Below, one piece after another: positions 1 through 64,000 of a stretch of 64,000 nucleotides of DNA. This DNA is from Solimonas flava DSM 18980 (GTDB lineage: Bacteria; Pseudomonadota; Gammaproteobacteria; Nevskiales; Nevskiaceae). The notes beneath the pieces are model-generated. The model had not been told where the DNA came from and ran no database searches. It saw nothing but the letters and a program-made list of their open reading frames with translations. The position numbers and the translations under genes are program-made. The DNA lies in contig NZ_AUFV01000007.1 in the NCBI RefSeq assembly GCF_000426685.1, forward strand, positions 186,001-250,000, in the 5' to 3' direction. Positions within the stretch are counted from its first letter, which is position 1. Each line of letters starts with the position of its first letter.

Positions 1-1
1 G

Positions 2-2617
2 GAGGCGGAGTACTGGAAGCGGCTCGACTACGAGCTCGGCATCATCGAAAAGATGGGCTTCGCCGGCTACTTCCTGGTGGTCTCCGACTTCATCGAGTGG
101 GCGAAGACGCACGGCTGCCCGGTCGGCCCGGGTCGCGGTTCGGGCGCCGGTTCGCTGGTCGCTTACGCGATCAAGATCACCGACCTCGATCCGCTGCCGT
201 ACAACCTGCTGTTCGAGCGCTTCCTCAATCCGGAGCGCGTGTCGATGCCGGACTTCGACGTCGACTTCTGCATGGACAACCGCGACCGCGTGATCGAGTA
301 CGTCACGCACAAGTACGGCCGCGAGCGCGTCGGCCAGATCATCACTTACGCGACGATGGCGGCGCGCGGCGTGATCCGCGACGTCGCGCGCGTGATGGGC
401 CACGGCTACGGCTTCGCCGATTCGATCGCCAAGCTGATTCCCGGCACGCCCGGCGCGACGCTGGTCGACGCGCTCGATTCGGTGCCGGAACTCAAGCAGC
501 GCTACGACGCCGAAGAGGACACGCGCGCCGTCATCGACATGGGCCTCGCGCTCGAGGGCGTGACGCGCGGCGTCGGCGTGCACGCCGGCGGCGTCGTCAT
601 CGCTCCGCAGCCCTTGAGCGACTACACGCCGATGTACTGCGAAGCCGGCGGCGCCGGCATGCGCACGCAGTTCGACATGAAGGACCTGGAGTCGGCCGGC
701 CTGGTGAAGTTCGACTTCCTCGGCCTGAAGACGCTGACGGTGATCCAGGAGGCGGTCGTCAACATCGAGAAGAGCTCGGGGCGCAGCATCGAAGTGCTCA
801 AGCTGCCGATCGACGATGCCGAGACCTATGCGCTGTACGCGAGCGGCGATACGACCGCGGTGTTCCAGATGGAATCCCCGGGCATGCAGCGCGCCTCGAA
901 GGACCTCAGGCCGGACACCTTCGAGGACATCATCGCGCTCGTCTCGCTGTACCGTCCGGGTCCGATGGAGCTGATTCCCGAGTACTGCGCGCGCAAGCGC
1001 GGCGACGCGCCGGTCACCTATCTGCATCCGGACATGGAAGTCGTGCTGCAGCCGACCTACGGTATCTTCGTCTATCAGGAGCAGGTGATGCAGATGTCGC
1101 AGCGCCTGGCCGGCTACACGCTCGGCGGCGCCGATCTCCTGCGTCGCGCGATGGGCAAGAAGATCAAGGCCGAGATGGATAAGCAGCGCGAGGTCTTCAC
1201 CTCGGGCGCGATCGGACGCGGCGTCGATGCGGAAATCGCCACGCAGGTCTTCGACCTGATGGACAAGTTCGCGAACTACGGCTTCAACAAGTCGCACGCC
1301 GCCGCCTACGCGCTGGTCTCGTACCAGACCGCGTGGCTGAAGACGCACTATCCGGCCGAGTTCATGGCGGCGGTGCTGTCCTGCGAAATGCAGCACACCG
1401 ACACGATCGTCACCATGCGCGAGGAGTGCCTGCGCATGGGCCTGACGATGCTGCCGCCGGACGTCAACACCAGCTACTTCCGCTTCACCGTGCCGGGGCC
1501 CGGCGCGATCCGCTACGGCCTGGGCGCGATCAAGGGCGCCGGCGAGGCGGCGCTGGAGGGCATCATCGCCGAGCGCGAGCAGAACGGACCGTTCAAGGAT
1601 CTGTTCGATTTCTGCAAGCGCGTCGATACCAAGAAGGCCAACAAACGCGTACTCGAGGCGCTGATCTGCTCGGGGGCGATGGATGGCTTCGGCCTGAACC
1701 GGCCGTCGCTGATGAAGACGCTGCCGAAAGCGCTGCAGCTGGCCGAGGCGGCGGCGGCCAGCGCCGATTCCGGGCAGAACGACCTGTTCGGGCTCGGCGG
1801 CGGCGCCGCCAAGCAGGAGCGCCAGGTCGAGCCGGATCTGGAGACCGACTGGTCGCAGCGCGAACTGCTGGCGCGCGAGCGCGAGACGCTCGGCTTCTAT
1901 CTGTCCGGCCATCCGATCGAGGCCTACGGCGAGATCGTCGAGCAGGTCTGCAGCGGCCGCCTGCACGAGCTGATCCAGCAGCACGCCGTGCCGCAGCCGG
2001 TCGATGCCAAGGGCAAGCCGATCTGGCAGCCGCGCACCAAGCTGATGTTCGCCGCCTGGGTGCGCGATCTGCGCTTCTTCAAGGGCGACGGCCGCGGCGG
2101 TGCCAGCTACAAGCTGACGCTCGAGGACCGCTCCTCGCAGCTGGCGACCTGGATCGATGCCGACAAGTGGTCGAAGTACGCGCCGTTCGTGAAACCGGAC
2201 CAGCTGGTCTTCGCGATCGCCGAGATCGGTCTGTCGCCGGCCCGCGAAGGCCGCGATCCGGAGCCGCGCCTGTACGCGCCGGAATTCCTGTCGCTCGACG
2301 ACGTGCTGCGCGATTACGCGACGCGCCTGCTGCTCGACTGGCGGCGTCCGCCAAGCGAGGTGCTGGCGCTGCGCAAGCGCCTGACGCCGCTGCGCGACGG
2401 GCAGACCACGGTGGGCATCCGTTATCGCGGCACCAGCGCGGCCTGCGAGCTCGAATTCGGCGCCGACTGGAAGCTGCGCCTCAACGACGACACGGTCGTC
2501 GCGCTGCAACAGTCGCTCGGCGCCGATTGCGTTAAAGTTCAGTACAAGCGCTTCCAGCCGCCGATCCCGGAACGGCGTTTCGCCTCGGCCGGCGGCGGCA
2601 GCTTCGACGACGAATAG
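2..2617 (+). CDS. dnaE: DNA polymerase III subunit alpha (5' truncated by window edge)
   Basis: This is the catalytic subunit of the replicative DNA polymerase III holoenzyme. The reading frame is open from base 2, so the start lies outside the window; 871 residues are visible and roughly the first 290 (most of the PHP domain) are missing compared with the usual ~1160. The catalytic aspartates are visible in PDFDVDF (near base 250) and in the [10 protein letters not shown] stretch (near base 710). The polymerase core is followed by the [19 protein letters not shown] region, the helix-hairpin-helix region and a C-terminal OB-fold. It is followed after about 80 bases by accA in the same direction, as in other gammaproteobacteria. 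Identification is very secure. Confidence 0.97.
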
Positions 2618-2696
2618 GGTTTGCGGCCCGCCGGGCTGCGCGTGGTGCGAAACGACAGGAGCCGGCGCCGGGGCGCGGGCCGCAGGACGAGAGACG

Positions 2697-3659
2697 ATGA
2701 ACCTGAATTATCTGGACTTCGAACAGCCGATCGCCGAATTGCAGCAGAAGATCGAGGAGCTGCGCTTTGCGACGACCGGCAGCGGCGTCAACCTGACCGA
2801 GGAGATTGCGCGCCTCGAGGTCAAGAGCCGCCAGCTCACCGAGAACGTGTTCGCCAAGCTGACGCCCTGGCAGGTCGCGCAGCTGGCGCGCCATCCGCAG
2901 CGCCCGTACGCGCTCGACTACGTCAAGAACCTGTTCACGGAATGGGATGAGCTGCACGGCGACCGTCACTTCGCCGACGACCCGAGCATCGTCGGCGGCG
3001 TCGCCCGCCTGGAAGGGCGCGCCGTCGTCGTGCTCGGTCAGCAGAAGGGCCGCGACGCCAAGGAGCGCGTCTACCGCAACTTCGGCATGCCCAAGCCGGA
3101 GGGCTATCGCAAGGCGCTGCGCCTGATGAAGCTCGCCGAGAAGTTCAACCTGCCGATCCTGACCTTCATCGACACGCCGGGCGCCTACCCGGGCATCGGC
3201 GCCGAGGAGCGCAACCAGTCCGAGGCGATCGCGCGCAACCTGTTCGAGCTGTCGAAGCTGCGCACGCCGGTGCTGGCGACGGTGATCGGCGAGGGCGGCT
3301 CGGGCGGCGCGCTGGCGATCGGCGTCGCCGACCACATCATGATGCTCCAGTACAGCATCTACTCGGTGATCTCGCCGGAAGGCTGCGCGTCGATCCTGTT
3401 CAAGGACGCCGGCCGTGCCCCGGAAGCCGCCGAGGCGATGCGCATCACCGCGCCGGATCTGTTCGAGCACAAGCTGATCGACGAAATCGTGCCGGAACCG
3501 CTCGGCGGCGCACACCGCGATCCGGCGGCAATGATGACGACGATCCGCCAGAAGCTGATCGCCAACCTCGAACGTCTGCGCCACACGCCGATGACGCAGC
3601 TGATGGCGGCGCGCTACCAGCGGCTGATGTCGTACGGTTCCTACGAAACCCTCCACTGA
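2697..3659 (+). CDS. accA: Acetyl-CoA carboxylase carboxyltransferase subunit alpha
   Basis: AccA forms the carboxyltransferase with AccD and transfers the carboxyl group from biotin-BCCP to acetyl-CoA, giving malonyl-CoA for fatty acid synthesis in the cytoplasm. The 320-residue length is normal. The N-terminus ([22 protein letters not shown]) is typical of the family, and [20 protein letters not shown] and the [12 protein letters not shown] glycine-rich oxyanion region are clearly visible. The ATG start is preceded by an AGGACGAGAGACG stretch that can serve as ribosome binding site. It lies between dnaE and tilS, the conserved gammaproteobacterial order. Confidence 0.97.
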
Positions 3660-3678
3660 CGATGTGAAACCGGCGCGC

Positions 3679-3705
3679 CGCGCACACCGCGCACACCGCG
3701 CACGC
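3679..3705. repeat. Short 9-bp tandem repeat (3 units)
   Basis: Three consecutive 9-bp units, CGCGCACAC, CGCGCACAC and CGCGCACGC, lie in the 171-bp gap between accA and tilS. The gap is very GC-rich and I see no gene in it. The repeat is short and may be only a compositional accident. Confidence 0.4.
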
Positions 3706-3830
3706 CGGGCGCACGTCCGCGCCGCGCGCCGCGACGCCCGCACGGCGATGCGCGTTGCCGCGCGTCCGCTTGCGCTCGCGGCTGCCACTGGGGCATCGCC
3801 GGTGCCGCCGACCGGCGGCGGGCGCGCGCC

Positions 3831-5135
3831 GTGAAGCTTGACCTTCCCGCGCTCGCGCCGCGCGCCCGTGTCTGGGTCGCATACAGCGGCGGACTCGATT
3901 CGACGGTACTGCTGCACGCGCTGCACGCGCAGGGCGTGCCGAACCTGCGCGCGGTGCATGTTCATCATGGCCTGCAGGACGCCGCCGACGACTGGGCGCG
4001 CGCGGCGCGGCGCACCTGCCGCACGCTCGGCGTGCCCCTGCGCGTGTGCCGCGTACGGGTCGTCGCCGCCCGCGGCGAGGGGCCCGAGGCGGCGGCGCGC
4101 GCGGCGCGCTACGCCGCGTTCGGCGAGCTGCTGCGCCCCGGCGATCTGCTCGTCACCGCACATCACCGCGACGATCAGGCCGAGACCGTGCTGCTGCGGG
4201 CGCTGCGCGGCACCGGCATCGCCGGCCTGGCAGCGATGCCGGTGCTCGCACCGTTCGGTCCGGCGCGGCTGTGGCGCCCGCTGCTCGATCGCGGCCGCGA
4301 CGAGCTGCGCCGTTATGCCGAAGCGCAGAGGCTGGCGTGGATCGACGATCCGCACAACGCCGATCCGCGCTACGCGCGTTCTTACCTGCGCCGCGAGATC
4401 GTGCCGCGGCTGCTCCGGCACTGGCCGCAGGCGCTGCCGAGCCTGGCCCGGCTCGCCGCGCGGGCGGCCGAGGCCGAGACGCTGGCGGCCGAACTCGCCG
4501 AGCTCGATCTGGCGCGCGTGCGCGTCGGCGACGGCTGCTCGGTCACCGGCCTGCTGGCGCTGCCGGCGCTGCGCCGCCGCAACGCCCTGTACCACGCCTG
4601 GATCGCGCGCGGCTGGCCGGCGCCGTCGGAGCTGCGGCTCGCGCACCTCGAACGCGAGGTGCTGCGCGCGCGCATGGACGCGCAGCCGCGCTTGCGCCAC
4701 GAGCACGGCGAGCTGCGCCGCTACCGCGATCGACTCTACTGGCTCGATCCGCTGCCGCCGCCGCCGGATGGCGAGCGGCCCTGGCCGCTGCGCCGGCGCT
4801 CCGTCGCGCTGCCGGCCGGCCTCGGCCGGCTGCGGCTCGCACGGGCGCCGGCGATCGCGTTGCGGCTGCGCTTCGCGCGCGGCGGCGAGCGGCTCAGGCC
4901 GGCCGGCGACGCGCATACGCGCACGCTCAAGCAGCTGTGCCAGGCGGCGGGGCTGCCGCCCTGGGTGCGCGAACGCATGCCGCTGCTGTACGAAGGCGAC
5001 GAGCTGATCGCCGTCGCCGGCTACTGGCGCAGCGCGCGCGCGGTCACGCTAGGCCTTGATCCGCAATGGGAAACCGCGCTGCCGGGGGCCGCCGTCGAGA
5101 GCGTTTGCACGGCGTTGGGCACTCACCCGCGTTGA
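3831..5135 (+). CDS. tilS: tRNA(Ile)-lysidine synthase
   Basis: TilS uses ATP and lysine to convert C34 of tRNA-Ile(CAU) to lysidine, switching it to read AUA. The N-terminal PP-loop is visible as SGGLDST (about residues 21-27), followed by the family motif HHRDDQAETVLLRALRGTG. The 434-residue length includes the C-terminal TilS substrate-binding domains. The start is GTG with no strong ribosome binding site; it is chosen because it sits just before the PP-loop strand. A candidate pyrG promoter overlaps the stop codon. Confidence 0.95.
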   Translation: MKLDLPALAPRARVWVAYSGGLDSTVLLHALHAQGVPNLRAVHVHHGLQDAADDWARAARRTCRTLGVPLRVCRVRVVAARGEGPEAAARAARYAAFGELLRPGDLLVTAHHRDDQAETVLLRALRGTGIAGLAAMPVLAPFGPARLWRPLLDRGRDELRRYAEAQRLAWIDDPHNADPRYARSYLRREIVPRLLRHWPQALPSLARLAARAAEAETLAAELAELDLARVRVGDGCSVTGLLALPALRRRNALYHAWIARGWPAPSELRLAHLEREVLRARMDAQPRLRHEHGELRRYRDRLYWLDPLPPPPDGERPWPLRRRSVALPAGLGRLRLARAPAIALRLRFARGGERLRPAGDAHTRTLKQLCQAAGLPPWVRERMPLLYEGDELIAVAGYWRSARAVTLGLDPQWETALPGAAVESVCTALGTHPR

Positions 5136-5160
5136 GTGGGCGCCGTCCGCGGCGTAAAAT
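5132..5160 (+). promoter_or_regulatory. Sigma70-type promoter for pyrG
   Basis: TTGAGT (5132-5137) and TAAAAT (5155-5160) are separated by exactly 17 bases and lie 28 bases upstream of the pyrG ATG. The -35 hexamer overlaps the tilS stop codon, so pyrG can be transcribed independently of tilS. Confidence 0.6.
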
Positions 5161-5182
5161 TGCAGAAACCCACCGCTTCTAA

Positions 5183-6889
<1,707 letters not shown>

Positions 6890-6909
6890 AGCAGCACACA
6901 ACGGGCAGG

Positions 6910-6937
6910 AAAAAGGCCGGCGCAAGCCGGCCTTTTT
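6910..6937 (+). terminator. Rho-independent terminator after pyrG
   Basis: Perfect 12-bp inverted repeat AAAAAGGCCGGC / GCCGGCCTTTTT with a GCAA loop and a terminal T run, 20 bases after the pyrG stop. The A/T flanks make it suitable for termination in either direction. Confidence 0.9.
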
Positions 6938-6986
6938 CTTTGGCAGCGAGCGGTGCCAGCGAGCGGTGCGGCGGCGCGGTGCCTTT

Positions 6987-7131
6987 GGGGAGGTTCTGAA
7001 TCAGGTCGTCAGCGCCAGGCCGGGCGGCGGCCCAGGTGATCCGGAGGCGCCACGGGCGTCGTGCGCCGCCGGCTTGCTGGGTCGCCTACGGCGCCGCGCC
7101 GTGACGAGGCATGCGCTTTTCCGGAGCTTTC

Positions 7132-7134
<3 letters not shown>
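6987..7134. repeat. Dispersed palindromic repeat, copy A
   Basis: About 148 bp between the convergent pyrG and kdsA genes, matching a second copy at 63375-63519. The shared blocks are TCTGAA near the left end, GTCGCCTACGGCGC (7081-7094) and ATGCGCTTTT (7111-7120). The last two start 30 bases apart in both copies. The right end runs into the kdsA stop codon. This copy is more decayed than copy B; the terminal inverted repeats are still traceable (GGAGGTTCTGAA at the left, TTTTCCGGAGCTTTCTTA at the right). It looks like a small non-autonomous or REP/MITE-like element with no coding capacity. Confidence 0.65.
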
Positions 7135-10768
<3,634 letters not shown>

Positions 10769-10981
10769 CGATGTATCCCCCATAGAACACGAAAAGCGGT
10801 AGCGCGGAAAATGGCGATCTTCCTTCCCCAGAAAGATCCCTTGGGCCGTCCCTGGCGTACCCAACTCCCTGGCGGCGAGCGTAGCGGACGCGTGCGTCCG
10901 CGCGCTATCGGGGAAAAACTGTGCGTGTCAGCCCAGCGCCTACAAAACACCCTGTTCCAGGGGTGCGCGGCGGTGCCGTTC

Positions 10982-12344
<1,363 letters not shown>

Positions 12345-12359
12345 GGCGCCGCCTGCGGC

Positions 12360-12638
12360 ATGGCCCAGCGCGCCGTCCTCGCCGTCCTCGCCGTGCTGCT
12401 GCTCGCGCTGCAGTGGCGGCTGTGGGTCGCCAATGGCGGCGTCGCCCACACGCATCGGCTCAAGGGCGAGGTGGCGGCGCAGCAGGCCGAGAACGAGCGC
12501 CTGCGTGCGCGCAACGCCACGCTCGACGCCGAGGTTCAGGATCTGAACTCCGGCGTCGTCGCGATCGAGGGCCGTGCGCGCACGACGATGGGCATGATCA
12601 AGGAAGGCGAGACCTTCTATCTTGTCGTCCAGCCGTAA
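12360..12638 (+). CDS. ftsB: Cell division protein FtsB
   Basis: Small bitopic division protein that pairs with FtsL and FtsQ at the septum. The 92 residues comprise a short N-terminus, one membrane helix (about residues 4-20), and a heptad-rich coiled coil (VAAQQAENERLRARNATLDAEVQDL). A conserved tail follows (GVVAIEGRARTTMGMIKEGETFY). It lies directly after eno, its usual position in gammaproteobacteria, and is probably co-transcribed with it. Confidence 0.93.
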   Translation: MAQRAVLAVLAVLLLALQWRLWVANGGVAHTHRLKGEVAAQQAENERLRARNATLDAEVQDLNSGVVAIEGRARTTMGMIKEGETFYLVVQP

Positions 12639-12673
12639 GCGCATGCCGTCCGTTCTTTCCTGGCGTCGCGGCG

Positions 12674-12693
12674 CCGGCGGTTTCGACCGCCGG
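12674..12693 (+). other. UUCG-capped hairpin between ftsB and ispD
   Basis: CCGGCGGT-TTCG-ACCGCCGG forms a perfect 8-bp stem with a UUCG tetraloop in the 126-bp ftsB-ispD gap. There is no T run, so it may be an RNA-stabilising or attenuating structure rather than a classical terminator. Confidence 0.45.
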
Positions 12694-12764
12694 TTGCCGC
12701 TGGCGTTGTCGTGCGTCGTCGTGCCGCCGAGCCTGATCCCGGTCGGCAGCTTGCGGAGCCGGCG

Positions 12765-13502
12765 ATGAGCGCCGCCAACCGGCCGGGGCCGCCCGCGGTG
12801 CCGCGTTACTGGGCGGTGGTGCCGGCGGCCGGCGGCGGCACGCGCATGGGCGGCGGCCGGCCGAAGCAGTACCTGCCGCTGCGCGGGCGCACGCTGATCG
12901 AGTGGTCGCTGGCGCCGTTCCTGCAGGCGGAATGGATCGACGGCATCGTCGTGGTGCTGCCGCGCAGCGACAGCGAGTTCGCGCAGCTGCCGATCGCGCG
13001 CCATCCGCGCATCGTCACCACCAGCGGCGGCGCCGCGCGTGCCGAGTCGGTGCTGGCGGGGCTGGAGGCAGTCGCCGAACGCACCGCGCGCTTTCGCGAG
13101 GTCTATGTGCTCGTCCACGACGCCGCGCGGCCCTGCGTGCAGGCCGGCGACATCGACCGGCTCTGCGAGGAGGCCGACGACGAGCACGGCGGCATCCTGG
13201 CGCTGCCGGTCACCGACACGCTCAAGCGCGCCAACAAGCAGAGCCGTATCGCCGAGACCGTCGACCGCGCCTTCTACTGGCGCGCGCAAACGCCGCAGAT
13301 GTTCCGGCTGCAGACGCTGCGCCAGGCGCTGCAGGCCTGCGCCGAGCGCGGCCTCGAAGTGACCGACGAGGCCGGGGCGATGGAGCGGGGCGGTTACAAG
13401 CCGCGCCTCGTGCGCGGTCGCGAATCGAACATCAAGGTCACCTATCCGGAAGACCTGCAGCTCGCCGAGTTCTGGCTGCAGCAGCAGGCCGGGCGTTCCT
13501 GA
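12765..13502 (+). CDS. ispD: 2-C-methyl-D-erythritol 4-phosphate cytidylyltransferase
   Basis: IspD transfers CMP to methylerythritol phosphate in the non-mevalonate isoprenoid pathway. The nucleotide-binding loop AAGGGTRMGGGRPKQYL is near the N-terminus. VLVHDAARPCV, LPVTDTLKRA and ESNIKVTYPEDL are also visible. The ATG at 12765 gives 245 residues, normal for the family; an upstream in-frame GTG would add 18 residues without family character. ispF follows 10 bases downstream. Confidence 0.95.
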   Translation: MSAANRPGPPAVPRYWAVVPAAGGGTRMGGGRPKQYLPLRGRTLIEWSLAPFLQAEWIDGIVVVLPRSDSEFAQLPIARHPRIVTTSGGAARAESVLAGLEAVAERTARFREVYVLVHDAARPCVQAGDIDRLCEEADDEHGGILALPVTDTLKRANKQSRIAETVDRAFYWRAQTPQMFRLQTLRQALQACAERGLEVTDEAGAMERGGYKPRLVRGRESNIKVTYPEDLQLAEFWLQQQAGRS

Positions 13503-13512
13503 GGTATCGACG

Positions 13513-13992
13513 ATGAAGCTGCGCATCGGTCACGGTTACGACACGCACCGCCTCGAAGCGGGCGAGGGCGTGCATCTGGGCGGCGTGTTCATTCCGTGCG
13601 CGTACCGCGTCATCGCGCATTCCGACGGCGACGCCATCATCCATGCGCTGTGCGACGCGCTGCTCGGCGCGATCGCCGGCGGCGACATCGGCAAGCTGTT
13701 CCCGGATCACGACCCGCAGTATCGCGGCATCGACAGCCGGCGCCTGCTGACCGAGGTGATGCGGCGCGTGCACGCCGCCGGTTACGCGGTCGTCAATGCC
13801 GACGTGAGCCTGGTCGCCCAGGCCCCGCGCGTGTCGGCCCATACCGACGCAATGCGCGAGCAGCTCGCCGCCGGCCTCGGCGTCGACGTCGGCTGCGTCA
13901 ATGTCAAGGCGACGACCAACGAAGGCATGGACGCGATCGGCCGCAAGGAAGGCCTCGCCGCGCATGCCGTGGTGCTGCTGCAGGGCGCGTAG
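13513..13992 (+). CDS. ispF: 2-C-methyl-D-erythritol 2,4-cyclodiphosphate synthase
   Basis: IspF cyclises CDP-methylerythritol 2-phosphate to MEcPP, two steps after IspD. The protein is 159 residues. Metal ligands are visible in GHGYDTHRL and in HSDGDAIIHALCDALLG; KATTNEGMDAIGRKEGLAAHAV closes the protein. In many relatives truD follows ispF; here a TetR gene does. Confidence 0.96.
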   Translation: MKLRIGHGYDTHRLEAGEGVHLGGVFIPCAYRVIAHSDGDAIIHALCDALLGAIAGGDIGKLFPDHDPQYRGIDSRRLLTEVMRRVHAAGYAVVNADVSLVAQAPRVSAHTDAMREQLAAGLGVDVGCVNVKATTNEGMDAIGRKEGLAAHAVVLLQGA

Positions 13993-14033
13993 CGCCGCTT
14001 GCGACGGCTTTCGGCGCGGACCTACACTGAGCC

Positions 14034-14669
14034 ATGTTGCAAGCCGCAGACCGCAAGCCGCGCCGCAGGCCGCGAGGCCAGCCCGATACCCGCTCGGCGA
14101 TCCTCGGTTGCGCCGAGCAGCTGTTGCAGCGGCGCGGCTTCAATGGTTTCAGCTATCAGCACATCGCGACGCAGCTCGGCCTGCGCACGGCGGCGATCCA
14201 TTATCACTTTCCGACCAAGGACGACCTCGGCGTCGCGTTGGTGCGTCGCTACCGCGAAAGCTTCCAGAACTGGGTGCGCGAGCTGGAGTTCGACGCCGAC
14301 GCGTGGACGCGCCTGCAGGCCTACTTCCGCATTTATCTCGAGCATCTGGAGACCGACGAGGGGCGCCTGTGCCCGGGCGGCGTGCTCGGCGCCGAGTTCG
14401 GCACGCTGTCCGACACGATGCGGGTCGAGGCGCGGCTGCTGATGCGCGAGATCTACGCCTGGCTGGTGCTGACGCTGGAAGAGGGGCGGCGCGAGGGCAA
14501 GCTGCGCTTCCAGGGCGACGCTTACGACAAAGCGGTGGAAGTCGGCGCCGCGCTGCAGGGCGGCCTGCAGATCGCGCGCCTCGCCGGCGCACAACGTTTC
14601 CGGCAACTGCTCGGCCAGCTCGAACTCGAGCTGACCGGCCGCAAGCCGCAAACCGGGCCGCTGCCCTGA
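14034..14669 (+). CDS. TetR/AcrR-family transcriptional regulator
   Basis: A 211-residue DNA-binding repressor-type protein. A basic N-terminal tail precedes the TetR helix-turn-helix (about residues 22-68: TRSAILGCAEQLLQRRGFNGFSYQHIATQLGLRTAAIHYHFPTKDDL, split by helices). The variable ligand-binding domain contains Cys in LCPGGVLGAEFGTL, a pattern seen in regulators of the AcuR/TetR_C_33-like type. The target is unknown; no obviously regulated neighbour is adjacent. Confidence 0.85.
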   Translation: MLQAADRKPRRRPRGQPDTRSAILGCAEQLLQRRGFNGFSYQHIATQLGLRTAAIHYHFPTKDDLGVALVRRYRESFQNWVRELEFDADAWTRLQAYFRIYLEHLETDEGRLCPGGVLGAEFGTLSDTMRVEARLLMREIYAWLVLTLEEGRREGKLRFQGDAYDKAVEVGAALQGGLQIARLAGAQRFRQLLGQLELELTGRKPQTGPLP

Positions 14670-14682
14670 ACGGCCGCGTGCG

Positions 14683-15231
14683 CTACAGCGCGCGCACCAG
14701 CACGTAGACCGCGCCGGTGCCGCCGTCGACGGCGCGCGCCGAGCAGTAGGCGAGCACGTCCTTGCGGCGCCGCAGCCAGCTGCCGAGCAGAGCCTTGATG
14801 ACCGGGCCGCTGTTCGGCGAGCCGTTGCCCTTGCCGTGGATGATGCGCACGCAGCGCTGGTCGCGGTGATGGCAGCGGGCGAGGAACTGCGCGACGGCGA
14901 GCTTGGCGCGATCGCGGTTGAGGCCGTGCAGGTCCAGCTCCGCTTCGATCCGGTAATGCCCGCGGCGCAGGCGGCGCATCACCGCGTCCTGCACGCCAGG
15001 CGCGCGGTAGAGCAGGGTGTCGCCGCTCTCGATTTCGTCGGGTTCGGCGTCCAGCAGCGAGCGCAGCGCTTCGAGCTCGTCGGCCTGGCGCTGGCGCGGT
15101 TGCGGTACCGGTGCTGGCGCGTCGGCGCGAGCGGACACGCGCGGCGACGGCGGCTGCAGGCGCACGCCCTGCATCGCCAGGCGGAACAGCGCGGCATCGT
15201 CGGAAGAGGCGTCAGGAGCGTCGTCGGTCAC
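14683..15231 (-). CDS. Smr domain protein (DNA/RNA endonuclease-like)
   Basis: A 182-residue protein. The N-terminal half is Pro/Ala-rich and likely disordered. The C-terminal Smr domain runs from about residue 90 and carries the LDLHGL motif and HGKGNGS, the two signatures of the MutS2-related Smr family (YdaL/SmrA-like). Members act as nicking nucleases or RNA endonucleases, but the role of this one is not known. It is convergent with the TetR gene and divergent from surE. Confidence 0.88.
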   Translation of the reverse strand: MTDDAPDASSDDAALFRLAMQGVRLQPPSPRVSARADAPAPVPQPRQRQADELEALRSLLDAEPDEIESGDTLLYRAPGVQDAVMRRLRRGHYRIEAELDLHGLNRDRAKLAVAQFLARCHHRDQRCVRIIHGKGNGSPNSGPVIKALLGSWLRRRKDVLAYCSARAVDGGTGAVYVLVRAL

Positions 15232-15305
15232 GGTTCGGTCACGAAGGCAGGCCGTGGTCGCCAGATCATATCCGCTAAACTGTCGCCGACCATCCGCTAC
15301 GCCCC

Positions 15306-16052
15306 ATGAAAATCCTGCTTTCGAACGATGACGGCTGCCACGCGCCAGGCCTGGTGTGCCTGCGCGAGCAGCTGCGGACCCGCCACGAGGTCCAGGTCGT
15401 CGCGCCCGACCGCAACCGCAGCGGCGCCAGTAACTCGCTGACCGTGCTCAATCCGCTGCGCGCGCTGCGCCACGACGACGGCACGATCTGCGTCGACGGT
15501 ACGCCGACCGACTGCGTGCATCTGGCGCTGAACGGCCTGCTCGACTTCAAGCCGGACATCGTCGTCTCCGGCATCAACGCCGGCGCCAACCTCGGCGACG
15601 ACACCCTGTACTCGGGCACCGTCGCCGCAGCGATGGAAGGCCGCCACCTCGGCTATTCGGCGATCGCGGTATCGAACGTCTCGCATTCGCCGGAGCACTA
15701 CGAGGCCGCCGCGCGCGTCGTGCTGCGCCTGCTCGAACAGGTCGAGCGCGACCCGCTGCCCGGCGACACCATCCTCAACGTCAACGTGCCGGACCGGCCG
15801 TTCGAGGCGCTGCAGGGTTTCGAGGTGACGCGCGCCGGCAACCGCCACCGTGCCGAGGAAGTGCTGAAGTCGCGCGATCCGCGCGGCCGCACGATCTACT
15901 GGATCGGCGCCGCCGGCGCCGAGGCCGACTGCGGGCCGGGCACCGATTTCAACGCGGTCGCCAACGGCCGCGTGTCGATCACGCCGCTGCTCGTCGATCT
16001 GACGCGGCACAGCATGCTCGAGCGCGTCGGCCGCTGGGCGAGCAGCCTGTGA
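15306..16052 (+). CDS. surE: 5'/3'-nucleotidase SurE
   Basis: Survival protein E, a metal-dependent nucleoside monophosphate and polyphosphate phosphatase. The 248-residue protein opens with [13 protein letters not shown], holding the two metal-binding Asp. It also shows [14 protein letters not shown] and the [25 protein letters not shown] core. Its stop overlaps the pcm GTG start by 4 bases (GTGA), indicating translational coupling. A TAAACT hexamer 25 bases upstream may be its -10. Confidence 0.96.
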
Positions 16053-16720
16053 CGCCGCGTGCGCAGACGCCGCGGCCGGCGGTCGGCGCGATCGCCAGCG
16101 CGCGGACGCGCCTGCTCGACGAGATCCGCGCCGCCGGCGTGCAGGACCCGGCGGTGCTGGCTGCCGTCGCCAAGGTGCCGCGCGAGCAGTTCGTCGACGA
16201 CGCGCTGAAGAACCGTGCCTACGAGAACAACGCGCTGCCGATCGGCCATGCGCAGACCATCTCGCAGCCGGTGGTCGTCGCCTACATGACGCAGGCGCTG
16301 ACGCAGGGGCGGCGGCCGCTCGAACGTGTGCTCGAGGTCGGTACCGGCAGCGGCTACCAGACCGCGGTGCTCGCCGAACTGGTCGGCACGCTGTTCACGG
16401 TCGAGCGCATCAAGGCGCTGTCGGAGCAGGCGCGCGCGCGGCTCGCCGCGCTCGGCTGCCGCAACGTGCACTTCGGCTATGCCGACGGCATGAACGGCTG
16501 GCTGCCGTACGCGCCGTACGACGGCATCCTCGTCACCGCCGGCGCCGAGCGCGTGCCGCCGGCGCTGCTCGAGCAGCTCGCGCCGGGCGGGCGCCTGGTC
16601 ATTCCGGTCGGCCCGCAGGGCCGGCAGACGCTCAAGCTCGTCGAGCGCCGCGGTTCGGCGTTCCGCGAGCAGGATCTGGGCTGGGTCAGCTTCGTGCCGC
16701 TGCTGTCGGGCAAGGTCTAG
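16049..16720 (+). CDS. pcm: Protein-L-isoaspartate O-methyltransferase
   Basis: Pcm uses S-adenosylmethionine to methylate isoaspartyl residues in damaged proteins, starting their repair. The protein is 223 residues and starts with [26 protein letters not shown] and the SAM-binding loop [18 protein letters not shown] are diagnostic. It is coupled to surE by a 4-base overlap. Confidence 0.96.
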
Positions 16721-16877
16721 GCCGTGCCCCGGCAATATCGAGACGCGAAACGGCGGCTTGGCGCATGTAGTGGCCGCGCCCGCGGGCTGCGGCATGCGCT
16801 GCGACGCGAGCCGTCCGTTTCATCTTGTTCCGCTGCAGGCGGGGCAGGGGACTAGGTTCAGGGAGGAACCGTTACGC

Positions 16878-17486
16878 ATGCACGTCTTCACCGCTTGGGT
16901 CGAGCAGTACGTCGCGCATCTGGGCTACGTCGAGATTTTCTTCCTGATGGCGCTGGAGTCGAGCCTGTTCCCGGTGCCGTCGGAGCTGGTGATGATTCCG
17001 GCCGGCTATCTGGCCCGGCGCGGCGAACTCGACCCGGCGCTCGCGGCGCTGTCCGGCGGCGCCGGCTCGCTGCTCGGCGCCAGCATCAACTACGCGCTCG
17101 GCCGCTATGCCGGGCGCGCGTTCCTGCTGCGCTACGGCCGCTGGTTCCTGATCGACGAGCGCAAATACCATGAGGCCGAGCGCCTGTTCCTGCGCAATGC
17201 CGTGTGGGCGACCTTCGTCGGCCGTTTCATTCCGGTGATCCGCCATCTGATCTCGCTGCCGCCGGGCGTGTTCGGCATGCCGCTGGCGCCGTTCATGCTC
17301 GCCACCGCGATCGGCGCGACGCTGTGGTGCGCGGTGCTGGTCAGCATCGGCTACTGGTTCGGCGAGTCGGCGGCGCAGGCGATGCGGCATTATTCGGACG
17401 AGATCGGTGTCGCGGCCCTTTTGCTGTGCACCGTGTTTGTGCTGAGATTCCTGTTGAAGGGCCGCAAGACCACCGCCGGGCGCTAG
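16878..17486 (+). CDS. DedA-family inner membrane protein
   Basis: A 202-residue polytopic membrane protein of the DedA/SNARE-associated family, implicated in lipid scrambling and membrane homeostasis. It has the signature ESSLFPVPSE (a charged Glu in a re-entrant helix), GRFIPVIRHLISLPPGVFGMP and several membrane segments. The ATG at 16878 follows AGGGAGGAA and is preferred over an upstream in-frame start 120 bases earlier. It lies between pcm and nlpD, an arrangement that I associate with Xanthomonas-like gammaproteobacteria. Confidence 0.92.
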   Translation: MHVFTAWVEQYVAHLGYVEIFFLMALESSLFPVPSELVMIPAGYLARRGELDPALAALSGGAGSLLGASINYALGRYAGRAFLLRYGRWFLIDERKYHEAERLFLRNAVWATFVGRFIPVIRHLISLPPGVFGMPLAPFMLATAIGATLWCAVLVSIGYWFGESAAQAMRHYSDEIGVAALLLCTVFVLRFLLKGRKTTAGR

Positions 17487-17512
17487 CGTCCGGCCGACCA
17501 CGGACCGTCTGC

Positions 17513-18358
17513 ATGAGCCATTTCGCCAAGACCCGCTACGCGGGCCCGCTGCTCGCCGTGCTGCTGCTGCAGGGCTGCGCCGGCTGGTCGTCGTGGGAGG
17601 ACGGCAAGAAGAAGCGCGATGTCGGACCCGTGGTGCCCGAGCGCATGCCGGGTCCGCAGGAGTACGTCGTGCAGCGCGGCGACACCGTGTTCGGCATTGC
17701 CTTCCGCAACAGTCTCGACTACCGGGAGCTGGCGCGCTGGAACGACATCGGCGGCGATTACCTGATCCGTCCCGGCCAGATCCTGCGCCTGCGGCCGCCG
17801 CGTGGCCCGGCGGTCGCCGTGGCGCGGCCGCAGCAGCGCTTCCAGACCGATCAGATGCAGTCGCGGCCGATCGAGGACGCCAGCACGGCCGGCGCCCAGG
17901 CGGTCACCGCCGACACGCCGCCGCCGGCCGTCGCGCCGCCGCCCCCGCCGCCGCCGAAGCCGGTCGATCAGGTCGGCGGCTACAGCTGGGGCTGGCCCGT
18001 CAACGGCGCCGCGGTCGTGCGCGGCTTCGGCCAGCAGGGCAGCAAGGGGGTCGATTTCAGCGGCGTCGTCGGCCAGCCGGTGCTCGCTGCCGCGCCCGGC
18101 CGCGTCGTCTACAGCGGCAACGCGCTGAAGGGCTACGGCGAGCTCGTCATCATCAAGCACGACGACGTCTACCTGTCCGCCTACGGCTACAACCGCACGC
18201 GCTACGTCAAGGAAGGCGACATCGTCACCGCCGGCCAGCCGATCGCCGAAATGGGTCTCGGCCCCGAGAACAAGCCGCTGCTGCACTTCGAAATCCGCGA
18301 GAAGGGCCAGCCGATCAGCCCCGCGCAGAAGCTGCCGGCCCGGGTCAGGGCGCCGTAG
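17513..18358 (+). CDS. nlpD: NlpD-like lipoprotein with LysM and degenerate LytM (M23) domains
   Basis: Predicted lipoprotein: lipobox LLQGC with acylated Cys22. A LysM peptidoglycan-binding domain (about residues 50-93: YVVQRGDTVFGIAFRN to IRPGQILRL) is followed by a Pro-rich linker (a run of prolines near residue 145) and a C-terminal LytM fold. The zinc ligands are degenerate: the first is Ser in GSKGVDF and the HxH is lost (AYGYN), with only LHFEI retained. NlpD/EnvC-type proteins like this activate periplasmic amidases rather than cut peptidoglycan. In many gammaproteobacteria rpoS follows; here a convergent desaturase does. The stop overlaps that gene's 3' end by 14 bases. Confidence 0.9.
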   Translation: MSHFAKTRYAGPLLAVLLLQGCAGWSSWEDGKKKRDVGPVVPERMPGPQEYVVQRGDTVFGIAFRNSLDYRELARWNDIGGDYLIRPGQILRLRPPRGPAVAVARPQQRFQTDQMQSRPIEDASTAGAQAVTADTPPPAVAPPPPPPPKPVDQVGGYSWGWPVNGAAVVRGFGQQGSKGVDFSGVVGQPVLAAAPGRVVYSGNALKGYGELVIIKHDDVYLSAYGYNRTRYVKEGDIVTAGQPIAEMGLGPENKPLLHFEIREKGQPISPAQKLPARVRAP

Positions 18359-19427
18359 CCGGCAGCGGCGCTTCGCTCGGGCGGCCGGCGAAATCGGTCC
18401 AGCGGTTCTGTTCCAGGTCGTACAGCGCGCAGCGCTGCGCGGTGTCGAAGTACCAGCGCCACGAGAAGTCCTGCACGACGATGTGCTCGGGCAGTGCCGC
18501 TTCGAGGCGGCGCTGCGCCTCCGGCAGGCCGTACAGCGGGATGCCCATGTCGACGTGGTGCGCGGTGTGCTCGAGGATCTGGTGCAGCGCGGCGCCGAGG
18601 CCGAACGGCAGGCGCAGGTGCACCGTGGTCGACACGAACGGCACCGACTTCGCCCAGTTCTCCTTGTCGGCGTACCAGCGGATGCGCGGATGCGTGTGGT
18701 GCACGTAGACGACGAAGCCGACCAGCATATTCCAGGCGAGGAACGGCACGACGAAGCCGACCAGCACCAGCCACCAGGCCGCCTGGCCGGTGGCCTGCGC
18801 GGCGAGCACGAGGCCGCCGATCCACAGCAGCGCCGCGGCGCTGACCAGCAGGTTGTCCCAGAGGAAGGCCGGGCGCCGCGCCTTCATGTAGCGCTGGCTC
18901 GGGAACATCATGCGCAGCCACCAGATCTCGATCAGGTAGTAAAGGCCCGGCGCCCAGCCGCTGCGGTACAGGCGTTCGAGCCGGCGGCGCCAGCGCGGCA
19001 GCGCGCGGTACTCCGCCGGCGTCAGCGGCGCCCAGACGAAGTCGAAGCCCTTGAGGTTGGTGTAGCCGTGGTGGACGACGTTGTGGCCGACCTCCCAGAG
19101 GCTGTAAGGGGTCAGCGACGGCAGGAACACGAGTCGGCCGAGCCAGCGGTTCAGGCGGTGGCTGTCGGTCAGCGCCTGGTGGCAGGCATCGTGGCCGATG
19201 ATGAACAGGCGGCCGATGACGAAGCCTTCGGCGACGGCGAGCAGCAGCTGGGCGATCGGCGACTCGACGCGCACGATCGCCACCAGCAGCGCGGCGAACA
19301 GCAGCAGGTCGAAGCCGCTCAGGAGCAGGGCGCGCAGCGTGCTGCGCGAGCGGAATTCCTGCAGCCAGCCGCGGATGACCTGGCGCTGCGGAATCTCGGA
19401 CGGGGCGAGGCGGGGACGGCGTGACAT
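18345..19427 (-). CDS. Fatty acid desaturase (membrane di-iron)
   Basis: A 360-residue integral membrane acyl-lipid or acyl-CoA desaturase that uses oxygen and a di-iron centre. The three histidine boxes are visible: HDACH (about residue 79), HNVVHH (about 114) and HTAHH (about 285), separated by membrane segments. The likely substrate is a membrane fatty acid, but the position of the double bond cannot be read from sequence. Its promoter region carries an FNR/ANR-like site in class II position. It is tail to tail with nlpD and divergent from the aminotransferase gene. Confidence 0.92.
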   Translation of the reverse strand: MSRRPRLAPSEIPQRQVIRGWLQEFRSRSTLRALLLSGFDLLLFAALLVAIVRVESPIAQLLLAVAEGFVIGRLFIIGHDACHQALTDSHRLNRWLGRLVFLPSLTPYSLWEVGHNVVHHGYTNLKGFDFVWAPLTPAEYRALPRWRRRLERLYRSGWAPGLYYLIEIWWLRMMFPSQRYMKARRPAFLWDNLLVSAAALLWIGGLVLAAQATGQAAWWLVLVGFVVPFLAWNMLVGFVVYVHHTHPRIRWYADKENWAKSVPFVSTTVHLRLPFGLGAALHQILEHTAHHVDMGIPLYGLPEAQRRLEAALPEHIVVQDFSWRWYFDTAQRCALYDLEQNRWTDFAGRPSEAPLPATAP

Positions 19428-19467
19428 CGGTAGGGGAGTCGGTGCACACCCAAAGACGGGCGGCCCG

Positions 19468-19509
19468 ATGCTAGGGAGCCCTCCCCGGGCCTCCCCTGAC
19501 GCAGATCAA
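19468..19509 (-). promoter_or_regulatory. Candidate FNR/ANR-dependent promoter of the desaturase gene
   Basis: On the minus strand, TTGAT-CTGC-GTCAG (19509-19496, 8/10 match to TTGAT-N4-ATCAA) is followed after exactly 22 bases by TAGCAT (19473-19468). This puts the box centre at -41.5, the class II activation position, and leaves a ~34-base leader. Function is inferred from geometry only. Confidence 0.45.
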
Positions 19510-19608
19510 GGCGAAAGCGGGCCGGCTGTGCTGGGCAAGCGGCGGCAAAAGACCGCCGCCAGGCCGCGCAAATCCAATTCCGACAAGGGTTTGACGACGG
19601 TTTTTCGC

Positions 19609-19637
19609 TTGCGGGGAAACCCCCAACTTGCTTTAAT
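19609..19637 (+). promoter_or_regulatory. Candidate sigma70 promoter for the alaC-hom cluster
   Basis: TTGCGG (19609-19614) and TTTAAT (19632-19637) are 17 bases apart, about 70 bases before the aminotransferase GTG. The remainder of the 282-bp divergent gap holds the FNR-like box and no gene. Confidence 0.4.
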
Positions 19638-19709
19638 ACCGCCCCCGTTTTTGGGCTCCGTCCGGAGCGCGTCACCCCCGCTGTTCCCCTTCATCCATCC
19701 AGGAATCCC

Positions 19710-20942
19710 GTGAAAACCGTCTTCCCGCGCATTCAGCGCTTGCCGCCTTACGTCTTCAACATCGTCGGCGATTTGAAGAAGGCTGCCCGAGCTCGCGGCG
19801 ACGACGTCATCGATTTCTCGATGGGCAACCCCGACCAGCCGACGCCCAAGCACATTCTCGACAAGCTGGTCGAGGCCTCGGTGCGCGGCACCGACTCCGA
19901 CTACGTCAAGCCCGAGCTGCACGACGAGGACGGCACGCACACGCACCGCTACTCGGTGTCCAAGGGCATCCCGCGCCTGCGCCGCGCGATGGCGCGCTGG
20001 TACAAGACGCGCTACGACGTCGACCTCGATCCGGACAGCGAAGTGATCGCCACGATCGGCTCGAAGGAAGGCCTCGCGCACCTGGCGTTCGCGACGCTCG
20101 GCCCCGGCGACGTGGTGCTGGTGCCGAACCCGGCGTACCCGATCCACCCGTACGGCGTGGTGCTGGCCGGCGCCGACGTGCGCCATGTGCGCATGACGCC
20201 GGACGTCGATTTCTTCGAGGAGCTGCAGCGCGCGATCAAGGAATCGTGGCCGGCGCCGAAGATGCTGATCCTGAACTTCCCGGCCAACCCGACGACGCAT
20301 TGCGTCGATCTCGAATTCTTCGAGAAGGTCGTCGCGATCTGCCGCGAGCACGAGATCTGGCTGGTCCACGATCTGGCCTACGCCGACATCGTGTTCGACG
20401 GCTACACCGCGCCGAGCGTACTGCAGGTGCCGGGCGCCAAGGACATCGCCGTCGAGTTCTTCACGCTGTCGAAGAGCTACAACATGCCGGGCTGGCGCGT
20501 CGGCTTCATGGCTGGCAACCCGACGCTGGTCGCGGCGCTGGCGCGCATCAAGAGCTATCTCGACTACGGCATGTTCACGCCGATCCAGGTCGCCGCGATC
20601 GCCGCGCTCGAAGGCCCGCAGCAGTGCGTCGCCGAGATCCGCCACATGTACGAAGTGCGCCGCGACGTGCTCTGCGAAGGCCTCAACGCCGCCGGCTGGA
20701 AGGTCGACAAGCCCAAGGCGACGATGTTCGTCTGGGCCGAGATTCCGGAGCCGTTCAAGCACCTCGGCTCGCTGGAGTTCTCCAAGCGCCTGATGGAAGA
20801 GGCCAAGGTCGCGGTCTCGCCGGGCATCGGCTTCGGCGAATACGGCGACACGCACGTGCGCTTCGCGCTGATCGAAAACGAGCAGCGCACCCGCCAGGCG
20901 ATCCGCGGCATCAAGAAGATGCTCAAAGAGGCCAAGGCATGA
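19710..20942 (+). CDS. alaC: AlaC-type PLP aminotransferase (glutamate-pyruvate class)
   Basis: A 410-residue class I/II aminotransferase. [22 protein letters not shown], the [17 protein letters not shown] segment, [12 protein letters not shown] and the PLP-lysine motif [13 protein letters not shown] are visible. Its closest family resemblance is AlaC (YfdZ), which makes alanine from pyruvate and glutamate; related enzymes act on diaminopimelate precursors. The start is GTG with AGGA 5 bases upstream. The stop overlaps hom by ATGA, so the two are coupled, an arrangement common next to threonine genes. Confidence 0.88.
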
Positions 20943-22252
20943 GCGTGGCTCCGATCCGCGTCGGTGTGATCGGCCTGGGCACGGTCGGCCAGGGCGTGCT
21001 GCGCCTGCTGAAGGACAACGCCGCCGAAATCACGCGGCGCGTCGGCCGGCCGCTGCTCGTCACGCACGCCGCGGCGCGCGATCCGGCCAAGCCGCGCGAC
21101 TGCGACCTGTCCGGCGTCAGCGTCGTCACCGACCCGATGACGGTCGCGCGCGAGGCCGACGTCGACATCGTCGTCGAGCTGATCGGCGGCATCAGTCCGG
21201 CGCGCGAGCTGATCGAGGCCGCGGTCGGGCGCGGCAAGCCGGTCGTCACCGCCAACAAGGCGCTGCTCGCCGAGGACGGCAACCGCGTGTTCGCCGCGGC
21301 GCGCCGCGGCGGCGTCAGCATCGCCTTCGAGGCGGCGGTCGCCGGCGGCATTCCGGTCATCAAGGCGATCCGCGAGGGTCTGGCCGGCAACCGCATCGAG
21401 CGCCTCGCCGGCATCATCAACGGCACCTGCAACTACATCCTGACGCAGATGCAGGAGAAGGGGCAGAGCTTCGCCGACGCGCTGCGCGACGCGCAGCGGC
21501 TCGGCTACGCCGAGGCCGATCCGACTTTCGACATCGAGGGCCTCGACGCTGCGCACAAGCTGACGATCCTCGCCAGCATCGCCTTCGGCATGCCGCTCGA
21601 CGCCGCGTCGGTGACGACCGAGGGCATCACGCGCGTCACGCCGCAGGACATCCAGATCGCGCAGGTGTTCGGCTACCGCATCAAGCTGCTCGGCATCGCC
21701 AAGCGCGGCGATGCCGGCGTCGAACTGCGTGTGCATCCGACGCTGGTGCCGGAGACGTCGCTGCTGGCCAAGGTCGACGGCGTGCTGAATTCGGTGCTGG
21801 TGCGCGGCAACGCGGTCGGCGAGGTCGGCCTCTACGGGCGCGGCGCCGGCGGCGACGCGACGGCGTCGGCGGTGATCGCCGACCTCGTCGATCTGGCGCG
21901 CGGCCTCGGCGCCGATCCGAGCCACGCGGTGCCGGCACTGGCCTTCCAGCCGGACGCCGTGCAGCCGCTGCCGGTGCTGCCGATGTCGGCGGTCGCCAGC
22001 GCGTTCTACCTGCGCCTGAAGGTCGCCGACGAAGCCGGCGTGCTGTCGAAGCTGACGACGATCCTCGCCACGCACGACATCAGCGTCGAGGCGATCCTGC
22101 AGCGCGAGCCGCAAGGCAATGAGGACGCGCACGTCGCGCTGATTACCTCGGTGGTCCGCCAGGAACGCTTCGATCACGCGCTGGTCGAGATGCTGCGCCT
22201 GCCGTTCGTGCGCGAAGGCGCGGCCTGCCTGCGCGTCGAGAAGTTCGACTGA
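20939..22252 (+). CDS. hom: Homoserine dehydrogenase
   Basis: Reduces aspartate semialdehyde to homoserine with NAD(P)H, the branch to threonine and methionine. The 437-residue protein has an N-terminal Rossmann fold ([12 protein letters not shown]) and the catalytic region with [22 protein letters not shown] and the [21 protein letters not shown] motif. A C-terminal ACT domain ([17 protein letters not shown], about residue 355 on) suggests feedback control by threonine, as in other proteins of this architecture. It overlaps alaC by 4 bases. Confidence 0.96.
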
Positions 22253-22254
22253 CG

Positions 22255-22875
22255 ATGGCCGCTGCCGCGCCGCCCGACCTGTCGCCGCGCACGCTGACCG
22301 GCCGTCACGTGCGCCTCGAGCCGCTGCGGGACGCACATGTCGAGGCGCTGGCCGCGGCCGGCGCCGCGCCGTCGATCTGGACCTGGTTCCCGCAGGACTT
22401 CGGCACGCCGGCGGCGATGCGCCGCTTCGTCGCGCAGGCGCTGGCCTGGCAGCAGGCCGGCACCGCGCAGGCCTTCGTGCAGGTCGATGCCGCGAGCGGC
22501 GCCGTGGTCGGCAGCACGCGTCTCGCGCAGATCGACGCCGCGCACCGCCGCGCCGAGATCGGCTGGACCTGGCTGACGCCGTCGGCGCAGCGCAGCGCGA
22601 TCAACACCGAAGCCAAGTACCTGCTGCTGCGCCACGCCTTCGAGACGCTCGGCCTGATGCGCGTCGAGTTCAAGACCGACAGCCTCAACGAGAAATCGCG
22701 CCGCGCCCTCAAGCGCATCGGCGCGACCGAGGAAGGCGTGTTCCGCCGCCACATGCTCACCGAGTCGGGCCGCGTCCGCGACAGCGTCTGGTTCAGCGTC
22801 GTCGACGTCGAATGGCCGGCGGTACGCGCCCACCTCGAACAGCTGCTGGCGCGGCCGTACCGCGACGCCGCCTAG
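22255..22875 (+). CDS. RimJ/RimL-type GNAT N-acetyltransferase
   Basis: A 206-residue GNAT acetyltransferase. The motifs LTGRHVRLEPLRDAHVEAL, EIGWTWLTPSAQRSAINTEAKYLLLRHAFETLGL and VEFKTDSLNEKSRRALKRIGATEEGVFRRHML are typical of the group that acetylates ribosomal protein N-termini or small amines. The substrate is unknown. It begins 2 bases after hom and precedes thrC, so it is inserted into the hom-thrC operon. Confidence 0.88.
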   Translation: MAAAAPPDLSPRTLTGRHVRLEPLRDAHVEALAAAGAAPSIWTWFPQDFGTPAAMRRFVAQALAWQQAGTAQAFVQVDAASGAVVGSTRLAQIDAAHRRAEIGWTWLTPSAQRSAINTEAKYLLLRHAFETLGLMRVEFKTDSLNEKSRRALKRIGATEEGVFRRHMLTESGRVRDSVWFSVVDVEWPAVRAHLEQLLARPYRDAA

Positions 22876-22913
22876 CCCTCATCCGATTTTCCGCCGTTCC
22901 ACCGAGACCCGAC

Positions 22914-24035
22914 GTGACCCGTTATACCGGTTTGATCGAACACTACCGCAGCCGCCTGCCGCTGGCTCCCGAAGCGCGCGCCATCTCGCTCGGCGAAGGC
23001 CGCACGCCGCTGATCAAGCTCGAGAACCTGCCGGGCAAGATCGGCTTCGAGGGCGAGCTGTACGTGAAGTTCGAGGGCCTCAATCCCACGGGTTCGTTCA
23101 AGGACCGCGGCATGACGGTGGCCGTTACGCAAGCCGTCCATGAAGGCGCGAAGGCCATCATCTGCGCCTCGACCGGCAACACCTCGGCGGCGGCCGCCGC
23201 CTACGCGGTGCGCGCCGGCGTCACCGCCTTCGTGCTGATCCCGGAAGGCAAGATCGCGCTCGGCAAGCTCGCGCAGGCCGTCGTGCACGGCGCCGTGGTG
23301 ATCCAGATCCAGGGCAACTTCGACGACGGCATGCGCCTCGTCAAGGAGATCGGCGAGACCACGCCGGTCGCCATCGTCAACTCGATCAACCCGTATCGCC
23401 TGCAGGGCCAGAAGACCGCGTCGTTCGAGATCGTCGAGGCGCTCGGCCGCGCGCCGGACTTCCACTGCCTGCCGGTCGGCAACGCCGGCAACATCAGCGC
23501 GCACTGGATCGGCTATTCGGAAGCCGCCGGCGTCGCCACCGCGATCAGCCCGCATCACGCCGAAGGCCGCTTCCTCGACCGTCCGCTGACCCACGCGCGG
23601 CCGCGCATGGTCGGCTACCAGGCCTCGGGCAGCGCGCCGTTCATGCGCGGCGGTCCGGTCAAGGACCCGGAGACGGTCGCCACCGCGATCCGCATCGGCG
23701 ACCCGCAGTCCTGGGATCTGGCCTGGGCGCTGCAGAAGGAATCGAACGGCTGGTTCGACGAGTGCAGCGACGCGGCGATCCTCGCCACGCAGAAGCTGCT
23801 CGCGGCCAGCGAAGGCGTGTTCTGCGAGCCGGCCTCGGCGGCCTCGCTGTGCGGTGCGCTCGCCGACATCAAGTCCGGCAGGATCCCGCAGGGCTCGACG
23901 GTGGTCTGCACGCTGACCGGCAACGGCCTCAAGGATCCGGACATCGTCATGAAGGACGGCCTCAAGGATCTGATCCAGGTGCCGGCCGAGCGCGGCGCCG
24001 TCGAGAAGGCGCTGCTCGCGCGCCTGCAGCCCTGA
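22914..24035 (+). CDS. thrC: Threonine synthase
   Basis: PLP enzyme that converts O-phosphohomoserine to threonine. The PLP-lysine motif GSFKDRGMTVAVT is near residue 60, with STGNTSAAAAAYA and a later glycine-rich cofactor loop. The GTG at 22914 gives 373 residues beginning MTRYTGLIEHYRSRLP, a typical start; longer in-frame starts fall inside the GNAT gene. It is the short threonine synthase class. Confidence 0.95.
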   Translation: MTRYTGLIEHYRSRLPLAPEARAISLGEGRTPLIKLENLPGKIGFEGELYVKFEGLNPTGSFKDRGMTVAVTQAVHEGAKAIICASTGNTSAAAAAYAVRAGVTAFVLIPEGKIALGKLAQAVVHGAVVIQIQGNFDDGMRLVKEIGETTPVAIVNSINPYRLQGQKTASFEIVEALGRAPDFHCLPVGNAGNISAHWIGYSEAAGVATAISPHHAEGRFLDRPLTHARPRMVGYQASGSAPFMRGGPVKDPETVATAIRIGDPQSWDLAWALQKESNGWFDECSDAAILATQKLLAASEGVFCEPASAASLCGALADIKSGRIPQGSTVVCTLTGNGLKDPDIVMKDGLKDLIQVPAERGAVEKALLARLQP

Positions 24036-24072
24036 GCGCGCGCCGCCGCGTGCGCGCGGGACCGCCGCCGGC

Positions 24073-25764
24073 ATGACGCCGCCGCGGATCGAGCGCCGTC
24101 CGCCGGGCGCCGTCGAGGCGCTGCCGGCGTCGCTGCATCCGGTGCTGCGCCGCCTCTACGCGGCGCGCGGCGTCGCCGCCGCCGAACTCGAACTGGAGCT
24201 GGCGCGCCTGCTGCCGCCGGCCGGACTGCGCGGCATCGACGCCGCCGTCGCGCTGGTGGCGCAGACGATCGCCGCCGGCGAGGGCATCGTCATCGCCGGT
24301 GACTACGACGCCGACGGCGCGACCGGCGTCGCCGTCGCCGTCGCCGGTCTGCGCGCGCTCGGCGCGCCGGCGGTCGACTACGTGGTGCCGGACCGCTTCC
24401 GCATGGGCTACGGCCTGTCGCCGGCGCTGGCCGAGGCCGCCGCCGCGACCGGTGCGCGCCTGCTGATCACCGTCGACAGCGGCATCGCCAGCGTCGCCGG
24501 CGTTGCCCGCGCCAGGGCGCTCGGCCTGCGCGTGGTCGTCACCGATCACCATCTCGCCGGGCCGGAGCTGCCGGCCGCCGACGCGATCGTCGATCCGAAC
24601 CAGCCGGACTGCGCGTTCGCCTCCAAGCATCTCGCCGGCGTCGGCGTGATGTTCTACCTGCTGCTCGCGCTGCGCGCGCAGCTGCGCCGCGACGGCGCCT
24701 TCGCGTCTCGCGCCGAGCCGAACCTCGCCGAGCTGCTCGATCTGGTCGCGATCGGCACCGTCGCCGACGTGGTGCGCCTCGACCACAACAACCGCATCCT
24801 CGTGCAGCAGGGCCTGGCGCGCATCCGCGCCGGTCGTGCGCGGCCGGGCGTGCGCGCGCTGCTGCAGGTCGCCGGCCGCGACGCGCAGCGCATCGGCTCG
24901 ACCGATCTCGGTTTCGTGCTCGGTCCGCGCATCAACGCCGCCGGCCGTCTCGACGACATCCGCACCGGCATCGAGTGTCTGCTGGCGCCGTCGTCCGAGG
25001 CGGCGCTGCCGCTCGCGCAGCAGCTCGACCGCTTCAACCGCGAGCGCCGCGAGATCGAAGCGCAGATGCGCGAGGAAGCGCTGCTGCTGGTCGAGGGCAG
25101 CGACGCGACCGGCGTCTGCGTGTTCCAGGACGACTGGCACGAAGGTGTCGTCGGTCTGGTCGCCTCCAAGCTCAAGGAGCGCCTGCACCGGCCGGTGATC
25201 GCCTTCGCGCGCGCCCAGGACGGCGGGCTGCTGAAGGGCTCGGGGCGCTCGATCGCCGGCCTGCACCTGCGCGATGCGCTGGTGCGGCTCGACGCGCGCC
25301 ATCCGGGCCTCGTGCTGCGCTACGGCGGCCACGCGATGGCCGCCGGCCTGAGCCTCGCCGAGGCCGACTACGCGCGCTTCGCGCAGGCTTTCGACACGGT
25401 CTGCGCCGAGCTGCTCGACGACGACGCGCTGGCCCGCGTCGTGCACACCGACGGCGAGCTGGCGCCGGCCGAACTCGATCTCGACACCGCGCACGCGCTC
25501 GAACGCGCCGGGCCCTGGGGCCAGGGCTTCGCCGAGCCGCTGTTCGAAGGCACGTTCCGCGTGCTCGGCCATCGCGTGCTCAAGGAGCAGCACGTCAAGT
25601 ACCGTCTCGCGAGCGCCGGCGGCGCGGCGCTGTCGGCGATGCACTTCGGCGGCATCGAGCAGTTGCGCGCCGCCGGCAGCATGCGTGTAACGTACCGGCT
25701 CGCGATCAACCGCTGGCAGGACAGCGAGAGCCTCGAACTCTATATCGTCGACGTTTGCGAATGA
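24073..25764 (+). CDS. recJ: Single-stranded-DNA-specific exonuclease RecJ
   Basis: 5'-3' exonuclease used in recombination and mismatch repair. The 563-residue protein has the DHH-family motifs: DYDADGATG (about residue 77), DSGIAS and TDHHLAG. The DHHA1 region (GSGRSIAGLHLRDAL, YGGHAMAAGLSL) and a C-terminal OB-like domain are also present. In many proteobacteria recJ lies near thrC/hom, as here. Confidence 0.96.
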   Translation: MTPPRIERRPPGAVEALPASLHPVLRRLYAARGVAAAELELELARLLPPAGLRGIDAAVALVAQTIAAGEGIVIAGDYDADGATGVAVAVAGLRALGAPAVDYVVPDRFRMGYGLSPALAEAAAATGARLLITVDSGIASVAGVARARALGLRVVVTDHHLAGPELPAADAIVDPNQPDCAFASKHLAGVGVMFYLLLALRAQLRRDGAFASRAEPNLAELLDLVAIGTVADVVRLDHNNRILVQQGLARIRAGRARPGVRALLQVAGRDAQRIGSTDLGFVLGPRINAAGRLDDIRTGIECLLAPSSEAALPLAQQLDRFNRERREIEAQMREEALLLVEGSDATGVCVFQDDWHEGVVGLVASKLKERLHRPVIAFARAQDGGLLKGSGRSIAGLHLRDALVRLDARHPGLVLRYGGHAMAAGLSLAEADYARFAQAFDTVCAELLDDDALARVVHTDGELAPAELDLDTAHALERAGPWGQGFAEPLFEGTFRVLGHRVLKEQHVKYRLASAGGAALSAMHFGGIEQLRAAGSMRVTYRLAINRWQDSESLELYIVDVCE

Positions 25765-25853
25765 GCGGCGGAGCACGGAACTCATACGCCGGCGCGCGGA
25801 TCGAACAGGCGTATCGGACGACAGGACCCTCGGCGGTCACGAGCGAAGACGAC

Positions 25854-26276
25854 ATGCGGCACGACAAGGCGCAATCGCGGCACCGGCACTGGCGTCGCCT
25901 CGCGCGGCTGGTGTGGCTGTCGCCGATGCTCGGCGCCAGCGCCGCGCTCGCGCAGGGCTCGCTGTCGCTGAACCGCGACGCGCTCGTCGAGCAGGCCCGC
26001 AGCGCGGCGCGCGAGACGGTGGAACGCGAAAACGAGGACGAGGCGCAGATGCCGACCGTGGTCGTGCGTCCCGACGGCTATCTCTACGAATCCGACCGCC
26101 AGCTCGACGACGTCAAGCACAAGCTGCCCGGCGCCGACGATGCGGCGCGCACCAAGCTCGATCTGGTCGACCGCACGCAGCGCTACTTCGAGCGGCGCCA
26201 GGATCCGAACGCGATCGCCGAGGATACGCAGAAGACCATGCTCAAGGTCTTCGAGCCGGCCAACAACAATCCGTGA
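25854..26276 (+). CDS. Small predicted secreted protein of unknown function
   Basis: A 140-residue protein with an Arg-rich N-terminus, a hydrophobic stretch and a likely signal peptidase site after ASAALAQ. The mature part is charged and probably helical, with YLYESDRQLDDVKHKLPGADD and a Lys/Asn-rich end. I do not recognise a family. An in-frame ATG at 25761 overlaps the recJ stop (ATGA) and would add 31 residues; I prefer the internal start because it places the signal peptide at the N-terminus and has GAAG upstream. Confidence 0.65.
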   Translation: MRHDKAQSRHRHWRRLARLVWLSPMLGASAALAQGSLSLNRDALVEQARSAARETVERENEDEAQMPTVVVRPDGYLYESDRQLDDVKHKLPGADDAARTKLDLVDRTQRYFERRQDPNAIAEDTQKTMLKVFEPANNNP

Positions 26277-26347
26277 CCGCGCGCGCCGGCCGGGTTCCGG
26301 CACGGCCGCTGCTTGCCAAAGTCGACCTGCCCGAGCCGAGGCCCGTC

Positions 26348-28363
26348 ATGTCACGCCGACCTTCCGTCCTGCCGATCGCCGCGCTGCTGGGTGCCGCGCT
26401 GCTCGCGGCCTGCCGCGCCGCGCCGCCGGCCGCGGCGCCGGAGCCGGCCGACGGCAGCACCTTGCCGCTGGCGCTGCTCGAAACCACCGATCTGCACAGC
26501 AACATCCTCGGCTACGACTACAGCCGCGACGCGCCCGATCCGACGCTCGGCTTCGAGCGCGTGGCGACGCTGGTCGCGCAGGCGCGCGCCGAGTATCCGA
26601 ACACGATGCTGTTCGACGCCGGCGACACGATCCAGGGCACGGTGCTCGCCGAGTACCAGGCGCGCGTCGCGCCGCTGCCCTGCGACGAAGAACTGGCGAT
26701 GTACCGGGCGATGGACGTGCTCGGCTACGACGGCGGCACGATCGGCAACCACGAGTTCAATTTCGGCCTGCCGTATCTGGCGCAGGTCACCGGCACGCCG
26801 ATGCCGGCCGCCGGCACCGACGCGCGCCGCTGCGCCGGCCCGCATTACCCGCTGGTGCTGTCGAACGTCGATGCCGAGCGCGACGGCACGCCGCTGTACC
26901 GGCCGTGGGTGCTGCTGACGCGGACCTTCAGCGCGCGGCGTCCGGACGGCGGCACGCAGCCGGTGACGCTGCGCATCGGCCTGCTCGGCTTCACGCCGCC
27001 GCAGATCGTCAACTGGGACCGCGCCCATCTGCAGGGCCGCGTGCGCGTCAGCGGTGTCGTCGAAGCGGCGCAGCGCTGGCTGCCGGCGCTGCAGGCGCAG
27101 CATCCGGATCTCGTCGTCGCGCTGATCCACGGCGGCCCGGACGCGGCGCCGTACAGCGGCGATCTGGAGAACGCCGCCTGGCATCTGGCCGGCGTGCCGG
27201 GCATCGACGCGATCCTGATGGGCCACATGCACCAGCCGTTCCCCGGCGCGTTCGCCGCGCTGCCGGACGTCGACGCGCGGCGCGGCCGCATCCGCGGCGT
27301 GCCGGCGGTGATGGCCGGCTTCTGGGGCCAGTACCTCGGCCTCGTGCATCTGCACCTGCGCCGCGACGGCGGCCAGTGGCGCCTCGACCGTGAGGCGGCC
27401 TACAGCGAGCTGCGGCCGATCTGCCGCACCGCGCAGGACTGCGTCGCGCCCGACGCGCGCATCGCGCCGCTGGTGCGCGTCGCGCACGAGGGCGCGGTCG
27501 CCTATCTGCGGGCGCCGATCGGCAGCGTCAGCCTGCGGCTCAGCTCGTACTTCGCCGAGGTCGGCGACAGCTCGACGCTCGCCGTCATCAATACCGTGCA
27601 GCGCGATTACGTGCGCGACTGGATCGCCCGCGAGCATCCCGAGTGGCGCGACGAGCCGCTGCTGTCGGCCGCGTCGGCGTTCAAGACCGGCTACGCCGGC
27701 GCCGCCGACTACACCGACATCGCGCCCGGCGCGGTGAGCCTGCGCAGCGCCGCCGATCTCTACCCGTTCAGCAACCAGATGATGGCGGTGCGCATCGACG
27801 GCGCGACGCTGAAGCGCTGGATGGAGCTGAGCGCGCAGCGTTTCAACCGCATCGATCCGGCCGGCAGCGCGCCGCAGGCCTTGTTCAACGAGCGCTTTCC
27901 CGGCTTCAACTTCGACCAGTTCGCCGGCGACGGCCTGCACTACGTCATCGACCCGAGCCGGCCGGTCGGCGCGCGCGTCACGGCGTTGATGATCGACGGC
28001 AAACCGGTCGGCGAGCGGCAGATGCTGATCGTCGCCACCAACAGCTATCGCGCCGCCGGCAGCGCTGCATTCCCGGCGCTCGACGGCAGCCAGACCGTGC
28101 TGGCTGCGCCGGACACGGTGCGCGAGCTGATCGCCGACTGGCTGCGCCGGCATCCGCAGCTGCAGCGCGCGCAGCTGCTGTCGCGCGCCTGGCGCTTCGC
28201 GCCGCTGCACACGCGTGCGCCGCTGACTTTCGTCTCGGCCGGTGGCAAGGCGGCACTGGCGGCCGAGGCCGGACTGCGCGGCGTGCGTCCGCTACAGGAT
28301 CTCGGCGACGGTCGTGCGCGCTACGCGATCGAGCTGGACGCCGTGCCTATGCCATCCGGCTGA
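26348..28363 (+). CDS. cpdB: CpdB-like 2',3'-cyclic-nucleotide 2'-phosphodiesterase/3'-nucleotidase lipoprotein
   Basis: Periplasmic two-domain nucleotidase. The metallophosphatase domain carries TTDLHSNILGYDY, FDAGDTIQGT, GNHEFNFG, HGGPD and MGHMHQPFPG. The C-terminal 5'-nucleotidase domain carries LYPFSNQMMAVRIDGATLKRWME and DPSRPVGARV. Its 671 residues match CpdB. Unlike E. coli CpdB it has a lipobox (LLAAC, Cys22), so it is probably membrane-anchored. The 3' end overlaps the convergent permease gene by 17 bases. Confidence 0.9.
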   Translation: MSRRPSVLPIAALLGAALLAACRAAPPAAAPEPADGSTLPLALLETTDLHSNILGYDYSRDAPDPTLGFERVATLVAQARAEYPNTMLFDAGDTIQGTVLAEYQARVAPLPCDEELAMYRAMDVLGYDGGTIGNHEFNFGLPYLAQVTGTPMPAAGTDARRCAGPHYPLVLSNVDAERDGTPLYRPWVLLTRTFSARRPDGGTQPVTLRIGLLGFTPPQIVNWDRAHLQGRVRVSGVVEAAQRWLPALQAQHPDLVVALIHGGPDAAPYSGDLENAAWHLAGVPGIDAILMGHMHQPFPGAFAALPDVDARRGRIRGVPAVMAGFWGQYLGLVHLHLRRDGGQWRLDREAAYSELRPICRTAQDCVAPDARIAPLVRVAHEGAVAYLRAPIGSVSLRLSSYFAEVGDSSTLAVINTVQRDYVRDWIAREHPEWRDEPLLSAASAFKTGYAGAADYTDIAPGAVSLRSAADLYPFSNQMMAVRIDGATLKRWMELSAQRFNRIDPAGSAPQALFNERFPGFNFDQFAGDGLHYVIDPSRPVGARVTALMIDGKPVGERQMLIVATNSYRAAGSAAFPALDGSQTVLAAPDTVRELIADWLRRHPQLQRAQLLSRAWRFAPLHTRAPLTFVSAGGKAALAAEAGLRGVRPLQDLGDGRARYAIELDAVPMPSG

Positions 28364-29477
28364 TGCTGCCGCGGAAGCGGCGCAGCGACAGCGTGAACAG
28401 CACCGAGCCGATCAGCGCGAGCGCGAGGAACGGCTTCCAGACCACCGAAATGCCGGCGCCGCGGTAGAGGATCGCCTGACCGAGCTCGACGAAGTGCGTG
28501 GTCGGCGCCAGCAGCATGAGGTCCTGCACGAAGCGCGGCATGCTCTCGCGCGGGGTCTGGCCGCCGGACAGCATTTCGAGCGGGATCATGGTCAGGATCA
28601 GCAGCAGGCCGAACTGCGGCATGCTGCGCGCGAGCGTCGCCATGAAGATGCCGAGCGAGGTGGTCGCGAACAGGTGCAGGCAGGCGCCGGCCAGGAACAG
28701 CGCGATCGAGCCCTCGATCGGCACCTGCAGCAGGCCGCGCACGACGACGTTCAGCGAGATCGCCGCCGCCAGCAGCACGACCACGCCCATCGCCCAGACC
28801 TTGGCGAGCATGATCTCGGTCGGCGTCACCGGCATCACCAGCAGATGCTCGATGGTGCCGTGCTCGCGTTCGCGGATCAGCGCGGCGCCGGTCAGGATGA
28901 TCGACAGCATGGTGACGTTGTTGATGATCTCCATCAGGCCGCCGAACCAGGATTTCTCCAGCGCCGGGTTGAAGCGTGCGCGCAGCGCCAGATCGACCGG
29001 CGGCACGCTGCTGGCGCGGTAGTGCTGCGTGAACTCGCTGATCTCGCCGAGCACGATCTGCTGCACGTAGCCGCTGCCGGTGAAGGCCTGGCCCATGCGC
29101 GTGGCGTCGACGTTGAGCTGTACGCTGGCGCTGCGGCCGGCGAGCACGTCGCGCTGGAAATCCGGCGGAATGTCGAGCGCGAACGTGAAGCGGCCGGCGT
29201 CCATGCCGCGGTCCATCTCGCCGATCGAGATCATCTGCGGCGCGGTGAACTGCGGTGGGTAGAAAGCGGAGACGATGCGCGAGGACAGCGGCGAGCCGTC
29301 CTCGTCGACGATCGCGATCGGGGCGCCGTGCAGCGTGTCCGGCATCGCCGTCGCCGCGGTATAGATCGCGAAGCTGAAGGTGTAGACGATCAGGAACAGC
29401 ATCATCGGATCGCGCCACAGGCTCCACAGCTCCTTGACGCCGAGCCGGTAGACGTTGGCGAGATGGCGCGTGCGCAT
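28347..29477 (-). CDS. ABC-2 type permease (YhhJ-like)
   Basis: A 376-residue export permease. There is an N-terminal membrane helix near FLIVYTFSFAIY, a ~150-residue extracytoplasmic domain (ALDIPPDFQRDVLAG) and about five C-terminal helices with the EREHGTIEHLLVMPVTPTEI motif of ABC2_membrane_3 proteins. It is the last gene of the efflux operon, 2 bases after the ATPase-permease fusion. The two permease domains probably form a heterodimer. Confidence 0.9.
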   Translation of the reverse strand: MRTRHLANVYRLGVKELWSLWRDPMMLFLIVYTFSFAIYTAATAMPDTLHGAPIAIVDEDGSPLSSRIVSAFYPPQFTAPQMISIGEMDRGMDAGRFTFALDIPPDFQRDVLAGRSASVQLNVDATRMGQAFTGSGYVQQIVLGEISEFTQHYRASSVPPVDLALRARFNPALEKSWFGGLMEIINNVTMLSIILTGAALIREREHGTIEHLLVMPVTPTEIMLAKVWAMGVVVLLAAAISLNVVVRGLLQVPIEGSIALFLAGACLHLFATTSLGIFMATLARSMPQFGLLLILTMIPLEMLSGGQTPRESMPRFVQDLMLLAPTTHFVELGQAILYRGAGISVVWKPFLALALIGSVLFTLSLRRFRGSISRMA

Positions 29478-29479
29478 CG

Positions 29480-32212
29480 TCAGCGCTCCTGCTTGCGCAG
29501 CAGCGCGACGGCGGCGCCGAGGATCACCGGCACCGCCAGCAGCATCGGGATGAAGTTGGCCTGCACGTCGTGCAGCGCCAGGCCCTTGCTGAACACGCCG
29601 CGGCTGATGATGAACATGTGCGTCGCCGGATAGACCTCGCCGATCAGGCGGCCGACGCCTTCGAGCGAGGACACCGGGTTGATCAGGCCGGCGAACTGCA
29701 CGGTCGGGATCATCGTCCCGATCATCGTGAAGAACATCGCCGCGATCTGGCTGCGCGTCAGCGCCGACGACAGCAGGCCCATGCTGGTGGCAATGCCGCT
29801 GAACACCAGCGCCGCGAGCAGCAGGGTCGGGTAGCTGCCGGTGATCGGCACGCCGAACACGGTGACCGCGAGCAGGCTCATCAGCAGGAAGTTCAGCATC
29901 GCCAGTGCAACGTACGGCAGCTGTTTGCCGAGCAGGAATTCGAAGCGCGTGACCGGCGTGACGTAGAGGTTGACGATGGAGCCGAGCTCCTTCTCGCGGA
30001 CCACGGCCAGCGCCGTGAGCATCGCCGGCAGCATCAGCAGCAGCATCGGGATCACCGCCGGCACCATCGCCGGCAGGCTCTTGACGTCCGGGTTGTAGCG
30101 GAAGCGCACCTCGACGCCGAACGGGCTGTCCGTCGAGGTGCCGAGCCGATCGCGCGCCTGTTCGGCGAGCCATTGCTGGTGCAGGCCCTGCACGTAGCCC
30201 TGCACGGTCTCGGCGCGCTGCGGCATCGCGCCGTCGATCCAGGCTGCGATCTGTACCTTGTCGCCGCGCATGACGTCGCGGCCGAAGCCCGGCGGAATCT
30301 CGATCGCCAGCGACAGCTCGCCGCTGCGCATGCGGCGGTCGAGCTCGGCGTAGTCGGCGATCGGCGCCTGCTCGCTGAAGTAGCGCGAACCGGCGAGGTT
30401 GAGCGCGTAGTTCTGGCTCAGCGTGGTCTGGTCGCGGTCGAGCACCGCGTAGCGCAGGCTCTCGACGTCGAGGCTGATGCCGAAGCCGATGACGAACATC
30501 AGCACCAGCGAGCCGCCGAGCGCCATCGTCGCGCGCACCGGATCGCGCTGCAGTTCCAGCGCCTCGCGCCACAGATAGCTGTACATGCGCTGCAGGCTGA
30601 AGCGGCGATGGCGCGCCGGCTGCGGCGCCGACGGGCGCGCGCCGGCCGCCGCCGAGGCGTCGGGCGCGGCGCCGCCGCCGGCTTCGAGCAGATAGCCGAT
30701 GAAGGCATCCTCGAGCGTGTCCGCGCCGCGCTTGGCGACCAGCGCCGCCGGCGTGTCGCTGTCGAGCACGCGGCCGGCGTGCATCATCGAGATGCGGTCG
30801 CAGCGCTCGGCCTCGTTCATGAAGTGCGTCGAGATGAAGATCGTCACGCGATCGCGGCGCGACAGCTCGATCAGCAGGCGCCAGAAGTTGTCGCGCGCGA
30901 TCGGATCGACGCCGGAGGTCGGCTCGTCGAGGATCAGCAGTTCCGGCTTGTGTACCATCGCCACCGCCAGCGACAGGCGCTGGCGCATGCCGAGCGGCAG
31001 GCGCTCCGGCAGGCTCGCCTGCACGTCCTGCAGGCCGAAGCGCGCCAGCATTTCGGCGACGCGCGCCTCGATCTGCGCTTCCGGTACGTGGAACAGGCGC
31101 GCGTGCAGCACCAGGTTCTGGCGCACGTTGAGCTCGCCGTACAGCGAGAAGCCCTGCGACATGTAGCCGACGCGGCGACGCGTCGCCAGATCGCCGGACT
31201 CGACGTGCGCGCCGAGCAGCCAGGCCTCGCCCTCGCTCGCCGGCAGCAGGCCGGTGAGCATCTTCATCGTCGTGGTCTTGCCGCAGCCGTTGGAGCCGAG
31301 GAAGCCGAAGATCTCGCCGCGGCGGATGCGGAAGCTGACGTGGTCGACGGCGGTGAAGTCGCCGAAGCGCATCGTCAGCTCGCGTGCCTCGATGGCGATG
31401 TCGTCCTCGCCGTCGGCCGGCAGCGGCGGAATCTCCACCGGCCGGTAGTCGCGTTTCTTCTCGTCCGGCAGCAGGCGGATGAACGCGGCTTCCAGCGAGC
31501 GGCTGGCGGTGCGCGCCAGCAGTTCGCGCGGCGCGCCGGTCGCCAGCACGTGGCCGTCGTCCATCGCCACCAGCCAGTCGAAGCGCTGCGCCTCGTCCAT
31601 GTACGCGGTCGCGACCAGCACGCTCATGCCCGGCCGGCCGCCGCGGATGCGCGCGATCAGCTCCCAGAACTGGGCGCGTGCCAGCGGGTCGACGCCGGTC
31701 GTCGGCTCGTCGAGCACCAGCAGGTCGGGGTCGTGGATCAGCGCGCAGCACAGACCGAGCTTCTGTTTCATGCCGCCGGACAGCTTGCCGACGGGACGCG
31801 CCAGGAACTCGTACAGGCCGGTCGCGCGCGTCAGCTCGTCGATGCGCCGCCGCCGCTCGGCTGCGTCGTGGCCGAACAGGCGCGCGAAGAACTGCAGGTT
31901 CTCCTCGACCGACAGCGTCGGGTACAGATTGCGGCCGAGGCCCTGCGGCATGTAGGCGATGCGCGGGCAGACCGCGTCGCGATGCCGTTTCTGCGCCATG
32001 TCGCCGCCGAGTACCTCGACGCGGCCGTCCTGCACGGCGCGCGCGCCGGCGATCAGCGCCAGCAGGCTCGATTTGCCGACGCCGTCGGGGCCGATCAGGC
32101 CGACCATGCGGCCGGCCGGCAGTTCGAGGTCGACGCCGTCGAGCGCCGCGGTCTTGCCGTAACGCAGGCGCACGCCCTGCAGGCGCGCGACGGTCGGCGC
32201 TGCGTCGCTCAT
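29480..32212 (-). CDS. Double-ATPase ABC transporter with fused permease (RbbA/YhiH-like)
   Basis: A 910-residue fusion. The first ATPase domain has Walker [11 protein letters not shown] (about residue 40), signature [11 protein letters not shown] and Walker [14 protein letters not shown]. The second has [12 protein letters not shown], a variant signature [11 protein letters not shown] and [13 protein letters not shown]. From about residue 550 a six-helix ABC-2 permease carries [25 protein letters not shown]. The altered second signature also occurs in E. coli RbbA as I recall it. With the adjacent permease, HlyD and TolC-like genes it forms a complete tripartite exporter; the substrate is unknown. 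Confidence 0.93.
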
Positions 32213-32216
32213 GACG

Positions 32217-33299
32217 TCAATCCAGAACCTTGACGTCGAGCCGGGACGGCCACGGTGCCTGCGGGTCGATGCGCACCCAGGCGACGCCGGGCAGGCCGGT
32301 CTTGACCTGGTTCAGATACTTCTGCAGCAGGCTGCGCGGGATCTGCGCCTTGACGCGGAACATCAGCTTCTGGCGCTCGCTTGCCGTTTCGACGGTCTTG
32401 GGCGTGAACTGCGCGGCGCTGGCGACGTAGGAGATCGTCGCCGGGATCACCAGATTCGGCGCGGCGTCGAGCACGATGCGCGCCTCGCTGCCGAGCGCGA
32501 CGCGGCCGGCGACCGTCTCCGGCAGGAAGAAGGTCATGTAGACGTCGGACAGGTCGATGAGGTTCAGCACCTTGCCGCCGGCGCCGAGCACCTCGCCGGG
32601 CTGGGCGACGCGATACTGCACGCGCGCGTCGCGCGGCGACTTGAGGGCGCTGTCGGCGATGTCGACGTCGATGCGCGCGACCGTCGCCTCGGCGGCCGTC
32701 ACCGCCGAGCGCGCGCCGGTGACCTGCGCGCGGGCGGCGTCGACGGCGGCCCGCGCGGCGCTGGCCTGGGCGCGCGTGGCGGCGAGCGCGGCCTGCGCGC
32801 CGCGCTCGCGGGCGCGGTCGTCGTCGAGTTCCTGCTGCGAGGACGCGCCTTCGCGCGCCAGCGTTTCCGAGCGCGCGAGGCGGCGCTGCGCGGCGTCGAG
32901 TTCGCTTTCGCGCTGGTGGATCAGCGCCTGCTGCGCGGCCAGATCGGCCTGCTGCAGCGCGACCTGCGCCTCGGCGGCGCCGACCGCGTAGACCGCGCGC
33001 AGGCGGCTGGCCTGCGCCTCGTCGCGTTGCGCCTGCAGCGATTGCACGTCCATCTGCGCCAGCACCTGTCCGGCGCTGACGAAGTCGCCCTCGCGCACCA
33101 GGATGTCGGCGACCCGGCCCGGCAGCTTCGGCGCGATGTCGATCTCGGTGGCCTCGATGCGGCCGTTGCCGCTGGCGAAGCCGGCGCTGTCGCTGTCCGA
33201 CTGCAGCCGGGTCCAGACATACAGCGCGATCGCGAGCACGACGACGACGGCTGCGGCGGGCACGGCCGCCTTCTTCAGGAGGGGAGGAATCTCGATCAC
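32217..33299 (-). CDS. HlyD-family periplasmic adaptor (YhiI-like)
   Basis: A 360-residue membrane fusion protein. It has an N-terminal anchor ([19 protein letters not shown]), a biotinyl-lipoyl-like domain ([32 protein letters not shown]), a long Ala/Gln/Arg-rich alpha-helical hairpin (about 85-220) and a beta-barrel ([19 protein letters not shown]). It links the inner-membrane ABC pump to the outer-membrane channel encoded just upstream. Its start overlaps the stop of that gene by 4 bases. Confidence 0.93.
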
Positions 33300-34780
33300 G
33301 GAGCGGCCTCGGCGGCGGAGCGGGCGGAAGGATCATCGGTGGCACCGCCACCGAGCGCGGCATACAGCGCGACCTCGCTCGACAGCAGCGCGCGGCGCGT
33401 CTGCACCAGCGCCTGCTGCGCCGACAGCAGGTCGCGCTGCGCGTCCAGCACTTCGAGGTAGGGCGAGGCGCCGTTGTCGTAGCGCAGCCGCGCCAGCCGC
33501 GCGCGCTCGGCCTGCGCGGCGAGCGTCTCGCGCTGGATGCGTACCTGCTCGGCGAGCCAGCGCCGCGCCGACAGCGCGTCGGAGACTTCGCGGAACGCGG
33601 TCTGCACGGTCTTTTCGTAATCGGCGACGGCGAGGTCGCGGCGCACTTCGGCCAGATCGAGGCCGGCGCGCCGCCGGCCGCCGTCGAAGATCGGCAGCGC
33701 CAGCGTCGGCACGAAGGTCCACGCGCGGCTGCCGGAATCGAACAGGCCGTCGAGTTCGGCGCTCGCTGTGCCCCAGGTGCCGGTCAGGGCGATGCGCGGG
33801 AAGAACGCCGCGCGCGCCGCGCCGACATTGGCGTGCGCGGCGCGCAGGCGGTGCTCGGCGGCCATGAGGTCGGGACGGCGCGTCAGCAGCGACGACGGCA
33901 GGCCCGGCGGCAGGCCGGCGAGCACCGCGCCGTCGTCGAAGCCGCGCTCGCTCGGCGCCAGCTCGATCGTGGTGCCGGCCAGCTGCTGCAGCGCATGGGC
34001 CTGACTGGCGCGGGCCTGCTCGAGCTGGGCGCTGAGCGACTGTGCCTGGTTGAGCAGCGTTTCGACCTGCGTCAGGTCGAGCTTGGAGATCGCGCCGACC
34101 TCGTAGCGCCGCTTGAAGATGCGGAACGATTCCTGGCGGCTGTCGATGGTCTGCCGCGTCAGCGTCAGACGTTCGTCGAGTTCGCGCAGCTGCAGGTAGC
34201 CGTCGGCGAGCTGCGCGATCAGCGACACGCGCACGCCGTGCTGCGCCGCCTCGGTCGCCAGATAGTCCTGCAGCGCCGACTGCTTGAGATTGCGCACGCG
34301 GCCCCAGAGATCGAGCTCCCAGCTGCTGATGCCGACATAGGCTTCGTTGTCGCCGCCGACGACCGGCTGGCCGCTCACGTTCAGATCGCCCGGCGTGCGC
34401 GCCCGCGCCGCCTGCGCGCCGACGGCGATCGTCGGCCACTGGTCGGCGCGCTGGATCGCGTAGGCCGCGCGCGCTTCCTGCGTGTGCAACGCGGCGATGC
34501 GCAGGTCGCGGTTGTTCGCCAGCGCGATGCGGATCAGGGCCTGCAGCTGCGGGTCGGTGAAGTAGCGGCTCCAGCCCGGTTCGGCGCCGTCGTCGCTCGC
34601 CGCGGCTGCCGCTTCCTGCGGGTAGGCGGCCGGCACCGGCGCCGCCGGTCGCTCGTAGCGCGGCGACAGATCGACGCAGGCGGCGAGCGCGCCGACGAGC
34701 GCGCCTGCCGCACCGAAACGGCACAGGCATGCGCGGCTGCGCGCGGCACCGCAACGGAACGAGGCTGGCAAGCGTGGCAT
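33296..34780 (-). CDS. TolC/NodT-family outer membrane efflux lipoprotein
   Basis: A 494-residue outer membrane factor. A long signal peptide ends in lipobox GALAAC (Cys35). Two repeated efflux domains follow, with NRDLRIAALHTQEARAAYAIQRADQWPTI-type helices and the NodT family features SSWELDLWGRVRN and RRPDLMAAEHRLRAAHANVGAARAAFFP. It is the first gene of the four-gene efflux operon. AGGGAG precedes the ATG, and a candidate FNR-type promoter lies immediately upstream. Confidence 0.93.
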   Translation of the reverse strand: MPRLPASFRCGAARSRACLCRFGAAGALVGALAACVDLSPRYERPAAPVPAAYPQEAAAAASDDGAEPGWSRYFTDPQLQALIRIALANNRDLRIAALHTQEARAAYAIQRADQWPTIAVGAQAARARTPGDLNVSGQPVVGGDNEAYVGISSWELDLWGRVRNLKQSALQDYLATEAAQHGVRVSLIAQLADGYLQLRELDERLTLTRQTIDSRQESFRIFKRRYEVGAISKLDLTQVETLLNQAQSLSAQLEQARASQAHALQQLAGTTIELAPSERGFDDGAVLAGLPPGLPSSLLTRRPDLMAAEHRLRAAHANVGAARAAFFPRIALTGTWGTASAELDGLFDSGSRAWTFVPTLALPIFDGGRRRAGLDLAEVRRDLAVADYEKTVQTAFREVSDALSARRWLAEQVRIQRETLAAQAERARLARLRYDNGASPYLEVLDAQRDLLSAQQALVQTRRALLSSEVALYAALGGGATDDPSARSAAEAAP

Positions 34781-34800
34781 CGGAAACTCCCTGTGTGATC

Positions 34801-34842
34801 AGCATAGGGGTTTCGCCGTTCTGCGCCCTTGATCCAGCGCAA
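34801..34842 (-). promoter_or_regulatory. Candidate FNR/ANR-dependent promoter of the efflux operon
   Basis: On the minus strand, TTGCG-CTGG-ATCAA (34842-34829, 8/10 match to the FNR consensus) is followed after exactly 22 bases by TATGCT (34806-34801). The implied start near 34794 puts the box at -41.5. No good -35 hexamer is present, as expected for an activator-dependent promoter. Confidence 0.45.
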
Positions 34843-34850
34843 GGGCGTGC

Positions 34851-34874
34851 GGCCCGGCGCGTCGGCGCCGGGCC
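34851..34874 (-). terminator. GC-rich hairpin directly after the SDR gene
   Basis: Perfect 10-bp stem GGCCCGGCGC / GCGCCGGGCC with loop GTCG, starting at the base after the SDR stop codon. No T run follows, so termination may be inefficient or Rho-assisted. It separates the SDR-oxidoreductase unit from the efflux operon. Confidence 0.5.
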
Positions 34875-35645
34875 CTAAAGCGTCTGTCCGTTGTCGGCGC
34901 GCACGATCTGGCCGGTCAGCGACCGGGCGTCGAGCAAGGCGCAGATCGTGTCGGCGATGTCCTCGGCGCTGGAGATGCGCTGCAGCGGCAGATCGCCGGA
35001 CAGCTGCCGCATCTTGTGCTCGTGTCCGGCCCACCAGCGCGTCGCGACCGCGCCAGGCGCGATGCCGTTGACGCGGACCTCGGGCGCCAGGGCGCGGGCC
35101 AGTGCCCGCGTCAGGCCGTGCACCGCGGCCTTCGAAACCGCATACGGCATCGACGAGCCGTAGCCGGTTTCGCCGGCGATGCTGCCGACGTTGACGATGG
35201 CGCCGCCGGCGGCGCGCAGGTACGGCGCGGCAGCGCGGCAGCAGTGGAAGGTGCCCTTGACGTTGACGGCGATCAGGCGATCCCAGGTGTCGTCCGCGAT
35301 CGCCTCCAGATCGTCGAACGGCAGCTGCTGGGTGATGCCGGCATTGTTGACGAGATAGTCGAGGCCGCCGAAGCGCGCGACCACGTCGGCGACCAGGCGT
35401 CGCGCCTGCCGGTCGTCGGCGACGTCGGCGCGAATGGCGAGCGCGTCGCCGCCGGCGCGCCGCGCCTGCTCGACGGTCTCGTCTGCGTCGGCTTCGCTTT
35501 TCGAGTAGACCACGGCGACGCGGCAGCCGGCCGCGGCCAGGCGCAGGCTGACGGCGCGGCCGATGCCGGTGCCGCCGCCGGTGACGATCGCGGTCCTGGC
35601 GGGCGCGGGCGCGGCCGGCGCGTGGCTGGAGCTGGATGCGTTCAT
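34875..35645 (-). CDS. Short-chain dehydrogenase/reductase (FabG-like)
   Basis: A 256-residue classical SDR. The cofactor loop is TGGGTGIGRA, with the NNAG motif in YLVNNAGITQ. The catalytic Ser is in NVGSIAGETGYGS and the Tyr-Lys in YAVSKAAVHG. A basic or Ser residue after strand 2 (VVYSKSEADAD) suggests NADP. The substrate is unknown. Its start overlaps the stop of the quinone oxidoreductase gene by ATGA, so the two are coupled. Confidence 0.9.
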   Translation of the reverse strand: MNASSSSHAPAAPAPARTAIVTGGGTGIGRAVSLRLAAAGCRVAVVYSKSEADADETVEQARRAGGDALAIRADVADDRQARRLVADVVARFGGLDYLVNNAGITQQLPFDDLEAIADDTWDRLIAVNVKGTFHCCRAAAPYLRAAGGAIVNVGSIAGETGYGSSMPYAVSKAAVHGLTRALARALAPEVRVNGIAPGAVATRWWAGHEHKMRQLSGDLPLQRISSAEDIADTICALLDARSLTGQIVRADNGQTL

Positions 35646-36649
35646 GGCCGCAGCAGGATCGCGCCGCTGCTCTCGCCGCTTTCGAGCCGGCGATGGGCCT
35701 CGGCCGCCTGCGCCAGCGGCAGCACGGCGCCGATGTTGGCGCGCAGGCCTTCGCGCAGCTGCTGCAGCGTCGCCAGCGCGCCCTCGCGGTAGAGCGCCGG
35801 CTCGCTCATGAAGCGGAAGACGCCGGGCCGCGACAGCGCGATCGAGCGCGCCGGCCCGAGCAGCGAGAGATCGAGCGGGCCCGGATCGCCGGCGACCTGG
35901 CCGACGCTGGCGACCATGCCGTACGGCCGCACCGTGGCCATCGTCCGCGCCAGCGTCGGACCGCCGATGCCGTCGATGGCGTAGTCCACGCCGCGACCGT
36001 CGGTCAGCGCCTGCACGGCGGCGACGAAATCCTGCTCGCGGTGCAGCACGGCGTGGTCGAGGCCGTGCTGCGTCGCCAGCGCTGCCTTGCCGGCACTGCC
36101 GACCGTGCCGATCACGCGCGCGCCGAGGCGCTTGGCCCACTGCACGAGCACCAGCCCCAGTCCGCCGGCGGCGGCATGGACCAGCAGCGTGTCGCCGGCT
36201 TTCAGCGGACGGACGTAGTGCAGCAGCATGTACGCGGTGATGCCGCGCAGCAGCAGGCTGGCGGCAGCGTCGGCGTCGATGTCGTCGGGCAGCGCGATCG
36301 CCCGCGCCGCCGGCAGGTTGCGGGCGCTGCTGTAGGCGCCGGCCGGCGGTCCGGCGTAGACCACGCGCTGTCCCGGCCGCAGCGTCTCGACGCCCGCGCC
36401 GACCGCCTCGATGACGCCGGCCGCCTCGACGCCGAGCACGGCCGGCAGCTGCGGCAGCGCGTAAAGGCCGGTGCGGTGGTAGACGTCGACGAAGTTGACG
36501 CCGATCGCGCTGTGGCGGACGCGCACCTCGCCGGCGCCCGGCGGCGGCAGTTCGATCCGGCGCTGCGCCAGCGTCGAGCGATCGCCGTATTGCGCGATGC
36601 AAATCTCACGGACTTCGGGAGCAGCGGCGGAGTGGGGAAGGGTGTTCAT
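35642..36649 (-). CDS. Quinone oxidoreductase-like zinc-independent MDR protein
   Basis: A 335-residue medium-chain reductase related to NADPH:quinone reductase (Qor). It shows IGVNFVDVYHRTGLY, GVEAAGVIEAVGAGV, the cofactor motif HAAAGGLGLVLVQWAKRLGARVIGT (family type AAGGVG with Leu) and the absence of zinc-binding Cys. A ~22-residue N-terminal extension precedes the usual start. It is divergent from a LysR regulator and co-transcribed with the SDR, suggesting a LysR-controlled redox pair. Confidence 0.9.
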   Translation of the reverse strand: MNTLPHSAAAPEVREICIAQYGDRSTLAQRRIELPPPGAGEVRVRHSAIGVNFVDVYHRTGLYALPQLPAVLGVEAAGVIEAVGAGVETLRPGQRVVYAGPPAGAYSSARNLPAARAIALPDDIDADAAASLLLRGITAYMLLHYVRPLKAGDTLLVHAAAGGLGLVLVQWAKRLGARVIGTVGSAGKAALATQHGLDHAVLHREQDFVAAVQALTDGRGVDYAIDGIGGPTLARTMATVRPYGMVASVGQVAGDPGPLDLSLLGPARSIALSRPGVFRFMSEPALYREGALATLQQLREGLRANIGAVLPLAQAAEAHRRLESGESSGAILLRP

Positions 36650-36716
36650 CGTCGAGCCTCGCGTCAGGAACATCAGGGACGAGGCGCAGCGTAGTGAGGG
36701 TGCCGTTGCACAGGAA

Positions 36717-36738
36717 TTCGGCAAAAGCGAACATTCGC
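36717..36738. promoter_or_regulatory. Overlapping palindromes between the MDR and LysR genes (candidate operator)
   Basis: TTCG-GCAAAAG-CGAA (36717-36731) is a perfect interrupted palindrome containing the LysR-type T-N11-A arrangement. It overlaps GCGAA-CA-TTCGC (36727-36738), another perfect palindrome ending 1 base before the LysR GTG. The site lies in the 90-bp divergent gap, where LysR regulators usually bind. Confidence 0.5.
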
Positions 36739-36739
36739 T

Positions 36740-37660
36740 GTGCAAAAAAACACGGACATCGCCGCCGCGTCCCGGCACCTGCAATGGGACGACATCCGCT
36801 ATTTCCTGGAGCTGGCGCGAGCCGGCAGCCTGTCCGGCGCGGCCCGTCGCCTGGCCGTCGAGCATTCGACGGTCGCGCGGCGTGTCGAGGCTCTGGAGCA
36901 GCGCCTCGGCGTGCGCCTGTTCGACCGCCTGGCGAAGGGCTGGTCGCCGACCGCCGAAGGCGAAGCCCTGCTCGCGCAGGCCGGCCGGCTCGACGACGAG
37001 GCCCAGGCGTTCTCGCGGCTCGCGCTCGGCGTGGCCTCGCTGCAGGGCACCGTGCGGGTTTCCGCGCCGCCGGCGCTGGCCAGCCATCTGCTGGTGCCGA
37101 GCCTTGCCGAGCGGCGTTCGCAATGGCCGAACATCGAACTGGAAATGGTCGGCGAAACCCGCGACGCGAACCTGGCGCGCCGCGAGGCCGATCTGGCGAT
37201 CCGCATGTCGCGGCCCGACGCGCCGGGGCTGGTCGCGCGCCGCGTCGGCGAGATGGGCTACGGGCTCTACGCGCGGCCGGGCTACGCCGACCGGCCGCGC
37301 GACGCCTGGGAATTCCTCGGCTACGACGAAAGCCTCAGCCGCGTGCCGCAGCAGGCCTGGCTCGATCAGCAGCTGGCCGGACGTCGCATCGTGCTGCGCA
37401 GCAACGATCTCGCCGCGCTGCTGCATGCGGCGCGCGCCGGGCTCGGCGCCGCCGTGCTGCCGCATTTCCTGACGCACGGCGACGCGGCGCTGGCGCCGCT
37501 GCCGGGTCCGGCCTGTCCGACGGTGCGGCCGCTGTGGCTGGTGATGCACCCGGACGTGCGGCGTTCGCCGCGCGTGCGCTTTATGGCCGACCTGCTGGCG
37601 TCACTGATCGGCGAGGCGCAGCCGCGGCTGTCGGGCACGGCGCGCGACGCGTCGTCCTGA
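36740..37660 (+). CDS. LysR-family transcriptional regulator
   Basis: A 306-residue LysR protein. The N-terminal winged helix starts at LQWDDIRYFLELARAGSLSGAARRLAVEHSTVARRV and continues with LEQRLGVRLFDRLAKGWSPTAEGE. The effector domain begins near TVRVSAPPALASHLL. The GTG start has no ribosome binding site and sits directly after a palindrome; no better in-frame start exists before the helix-turn-helix. It is divergent from the MDR-SDR operon, which it probably controls. Confidence 0.9.
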   Translation: MQKNTDIAAASRHLQWDDIRYFLELARAGSLSGAARRLAVEHSTVARRVEALEQRLGVRLFDRLAKGWSPTAEGEALLAQAGRLDDEAQAFSRLALGVASLQGTVRVSAPPALASHLLVPSLAERRSQWPNIELEMVGETRDANLARREADLAIRMSRPDAPGLVARRVGEMGYGLYARPGYADRPRDAWEFLGYDESLSRVPQQAWLDQQLAGRRIVLRSNDLAALLHAARAGLGAAVLPHFLTHGDAALAPLPGPACPTVRPLWLVMHPDVRRSPRVRFMADLLASLIGEAQPRLSGTARDASS

Positions 37661-37834
37661 AGCGCCGTCGTTCGCGCCGCCGCGCGAGCGCGGGCCCGGC
37701 GCCGCAGATGCCGAGCACGAGGCGCGCGCCCTGCCGCGCCGCCGCGCGCGGGCCCGGCGGCGACGTTCGCATGCGGCCGGCGAGCGCCGCACAGGTGGGC
37801 CGCAGGAGCGCGCCGCACGGTCTAAGCTACGCGC

Positions 37835-37874
37835 CCCGTCCGCCCGTCCGCCCGTCCGCCCGTCCGCCCGTCCG
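37835..37874. repeat. 8-bp tandem repeat, five units
   Basis: Five perfect copies of CCCGTCCG plus a partial sixth lie in the 263-bp gap upstream of the DMT transporter gene, ending 49 bases before its ATG. The remainder of this gap is GC-rich sequence with no recognisable gene. Confidence 0.85.
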
Positions 37875-37923
37875 CCCGCCGCGCCGCGCGCGTTTCCCGT
37901 TTCCCCGGTCCGATTTCCTCGCC

Positions 37924-38781
37924 ATGTTCCATATCGCTCTCGCGGTCGCCTGCAGCGTGCTGGTGTCCGTGCTGCTCAAGCTCGCGCCGCGCGGCCGGCT
38001 TGATATCCCGCAAATGGTTGCGGCGAACTATGTCGTGGCGGCGCTGCTCAGCTCGGTGCTGCTGCGGCCGGCGGCAGCAGCGCCGGCGCCGCCGGCGACG
38101 CCGTGGCCGGAACTGATCGCGCTCGGCGTGCTGCTGCCGGCGATCTTCCTCGCGCTCGGCGCGTCGGTGCGGCATGCCGGCATCGTGCGCTCGGACGTCG
38201 CCCAGCGCCTGTCGCTGCTGCTGTCGCTGCTCGCCGCATTCACTGTGTTCGGGCAACCGGCGACGCCGCGGCTGCTGCTCGGCATCGCGTTCGGCCTGCT
38301 GGCGCTGCTGGCGCTGGTCTGGAAGGACGGCCGCGGCGCGGCCGGCGACGGCCATGGCGCCTGGTTCTATCCGCTGCTGGTATTCGCCGGGCTCGGCGCG
38401 ATCGACGTGCTGCTCAAGCGCGTCGCGGCGGCCGGTCTGCCGCTCGGCGAATCGCTGCTGCGCGTGTTCGCGCTGGCCTTCGTCGTCGCGGCGCTGATCG
38501 CCGGCGGGCGGCGCTGGCGCGGCGGGCCGCCGCTGACGGTGCGCAGCCTGATCGCCGGGCTCGCGCTCGGCGCGCTCAACTTCGGCAACATCCTCTTCTA
38601 CCTGCGCGCGCACCGCGCGCTGGCCGACGATCCGGCGCGCGTGTTCACGGCGATGAATCTCGGCGTCGTCGCGCTCGGCACGCTGGTCGGCCTCGTCGTC
38701 TTCCGCGAGCGCCTGAGCCGCGTCAACTTCGCCGGTCTGGCGCTGACCGTGCCGGCGATCGTGCTGCTGGCGGCGCGCTAG
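37924..38781 (+). CDS. DMT/EamA-type membrane transporter
   Basis: A 285-residue protein with about ten hydrophobic segments in two five-helix halves, the layout of the drug/metabolite transporter superfamily. The first half starts MFHIALAVACSVLVSVLLKLAP; the second contains GALNFGNILFYLRAHRALADDP and ends with TAMNLGVVALGTLVGLVVFRERLSRVN, the usual last-helix motif. The substrate is unknown. A five-unit 8-bp tandem repeat lies in its leader. Confidence 0.85.
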   Translation: MFHIALAVACSVLVSVLLKLAPRGRLDIPQMVAANYVVAALLSSVLLRPAAAAPAPPATPWPELIALGVLLPAIFLALGASVRHAGIVRSDVAQRLSLLLSLLAAFTVFGQPATPRLLLGIAFGLLALLALVWKDGRGAAGDGHGAWFYPLLVFAGLGAIDVLLKRVAAAGLPLGESLLRVFALAFVVAALIAGGRRWRGGPPLTVRSLIAGLALGALNFGNILFYLRAHRALADDPARVFTAMNLGVVALGTLVGLVVFRERLSRVNFAGLALTVPAIVLLAAR

Positions 38782-38945
38782 CGTCCGGCCGGGCGCGGCA
38801 TGCTCGGCGGCGATGATGCCGGCCCTGCGCGTCGCGCGGCGGCGCCGCGGCGCGACCGGGCGGTGTCATGGCGCCCGCGCGACGATGCCGCATAATCGGC
38901 CGGCCGGCGCTTTCCAGGCTCCCCTCCATCACGGAACAACCCTTC

Positions 38946-40019
38946 GTGGCGAACGCTGACGTCCTTCGTTTCGAGCAACTGGCGCGCATGGCGCTGGCAC
39001 TGCTGCTCGTGCTGGTCTGCTGGTTCGTGCTGCGGCCGTTCCTGTCGGCGATCCTGTTCGCGGTCGCGATCTCGGTGTCGACCTGGCCGGCCTACGTCTG
39101 GCTGCTGCGCCGGCTCGGCGGACAGCGCACCATTGCCAGCCTGCTGGCCTGCGTGGTCGTCGCGCTGGTCGTGATCGTGCCGACGGCGATGCTGGTCATC
39201 TCGCTCGGCGACGCGGCGCTGTGGCTGCTGAAGCTGATCGAGGAATGGCGAACCTCGGGGCCGCCGGAGCCGCCGGCCTGGCTCGGGCACATCCCCTTGC
39301 TCGGCGAGCCGCTGCGCGCCTGGCTGCACGGGCTCGGCTCGGGCGGCGACCGCATCGCCGAACTGGCCGGGCGCTTCGTCGATCCGGCGCGGCGGCTGGC
39401 GCTGCTCGGCGGACGCGCGCTCGGACTCGGGCTCGGCCAGGCGCTGTTCTCGGCGCTGCTGCTGTTCTTCCTCTACCGCGACGGCGTGGCGCTGGCGGCG
39501 GCGCTGCGCGCCTTCGCCCTGCGCATCGCCGGCGAGCGCGGGCGCACGCTGCTGGAGATCGCGCAGCGCACGGTGACCGGCGTGATGTTCAGCGTCATCG
39601 GCACCGCGCTGGCGCAGGCGATGGTGGCGACGATCGGCTTCGCGATCGCCGGCGTGCCGAATCCGTTCCTGCTCGGCGCGCTGACCTTCGTGCTGTCGAT
39701 GGCGCCGGTCGGGCCGCCGCTGATCTGGGGCGCCGCCGCGTTCTGGCTGTTCCGTCAGGATCAGCCGGGCTGGGCGCTGTTCATGGTCGTCTACGGCTTC
39801 TTCGGCATCAGCTCGGTCGACAACGTCATCAAGCCGTTCCTGATCAGCCGTTCGAGCCATCTGCCGTTCGCGCTGACCTTCATGGGCGTGATCGGCGGCG
39901 TACTGGCGTTCGGCGTCGCCGGCGTCTTCATCGGGCCGACGGTGCTGGCGCTGGCGCTGCACCTCGGACAGGCGCTGTTGTGGATGCAGGACGAGCGGCC
40001 GGCCGGCGACGAAGGCTAG
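38946..40019 (+). CDS. AI-2E family (PerM/YdiK-like) membrane protein
   Basis: A 357-residue polytopic membrane protein of the AI-2 exporter/PerM family. It shows LVLVCWFVLRPFLSAILFAVAISVSTWPAYVWL, FLYRDG and the conserved GVPNPFLLGALTFVLSMAPVGPPLIWG. The family includes Na+/H+ antiporters and proposed autoinducer exporters, so transport of AI-2 should not be assumed. The GTG at 38946 is chosen as start; an in-frame ATG at 38868 would add 26 residues of poor quality. Confidence 0.88.
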   Translation: MANADVLRFEQLARMALALLLVLVCWFVLRPFLSAILFAVAISVSTWPAYVWLLRRLGGQRTIASLLACVVVALVVIVPTAMLVISLGDAALWLLKLIEEWRTSGPPEPPAWLGHIPLLGEPLRAWLHGLGSGGDRIAELAGRFVDPARRLALLGGRALGLGLGQALFSALLLFFLYRDGVALAAALRAFALRIAGERGRTLLEIAQRTVTGVMFSVIGTALAQAMVATIGFAIAGVPNPFLLGALTFVLSMAPVGPPLIWGAAAFWLFRQDQPGWALFMVVYGFFGISSVDNVIKPFLISRSSHLPFALTFMGVIGGVLAFGVAGVFIGPTVLALALHLGQALLWMQDERPAGDEG

Positions 40020-40028
40020 CGCGGTCCT

Positions 40029-42167
40029 TCAATCCGGCGGCGCGGCGACCCTGACCCGCGCGTCGAGGGCGAGCACGCCGCGCGCGTCGGCCAGCAGCGG
40101 ATTGATGTCGAGCTCGCCGATCTGCGGATGCGCGGTGACCATCGCCGCGACGCGGAGCAGCACGTCGACGATGCCGTCGAGATCGGCCGGCGGCTGGCGG
40201 CGCAGGCCCTGCAGCTGCTTGTAAATGCGCGTGCGCGCGATCTGTGCGCGGGCCAGCGCGGCGTCGAGCGGCAGCAGCTCGATGGCACTGTCCTGCTGCA
40301 CTTCGACGGCGATGCCGCCGTGGCCGAACATCAGCAGCGGCCCGAAGCTCGGATCGCGCGTGACGCCGACGATCAGCTCGAAGGCCTGCGGGCGTCGCAC
40401 CATGGCCTGCACGGTGAAGCCGGCGAGTTGCGCGTCGGGACGCGCGGCGCGTACGCGTTCGAGCATCGCTGCCGCTTCGCGGCGCAGCGCGTTGGCGTCG
40501 GCCAGACCGAGGGCGACGCCGCCGACGTCGGTCTTGTGCGTGATCTGCGCCGAGCGGATCTTCAGCGCGACCGGATAGCCGATCGCCGCGGCCGCGGCGA
40601 CCGCCGCGTCGACGTCGGCGGCGATGCGCAAGGCCGGCACCGGGATGCGCCAGGCGCCGAGCAGGCGGTCGACCTCCTCGCTGTCGAGCCATTCGCGCGC
40701 GGCGCCGAGCGCGCCGTCGATGGCGCGGCCGGCGGCGCTGGTGTCGATGTCCGTGTACGGCTGCGCGACGACCGGCGCCTGCACCGCATCGCGGCGGCGG
40801 CGGTACTGCACGCGCTGCATGAAACCGCGCACGGCTTCTTCGGGGGTTTCGTAGCCGGCGATGCCGGCCTCGACGAGCACGCGCCGCGCCGCTTCCGCCG
40901 AATGCCGGCCGAGCCAGCAGCCCAGCACGTTGCGATCGTCCCGCTGCGGCTGCGCCTGCGTCACGACCTCGGCAACGGCCTGCGCCGCCTGCAGCGGATG
41001 CCCGACCGCGGTCGGGCAGTTGATGACCAGCACGGCGTCGACGTCGGCATCGTCGAGCAGCGCGGCCAGCGCTTCGCGGTAACGCGCGCTCGACGCGTCG
41101 CCGATGATGTCGACCGGATTGCCGTGGCTCCAGGTCGGCGGCAGCGCCGCGTCGAGGCGCGCCAGCGTCTGCGGCGCCAGTGTCGCGAGCCGGCCGCCGG
41201 CGTCGGCGAGCGCATCGCTCGCGAGCACGCCGGGGCCGCCGCCGTTGGTCAGGATCGCCAGGCGTTCGCCGCGTTGCGCGCCGGTGCAGGCCAGCGTCTG
41301 CGCCGCGTCGAACAGGTCGAGCGTGTCGCGCACGCGCAGGATGCCGGCGCGCCGGAACGCCGCCTCGTAGGCGGCATCGGCGCCGGCGAGTGCGCCGGTG
41401 TGCGAGGCCGCGGCCTTGGCGCTTTCGGCGCGGCGGCCGGCCTTGATCGCGATCACCGGCTTGTTCAGCACCGCCGCGCGCGCGGCCTCGATGAAGCCGC
41501 GCGCTTCGCGCAGACCTTCGATGTAGAGCAGGATCGCCTGCGTGCCCGGTTCGTCGGCGAGGTAGCGGAGCAGGTCGGCGAAGTCGACGTCGGCCATGTC
41601 GCCGAGCGAGACGAGCTGCGAGAAGCCGATGCCGCGCGGGGCGGCCCAGTCGAGCAGGGCGGTTGCCATCGCGCCCGACTGGCTGACGAAGGCGAGCCGG
41701 CCGGGTGGCGGCAGCAGCTGCGCGAAGCTGGCGTTGAGGCCGATCGCCGGCGCCTGCAGGCCGAGGCAGTTCGGTCCGATCAGGCGGGCGCCGTGCGCCC
41801 GCGCCGCATCGACGGCGGCGCGTTGCAGCGCCTTGCCCTGCTCGCCGAGTTCGCCGAAGCCGGCGGTGATGACGACGATCGCCCGCGTGCCGCGCGCGCC
41901 GAGCGCCGCGATCAGGCCGGGCACCGTGGCCGGCGGTGTGGCGATGACGGCGAGCGCCGGGGTCTGGGGCAGGCTCGCGACGTCGGCGTAGACCGGACGT
42001 CCGCCGATCTCGGTGTGACGCGGATTGACGAACATCACCGGCCCGGCGTAGCCGCCGTCGAGCAGATTGCGCGCGGCCAGCGCGCCGACCGAGCCGGGCC
42101 GGGTCGAGGCGCCGATCAGTGCGACCGAGGCGGGGCGGAAGAAAGCGTCGAGAGCGTCGTGCGACAT
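40029..42167 (-). CDS. ADP-forming acyl-CoA (acetyl-CoA) synthetase, fused alpha-beta
   Basis: A 712-residue NDP-forming acyl-CoA synthetase. It has an N-terminal CoA-binding domain (SVALIGASTRPGSVGALAARNLLDGGY), a succinyl-CoA-ligase-like domain with the phosphorylatable His in SHTGALAGADAAYEAAFRRAG, and a C-terminal ATP-grasp domain (LKIRSAQITHKTDVGGVALGL). It interconverts acyl-CoA, ADP and phosphate with acid, ATP and CoA, and can conserve energy during fermentation. There is no GNAT domain, unlike PatZ. The ATG at 42167 follows AAGGA by 8 bases. A candidate FNR-type promoter lies upstream. Confidence 0.9.
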   Translation of the reverse strand: MSHDALDAFFRPASVALIGASTRPGSVGALAARNLLDGGYAGPVMFVNPRHTEIGGRPVYADVASLPQTPALAVIATPPATVPGLIAALGARGTRAIVVITAGFGELGEQGKALQRAAVDAARAHGARLIGPNCLGLQAPAIGLNASFAQLLPPPGRLAFVSQSGAMATALLDWAAPRGIGFSQLVSLGDMADVDFADLLRYLADEPGTQAILLYIEGLREARGFIEAARAAVLNKPVIAIKAGRRAESAKAAASHTGALAGADAAYEAAFRRAGILRVRDTLDLFDAAQTLACTGAQRGERLAILTNGGGPGVLASDALADAGGRLATLAPQTLARLDAALPPTWSHGNPVDIIGDASSARYREALAALLDDADVDAVLVINCPTAVGHPLQAAQAVAEVVTQAQPQRDDRNVLGCWLGRHSAEAARRVLVEAGIAGYETPEEAVRGFMQRVQYRRRRDAVQAPVVAQPYTDIDTSAAGRAIDGALGAAREWLDSEEVDRLLGAWRIPVPALRIAADVDAAVAAAAAIGYPVALKIRSAQITHKTDVGGVALGLADANALRREAAAMLERVRAARPDAQLAGFTVQAMVRRPQAFELIVGVTRDPSFGPLLMFGHGGIAVEVQQDSAIELLPLDAALARAQIARTRIYKQLQGLRRQPPADLDGIVDVLLRVAAMVTAHPQIGELDINPLLADARGVLALDARVRVAAPPD

Positions 42168-42307
42168 CAGCGATCCTTGCAGGCGATGGACGTCTGCGTC
42201 GCGGATTTTCACGCGCGCATGCGCCGCCGCTGTCGACAGCACCGATCCGGCCGCCGCCTGGCGGCGGCATGCGGCGAAGACACGGAAAGGGTGGACAGCG
42301 TGCGCCA

Positions 42308-42349
42308 AGCCTAGCGCCGCGGGCCGCGCCGCATCTTGATCTTGGTCAG
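42308..42349 (-). promoter_or_regulatory. Candidate FNR/ANR-dependent promoter of the acyl-CoA synthetase gene
   Basis: On the minus strand, CTGAC-CAAG-ATCAA (42349-42336, 8/10 match) is followed after exactly 22 bases by TAGGCT (42313-42308). The implied leader is ~134 bases. The surrounding 258-bp gap (42168-42425) also holds GC-rich hairpin-forming sequence downstream of sufS but no gene. Confidence 0.45.
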
Positions 42350-42425
42350 CCGTGCGCTCGCGCGCCGTGCGGCGCGCCGGTCCGGCGGCCGGCGCGCGCG
42401 GGCGCCGGTGCCGCCCGGCGCGTCG

Positions 42426-43649
42426 TCACGAGAACAGCTTGTGCACCTTCATCAGCGCGGCGTAGAGCTGATCGATGTCGTCCGCGCCGTTGTAGACGGC
42501 GAGCGAGGCGCGCGCCGTCGCCGGCACGCCGAAGCGTTCCATCAACGGCATCGTGCAGTGGTGGCCGGTGCGGATCGCCACGCCTTCCAGATCGAGGATG
42601 GTGCCGATGTCCTGCGGGTGTGCGCCGTCCATCACGAACGACAGGATGCCGGCCTTGTGCGGCGCGGTGCCGATCAGGCGCAGGCCCGGCACTTCCTGCA
42701 GGCGCTGCGTGCCGTATTCGAGCAGCGCGTGCTCGTGTGCGGCGACGCGTTCGACGCCGAGCGCGTCCAGCCACTCGATCGCCGCCGCGCAGCCGACCGC
42801 GCCGGCCATGTCCGGCGTGCCGGCCTCGAACTTGTACGGCACCTCGTTCCAGGTGCTGCCGCTGAAGGCGACGGTGCGGATCATGTCGCCGCCGCCCTGC
42901 CACGGGTCCATCGCTTCGAGATGCTCGCGCTTGGCGTACAGTGCGCCGAAGCCGGTCGGGCCGTAGAGCTTGTGCGCCGAGAATGCGTAGAAATCGACGT
43001 CGAGCGCGCGCACGTCGGTCGGCAGATGGGCGATGCCCTGGGCGCCGTCGACCAGCACCGGCACGCCGCGCGCATGCGCCTCGCGCACGATGTCGGCGAT
43101 CGGGTTGATGGTGCCGAGCGTGTTCGAGATCTGCGCGACGGCGACCAGCCGGGTCCGCGGCGAGAACAGCCGCAGCCACTCCTCGAAGATCAGCGCGCCG
43201 CGGTCGTCGACCGGCGCGGCGACGGTCTTCGCGCCGGCGAGCTGCCAGGGCACGATGTCCGAGTGGTGCTCCATGCCGGTCAGCAGCACTTCGTCGCCGG
43301 GCTGCACACGCGGCTGCAGGTAGCTGCGCGCGACCAGGTTGATGCTCTCGGTGGTGCCGCGCGTGAAGACGATCTGCTCGCGCGGCGCGTTGAGGAACGC
43401 CGCGATGCGGTCGCGCGCGCCCTCGTAGGCGAGCGTCGCGCGCTCGGCGAGCTCGTGCACGGCGCGGTGCACGTTGGCGTTCGAGGTGCGGTAGTAGTGG
43501 TCGATCGCCTGCAGCATCGCCTCCGGCTTCTGCGTCGTCGCCGCGTTGTCGAGGTAGGCGAGGCGCTTGCCGCGCGCCTTCTGCGTGAGGATCGGGAATT
43601 GCGCGCGGATCGCGTCGAGATCCAGCGGCTGCGGGGCGGCAGCGTTCAT
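42426..43649 (-). CDS. sufS: Cysteine desulfurase SufS
   Basis: Group II PLP cysteine desulfurase that releases sulfur from cysteine as a persulfide for Fe-S cluster assembly. The 407-residue protein shows YLDNAATTQKP, the PLP-lysine in SAHKLYGPTG (about Lys227) and the catalytic Cys in RTGHHCTMPLM (about Cys365). No sufE or sufU is seen after it in the window. It is the last gene of the SUF operon and overlaps sufD by 4 bases. Confidence 0.95.
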   Translation of the reverse strand: MNAAAPQPLDLDAIRAQFPILTQKARGKRLAYLDNAATTQKPEAMLQAIDHYYRTSNANVHRAVHELAERATLAYEGARDRIAAFLNAPREQIVFTRGTTESINLVARSYLQPRVQPGDEVLLTGMEHHSDIVPWQLAGAKTVAAPVDDRGALIFEEWLRLFSPRTRLVAVAQISNTLGTINPIADIVREAHARGVPVLVDGAQGIAHLPTDVRALDVDFYAFSAHKLYGPTGFGALYAKREHLEAMDPWQGGGDMIRTVAFSGSTWNEVPYKFEAGTPDMAGAVGCAAAIEWLDALGVERVAAHEHALLEYGTQRLQEVPGLRLIGTAPHKAGILSFVMDGAHPQDIGTILDLEGVAIRTGHHCTMPLMERFGVPATARASLAVYNGADDIDQLYAALMKVHKLFS

Positions 43650-44938
43650 GCGGCGGCTCCGCTCAGCGTCGCTTCGGAAAGATCGAGGCCGGCGCCGAGC
43701 CGCGCCGTGATGCGGCGCGCCAGGCGCAGGCGCAGCGCCACATGCGGCACGCGCGCCAGCACGTCGTTGATGAAGCTGTAGATCAGCAGTGCGCGGGCCT
43801 GCGCTTCCGGCACGCCGCGCGCGCGCAGGTAGAACACCGCCGCATCGTCGAGCTGGCCGCAGCTGGCGCCGTGCGCGCACTTGACGTCGTCGGCGTAGAT
43901 CTCCAGTTCCGGCTTGGCGTCGATCTCGGCGCCCTTGGCCAGCATCAGATTGGCGATGCGCTGTTCGGAATCGGTCTTCTGCGCGCCGCGCTGCACGACG
44001 ACGCGGCCGTTCAGGATCGCCTGGCTCGGGCCGAAGCCGAGGCCGCGGAACCACTGGCGGCTGGTGCCGTGCGGCGCGGCGTGGTCGATCTCGTACTGGT
44101 TGTCGAGGTGCACGCGGCCGTCGGCGCCGAACAGGCCGGACAGCTCGGCATGCGCGCCCGGCGCGGCGAGCTTGACGCGCCAGTCGCTGCGGATCAGCGT
44201 GCCGCTCGCTTTGGCGGCTGCGGCTTCGCCGGGGATCGGATCCGCGGTTTCACAGGGCAGGTCGACGTTGACGACGTCGAGCCGCGCGTCGCGGCCGACG
44301 TCGGCCGCGGTCTGCAGCCAGTGCGTCGTGCCGCGGGCTTCGTCCTGCACGCGCACCAGCGTCAGCTGCGCGCCTTCGGCGAGTTCGATCGACAGGCTCT
44401 GCGTCGAGAAGCGCGTGGCGCCCGGCAGACCGATGTTCTGGACGATGAGCAGCGCCTGCGCGCCGCGCTCGAGGCGGATGCGGTGGGCGAGGTGGAACAT
44501 CTCGCCGGCCTCGCGGGCGTCCGATACGCTCAGCACGTGCAGCGGGCGGTCGAGCCGCACGTCGCGCGGCACCGTCAGCTGCAGGCCCGGCGTCGCGAAG
44601 GCGCGGTGCAGACCGGCGAGGCCGGCATGCGCATCGAGGCTCGGCAGCGGCGCCGGCGCGGCGGCGTCGTTCAGCGCGCGGCCGTTGATCCAGACGTGCT
44701 CGTCGCAGCCGTCGAGCCGCCAGGCCGAAAGATCCGGCGCGGCCGTTGCGAGCGCGAGGTGCACGGGCTGTGCCGCGAACGGCTGCAGATTGGTGTAGTG
44801 CCAGCGCTCGATGCCGTCGTCCGGCAGGCCGCGCTGCGCGAATGTATCGAAGGCGGCGGCGCGGGCGGCGCGTTCCGTGGCCGGCAGCGCCGCCGCGAAG
44901 CGTTCGAAGGCTTCGCCGTAGGATGCGTGGATCGTCAT
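43646..44938 (-). CDS. sufD: Fe-S cluster assembly protein SufD
   Basis: Scaffold partner in the SufBC2D complex. The 430-residue protein has a beta-helix core with HVWINGRALND, LIRSDWRVKLAAPGAHAELSGLF, DNQYEIDHAAPHGTSRQWFRGL and DDVKCAHGASCGQLDDAAVFYLRARG, typical of SufD. Either the ATG at 44938 or a GTG one codon upstream could start it; the ATG gives a 1-base overlap with sufC. It is coupled to both neighbours. Confidence 0.94.
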   Translation of the reverse strand: MTIHASYGEAFERFAAALPATERAARAAAFDTFAQRGLPDDGIERWHYTNLQPFAAQPVHLALATAAPDLSAWRLDGCDEHVWINGRALNDAAAPAPLPSLDAHAGLAGLHRAFATPGLQLTVPRDVRLDRPLHVLSVSDAREAGEMFHLAHRIRLERGAQALLIVQNIGLPGATRFSTQSLSIELAEGAQLTLVRVQDEARGTTHWLQTAADVGRDARLDVVNVDLPCETADPIPGEAAAAKASGTLIRSDWRVKLAAPGAHAELSGLFGADGRVHLDNQYEIDHAAPHGTSRQWFRGLGFGPSQAILNGRVVVQRGAQKTDSEQRIANLMLAKGAEIDAKPELEIYADDVKCAHGASCGQLDDAAVFYLRARGVPEAQARALLIYSFINDVLARVPHVALRLRLARRITARLGAGLDLSEATLSGAAA

Positions 44939-45693
44939 CACGCCGCCTGCTGCAGCCAGCCGTAGCCCTTTTCCTCGAGCTCGCGCGCGAGCTCCGGGCC
45001 GCCGCTCTTGACGATGCGGCCGGCGGCGAGCACGTGCACGACGTCGGGCTGCACGTGGTCGAGCAGACGCTGGTAGTGCGTGACGAGGATGGTCGCGCGC
45101 TCGGGCGAGCGCATCGCGTTGATGCCGTCGGCGACGATCTTCAGCGCGTCGATGTCGAGGCCGGAGTCGGTTTCGTCGAGCACCATCAGCCGCGGTTCGA
45201 GCACCAGCATCTGCAGGATCTCGTTGCGCTTCTTTTCGCCGCCGGAGAAGCCCTGGTTGACGCCGCGCGAGAGCATCGCCGGGTCCATCTTCATCTGCTT
45301 GACGCGGTGGCGGACCCAGGCGAGGAAGTCGCCGGCATCGAGTTCCGGCTCGCCGCGTTCCTTGCGCTGCGCGTTGAGCGCTGCCTTGAGGAACATCATG
45401 TTGCTGACGCCGGGAATCTCGACCGGGTACTGGAAGCCCATGAAGATGCCGTGCGCGGCGCGCTGTTCGGCCGACAGCGCGGCGAGGTCGCGGCCCTGGT
45501 AGCGGATCGTGCCGGCGGTGACGACGTAGTCCTCGGCACCGGCCAGCACCTTCGACAGCGTCGATTTGCCGGCGCCGTTCGGACCCATGATCGCGTGCAC
45601 TTCGCCGGCGTTCACCGCGAGGTCCAGGCCCTTGAGGATTTCCTTGCCGGCGACTTCGGCGTGCAGATTTTCGATTTGCAGTAACTGGCTCAT
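44938..45693 (-). CDS. sufC: Fe-S cluster assembly ATPase SufC
   Basis: ABC-type ATPase of the SUF scaffold. The 251 residues carry Walker A GPNGAGKST (about residue 37), the signature FSGGEKKRNEIL and Walker B LMVLDETDSGLD, with Asp before Ser as in SufC. GAACGAGAG precedes the ATG. A 226-bp gap separates it from sufB, which is unusual because the other suf genes here touch or overlap. Confidence 0.96.
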   Translation of the reverse strand: MSQLLQIENLHAEVAGKEILKGLDLAVNAGEVHAIMGPNGAGKSTLSKVLAGAEDYVVTAGTIRYQGRDLAALSAEQRAAHGIFMGFQYPVEIPGVSNMMFLKAALNAQRKERGEPELDAGDFLAWVRHRVKQMKMDPAMLSRGVNQGFSGGEKKRNEILQMLVLEPRLMVLDETDSGLDIDALKIVADGINAMRSPERATILVTHYQRLLDHVQPDVVHVLAAGRIVKSGGPELARELEEKGYGWLQQAA

Positions 45694-45919
45694 CTCTCGT
45701 TCCAACTCAGGCGTAGAGCGGGTGCAACCCGCCTTTCGCGTTGTCTGTTTTCGCGCCGGCAGGCCGTCCATGGCGCGACTTCGGTTCCTGATCCGGCCCC
45801 GGCCCGGCGTTTGCTTACCTCGTAGCGACATCGAGTCGCTCCTCGCCGTTGCAAACGCTCCATGGCCGCGCGTTCGCCGGCGCCGATTGCCATTCAAGGC
45901 AATCGTCGACAACCCCGGC

Positions 45920-47401
<1,482 letters not shown>

Positions 47402-47430
47402 GAGGTCGCTATCCGTTGGGGCGGATCCGG

Positions 47431-47889
47431 TCAGGCCCGGATCAGCGGGAATTCCTGGGGCGGCGGCGTGCGGGCCGCGGCGGCGGCGCCTTGCGCCATC
47501 TGCGCCAGCGTCACCGCGGCGAGGGCCTGGTGGATCGCCGTGTTGATGAGGCGCCAGTTGGCGCGCGTCGCACAGTCCGTCTCGATGCTGCAGGGTTCGC
47601 TGCCGTGGCCGGCGCAGGCGGTCACCGCGATCGGCCCTTCGAGCGCGCCGATGATGTCGGCGACCGAAATCTGCTCGGCCGCGCGGCCGAGCCGGTAGCC
47701 GCCATGGGCGCCGCGCAGCGATTCGAGCAGTCCGCCCTTGGTGAGCACCTTGAGCAGCTTGGCGACCGTCGGCAGCGGGATGCGGGTGCGGTCCGCGAGT
47801 TCCTGGCCGGTGTGCGTCCGCTGCGGCGCGCGCGCGACCGCCGTCATCAGGACGGTGGCGTAGTCGGCAAGGCGGCTGAGCTTCAACAC
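47431..47889 (-). CDS. Rrf2-family SUF system regulator
   Basis: A 152-residue regulator related to IscR. The winged helix starts [20 protein letters not shown] and continues to [18 protein letters not shown]. Three Cys in a C-x7-C-x5-C arrangement (in CAGHGSEPC and SIETDC) could hold an Fe-S cluster. I chose the GTG at 47889, which gives the usual family N-terminus; a TTG two codons upstream is possible. It lies first in the suf operon and presumably senses cluster status and autoregulates it. Confidence 0.9.
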
Positions 47890-47891
47890 GG

Positions 47892-47926
47892 ACAATCAAG
47901 ACCAAATCAGTACGGATTGAAATTGT
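47892..47926. promoter_or_regulatory. Inverted repeat upstream of the suf regulator
   Basis: ACAAT (47892-47896) and ATTGT (47922-47926) flank an inner AATC-N6-GATT inverted pair in the 96-bp gap between the divergent suf regulator and thioesterase genes. On the minus strand the outer arm reads TACAAT, a good -10 for the suf operon, so the structure could be an operator-promoter overlap. No convincing -35 is present. Confidence 0.35.
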
Positions 47927-47985
47927 ACGAACGGAAGGCCGCCGCCGCAATGCCGGCACACGGTCGATCCGCTAATCTCCCGCGC

Positions 47986-48477
47986 ATGAATCACGCAGAT
48001 CCGCCGGGCCCGATCGCCGATCCGGCCCTCGATACCGTGTGGGATGTCGAACGTCCGTACACGCAGACCGTGCTCGTCGGCGCCGAGCACCTCGACGCTT
48101 TCGGCCATACCAACAACGTCGTCTACCTGTCCTGGCTGGAGCAGGTCGCCTGGGGGCATTCGGTGAGCCTGGGCCTGGACTTCGCCGCCTACGGCGCGCT
48201 CGGCGCCGGCTGCGTGGCGCGGCGCCACGAGCTGGACTATCTGGCGCCGACCTTCGCCGGCGACCAGCTGTGGCTGGCGACCTGGGTACACGAGAACGAC
48301 TTCCGCCTCAGCATGTGGCGGCGCTACCAGATCGTGCGCGCCAGCGACCGCAAGACCGTGCTGCGCGGCCAGACGCACTGGGTCTGCGTCGACATGAAGA
48401 GCGGCCGGCCGCGGCGCATGCCGCCGGAATTCCACGCCTATCAGCCCTGGCCGCGGCGCGGCGAGGGTGCCGCGTGA
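47986..48477 (+). CDS. Acyl-CoA thioesterase (hotdog fold, 4HBT/YbgC-like)
   Basis: A 163-residue single hotdog domain. HLDAFGHTNNVVYLSWLEQVAWGHS carries the motif of 4-hydroxybenzoyl-CoA thioesterase-like enzymes (family Asp replaced within the DAFGH context). ELDYLAPTFAGDQLWLATWV follows. The substrate is unknown. Its stop overlaps the start of the SelW-like gene by GTGA, so the two are translationally coupled. Confidence 0.85.
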   Translation: MNHADPPGPIADPALDTVWDVERPYTQTVLVGAEHLDAFGHTNNVVYLSWLEQVAWGHSVSLGLDFAAYGALGAGCVARRHELDYLAPTFAGDQLWLATWVHENDFRLSMWRRYQIVRASDRKTVLRGQTHWVCVDMKSGRPRRMPPEFHAYQPWPRRGEGAA

Positions 48478-48761
48478 GCGCCCGGCCGCGCGTCGAGATC
48501 GAATACTGCACGCAGTGCCGCTGGCTGCTGCGCGCCGCCTGGGTCGCGCAGGAATTGCTGACGACCTTCCAGGACGAGCTCGCCGAGGTCGCGCTGCAAC
48601 CCGGCAGCGGCGGCGCGTTCCGCGTGCGGCTCGACGGCGAGCTGCTCGCCGACCGCGCGCGCGATCGCGGCTTTCCGGACCTGCCGCTGCTCAAGCAGGC
48701 GATCCGCGACCGCATCGCGCCGCAGCGCGATCTCGGCCACAGCGACCGCAAGGCGGACTGA
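48474..48761 (+). CDS. SelT/SelW/SelH (Rdx)-family thioredoxin-like protein
   Basis: A 95-residue protein of the Rdx family. It shows EIEYCTQCRWLLRAAWVAQELLTTF with the redox motif Cys12-x-x-Cys15, where eukaryotic SelW has selenocysteine. GAFRVRLDGELLADR and FPDLPLLKQAIRDRI complete the fold. It probably acts as a small thiol oxidoreductase. The GTG start overlaps the thioesterase stop by 4 bases. Confidence 0.88.
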   Translation: MSARPRVEIEYCTQCRWLLRAAWVAQELLTTFQDELAEVALQPGSGGAFRVRLDGELLADRARDRGFPDLPLLKQAIRDRIAPQRDLGHSDRKAD

Positions 48762-48786
48762 GCCGCCCCGCGGCGCCGGGCCGCGC

Positions 48787-51213
48787 TCACAGCGTCAGCA
48801 CGTACTCGACGAGCGCGTCGATGTCGTTCCTGCTGGCGGCGCACCACGGGTGCGGCGCGGCCGGCAGGCCGATCGGCCCCGGCGTGCCCATCTCGCTCGG
48901 ACCGTACTCGCGGCGCATCTTCTGGTAGTCCCAGTAGTAGTGGTCGGCGTCCCAGGGCACGGTCACGAAGTACTTGTGGCGCTCGACGAAGCGGTTGCGC
49001 TGCGCCGCGGTATCGCCGGGCAGCTTCGACGTTTCGCGGTAGACGCGGAAGACGTCGCCCTTGCGGTTGAGGTCGGGGGCCGGCGTCGGCTGGTCGGCCG
49101 AGCCCGGCGCCGGCCGCAGCGGTTCGTGCAGCGTGTAGTACTGGTCGTAGAGCGCGGTGCCCTCGGTGCAGCGATCCGGGTCGACGAGGTCTTCGAGGTT
49201 GCGCACGTGGCCGTCGGTCAGCAGGCCGCGCGACTGCACCCAGTACTCGTTGCGCAGGAAGGTCGCGCGGATCGACTGCAGGTCGCGCTGGTAGACGGTC
49301 GGCTCGAAGAAGCGGCCGACCTCGTCGAGGCGGAACATGCGCTCGTTGCTGTTGGCGCCGAGCGCATCGTTGTGGCACGCGCCGCAATCGCGGTCGAAGG
49401 CCTTCTTGCCGGTGGCGACCGCGGACGCGACGCCGGAATACGCCTGCCAGCCCTTCTGCACGAACTGTCCTTCCTGGACGCTGTCGCTGCCGGTCTGCGC
49501 AGCGAGCTTGCCGCGGAACTTCAGCCAGCGGTACAGGCCGACGTCGATCAGCGTGCCGTCGTCGGCGTCGAGCGTGGTCATGTACGCGGTCAGCGCGCGC
49601 AGCGAGTCGGCGTCCATCGAGCCGAGCGCGCCGTCCGGTTCCTGGGCGTGGATGTACGAGCCCTCGAAACCGACGTAGGACTCGGTGTGCGAGAGCGAGC
49701 GGCGGATCGGCAGATGATTGGTGACGTTCGGGATCGCGATCGGCGAGAACTGGTAGTCGTTGTCGTAGAGACTGCCTTCGTCGGACTGGCGGATCAGCGT
49801 GTGCTCGCCGGTGCCCGGCGGGTTCAGGTAGACCAGCGTCGTGCGGTCGATCTTGGCCTGGTCGGAGTCGCTCGACCACGGCGGCGTCGCCTCGCGCGTG
49901 ACGATGCCGTCGAACGTCGGGCCGAGCCGGTTGCCGAGCACCGCCCATTTCAGCGACCAGCCCGGGTTCGGCAGGCCGGGGAACACGCGCGTCACGTGAT
50001 GACCCGGCGCATCCTCGTAGGCGATGCGGTAGCCGTGGCAGGACGCGCAGTTGAAGCCGACCCACGCGCCCTTGCCGGTGAACGGATCGACCGATTCGGC
50101 GTAGCGGTAGCCGACCCAGCCGGACGAGAAGGTGTTGCCGGACGTCGCCTGCGGACCGATCGCGAGCAGGCCCGGGATCGGGTTCTTCTGCGGATACGGA
50201 TCGAAGTAGTAGTCCTCGTACGCTTCCGGCGGGACTTCGTCGGTCTTGATCGGGTAGGCGGCGAACAGTGCGAGCGGGTCCGCCTTCTGCTGGGTCACCG
50301 GATCGATGGCGTCGCCGGCCAGGATCGCCGTCCAGTCGAGCTTGCGGAAGTGGTGCGAGAGGCCGAGGTTGTAGTCGTACGACCAGAAGATCGCGCGGCC
50401 GTGATCGCGCATCGTCGCGAACTGCGGGTTGTTGACGGTGACGGCGATCGGCGTGATCGCGCGCGCCTCGGTGCTCAGCGTCGACACCACATCGCAGCCG
50501 TACGGGAACGAGGCGTCGGTGATGCGGAACTGCTGGGCGTCGATGATCTCCAGCGGCTGACCCGGCTGCGTCAGCGACTGCAGGTAGCCGGTGCGCTTCT
50601 GGATCTGCAGCTTCAGCGGGCCGCTGCTGGCGTGCGCCGGCACGCGGAAGCGGATCTCGCTGTCGGTCCAGGCGAGGATGTCCTTGTCCCAGGTGCTGCG
50701 GATCTGCGGAATCTCGTAGTTCACCTCGGTGAGGATGTTCAGCTCCTGCTCGTAGATCTGCAGATCGGTTTCGAGCACGCGCGTGTTGCCGAGCATGAGC
50801 TTGGCGAAGTCGATGTCCGGTCCGGCGCCGAAGCCGCTGCCGAGCAGCGTGACGATATCGCCGGGCTGCAGCGTCGGCGCCGCGGTGCCGCCGGCCGACC
50901 AGACCTGCGTGCCGTTGACGCGCATCGCGCTGACGCGCGGCGTCGCGAAGCGCGTGGCCGACGCCGCGCGCTCCTGCTCGCGGTCGGCGTCGAAGTGGCA
51001 GACCTTTTCCTGATCCGGGAAGCCGGCTGCCGTCGAGCCGCTGCCCGAACCGCTGTCGCCGGTGGTCGCGCCGGTCGTGCCGCCCGAGCTGTCGCCGGTC
51101 GTGCTGCCCGCGCCGCCGCCCGCTTCGGCATCGGCCACCGACACGCCATCGCTGGTCCCGCAACCCGCGAGCAGCGCGGCCAGCACGAAAATGGAAACCC
51201 CGATACGACGCAT
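48787..51213 (-). CDS. Large di-haem cytochrome c lipoprotein with IPT/TIG-like domain
   Basis: An 808-residue predicted lipoprotein (lipobox LLAGC, Cys18) with a Gly/Ser/Thr/Asp-rich linker at about residues 27-55. An IPT/TIG-like beta domain follows (GDIVTLLGSGFG to SGPLKLQIQ). Two c-type haem sites are visible: CASCH (Cys389-His393) and CGACH (Cys610-His614). Acidic and aromatic-rich sequence between them does not match a family I know. It may be an outer-membrane or periplasmic electron-transfer or oxidase component. The ATG at 51213 is chosen for the signal peptide and the AGGGGGAA upstream. It is divergent from an AraC regulator. Confidence 0.8.
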   Translation of the reverse strand: MRRIGVSIFVLAALLAGCGTSDGVSVADAEAGGGAGSTTGDSSGGTTGATTGDSGSGSGSTAAGFPDQEKVCHFDADREQERAASATRFATPRVSAMRVNGTQVWSAGGTAAPTLQPGDIVTLLGSGFGAGPDIDFAKLMLGNTRVLETDLQIYEQELNILTEVNYEIPQIRSTWDKDILAWTDSEIRFRVPAHASSGPLKLQIQKRTGYLQSLTQPGQPLEIIDAQQFRITDASFPYGCDVVSTLSTEARAITPIAVTVNNPQFATMRDHGRAIFWSYDYNLGLSHHFRKLDWTAILAGDAIDPVTQQKADPLALFAAYPIKTDEVPPEAYEDYYFDPYPQKNPIPGLLAIGPQATSGNTFSSGWVGYRYAESVDPFTGKGAWVGFNCASCHGYRIAYEDAPGHHVTRVFPGLPNPGWSLKWAVLGNRLGPTFDGIVTREATPPWSSDSDQAKIDRTTLVYLNPPGTGEHTLIRQSDEGSLYDNDYQFSPIAIPNVTNHLPIRRSLSHTESYVGFEGSYIHAQEPDGALGSMDADSLRALTAYMTTLDADDGTLIDVGLYRWLKFRGKLAAQTGSDSVQEGQFVQKGWQAYSGVASAVATGKKAFDRDCGACHNDALGANSNERMFRLDEVGRFFEPTVYQRDLQSIRATFLRNEYWVQSRGLLTDGHVRNLEDLVDPDRCTEGTALYDQYYTLHEPLRPAPGSADQPTPAPDLNRKGDVFRVYRETSKLPGDTAAQRNRFVERHKYFVTVPWDADHYYWDYQKMRREYGPSEMGTPGPIGLPAAPHPWCAASRNDIDALVEYVLTL

Positions 51214-51419
51214 CCTGCGTTCCCCCTTGAATCGCTGATCCGTAGACATGCGCCGCCGTCATGCGGGCGCAACATCCGGATTCTCCGCAGCCGCCTTGGC
51301 CCGTGTCTTGTATGCACCTGCTGCGGCGGCCAATGCCGCTGCGCCGCGGATTCGCTATCAATCCGCGCTCGGTCGCACGAAGGGAACCGTGCGATGCCAG
51401 TTCTTCAGGGATCAGAACC

Positions 51420-52223
51420 GTGCGTTCCGCTTATCTGTGGCCAGGCCACGTGCTGCTGGCCGTGCCGTCGCTGTTCAATGCGCCGCACCGCCATCTCGGC
51501 GCGTCGGTGCTGATCGGCGTCGATGCACCGTTCCGGCTCGACGTCGCCGGGCGGTCGCTGCGCTGTCGCGCCGCGGTCGTGGCGCCCGACGTCGAGCAGA
51601 GCCTGCACGCCGAAGGGCCGCTGCTGGCGCTGCAGGTCGATCCCGATCAGCCCGCCTACCGCCAGCACCTCGCGCCGCTGCTCGGCGCCGACCGCGTGGT
51701 GCTGCCGGACCCGGACTGCATCGACATCGCGCGCCGGTGCTTCGACTTTCTGAGCCTGCGCGCGTCCGGCTGCGCCGAGGCGGATCGCCTGCTGCAGGAA
51801 ACGCTGCTCGGCCTCGGTCTCGGCGGCGCGCGGTCGGCGGCGCGGCCGCTCGATCCGCGCATCGACGCGATCGCCGGGCGCCTGCGCGAGGCGCGGCCGG
51901 CCCGCCTCGATCCGTCGCCGCTGGTCAGCGCCAGCGGGCTGTCGCACTCGCGCCTGATGCACCTGTTCAAGGACGAGATCGGCGTGTCGATGCGGCGCTT
52001 CGTCGCCGGCATCCGCGTCCAGCACGCGTTGATGCGCCTGCGCGCCGCGCGGAACCTGACGCACCTGGCGCACGAGACCGGCTTCTACGATCTGGCGCAC
52101 CTCTCGCAGGCCTGCCGTGCGCATGCCGGCACGACGCTGAGCGGGCTGCTCGAGCAGTTCGCGCACCAGCCGGGCCGGGTGTTCGCCTGCGTCGAGCCGC
52201 ACGAGGATTGCGTGCGCGCCTGA
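51420..52223 (+). CDS. AraC-family transcriptional regulator
   Basis: A 267-residue regulator. The N-terminal half is a small cupin-like sensor domain (APHRHLGASVLIGVDAPFRLD). The C-terminal double helix-turn-helix carries LVSASGLSHSRLMHLFKDEIGVSMRRFVAGIRVQHAL and HLAHETGFYDLAHLSQACRAHAGTTLSGL. The GTG at 51420 follows AGGGATCAGAACC. It is divergent from the cytochrome lipoprotein across a 206-bp gap and could regulate it; I see no clear operator in the gap. Confidence 0.88.
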   Translation: MRSAYLWPGHVLLAVPSLFNAPHRHLGASVLIGVDAPFRLDVAGRSLRCRAAVVAPDVEQSLHAEGPLLALQVDPDQPAYRQHLAPLLGADRVVLPDPDCIDIARRCFDFLSLRASGCAEADRLLQETLLGLGLGGARSAARPLDPRIDAIAGRLREARPARLDPSPLVSASGLSHSRLMHLFKDEIGVSMRRFVAGIRVQHALMRLRAARNLTHLAHETGFYDLAHLSQACRAHAGTTLSGLLEQFAHQPGRVFACVEPHEDCVRA

Positions 52224-52257
52224 GCCGGCGCCGATCGCCGGCGCGGCGATGTTGCGT

Positions 52258-52677
52258 TCAGCGCGTCCAGACCAGCGCCGGCGGCGCACCGAGGCGGCCA
52301 TGCACGAACGCGGCCTGGCCGTAGTCGCGCGCCAGCGCCAGGACGGCCGCCGGCTCGGCATCGAACACGCAGGCGCCGGGTTCCGGCCAGCGGCCGTCGT
52401 CGGCGCGCCCGAGACTCGGCCGCGTGTCCCAGTGGCGTGCGGCGAGGTCCGCCGCGAAGCGTGCCAGCCGCGCCTCGTTGTCGGCGTCCGGCAGCCGCCG
52501 CGAATCCGGATTGCACGGCGTGACGACGAACCAGTGCCGGCGGCAGCCGGCGGCGCGCAGCGCGGCGTCGGCGCCGGCGTCGCGCCGGCCGATGCGGCGC
52601 ACGAGACGCTGCGTACCGAGATCAATTTCGTAGCACGCGCCCGCATACGCCGCGGCCCGCGCGGCGTCGCGGCTCAT
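52258..52677 (-). CDS. DUF3293-like protein
   Basis: A 139-residue protein of unknown function. It resembles the DUF3293 family by the N-terminal AYAGACYEIDLGTQRLVRRIG and the WFVVTPCNPDSRRLPDADNEARL motif. It lacks a signal peptide. Its start overlaps the stop of the upstream alpha/beta-hydrolase gene by 4 bases, so the pair is co-translated. Confidence 0.75.
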   Translation of the reverse strand: MSRDAARAAAYAGACYEIDLGTQRLVRRIGRRDAGADAALRAAGCRRHWFVVTPCNPDSRRLPDADNEARLARFAADLAARHWDTRPSLGRADDGRWPEPGACVFDAEPAAVLALARDYGQAAFVHGRLGAPPALVWTR

Positions 52678-53183
52678 GCGGCGAGCACCTCGGCGAGCAG
52701 GCGGTCGAGAAGCAGATCGAGCATCGGCAGCTGGTCGTTCAGCGTGTGCCCGGCGTCGAGCACGTGCAGTGCGGCGCGATGCTGCAGCGCGAAGCGCTGC
52801 GCCTGCGCCAGCGGCACGATGTCGTCGTGCCAGCCGTGCACGACGCTGCAGCGCGGCGGAATGCCCTGCGGCTCGCCGTCCCAGCCGGGATAGGGGAAGT
52901 AGAGCGCCGGCGCCATCAGGAACAGGGCCTGCGGCTGCAGCGCGGCGCAGGCCATCGCCGAGACGTAGCCGCCCATGCTCGAGCCGGCCAGCACCAGCCG
53001 CCGCGCCGTCGGCCGCAGCGCGAGCAGCTGCGCGATGCGGGCCTGCGGGTCCTGCGTGTGACTATAATCCGGGCTGATGACGGCGAAGCCGCGGCGTTGC
53101 GCGGTCTGCGCCAGATGCGTGATCTTGGTGCCCCACGGGCCGCTTTCCTTGCCGTGGGCGAAGACGATCAGGTTCTCGGTCAT
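52674..53183 (-). CDS. Small alpha/beta hydrolase (YqiA/UPF0227-like)
   Basis: A 169-residue minimal alpha/beta hydrolase. FAHGKESGPWGTKI is the oxyanion loop, GSSMGGYVS holds the nucleophile Ser, HGWHDDIVPL the acid and LDAGHTLND the catalytic His. It probably hydrolyses an ester or thioester; the substrate is unknown. Its stop overlaps the start of the DUF3293-like gene by ATGA. Confidence 0.86.
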   Translation of the reverse strand: MTENLIVFAHGKESGPWGTKITHLAQTAQRRGFAVISPDYSHTQDPQARIAQLLALRPTARRLVLAGSSMGGYVSAMACAALQPQALFLMAPALYFPYPGWDGEPQGIPPRCSVVHGWHDDIVPLAQAQRFALQHRAALHVLDAGHTLNDQLPMLDLLLDRLLAEVLAA

Positions 53184-53230
53184 CGAAGGTCGGTCACGCG
53201 GGCGGGGCGAAGTCTGGAGAGGCGCGACGG

Positions 53231-53542
53231 ATGATACGCAAAGGGCAGGCAGAGGCGGAGGCAGGCACGAAGCGCCGGCGGCGCCGCGCGGCCGAGCCGC
53301 TCGACGTGCAGCTGACCGTGCGCTTCAACTTCGGCGCGGCGCCGGACGATCACGTCACCGTCATCAACAATCGCCGCGTGCCGATGGTCGGCAGCGTGAT
53401 CGCCAATCGCGACCGCATCCTGCGCGGCTTCGTCAGTCTGCTGATCCGCACCGCGATGAAGCAGCCGCGCATCGCCCGCGAGCTGTTCCCGCTGCTGACG
53501 CTGCCGGTGCGCCGGCGCAAACCGGAAGATGCCCGCGGATGA
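53231..53542 (+). CDS. Small basic protein of unknown function
   Basis: A 103-residue protein with an Arg/Lys-rich N-terminus (GTKRRRRRAAEP) and a central region VQLTVRFNFGAAPDDHVTVINNRRVPMVG. It has GGAGAGG 10 bases before the ATG and its stop overlaps the next gene by 4 bases, supporting that it is real. I recognise no family. Confidence 0.6.
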   Translation: MIRKGQAEAEAGTKRRRRRAAEPLDVQLTVRFNFGAAPDDHVTVINNRRVPMVGSVIANRDRILRGFVSLLIRTAMKQPRIARELFPLLTLPVRRRKPEDARG

Positions 53543-53832
53543 AGGCTCTCAACATCTTCAATGCCGTGATGCTGGCGCTGGCCGCGACGTTCGCCGTGAC
53601 GCTCGGCGTCGTGTGGATCCTGTACGCCTTCAACATGGACAACGAGCCGCGCCTGCACAGCGAGTGGCGTCTGGTCACGCACATGACGCTGAGCTTTCTG
53701 GCGTTGACGCTAGTCGCCGCGTTCGCGTTCTGGGGGCAGCACCGGCAGCGGGCCTGGCGCTGGCCGGCGCAGGGCGTGCAGCTGCTGGCGCTGGCCGGCG
53801 GCGTCTGGTGGATGTCGCGCCTTCTCACCTGA
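53539..53832 (+). CDS. Small integral membrane protein
   Basis: A 97-residue protein with three hydrophobic segments (AVMLALAATFAVTLGVVWILY; MTLSFLALTLVAAFAFW; VQLLALAGGVWWMS). It overlaps the preceding small gene by ATGA, so the two probably function together. No family is recognised. Confidence 0.65.
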   Translation: MKALNIFNAVMLALAATFAVTLGVVWILYAFNMDNEPRLHSEWRLVTHMTLSFLALTLVAAFAFWGQHRQRAWRWPAQGVQLLALAGGVWWMSRLLT

Positions 53833-53947
53833 ACGCTGCCGGGGCCGTCGCGGCGCTCGAAATGCCGCGGCCGGCCCGCCTACACTGACGCCGGCCGCGA
53901 TGCGGTGCGTCCCTCGGCTCCAAGCGCCAACCGAAGAAGAGGAAAGG

Positions 53948-55357
53948 ATGGAATATCCCAAGCCCAAGCAGTGGGAAGTGCTGAGCTGGGTGCCGATCGT
54001 CGCCGGCCTGTACTGGCTGCTCGCGCACGACGGCGGCGCCTGGCTGTTCTGGGCGATCGTGCCCGGCGCGCTGCTGCTGGCGTCCGGCATCGGCCTGCTG
54101 CTGACGCCCGGTGATCCGCGCACGATCAGCCTGATGTCGGTCGGCGCCGTGTTCGGCCTGCTGTTCACGCTGCCGGCGTGGTGGGTCGCCGACTTCGGCA
54201 CGGCGTTTTTCACCGGCTTGCTGTCGTTCGCCAGTTTCCTGGCGTCCGGCCGCGCGGCGCTGCGCCGCGCGCCGCTGTATCTGGGCGCGACGCCGCCGGA
54301 GATTTCCACGCGCATGGACTTCAAGGTGGCGATCGACGAGGCCGTGCTCGGCTACTTCGTCGGCGCCTCGCGCATTCCGAGCGGGCAGGAGGCGTCGCGC
54401 ACCTGTGAGGATTCGCTGCGCATGGAGGACGCGATCCGCCAGCACGGCTGGGACCGCGATCCGCAGGCCATGCATCCGGCCCCGCCGGCGCCGGAGGAGA
54501 CGTACATCGACCGCGGCCGCATCTTCGGCCACGACTACGAGGTGCTGCGCTTCGACAGCGGCTACGCGCCGCCCAGCGAACTGCCGAACGCGGTGATCTG
54601 GAAGAGCTACGCCAACAACGCCGAGTGCCACGTGCGCCTGCTGCGCCATCCGGGCAAGCCGCGACCGTGGCTGATGTGCATTCATGGTTATCGCATGGGC
54701 TCGCCGTGGATGGACCTGAGCCTGTTCTCGCCCGGCTGGCTGCATCACAAGCTCGGCCTGAACATCATCCAGCCGGTGCTGCCGCTGCACGGTCCGCGTC
54801 GCGCCGGCCTGCGCTCCGGCGACCTCTATCTCGACGGTGACCTGTCGGACCTGATCTACGCCGAGTCGCAGGCGCTGTGGGACCTGCGCCGCACGCTGGC
54901 CTGGCTGCGCGCCAACGAGCCCGGCGCGCGCGTCGGCGTGTTCGGCGTGTCGCTCGGCGGCTACAACGCGGCGCTGCTGTCCGGCTACGACGCCGAGCTC
55001 GATTTCGCCGTTGCCGCGATTCCGGTGATCGACCTCGCGTTCGCGTTGTGGAGCGTGGCGCCGCCGGCGCATCGCGCGTACTACGCCGAGCACGGCCTCG
55101 ACGAGGCCCGCTACCGCAGCGTCCTGCAGCCGGTGTCGCCGCTGGCGCGGGCGCCGCTGCTCTCCCGCGAGCGGCTGTTCGTGGTCGCCGCGACCGGCGA
55201 CCGCATCGTCGTGCCGCGCCATCCGCTCGAACTCGGCCGTCACTGGAACGTGCCGGTGCAGTGGTACCAGGGCTCGCACCTGTCGATCCGCCGCGAGCAC
55301 GAGGTGCGTGACACCCTGAACCTGGCGATCGCCAGGGCCGGCTGGAGCGTGGAGTAG
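53948..55357 (+). CDS. Membrane-anchored alpha/beta hydrolase
   Basis: A 469-residue protein. It has an N-terminal membrane region with two to three helices (about residues 8-95). From about residue 240 an alpha/beta-hydrolase domain runs: LMCIHGYRMG oxyanion loop, GVFGVSLGGYNAALL nucleophile, TGDRIV acid, GSHLSI histidine. AGAGGAAAGG directly precedes the ATG. The substrate is unknown. It lies 37 bases before the KAS III gene, so the two may share a lipid-related pathway. Confidence 0.84.
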   Translation: MEYPKPKQWEVLSWVPIVAGLYWLLAHDGGAWLFWAIVPGALLLASGIGLLLTPGDPRTISLMSVGAVFGLLFTLPAWWVADFGTAFFTGLLSFASFLASGRAALRRAPLYLGATPPEISTRMDFKVAIDEAVLGYFVGASRIPSGQEASRTCEDSLRMEDAIRQHGWDRDPQAMHPAPPAPEETYIDRGRIFGHDYEVLRFDSGYAPPSELPNAVIWKSYANNAECHVRLLRHPGKPRPWLMCIHGYRMGSPWMDLSLFSPGWLHHKLGLNIIQPVLPLHGPRRAGLRSGDLYLDGDLSDLIYAESQALWDLRRTLAWLRANEPGARVGVFGVSLGGYNAALLSGYDAELDFAVAAIPVIDLAFALWSVAPPAHRAYYAEHGLDEARYRSVLQPVSPLARAPLLSRERLFVVAATGDRIVVPRHPLELGRHWNVPVQWYQGSHLSIRREHEVRDTLNLAIARAGWSVE

Positions 55358-55394
55358 AATCGGCGCCATCCCACGGACCCCTCATCCTGAAGCC

Positions 55395-56516
55395 ATGATC
55401 AAAGCCGCGATTACCGGCACCGGACTCTTCACGCCTGCGCAGTCGATCTCCAACGACGAGCTGGTGGCCTGCTACAACGCTTACGTCGAGCGCTACAACG
55501 CCGAGCACGCCGAGGCGATCGCCGCCGGCACGACCGTGCCGCTGCAACCGTCGAGCAGCGAATTCATCGTCAAGGCCTCGGGCATCAAGTCGCGCTACGT
55601 GCTCGACAAGACCGGCGTGCTCGACCTCGACATCATGCGGCCGCGGCTGCCGACGCGCAGCAACGACGAGCCCTCGCTGCTCGCCGAGATGGGCATCGCC
55701 GCCGCCCGCCAGGCGCTGGAGCGCGCCGGGCGCACGGCGGCCGACGTCGATTTCGTGATCGTCGCCTGCTCGAACCCGCCGCGCGCCTATCCGGCGCTGT
55801 CGGTCGAGATCCAGGCGCTGCTCGGTATCCAGGGCTTCGCCTACGACATGAACGTGGCCTGCGCGTCGGCGGCGTTCGGCATCCAGGCGGCGGTCGACGC
55901 GGTGCGTCAGGGCAGCGCGCGCGCGGTGCTGGTCATCAATCCCGAGGTCTGCAGCGGTCACCTGAACTGGCGCAGCCGCGACTGTCATTTCATCTTCGGC
56001 GACGCCGCCACCGCAATGCTGGTCGAGCCGCTCGAAGGCGCGGCCTCGAAGACCCGTTTCGAGGTGCTCGGCACCAGGCTGGCGACGCAGTTCTCGAGCA
56101 ACATCCGCAACAACTTCGGCTTCCTCAACGAATGCGAGGTGCCGCCGCGGCCGTGGGACGACGTGCTGTTCCGCCAGGAAGGCCGCAAGGTCTTCAAGGA
56201 AGTGGTGCCGATGGTGTCCGAACTGCTCGGCGCGCACCTCGGCGCGCTCGGCATCGAGCCCGGCCAGGTCAAGCGCTTCTTCCTGCACCAGGCCAACCTC
56301 AACATGAACGAGCTGATCGCGCGCAAGGTGCTGGGCCGCGATCCGTCGATCGAGGAAGCGCCGGTCATTCTCGACGAATACGCCAACACCAGCTCGGCGG
56401 GCTCGGTGATCGCGTTCCACAAGTATCACGACGATCTCGTGCCCGGCGACGTTGCCGTACTGTGTGCGTTCGGCGCCGGCTACTCGGCCGGTTCCGTGGT
56501 CATGAAGCGCGTCTGA
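55395..56516 (+). CDS. Beta-ketoacyl-ACP synthase III (FabH-like, long form)
   Basis: A 373-residue KAS III-fold condensing enzyme with the catalytic triad Cys156 (NVACASAAFG), His298 (FLHQANLNMNE) and Asn331 (EYANTSSAGSV). It is ~55 residues longer than E. coli FabH, with an N-terminal insertion around residues 25-60, resembling FabH2-type enzymes that take fatty acyl-CoA primers. It could initiate or restart fatty acid synthesis from beta-oxidation intermediates. A second, canonical fabH may exist outside the window. Confidence 0.9.
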   Translation: MIKAAITGTGLFTPAQSISNDELVACYNAYVERYNAEHAEAIAAGTTVPLQPSSSEFIVKASGIKSRYVLDKTGVLDLDIMRPRLPTRSNDEPSLLAEMGIAAARQALERAGRTAADVDFVIVACSNPPRAYPALSVEIQALLGIQGFAYDMNVACASAAFGIQAAVDAVRQGSARAVLVINPEVCSGHLNWRSRDCHFIFGDAATAMLVEPLEGAASKTRFEVLGTRLATQFSSNIRNNFGFLNECEVPPRPWDDVLFRQEGRKVFKEVVPMVSELLGAHLGALGIEPGQVKRFFLHQANLNMNELIARKVLGRDPSIEEAPVILDEYANTSSAGSVIAFHKYHDDLVPGDVAVLCAFGAGYSAGSVVMKRV

Positions 56517-56538
56517 GCACGCGAAAGGAATTTTGCCG

Positions 56539-58431
56539 ATGAGCGACAGCCAGACCCCCGTGCGCGGACGTTCGGTGCTCGGCCGCCTGTTTCATTTCCT
56601 GTGGATGCTGGTCAGCGGCTTTCTCAAGCTGATCACGATCGTGCTCGTGCTCGGCTCGCTGGCGGCGATCTGGTTCCTGATGCGCAGCGGCCACGGCGGC
56701 CTGCGCATCGAGAACAACACGCCGCTGGTGCTCGCGCCGAGCGGCGTGCTGGTCGAGCAGATCGACGAGGACCCAAGCCAGCGCCTGCTCGAAAATCTCA
56801 ACGGCCAGCTGCCGTCGCAGTCCTCGCTGCGCGATCTGATCGACGCGCTCGAGACCGCCAAGGACGATCCGCGTATTCCGTTCGCGGTACTCAAGCTCGA
56901 CGGCCTGTCCGACGCCGGCCTGCCGCAGCTCGAGGAGCTGGCGGCGGCGATGAAGGACTTCCGCGCCGCCGGCAAGAAGATCATCGCCTGGAGCCCCTCG
57001 TACGAGCAGGCCTATTACTACGCCGCGGCGCAGGCCGACGAAGTGGTGATGGACCCGATGGGCAGCCTGTCGATCGAGGGCTTCAGCAGCTACAACAACT
57101 ACTTCAAGGACGGCCTCGACAAGCTCGGCGTCGACGTGCACGTGTTCCGCGTCGGCGAGTACAAGTCGGCGGTCGAGCCGTTCACGCGCAACGACATGTC
57201 GCCGGACGCGCGCACCGCCAACCTCGACTGGCTCGGCGATCTGTGGAAGGACTACGGCAAGGGCGTCGCCGAGGGCCGCAAGCTGTCGGAGACGGCGGTC
57301 GACGACTACGTGCGCCGCTTCGCCACGGGGCTCGAAGAGCACGGCGGCGATCCGGCCGCCTATGCCAAGGCCAGCGGCCTGGTGAGCAGCGTCGAGACGC
57401 AGGCGGAGTTCCGCAAGCGCATGGGCGCGATCGTCGGCTTCGACGATGATCTCGGCAGCTTCCGGCAGATCTACTATCTCGACTACCTGTCGGCGGTCGA
57501 GCGCGAGGGCGCGCTCAAGGGCGGCAAGGGCCATGACACGCACACGATCGCGCTGGTTGCGGTGCAGGGCGAGATCGTCGACGGCACCGGCCAGGTCGGC
57601 CAGGCCGGCGGCGACACCATTTCCGATCTGCTCGACCAGGCGCGCCGCGACGACGACATCTCGGCCGTCGTGCTGCGCGTCAACTCGCCGGGCGGCAGCG
57701 TCTGGGCCTCCGAGCAGATCCGTCGCGCGGTGCAGGCGCTGAAGGCCGACGGTAAGCCGGTCGTCGCGTCGATGTCGACGGTCGCCGCCAGCGGCGGCTA
57801 CTGGGTGTCGATGGACGCCGACCAGATCTACGCGCACGACTCGACGGTGACCGGCTCGATCGGCATCTTCGGCATGATCCCGACGATCGATCGCGGTCTC
57901 GCCAAGCTCGGCATCCACACCGACGGCGTCGGCACGACGCCGCTGGCCGGCACGCTGCGCATCGACCGGCCGCTGTCGGCCGAACTCGGCCGCATCATCC
58001 AGGCGCAGATCGACAAGGGCTACCGCGACTTCATCGGCGGCGTGTCGAAGGCGCGCGACATTCCGGTCGAGAAGGTCAACGAGATCGCCCGCGGTCGCGT
58101 CTGGAGCGGCGCGCACGCCAAGGCCCTGGGCCTGGTCGACGACATCGGCGGTCTGCAGCAGGCCGCCGACGCCGCGGCCAAGCTCGCCGGCATCGAGGCC
58201 GGCGACTACGAGTTGCAGGAGATGTCGCCGAAGCGCGAGTTCGCGCTCGACTTCCTGTCGCGCTTCTACGGTCAGGCGCACATGGCCTGGATGCCGGCGC
58301 GCATGCGCGGCTGGCTGCAGACGATCAGCGCGCAGACCGATATCGAGCGCTGGCTGTCCGGCTTCAACGATCCGCGCGGCATGTACGCGCAGTGCTTCTG
58401 CACGCCGCAGCAGGGTGGCCGCAGCCGCTGA
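56539..58431 (+). CDS. sppA: Signal peptide peptidase SppA (67 kDa type)
   Basis: Inner-membrane serine protease that degrades leftover signal peptides. The 630-residue protein has an N-terminal anchor (LWMLVSGFLKLITIVLVLGSLAAIWFL) and two tandem peptidase S49 domains. The Lys-Ser dyad is Lys209 (EYKSAVEPF) and Ser418 (AASGGYWVSM). The ATG at 56539 is preceded by AAGGAA at ideal distance; a TTG two codons upstream is too close to it. An alpha/beta-hydrolase gene follows 5 bases later. Confidence 0.95.
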   Translation: MSDSQTPVRGRSVLGRLFHFLWMLVSGFLKLITIVLVLGSLAAIWFLMRSGHGGLRIENNTPLVLAPSGVLVEQIDEDPSQRLLENLNGQLPSQSSLRDLIDALETAKDDPRIPFAVLKLDGLSDAGLPQLEELAAAMKDFRAAGKKIIAWSPSYEQAYYYAAAQADEVVMDPMGSLSIEGFSSYNNYFKDGLDKLGVDVHVFRVGEYKSAVEPFTRNDMSPDARTANLDWLGDLWKDYGKGVAEGRKLSETAVDDYVRRFATGLEEHGGDPAAYAKASGLVSSVETQAEFRKRMGAIVGFDDDLGSFRQIYYLDYLSAVEREGALKGGKGHDTHTIALVAVQGEIVDGTGQVGQAGGDTISDLLDQARRDDDISAVVLRVNSPGGSVWASEQIRRAVQALKADGKPVVASMSTVAASGGYWVSMDADQIYAHDSTVTGSIGIFGMIPTIDRGLAKLGIHTDGVGTTPLAGTLRIDRPLSAELGRIIQAQIDKGYRDFIGGVSKARDIPVEKVNEIARGRVWSGAHAKALGLVDDIGGLQQAADAAAKLAGIEAGDYELQEMSPKREFALDFLSRFYGQAHMAWMPARMRGWLQTISAQTDIERWLSGFNDPRGMYAQCFCTPQQGGRSR

Positions 58432-58436
58432 GCGCG

Positions 58437-59330
58437 ATGCCGCAGCTACGCGTCGACGATTTCGACATGCACTACGCCGAGGCGGGCTCCGGCCCGCCGC
58501 TGGTGCTGGTGCACGGGCTCGGCGGCAGCCATCTCGACTGGGAGCACCAGATCGGGCATTTCGCGCAGCACTACCGCGTGATCGCGCCGGATCTGCGCGG
58601 GTTCGGTGACAGCGGCCACGGCCGGCGCCTGTTCACGATCCGGCGGCTGGCGCGCGACGTCGCCATGCTGCTCGCCGCGCTCGGTGTCGAGCGCTTCGCG
58701 CTGGTCGGGCATTCGATGGGTGGTGCGATCGCCCAGCAGCTGGCGCTCGACGGCGGCGGCCGCGTCGAGCGCCTGGTCGTCGCCAACAGCATGCCGATGT
58801 TCCGGCCGCAGACGCTGCGCCACCGCCTCGAATTCGGCTACCGCTGGCTGGTGATGGGTCTGCTCGGACCGGCGCGGCTGTCGCGCATCGGCGCCGCGCG
58901 CATGTATCCCGGTCGCGATCAGGCCGAAGCGCGGCGCAAAAGCATCGCGCGCGGCGCGCGCAACACGCGCTACGCCTATCTCTCGGCGCTGGCGGCGCTC
59001 GGCCGCTGGTCGGTGCTGCCGCGCCTCGGCCAGCTGCGCATGCCGGTGCTGGTGATCGGCGCCGAGCACGACTTTTTCACGCGCGAGGAGACGGTGCGCT
59101 TCGCGCATGCGCTGCCTTGCGCGCGACTGCACATCGTCGCGGGCGCGCATCACGCGCTGCCGGCCGAGCGGCCCGAGATCTTCAACGAGCTGGTCGGGCG
59201 CTTCCTGCGCGCACGCGCGGCGCCGGCCCGGCCGCGTGCCGGCCGCCGTCTGCGGCCGCGCGATCTGGCGCCGCATCCGCATTCGCCGCCGCCGGTCGCG
59301 GCGATCGCCGAAGCCGGAGGCGACGAGTGA
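58437..59330 (+). CDS. Alpha/beta-fold hydrolase
   Basis: A 297-residue alpha/beta hydrolase with HGLGGSHLDW, GHSMGGAIAQQLALDGGG (nucleophile), GAEHDFFT (acid) and GAHHALP (His). The C-terminal ~35 residues are Arg/Pro-rich and probably disordered. Substrate unknown. Its stop overlaps the murI GTG by 4 bases (GTGA), indicating translational coupling from sppA through murI. Confidence 0.86.
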   Translation: MPQLRVDDFDMHYAEAGSGPPLVLVHGLGGSHLDWEHQIGHFAQHYRVIAPDLRGFGDSGHGRRLFTIRRLARDVAMLLAALGVERFALVGHSMGGAIAQQLALDGGGRVERLVVANSMPMFRPQTLRHRLEFGYRWLVMGLLGPARLSRIGAARMYPGRDQAEARRKSIARGARNTRYAYLSALAALGRWSVLPRLGQLRMPVLVIGAEHDFFTREETVRFAHALPCARLHIVAGAHHALPAERPEIFNELVGRFLRARAAPARPRAGRRLRPRDLAPHPHSPPPVAAIAEAGGDE

Positions 59331-60103
59331 GAGCGGATCGTGCGGCTGCGCCGATCGGTGTGTTCGATTCGGGTGTCGGCGGCCTGTCGGTGCTGCGCGA
59401 GCTGCGTCGCGAGCTGCCGCACGAGCATTTCATCTACTACGCCGACAGCGGGCATTGCCCGTACGGCGGCAAGCCGGCGATCGAGATCACGGCGCGCGCG
59501 TTCGCGATCACCGACGAGCTGCTCGCAGCCGGCGCCAAGCTGATCGTCGTCGCCTGCAACACGGCGACGATCGCCGCCGTCGAGCAGCTGCGCGCGACCT
59601 ATCCGCTGAGCTTCATCGGCATCGAGCCGGCGATCAAGCCGGCGGTGCGACAGACGCGTAGCGGCGTGGTCGGCGTGCTGGCGACCGGCGCGGCGCTGGC
59701 CGGCGACAAGTTCCTGCGCCTGCAGGCCCAGCACGGCGACGGCGTGCGCGTCATCACGCAGCCCTGTCCGGGGCTGGTCGAATTCGTCGAGCGCGGCGAA
59801 CTCGACAGTCCGGCGCTGCGCGCGCTGCTGCGCCGCTACATCGAGCCACTGCTGCGCGACGGCGCCGATACGCTGGTGCTCGGCTGCACCCACTATCCGT
59901 TTCTGCGCCCGCTGATCGCCGAGATCGCCGGGCCGTCGGTGGCGCTGCTCGATACCGGCGCGGCGGTCGCCCGCCAGGCGCGCCGCGTGCTCGAGCGCGA
60001 GGGACTGCTGGCGCCTGATGCCCAGGCGGGGCGCGTCGACTGGCGCAGCAGCGGCGACGCGGCGCGCGTCGGACCGGTGATCGAGCGCCTGCTCGGCGGC
60101 TGA
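59327..60103 (+). CDS. murI: Glutamate racemase
   Basis: Makes D-glutamate for peptidoglycan. The 258-residue protein has IGVFDSGVGGLSVLREL, VVACNTATIAAV with the first catalytic Cys, and VLGCTHYPFLRPLI with the second. The GTG at 59327 overlaps the upstream stop. Longer in-frame starts inside the hydrolase gene are not credible. A 736-bp non-coding region with two glycine riboswitches follows. Confidence 0.95.
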   Translation: MRADRAAAPIGVFDSGVGGLSVLRELRRELPHEHFIYYADSGHCPYGGKPAIEITARAFAITDELLAAGAKLIVVACNTATIAAVEQLRATYPLSFIGIEPAIKPAVRQTRSGVVGVLATGAALAGDKFLRLQAQHGDGVRVITQPCPGLVEFVERGELDSPALRALLRRYIEPLLRDGADTLVLGCTHYPFLRPLIAEIAGPSVALLDTGAAVARQARRVLEREGLLAPDAQAGRVDWRSSGDAARVGPVIERLLGG

Positions 60104-60222
60104 AGTCCGCCGCGCCTTATGCGTGCGCGACGGCGCCGGCGTGTGGCATGCTTCGTGCTCGAATGAATCGCCGCTCGCAGCCCGCTCCGGGCCTGCCGGC
60201 GGCAGGACATTTCACCCAGCCA

Positions 60223-60408
60223 CGCAGGAGAGCGGCAGCCGTCAGGAGCGGCTGCCCACCGAAGGCGCAATCTCCCATAAACGCTCAGGTCCCCGTACTG
60301 CGTCGCTGTTTGCCGACTGAAGAGTGATCCGCGCGAGCGGGTCCGCCGAAGAAGCAAGGTCGCCGCCCGCGGCGCACCGAATCTTTCAGGCCCCAGGACA
60401 GCGGGAGC
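60223..60408 (+). promoter_or_regulatory. Tandem glycine riboswitch 1 (distal)
   Basis: Two glycine aptamers in tandem. Aptamer 1 (60223-60302) is closed by CGCAG/CTGCG, with GGAGAGCG, CCGAAGGCGCAA and AAACGCTCAGG. Aptamer 2 (60313-60408) has GAAGAGTG, CCGAAGAAGCAA and AATCTTTCAGG, followed by CAGGACAG. The changes in aptamer 2 are compensatory (GAAGAG with CTTTC). It lies ~430 bases upstream of dadA with no gene of its own. Confidence 0.85.
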
Positions 60409-60596
60409 GGCGCCGGTTGCCTCGTATAGCGGGGTTGCGGTGTCGTTTCGCGTCCGGGACAGAGGAGGATTCGGGCTTCGGCCCGCCGTGCCATCGTCGA
60501 AGAGGCTCGCCTGCGGCACGTTCGCGCGTGCGGCGATCGCGGCCGGTCGGCGGTGACGGCCCGTTCACGCACCAGCCATACCCTCGAGTGGTAAAC
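60409..60596 (+). other. Spacer between the two riboswitches
   Basis: About 188 bases with no credible gene. It contains a perfect CGGGC-TTCG-GCCCG hairpin (60472-60485) preceded by an AGAGGAGG stretch (60461-60468), but no start codon at ribosome-binding distance. The hairpin could be part of the expression platform of the first riboswitch. Confidence 0.4.
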
Positions 60597-60783
60597 CCAG
60601 GAGAACGCGCGTGCCCCGCAGTCGGGGCCGCGCTGCCGAAGGCGCAGACCCGAAACGCTCAGGCCTCGATACTGGAAGCAGCACACAAACTGGAGAGCGC
60701 CGCGCCGGCAACGGTCGAGCGGCCGCCGAAGGGGCAAGCCGCGTTGGGGCGCGGTGAATCTCTCAGGCAAAAGGACAGTGGGG
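60597..60783 (+). promoter_or_regulatory. Tandem glycine riboswitch 2 (proximal)
   Basis: Two glycine aptamers. Aptamer 1 (60597-60675) has CAGGAGAACG, GCCGAAGGCGCA, GAAACGCTCAGG and closing ACTGG. Aptamer 2 (60690-60783) has CTGGAGAGCG, GCCGAAGGGGCAAG, AATCTCTCAGGC and AAAAGGACAGTGG. It ends 57 bases before dadA. The proximal aptamers match the Rfam-type glycine consensus more closely than the distal ones. Confidence 0.93.
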
Positions 60784-60787
60784 CTTC

Positions 60788-60829
60788 GGCAGCGCGGCGC
60801 GAGACGCCGCGCTGCCTCACTATCTTTTT
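60788..60829 (+). terminator. Riboswitch-linked hairpin/terminator before dadA
   Basis: Perfect 12-bp stem GGCAGCGCGGCG / CGCCGCGCTGCC (60788-60816, loop CGAGA), followed by TCACTATC and five T (60825-60829), just 3 bases past the riboswitch. GGAG (60830-60833) after it is the dadA ribosome binding site. The T run is 8 bases from the stem, so it may act as terminator or as a translational switch. Confidence 0.65.
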
Positions 60830-60839
60830 GGAGCTTGAG

Positions 60840-62132
60840 ATGAAAGTGATCGTGATGGGCGCCGGCGTGATCGGCGTGGCCTCGGCGTGGTATCTGGCGA
60901 AGGCCGGGCACGAGGTGGTGGTGCTCGAACGCAATGCCGGCGCGGCGCGCGAGACCAGCTTCGGCAACGGCGGCCAGATCTCGGTGAGCCACGCCGAGCC
61001 CTGGGCCAATCCGTCGGCGCCGGGCAAGATGCTGCGCTGGCTCGGCAAGGAAGACGCGCCGCTGCTGTTCCGCCTGCGCGCCGATCCGACGCAGTGGTCC
61101 TGGGGCATGAAGTTCCTGCGCGAGTGCAGCGCCAGGCGCTCGACGCACAACATGATCCAGCTCGTGCGCCTCGGCACCTACAGCCGCGAAAGCCTGCAGG
61201 CGCTGCGCGTCGAGGCCGGCGTCGAGTACGACCATCTCGAGCGCGGCATCCTGCACTACTACACGAGCGCCAAGGAATTCGATCTGGCGATCGAGCCGGC
61301 GCGCATCATGCGCGAGATCGGCTGCGAGCGGCGCGTGATCGACGCCGACGAGGTGGTCCGCATCGAGCCGGCGCTGGCGCAGATCCGTTCGCAGCTGGCC
61401 GGCGCCACCTACACCAGCGCCGATGAATCGGGCGACGTGCACAAGTTCACGACCGGACTGGCGGCGCGCTGCGCCGAGCGCGGCGTGCAGTTCCGCTACG
61501 GCGTGCGCATCCAGCGCCTGCACACCGAGGGCGGGCGCATGAGCGGCGTCGAGTATGCCGACGAAACCGGCGCCTACCAGGTCGAGAAAGCCGACGCTTA
61601 CGTGCTGGCGCTCGGCAGCTTCAGCCCGCAGCTCGCGCGTACCGCCGGCGTCGGTCTCGATATCTATCCGGTCAAGGGCTATTCGATCACGCTGCCGGTG
61701 CTCGAACCGGCGCTGGCACCGACCGCGAGCCTGACCGACGACGAGTTCAAGCTGGTGTTCTCGCGCTTCGGCGATCGCCTGCGCGTCGCCGGCACCGCCG
61801 AGTTCGACGGCTATTCGATGGCGCTCAACCAGGTGCGCTGCGAGGCGATCGTGCAGCGCACGCTGCAGGTCTTTCCGGGCATGAGCCGTGCGGAACTGGC
61901 GCAGTACTGGACCGGCCTGCGTCCGGCGACGCCGGGCAACGTGCCGTACATCGGCCGCAGCAAGGTCGAAGGCCTGTATCTCAATACCGGCCACGGCACG
62001 CTGGGCTGGACGCACGGCTGCGGCTCGGGCCGCGCGATCGCCGACATCATCGACGGCCGCCAGCCCGACTGCGATTTCGCGTTCTGCGGCCTGCCGGCGC
62101 GCAAGCCGATGGTGAGCGCGGCTGCCCCCTGA
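60840..62132 (+). CDS. dadA: D-amino acid dehydrogenase/glycine oxidase family FAD enzyme
   Basis: A 430-residue FAD-dependent amino acid dehydrogenase. The Rossmann motif is VIVMGAGVIGVASAWYLAKAGHEV. DadA-type sequence follows (ETSFGNGGQISVSHAEPWANPSAPGKMLRWL; YPVKGYSITLPV; HGTLGWTHGCGSGRAI). DadA proteins oxidise D-amino acids, chiefly D-alanine, to keto acids. The glycine riboswitches make glycine a likely inducer and possibly a substrate here, giving glyoxylate. Expression is probably activated by glycine. A class V aminotransferase gene follows. Confidence 0.92.
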   Translation: MKVIVMGAGVIGVASAWYLAKAGHEVVVLERNAGAARETSFGNGGQISVSHAEPWANPSAPGKMLRWLGKEDAPLLFRLRADPTQWSWGMKFLRECSARRSTHNMIQLVRLGTYSRESLQALRVEAGVEYDHLERGILHYYTSAKEFDLAIEPARIMREIGCERRVIDADEVVRIEPALAQIRSQLAGATYTSADESGDVHKFTTGLAARCAERGVQFRYGVRIQRLHTEGGRMSGVEYADETGAYQVEKADAYVLALGSFSPQLARTAGVGLDIYPVKGYSITLPVLEPALAPTASLTDDEFKLVFSRFGDRLRVAGTAEFDGYSMALNQVRCEAIVQRTLQVFPGMSRAELAQYWTGLRPATPGNVPYIGRSKVEGLYLNTGHGTLGWTHGCGSGRAIADIIDGRQPDCDFAFCGLPARKPMVSAAAP

Positions 62133-62190
62133 CGCGGCGCGGGCGCCGCGCGACTCCGGCGGGCGCGGCGGTCGGCGGGGCGGGGGCGGC

Positions 62191-62196
62191 TACAAT
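62191..62196 (+). promoter_or_regulatory. Candidate -10 element for the class V aminotransferase gene
   Basis: TACAAT in an otherwise GC-rich 112-bp gap, 49 bases before the ATG. No convincing -35 is seen at 16-18 bases, so this is tentative. Confidence 0.3.
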
Positions 62197-62244
62197 GCCG
62201 CTCCCCCCTCGCCAGACGGGCTGCGAACCCGCGGGAGTCATCAG

Positions 62245-63375
62245 ATGTCGCGCCTCTTTTCGTCGGTCGATCCGGACGGCCTGCTCGAGTACTCGGTCGT
62301 CTTCAACGACCGGGCGACCAATCACATGTCGCAGCGCTTCCAGCAGGCGATGCGCGACATCTCGGCGACGCTGAAGTCGGTCTACAGGGCGGACGCCGTC
62401 GCCATCGTGCCGGGTGGCGGCACCTTCGGCATGGAAGCGGTCGCGCGCCAGTTCGGCTCGGGACGGCACTGCCTGGTTGTGCGCAACGGCTGGTTCAGTT
62501 ACCGCTGGTCGCAGATCTTCGAAATGGGCGGCATCCCGTCGCGCGAGACCGTGCTCTGCGCGTCCGCCGTCGCCGACGCGCCGAAGGCGCCGTTCGCGCC
62601 GCCGGCGATCGAGGCGGTCGAGGCGAGCATCGCGCGCGAGCGTCCGGACGTTGTGTTCCTGGCCCACGTCGAGACCGCGGCCGGCCTGATCCTGCCCGAC
62701 GATTACCTGCGGCGCGTCGCCGCGGCGGTGCATGCGCATGGCGGCCTGCTGGTGCTCGATTGCGTCGCCTCCGGCGCGATCTGGGTCGACATGCAGGCCT
62801 GCGGCATCGACGTGCTGCTGACAGCGCCGCAGAAGGGCTGGTCGGCGAGCCCCTGCGCGGCGCTGGTCATGCTCGGCGCCGACGCGCGCCGCCGCCTCGA
62901 ACAGACGCGCAGCAGCAGTTTCGCGGCCGACCTGAAGAAGTGGCAGCAGATCATGCAGGCCTACGAGGACGGCGGCCACGCCTATCACGCGACGATGCCG
63001 ACCGATGCGCTGCTGACGCTGCGCGAGGCGATGCAGAAGACGCTGGCCGCCGGCATCGAGACGCTGCGCGAGGCGCAGTGGGCGCTCGGCACGCAGATTC
63101 GCGCGGTGCTCGCGCGGCACGGCTATCCGAGCGTCGCGGCCGAGGGCTACGAGGCGCCGAGCGTGGTCGTCGCCTATACCGACGACGTCGAGATCAGCAG
63201 CAGCCGCCGCTTTGCCGCGCTCGGCCTGCAGACCGCTGCCGGCGTGCCGCTGATGTGCGGCGAGCCCGAGGGTTTCCGCAGCTTCCGCGTCGGCCTGTTC
63301 GGACTCGACAAGCTCACCGACGTCGACGGTGCGGTGCAGCGCTTCGAGGCGGCGGTGCGCGCGCTGCGCGCCTAA
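62245..63375 (+). CDS. Class V aminotransferase (alanine/serine-glyoxylate type)
   Basis: A 376-residue fold-type I PLP enzyme related to alanine-glyoxylate aminotransferases. It shows IVPGGGTFGMEAVARQF, HVETAAGLILPDDYL, LVLDCVASGA and the PLP-lysine in TAPQKGWSASP (Lys197). Related enzymes move amino groups between alanine or serine and glyoxylate, giving glycine. Next to the glycine-controlled dadA this suggests a glycine-glyoxylate-pyruvate module. A TACAAT upstream may be its own -10. A palindromic repeat begins at its stop codon. Confidence 0.85.
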   Translation: MSRLFSSVDPDGLLEYSVVFNDRATNHMSQRFQQAMRDISATLKSVYRADAVAIVPGGGTFGMEAVARQFGSGRHCLVVRNGWFSYRWSQIFEMGGIPSRETVLCASAVADAPKAPFAPPAIEAVEASIARERPDVVFLAHVETAAGLILPDDYLRRVAAAVHAHGGLLVLDCVASGAIWVDMQACGIDVLLTAPQKGWSASPCAALVMLGADARRRLEQTRSSSFAADLKKWQQIMQAYEDGGHAYHATMPTDALLTLREAMQKTLAAGIETLREAQWALGTQIRAVLARHGYPSVAAEGYEAPSVVVAYTDDVEISSSRRFAALGLQTAAGVPLMCGEPEGFRSFRVGLFGLDKLTDVDGAVQRFEAAVRALRA

Positions 63376-63519
63376 GGAAGGTCTGAAGAATCCGTCATCG
63401 CGAGGCCGCGCAGCGGCCGCGGCGATCCACACAGGACCGGCGTTGTGCACCGCTGGATGGCTTCGTCGCCTACGGCGCTTCGCAATGACGATGTATGCGC
63501 TTTTTCAGAGGGTTTCCTA
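63375..63519. repeat. Dispersed palindromic repeat, copy B (well preserved)
   Basis: 145 bp that run from the last base of the aminotransferase stop to the nadC stop. Imperfect terminal inverted repeats are AGGAAGGTCTGAAGAA (left) and TTTTTCAGAGGGTTTCCT (right). Inner arms are GTCATCGCGAGG and GCTTCGCAATGACG. GTCGCCTACGGCGC (63465-63478) and ATGCGCTTTT (63495-63504) match copy A with identical 30-base spacing. The inner arms resemble the common bacterial GTCATTGCGAGG/CGCAATGAC palindromic repeats. It has no coding capacity. Confidence 0.8.
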
Positions 63520-64000
63520 AGCGAAGCGCATCGACAGGTCGACGGCGCGCACGTGCTTGGTGATCGCGCCGATCGCGATGCGGTCGACGCCGCATTCGGC
63601 GATGGCGCGGACCGTCTCCAGCGTCGCACCGCCCGAATATTCGATGACGGTCCGGCCGCCGCGTGCGCGGTGCGCGCGCGTCAGCTGCACGGCCTCGCGG
63701 ATCTGCGGCAGCGTGAAGTCGTCGACCAGCAGCAGGTCGACGTCGGCCTCCAGCGCCGCCTGCACCTGATCGAAATCCTCGGCTTCCGTCATCAGCGGCA
63801 CGCCGGCGTTCAGCGCGCGGGCATTGGCGATCGCCTGGCGGATGCCGCCGGCGGCGGCGACGTGGTTTTCCTTGATGAGAATGCCGTCGTAGAGGCCGAT
63901 GCGGTGGTTGATGCCGCCGCCGCAGAGCACCGCGTACTTCTGCGCGTTGCGCAGGCCGGGCAGGGTCTTGCGCGTGTCGGCGATCTTGCAGCCGGTGCCG
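63517..64000 (-). CDS. nadC: Nicotinate-nucleotide pyrophosphorylase (quinolinate phosphoribosyltransferase), 5' truncated
   Basis: Converts quinolinate and PRPP to nicotinate mononucleotide in de novo NAD synthesis. About 161 C-terminal residues are visible; the frame runs off the window end. Visible motifs are ADTRKTLPGLR, KYAVLCGGGINHRIGLYDGILIKENH and LLVDDFTLPQIREAV, with IEYSGGATLETVRAIAECGVDRIAIGAITK near the end. The 3' end, including the stop codon, lies in the right end of the palindromic repeat. Confidence 0.95.
   Translation of the reverse strand, partial: GTGCKIADTRKTLPGLRNAQKYAVLCGGGINHRIGLYDGILIKENHVAAAGGIRQAIANARALNAGVPLMTEAEDFDQVQAALEADVDLLLVDDFTLPQIREAVQLTRAHRARGGRTVIEYSGGATLETVRAIAECGVDRIAIGAITKHVRAVDLSMRFA

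What the first reader, a model, noticed from the sequence alone, without database searches (positions are those of the whole stretch)
60223..60829. Two tandem glycine riboswitches in series (four aptamers) upstream of dadA
The 736-bp gap between murI and dadA holds two complete tandem glycine riboswitches on the same strand. Each has the GGAGAG..., CCGAAGG-GCAA and CTCAGG cores in both aptamers. They are ~190 bases apart with no gene between. Single and tandem glycine riboswitches are established; two tandem units in series ahead of one gene would be unusual and could act as two gates or give a steeper response. The distal unit has compensatory changes, so it looks maintained rather than decayed. 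Duplication is one explanation, as both units share the linker and AGGACAG features.
Basis: partly seen in the sequence, partly recalled or inferred. Interest (0 to 1): 0.85.

Follow-up and report, generated by a model that had tools for sequence, protein, structure and literature searches.

The report
Two glycine riboswitch pairs before dadA
Ahead of a bacterial amino-acid oxidation gene sit two complete glycine sensors in a row, four glycine-binding units in all; they look like two separate sensors brought together beside one gene rather than a recent copy, and this kind of arrangement has been described before.

Summary
Rfam RF00504 finds four glycine aptamers above its cut-off on one strand between murI and dadA: 60215-60310 (51.0 bits), 60306-60411 (49.7), 60588-60684 (37.0), 60680-60788 (62.3). 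They form two tandem units, U1 and U2, with no credible gene between. S. variicoloris has the same four.

Duplication is not supported. U1 and U2 are 49% identical and fall in different clades. In S. marina, U1's relative follows murI and heads an M20-type peptidase gene; U2's relative heads dadA on another contig. So two separate riboswitches now sit beside one gene, most simply because U1's gene was lost. Insertion in S. marina remains possible.

U1 is not visibly decaying: with its downstream region it is 96.9% identical between the two species, against 81% for three noncoding flanks. A sigma-54-like site precedes it.

Two tandem glycine riboswitches in series are known: 16 quadruplets in Sherlock et al. 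2022 (PMC9481103). I file this as a new member of that kind. U2 as a glycine ON switch has comparative support; a U1 effect on dadA is inferred and untested.

The parts
60144..60159 (+). sigma-54-like promoter element TGGCATGCTTCGTGCT (-24/-12; consensus recalled), 55 bases before U1
   Evidence: score 15.7 of 17.2; strict pattern in 7 of 9 Solimonas U1-clade units and 8 of 38 units overall, expectation 0.046 per 150 bases; in S. variicoloris only two bases between the elements differ. Not tested as a promoter.
60215..60310 (+). U1 aptamer 1 (distal unit)
   Evidence: RF00504 51.0 bits
60306..60411 (+). U1 aptamer 2
   Evidence: RF00504 49.7 bits; relatives covary
60396..60469 (+). U1 expression-platform-like stem (among its arms 60396-60399 GGAC with 60452-60455 GUCC) followed by an SD-like AGAGGAGGA (60461-60469) but no conserved ORF
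   Evidence: 16.7 expected pairs against 6.4 in shuffles, 2 of 100 shuffles reach it; inside the block 60377-60502 that is identical in S. variicoloris
60472..60485 (+). UUCG hairpin CGGGCTTCGGCCCG after the SD-like sequence
   Evidence: sequence; identical in S. variicoloris
60504..60587 (+). rest of the spacer between units, diverging at about the flank rate (80.0% identity, 3 gap columns)
60588..60684 (+). U2 aptamer 1 (proximal unit)
   Evidence: RF00504 37.0 bits
60680..60788 (+). U2 aptamer 2
   Evidence: RF00504 62.3 bits
60764..60837 (+). U2 OFF helix: CAGGCAAAAGGACAGTGG (60764-60781) against TCACTATCTTTTTGGAGCTTG (60817-60837), enclosing the 12-bp hairpin 60788-60816; GGA of the SD (60830-60832) lies in an internal loop of the helix
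   Evidence: fold of the platform alone; consensus structure of 13 chosen relatives keeps CAGGC with its partner in 13 of 13. In the longer fold of 60665-60860 the minimum-energy structure lacks it and the centroid shows only its inner part
60840..62132 (+). dadA, D-amino acid dehydrogenase family
   Evidence: NF001933 496.9 bits, cut-off 383
62245..63375 (+). class V aminotransferase-like gene; all NCBIfam matches are below their cut-offs
59351..60103 (+). murI, glutamate racemase (start chosen by me within a longer ORF)
   Evidence: TIGR00067 198.9 bits, cut-off 146.65

Best explanation
Two complete tandem glycine riboswitches of different ancestry stand in series before dadA. U2 is dadA's own switch. 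Without glycine, the 3' strand of its second aptamer pairs with bases on both sides of the dadA ribosome-binding site and shuts it into the helix; glycine binding takes that strand back and turns translation on. U1 belongs to a different set of glycine switches that in S. marina sit behind sigma-54-like sites and head peptidase and TonB-receptor genes. In the window's lineage U1 has no gene of its own and has been retained. On transcripts that start at the sigma-54-like site, U1 and U2 are both in the dadA leader, so dadA would need glycine at two gates. Shown: four aptamers, separate ancestry, conservation of U1, the U2 OFF helix in relatives. Inferred: gene loss, promoter use, a shared transcript, and any effect of U1 on dadA.
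For: Four RF00504 matches over the cut-off. A tree of 35 units places U1 with the S. marina murI-adjacent unit (support 0.75, within a clade of 0.98) and U2 with the S. marina dadA unit (0.92, within a clade of 0.99 with Cupriavidus and Pigmentiphaga); U1/U2 identity 49%, U1/S. marina murI unit 76%, U2/S. marina dadA unit 72%. blastn homology to the S. marina murI locus covers 60223-60411 and to its dadA locus starts at 60629. murI and nadC are adjacent with no R1 hit between them in 7 of 11 Solimonas genomes. U1 unit plus platform 281 of 290 columns identical against 251 of 310 in three noncoding flanks, Fisher p 1.4e-10. No sigma-70-like promoter and no terminator-like site in 60090-60900. 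U2 OFF helix CAGGC kept in 13 of 13.
Against: No remnant of a lost gene was found in the spacer: the best of 670 tblastn pieces (E 0.006) is matched by 14 of 20 shuffles, so deletion is not shown. The S. marina island is split over two contigs. U1's stem has no conserved start codon to control, and one search found no terminator through which U1 could stop transcription. One species pair supports selection on U1, and the flanks were my choice. Changes in CAGGC and its partner are one-sided (G-C to G-U), not double; GGA of the SD is unpaired within the helix, and the longer fold does not give the helix as its minimum. In the wider set only 15 of 62 dadA leaders beat all 30 shuffles. The promoter scans are consensus matches.
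Confidence: 0.6

Rival explanations
1. U1 is an orphan remnant: its gene was lost, it is still transcribed or merely slow to decay, and dadA is controlled by U2 alone from a promoter just upstream of U2.
For: One unit alone heads dadA in S. marina as far as its contig reaches, about 1.5 kb upstream. One unit is the rule in dadA relatives: 72 of 80 fetched loci have a hit and 5 of 80 have more than one unit, some loci being cut short upstream. No start codon after U1's SD-like sequence opens a frame conserved between the two species.
Against: U1 and U2 aptamers are equally conserved (95.8% and 97.0%, Fisher p 0.59) while the rest of the spacer is at 80%. No sigma-70-like promoter was found before U2.
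Confidence: 0.28
2. Local duplication of one tandem unit.
For: Both units are tandem glycine units with AGGACAG-like ends.
Against: 49% identity, the same as U1 against the gcvT unit of the same genome, and separate clades with supports 0.98 and 0.99.
Confidence: 0.03
3. The ancestor already had U1 and U2 in series, and S. marina inserted peptidase, TonB and other genes between them.
For: murI followed by U1, and U2 followed by dadA and then nadC, are shared by all three species. The M20-type gene next to U1 in S. marina is in 1 of 11 Solimonas genomes at E 1e-60 or better. No gene remnant in the spacer.
Against: The six S. marina units of U1's clade each head a gene, so a U1 without a gene looks derived. 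In a MAG (L066) the dadA paralogue between two glycine units is reduced to fragments while three related loci align over its full length, which suggests that the deletion route occurs.
Confidence: 0.25

Closest known systems
Quadruplet glycine riboswitches (Sherlock et al. 2022, PMC9481103; section 22 read, passages)
   Same: Two tandem glycine riboswitches, each with two aptamers, stacked without an ORF between; a narrower response range is proposed there.
   Different: No terminator-like site between units here; the two units here are of unlike ancestry.
Standard tandem glycine riboswitch RF00504 before dadA in Burkholderiales
   Same: U2, its OFF helix and its gene.
   Different: One unit in nearly all: 5 of 80 fetched loci hold more than one unit, and of these only S. 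variicoloris (L030) has no gene or gene remnant between them.
Pseudo-cooperative tandem riboswitches, e.g. triple c-di-GMP (PMC4759541; title and start of abstract in a search listing)
   Same: Several complete riboswitches for one ligand in one leader.
   Different: Other ligand; characterised experimentally there, not here.

Membership tests
Glycine riboswitch RF00504 | Covariance-model match above the gathering score | tested here: met
   four matches, 37.0-62.3 bits against 32
Glycine riboswitch RF00504 | Two aptamers joined by a short linker | tested here: met
   60215-60310 with 60306-60411; 60588-60684 with 60680-60788
Glycine riboswitch RF00504 | Stems supported by covariation | tested here: met
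   U1 clade: 18 of 48 predicted pairs with a change on both sides in 8 sequences (one identical S. marina unit left out); U2 group: 16 of 52 in 13 chosen sequences
Glycine riboswitch RF00504 | Binds glycine | not testable with these tools
   needs in-line probing or calorimetry
Quadruplet (tandem of tandem) glycine riboswitch | Two complete units on one strand with no intervening ORF | tested here: met
   in S. variicoloris too
Quadruplet (tandem of tandem) glycine riboswitch | An expression platform for each unit | tested here: inconclusive
   U2: OFF helix around the SD (not the minimum). U1: conserved stem before an SD-like sequence without a gene
Quadruplet (tandem of tandem) glycine riboswitch | Both units in one mRNA | not testable with these tools
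   no terminator-like site found, but no transcript data

The most novel reading that the evidence does not exclude
Riboswitch capture: a riboswitch orphaned by loss of its own gene, with its sigma-54-type promoter, was retained under selection as a second gate for the next gene, which already had its own glycine switch. Quadruplet glycine riboswitches would then arise by gene loss in rows of riboswitch-gene cassettes rather than by duplication, with loci such as L066 caught half way.
Probability: 0.35. Interest if true: 0.6.

Novelty: new member of a known kind. Interest (0 to 1): 0.42.

Why it matters
It gives a natural quadruplet glycine riboswitch with a traceable origin: a close relative shows the same two kinds of unit apart, each before its own gene. 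That allows a direct test of whether stacking two cooperative sensors sharpens a response or merely leaves a relic, and suggests gene loss as a source of stacked riboswitches. It also points to a set of S. marina peptidase and TonB-receptor genes headed by glycine switches, most with sigma-54-like sites.

Tried and rejected
Rejected: local duplication. Rejected: a real gene between the units. ORFs there are short or overlapping frames; the GTG frame after the SD-like sequence at 60488 diverges after five codons through indels between the two species. Led nowhere: search for remnants of S. marina island proteins in the spacer. The output was cut in my script at 3000 characters, so I repeated it sorted: 51 query frames, 670 pieces, best E 0.006 for a frame on the strand opposite to the genes; 14 of 20 shuffles of the spacers do as well. 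DNA search with 60405-60520 in 11 Solimonas genomes: the window and S. variicoloris, then E 0.037 or worse. A sigma-70 promoter and terminator scan found none. The fold of 60305-60510 was not informative about the aptamer (z -1.77, 10 of 200 shuffles as good). Pfam gave no match for the truncated exbB-like end of S. marina contig C6 and a sub-threshold ExbD match for the start of C12, so the joining of those contigs stays an inference. Papers holding 'glycine riboswitch' with: D-amino acid dehydrogenase 0, Solimonas 0, peptidase and TonB 0, concerted evolution 0, dadA 3, sigma54 2 (those five not opened); 'tandem riboswitch' with gene loss 0.

Full report
What is there. The 736 bases between murI (stop ends 60103) and dadA (starts 60840) hold four glycine aptamers on the + strand, all over the RF00504 gathering score. 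The plain window scan shows only two; the genome search lists a third, and 60300-60600 searched alone shows the fourth. They pair into two tandem units, U1 (60215-60411) and U2 (60588-60788), 176 bases apart. No credible gene lies between.

Where it is. The window lies in a Solimonas genome (Nevskiaceae). Of 11 Solimonas genomes, the four-aptamer arrangement before dadA was seen in two, G000 and G010; Rfam lists three of the four in G010 and the alignment shows the fourth. In an even sample of Gammaproteobacteria, 39 of 95 genomes other than the window's own have RF00504 matches and none shows more than two at one place (stricter filters that lose weak matches).

Two units of different ancestry. 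A tree of 35 tandem units, chosen by me from those found, puts U1 with the S. marina unit that follows murI (support 0.75), in a clade of S. marina units and one from G007 (0.98), and puts U2 with the S. marina dadA unit (0.92), in a clade with Cupriavidus and Pigmentiphaga dadA units (0.99). U1 and U2 are 49% identical. blastn gives the same split: window 60223-60411 matches the S. marina murI locus, window 60629 onward matches its dadA locus, and the spacer matches neither.

How they came together. In 7 of 11 Solimonas genomes murI and nadC lie next to each other, convergent, with no R1 hit between; in one they are far apart. In S. marina, murI is followed by a U1-type unit, an M20-type peptidase, further U1-type units with a TonB-dependent receptor and M20 peptidases, and tonB near the end of contig C6. 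Contig C12 begins with an ExbD-like fragment (sub-threshold), a weakly TPR-like gene, a U2-type unit, dadA and nadC. The two contigs may be neighbours; this is not shown. In the window's lineage U1 and U2 stand between murI and dadA with no gene between them. Loss of the genes between is the simplest reading because the six S. marina units of U1's clade each head a gene (M20-type three times, TonB receptor, M28, Met-zincin). Insertion in S. marina is the alternative, and no gene remnant was found. An independent case supports the deletion route: in the MAG locus L066 the dadA paralogue between two glycine units is reduced to fragments, while L074, L079 and L109 align over its full length.

Is U1 maintained? 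Between the window and S. variicoloris, U1 with its 3' region has 281 of 290 identical columns; three noncoding flanks have 251 of 310 (Fisher p 1.4e-10). U1 and U2 aptamers do not differ (p 0.59). The flanks were my choice, and it is one species pair. A run of 126 bases, 60377-60502, has no difference; only two runs, in or into dadA, are longer, and a run of 124 lies in U2. The stems covary in 8 relatives, 18 of 48 predicted pairs with changes on both sides.

How it may work. U2: in the window and 12 relatives that I chose, the 3' strand of aptamer 2 (CAGGC) pairs with GCCUG, GCUUG or GUUUG just before the start codon, 13 of 13. The fold of the platform alone agrees and puts GGA of the SD in an internal loop of the helix. 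In the longer fold of 60665-60860 the minimum-energy structure does not contain it and the centroid has only its inner part. The same strand is part of the aptamer in the Rfam model, so glycine should turn dadA on. In a wider set, 62 of the 72 dadA loci with hits plus the window were tried; 62 leaders were scored, one dropped for length; 15 beat all 30 shuffles, and Comamonadaceae leaders are weaker. U1: a similar long stem precedes an SD-like AGAGGAGGA (2 of 100 shuffles as good; among relatives TonB with 34 of 100 and G007 with 9 of 100 do not stand out), but no conserved reading frame follows. A sigma-54-like site lies 55 bases before U1 and one lies before 7 of 9 Solimonas units of that clade; by the strict pattern not before S. 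marina C2 or G007. No sigma-70-like promoter or terminator was found in the leader. If transcription starts at the sigma-54-like site, both units lie in the dadA leader and act in series. That step is inference.

What is known. dadA behind a glycine unit is ordinary: 72 of 80 fetched dadA relatives have at least one model hit. Two tandem units in series are in print: Sherlock et al. 2022, section 22, 16 quadruplets, with a narrower response range proposed (passages and section 22 read). In PMC12452182 and PMC6944388 I saw passages only. I therefore rate this as a new member of a known kind. What may be new is the origin: unlike units made neighbours, with the orphaned one kept.

Noticed in passing
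G000:C6:141946-142340 (-), locus L009; also L126, L111, L113, L123, L142, L143: Before gcvT an extra copy of promoter region plus aptamer 1 lies 199-252 bases upstream of the normal tandem unit (two extra copies at 199-base spacing in G042). The 56-60 base cores of the copies are identical or differ by one or two bases within each of 7 genomes but differ by up to 13 columns between genomes (G000 and G010 alike), which looks like concerted evolution or repeated copying. G004 appears split at the repeat by a contig end.
   Followed up: partly
L114, L115, L116 (S. marina): Six glycine riboswitch units, five with a strict sigma-54-like site, head metallopeptidases (M20-type, M28, Met-zincin) and a TonB receptor: a possible glycine-controlled peptide-use regulon.
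   Followed up: partly
L114:12606-12808 and L116:2434-2636: Two S. marina units before different peptidase genes are identical over the unit while their flanks differ: recent conversion or copying.
   Followed up: no
L066:1909-2912: Two glycine units flank fragments of a dadA paralogue that aligns over its full length in L074, L079 and L109.
   Followed up: yes
G000:C5:517-1782 (L128): A second dadA (82% identity) near a contig end without a glycine unit in the 516 bases available upstream.
   Followed up: partly
window 60588-62132: Outside Solimonas the DadA is closest (79-84%) to Cupriavidus, a Burkholderiaceae bacterium and Pigmentiphaga, and U2 groups with their units, which suggests joint transfer of gene and riboswitch.
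   Followed up: no
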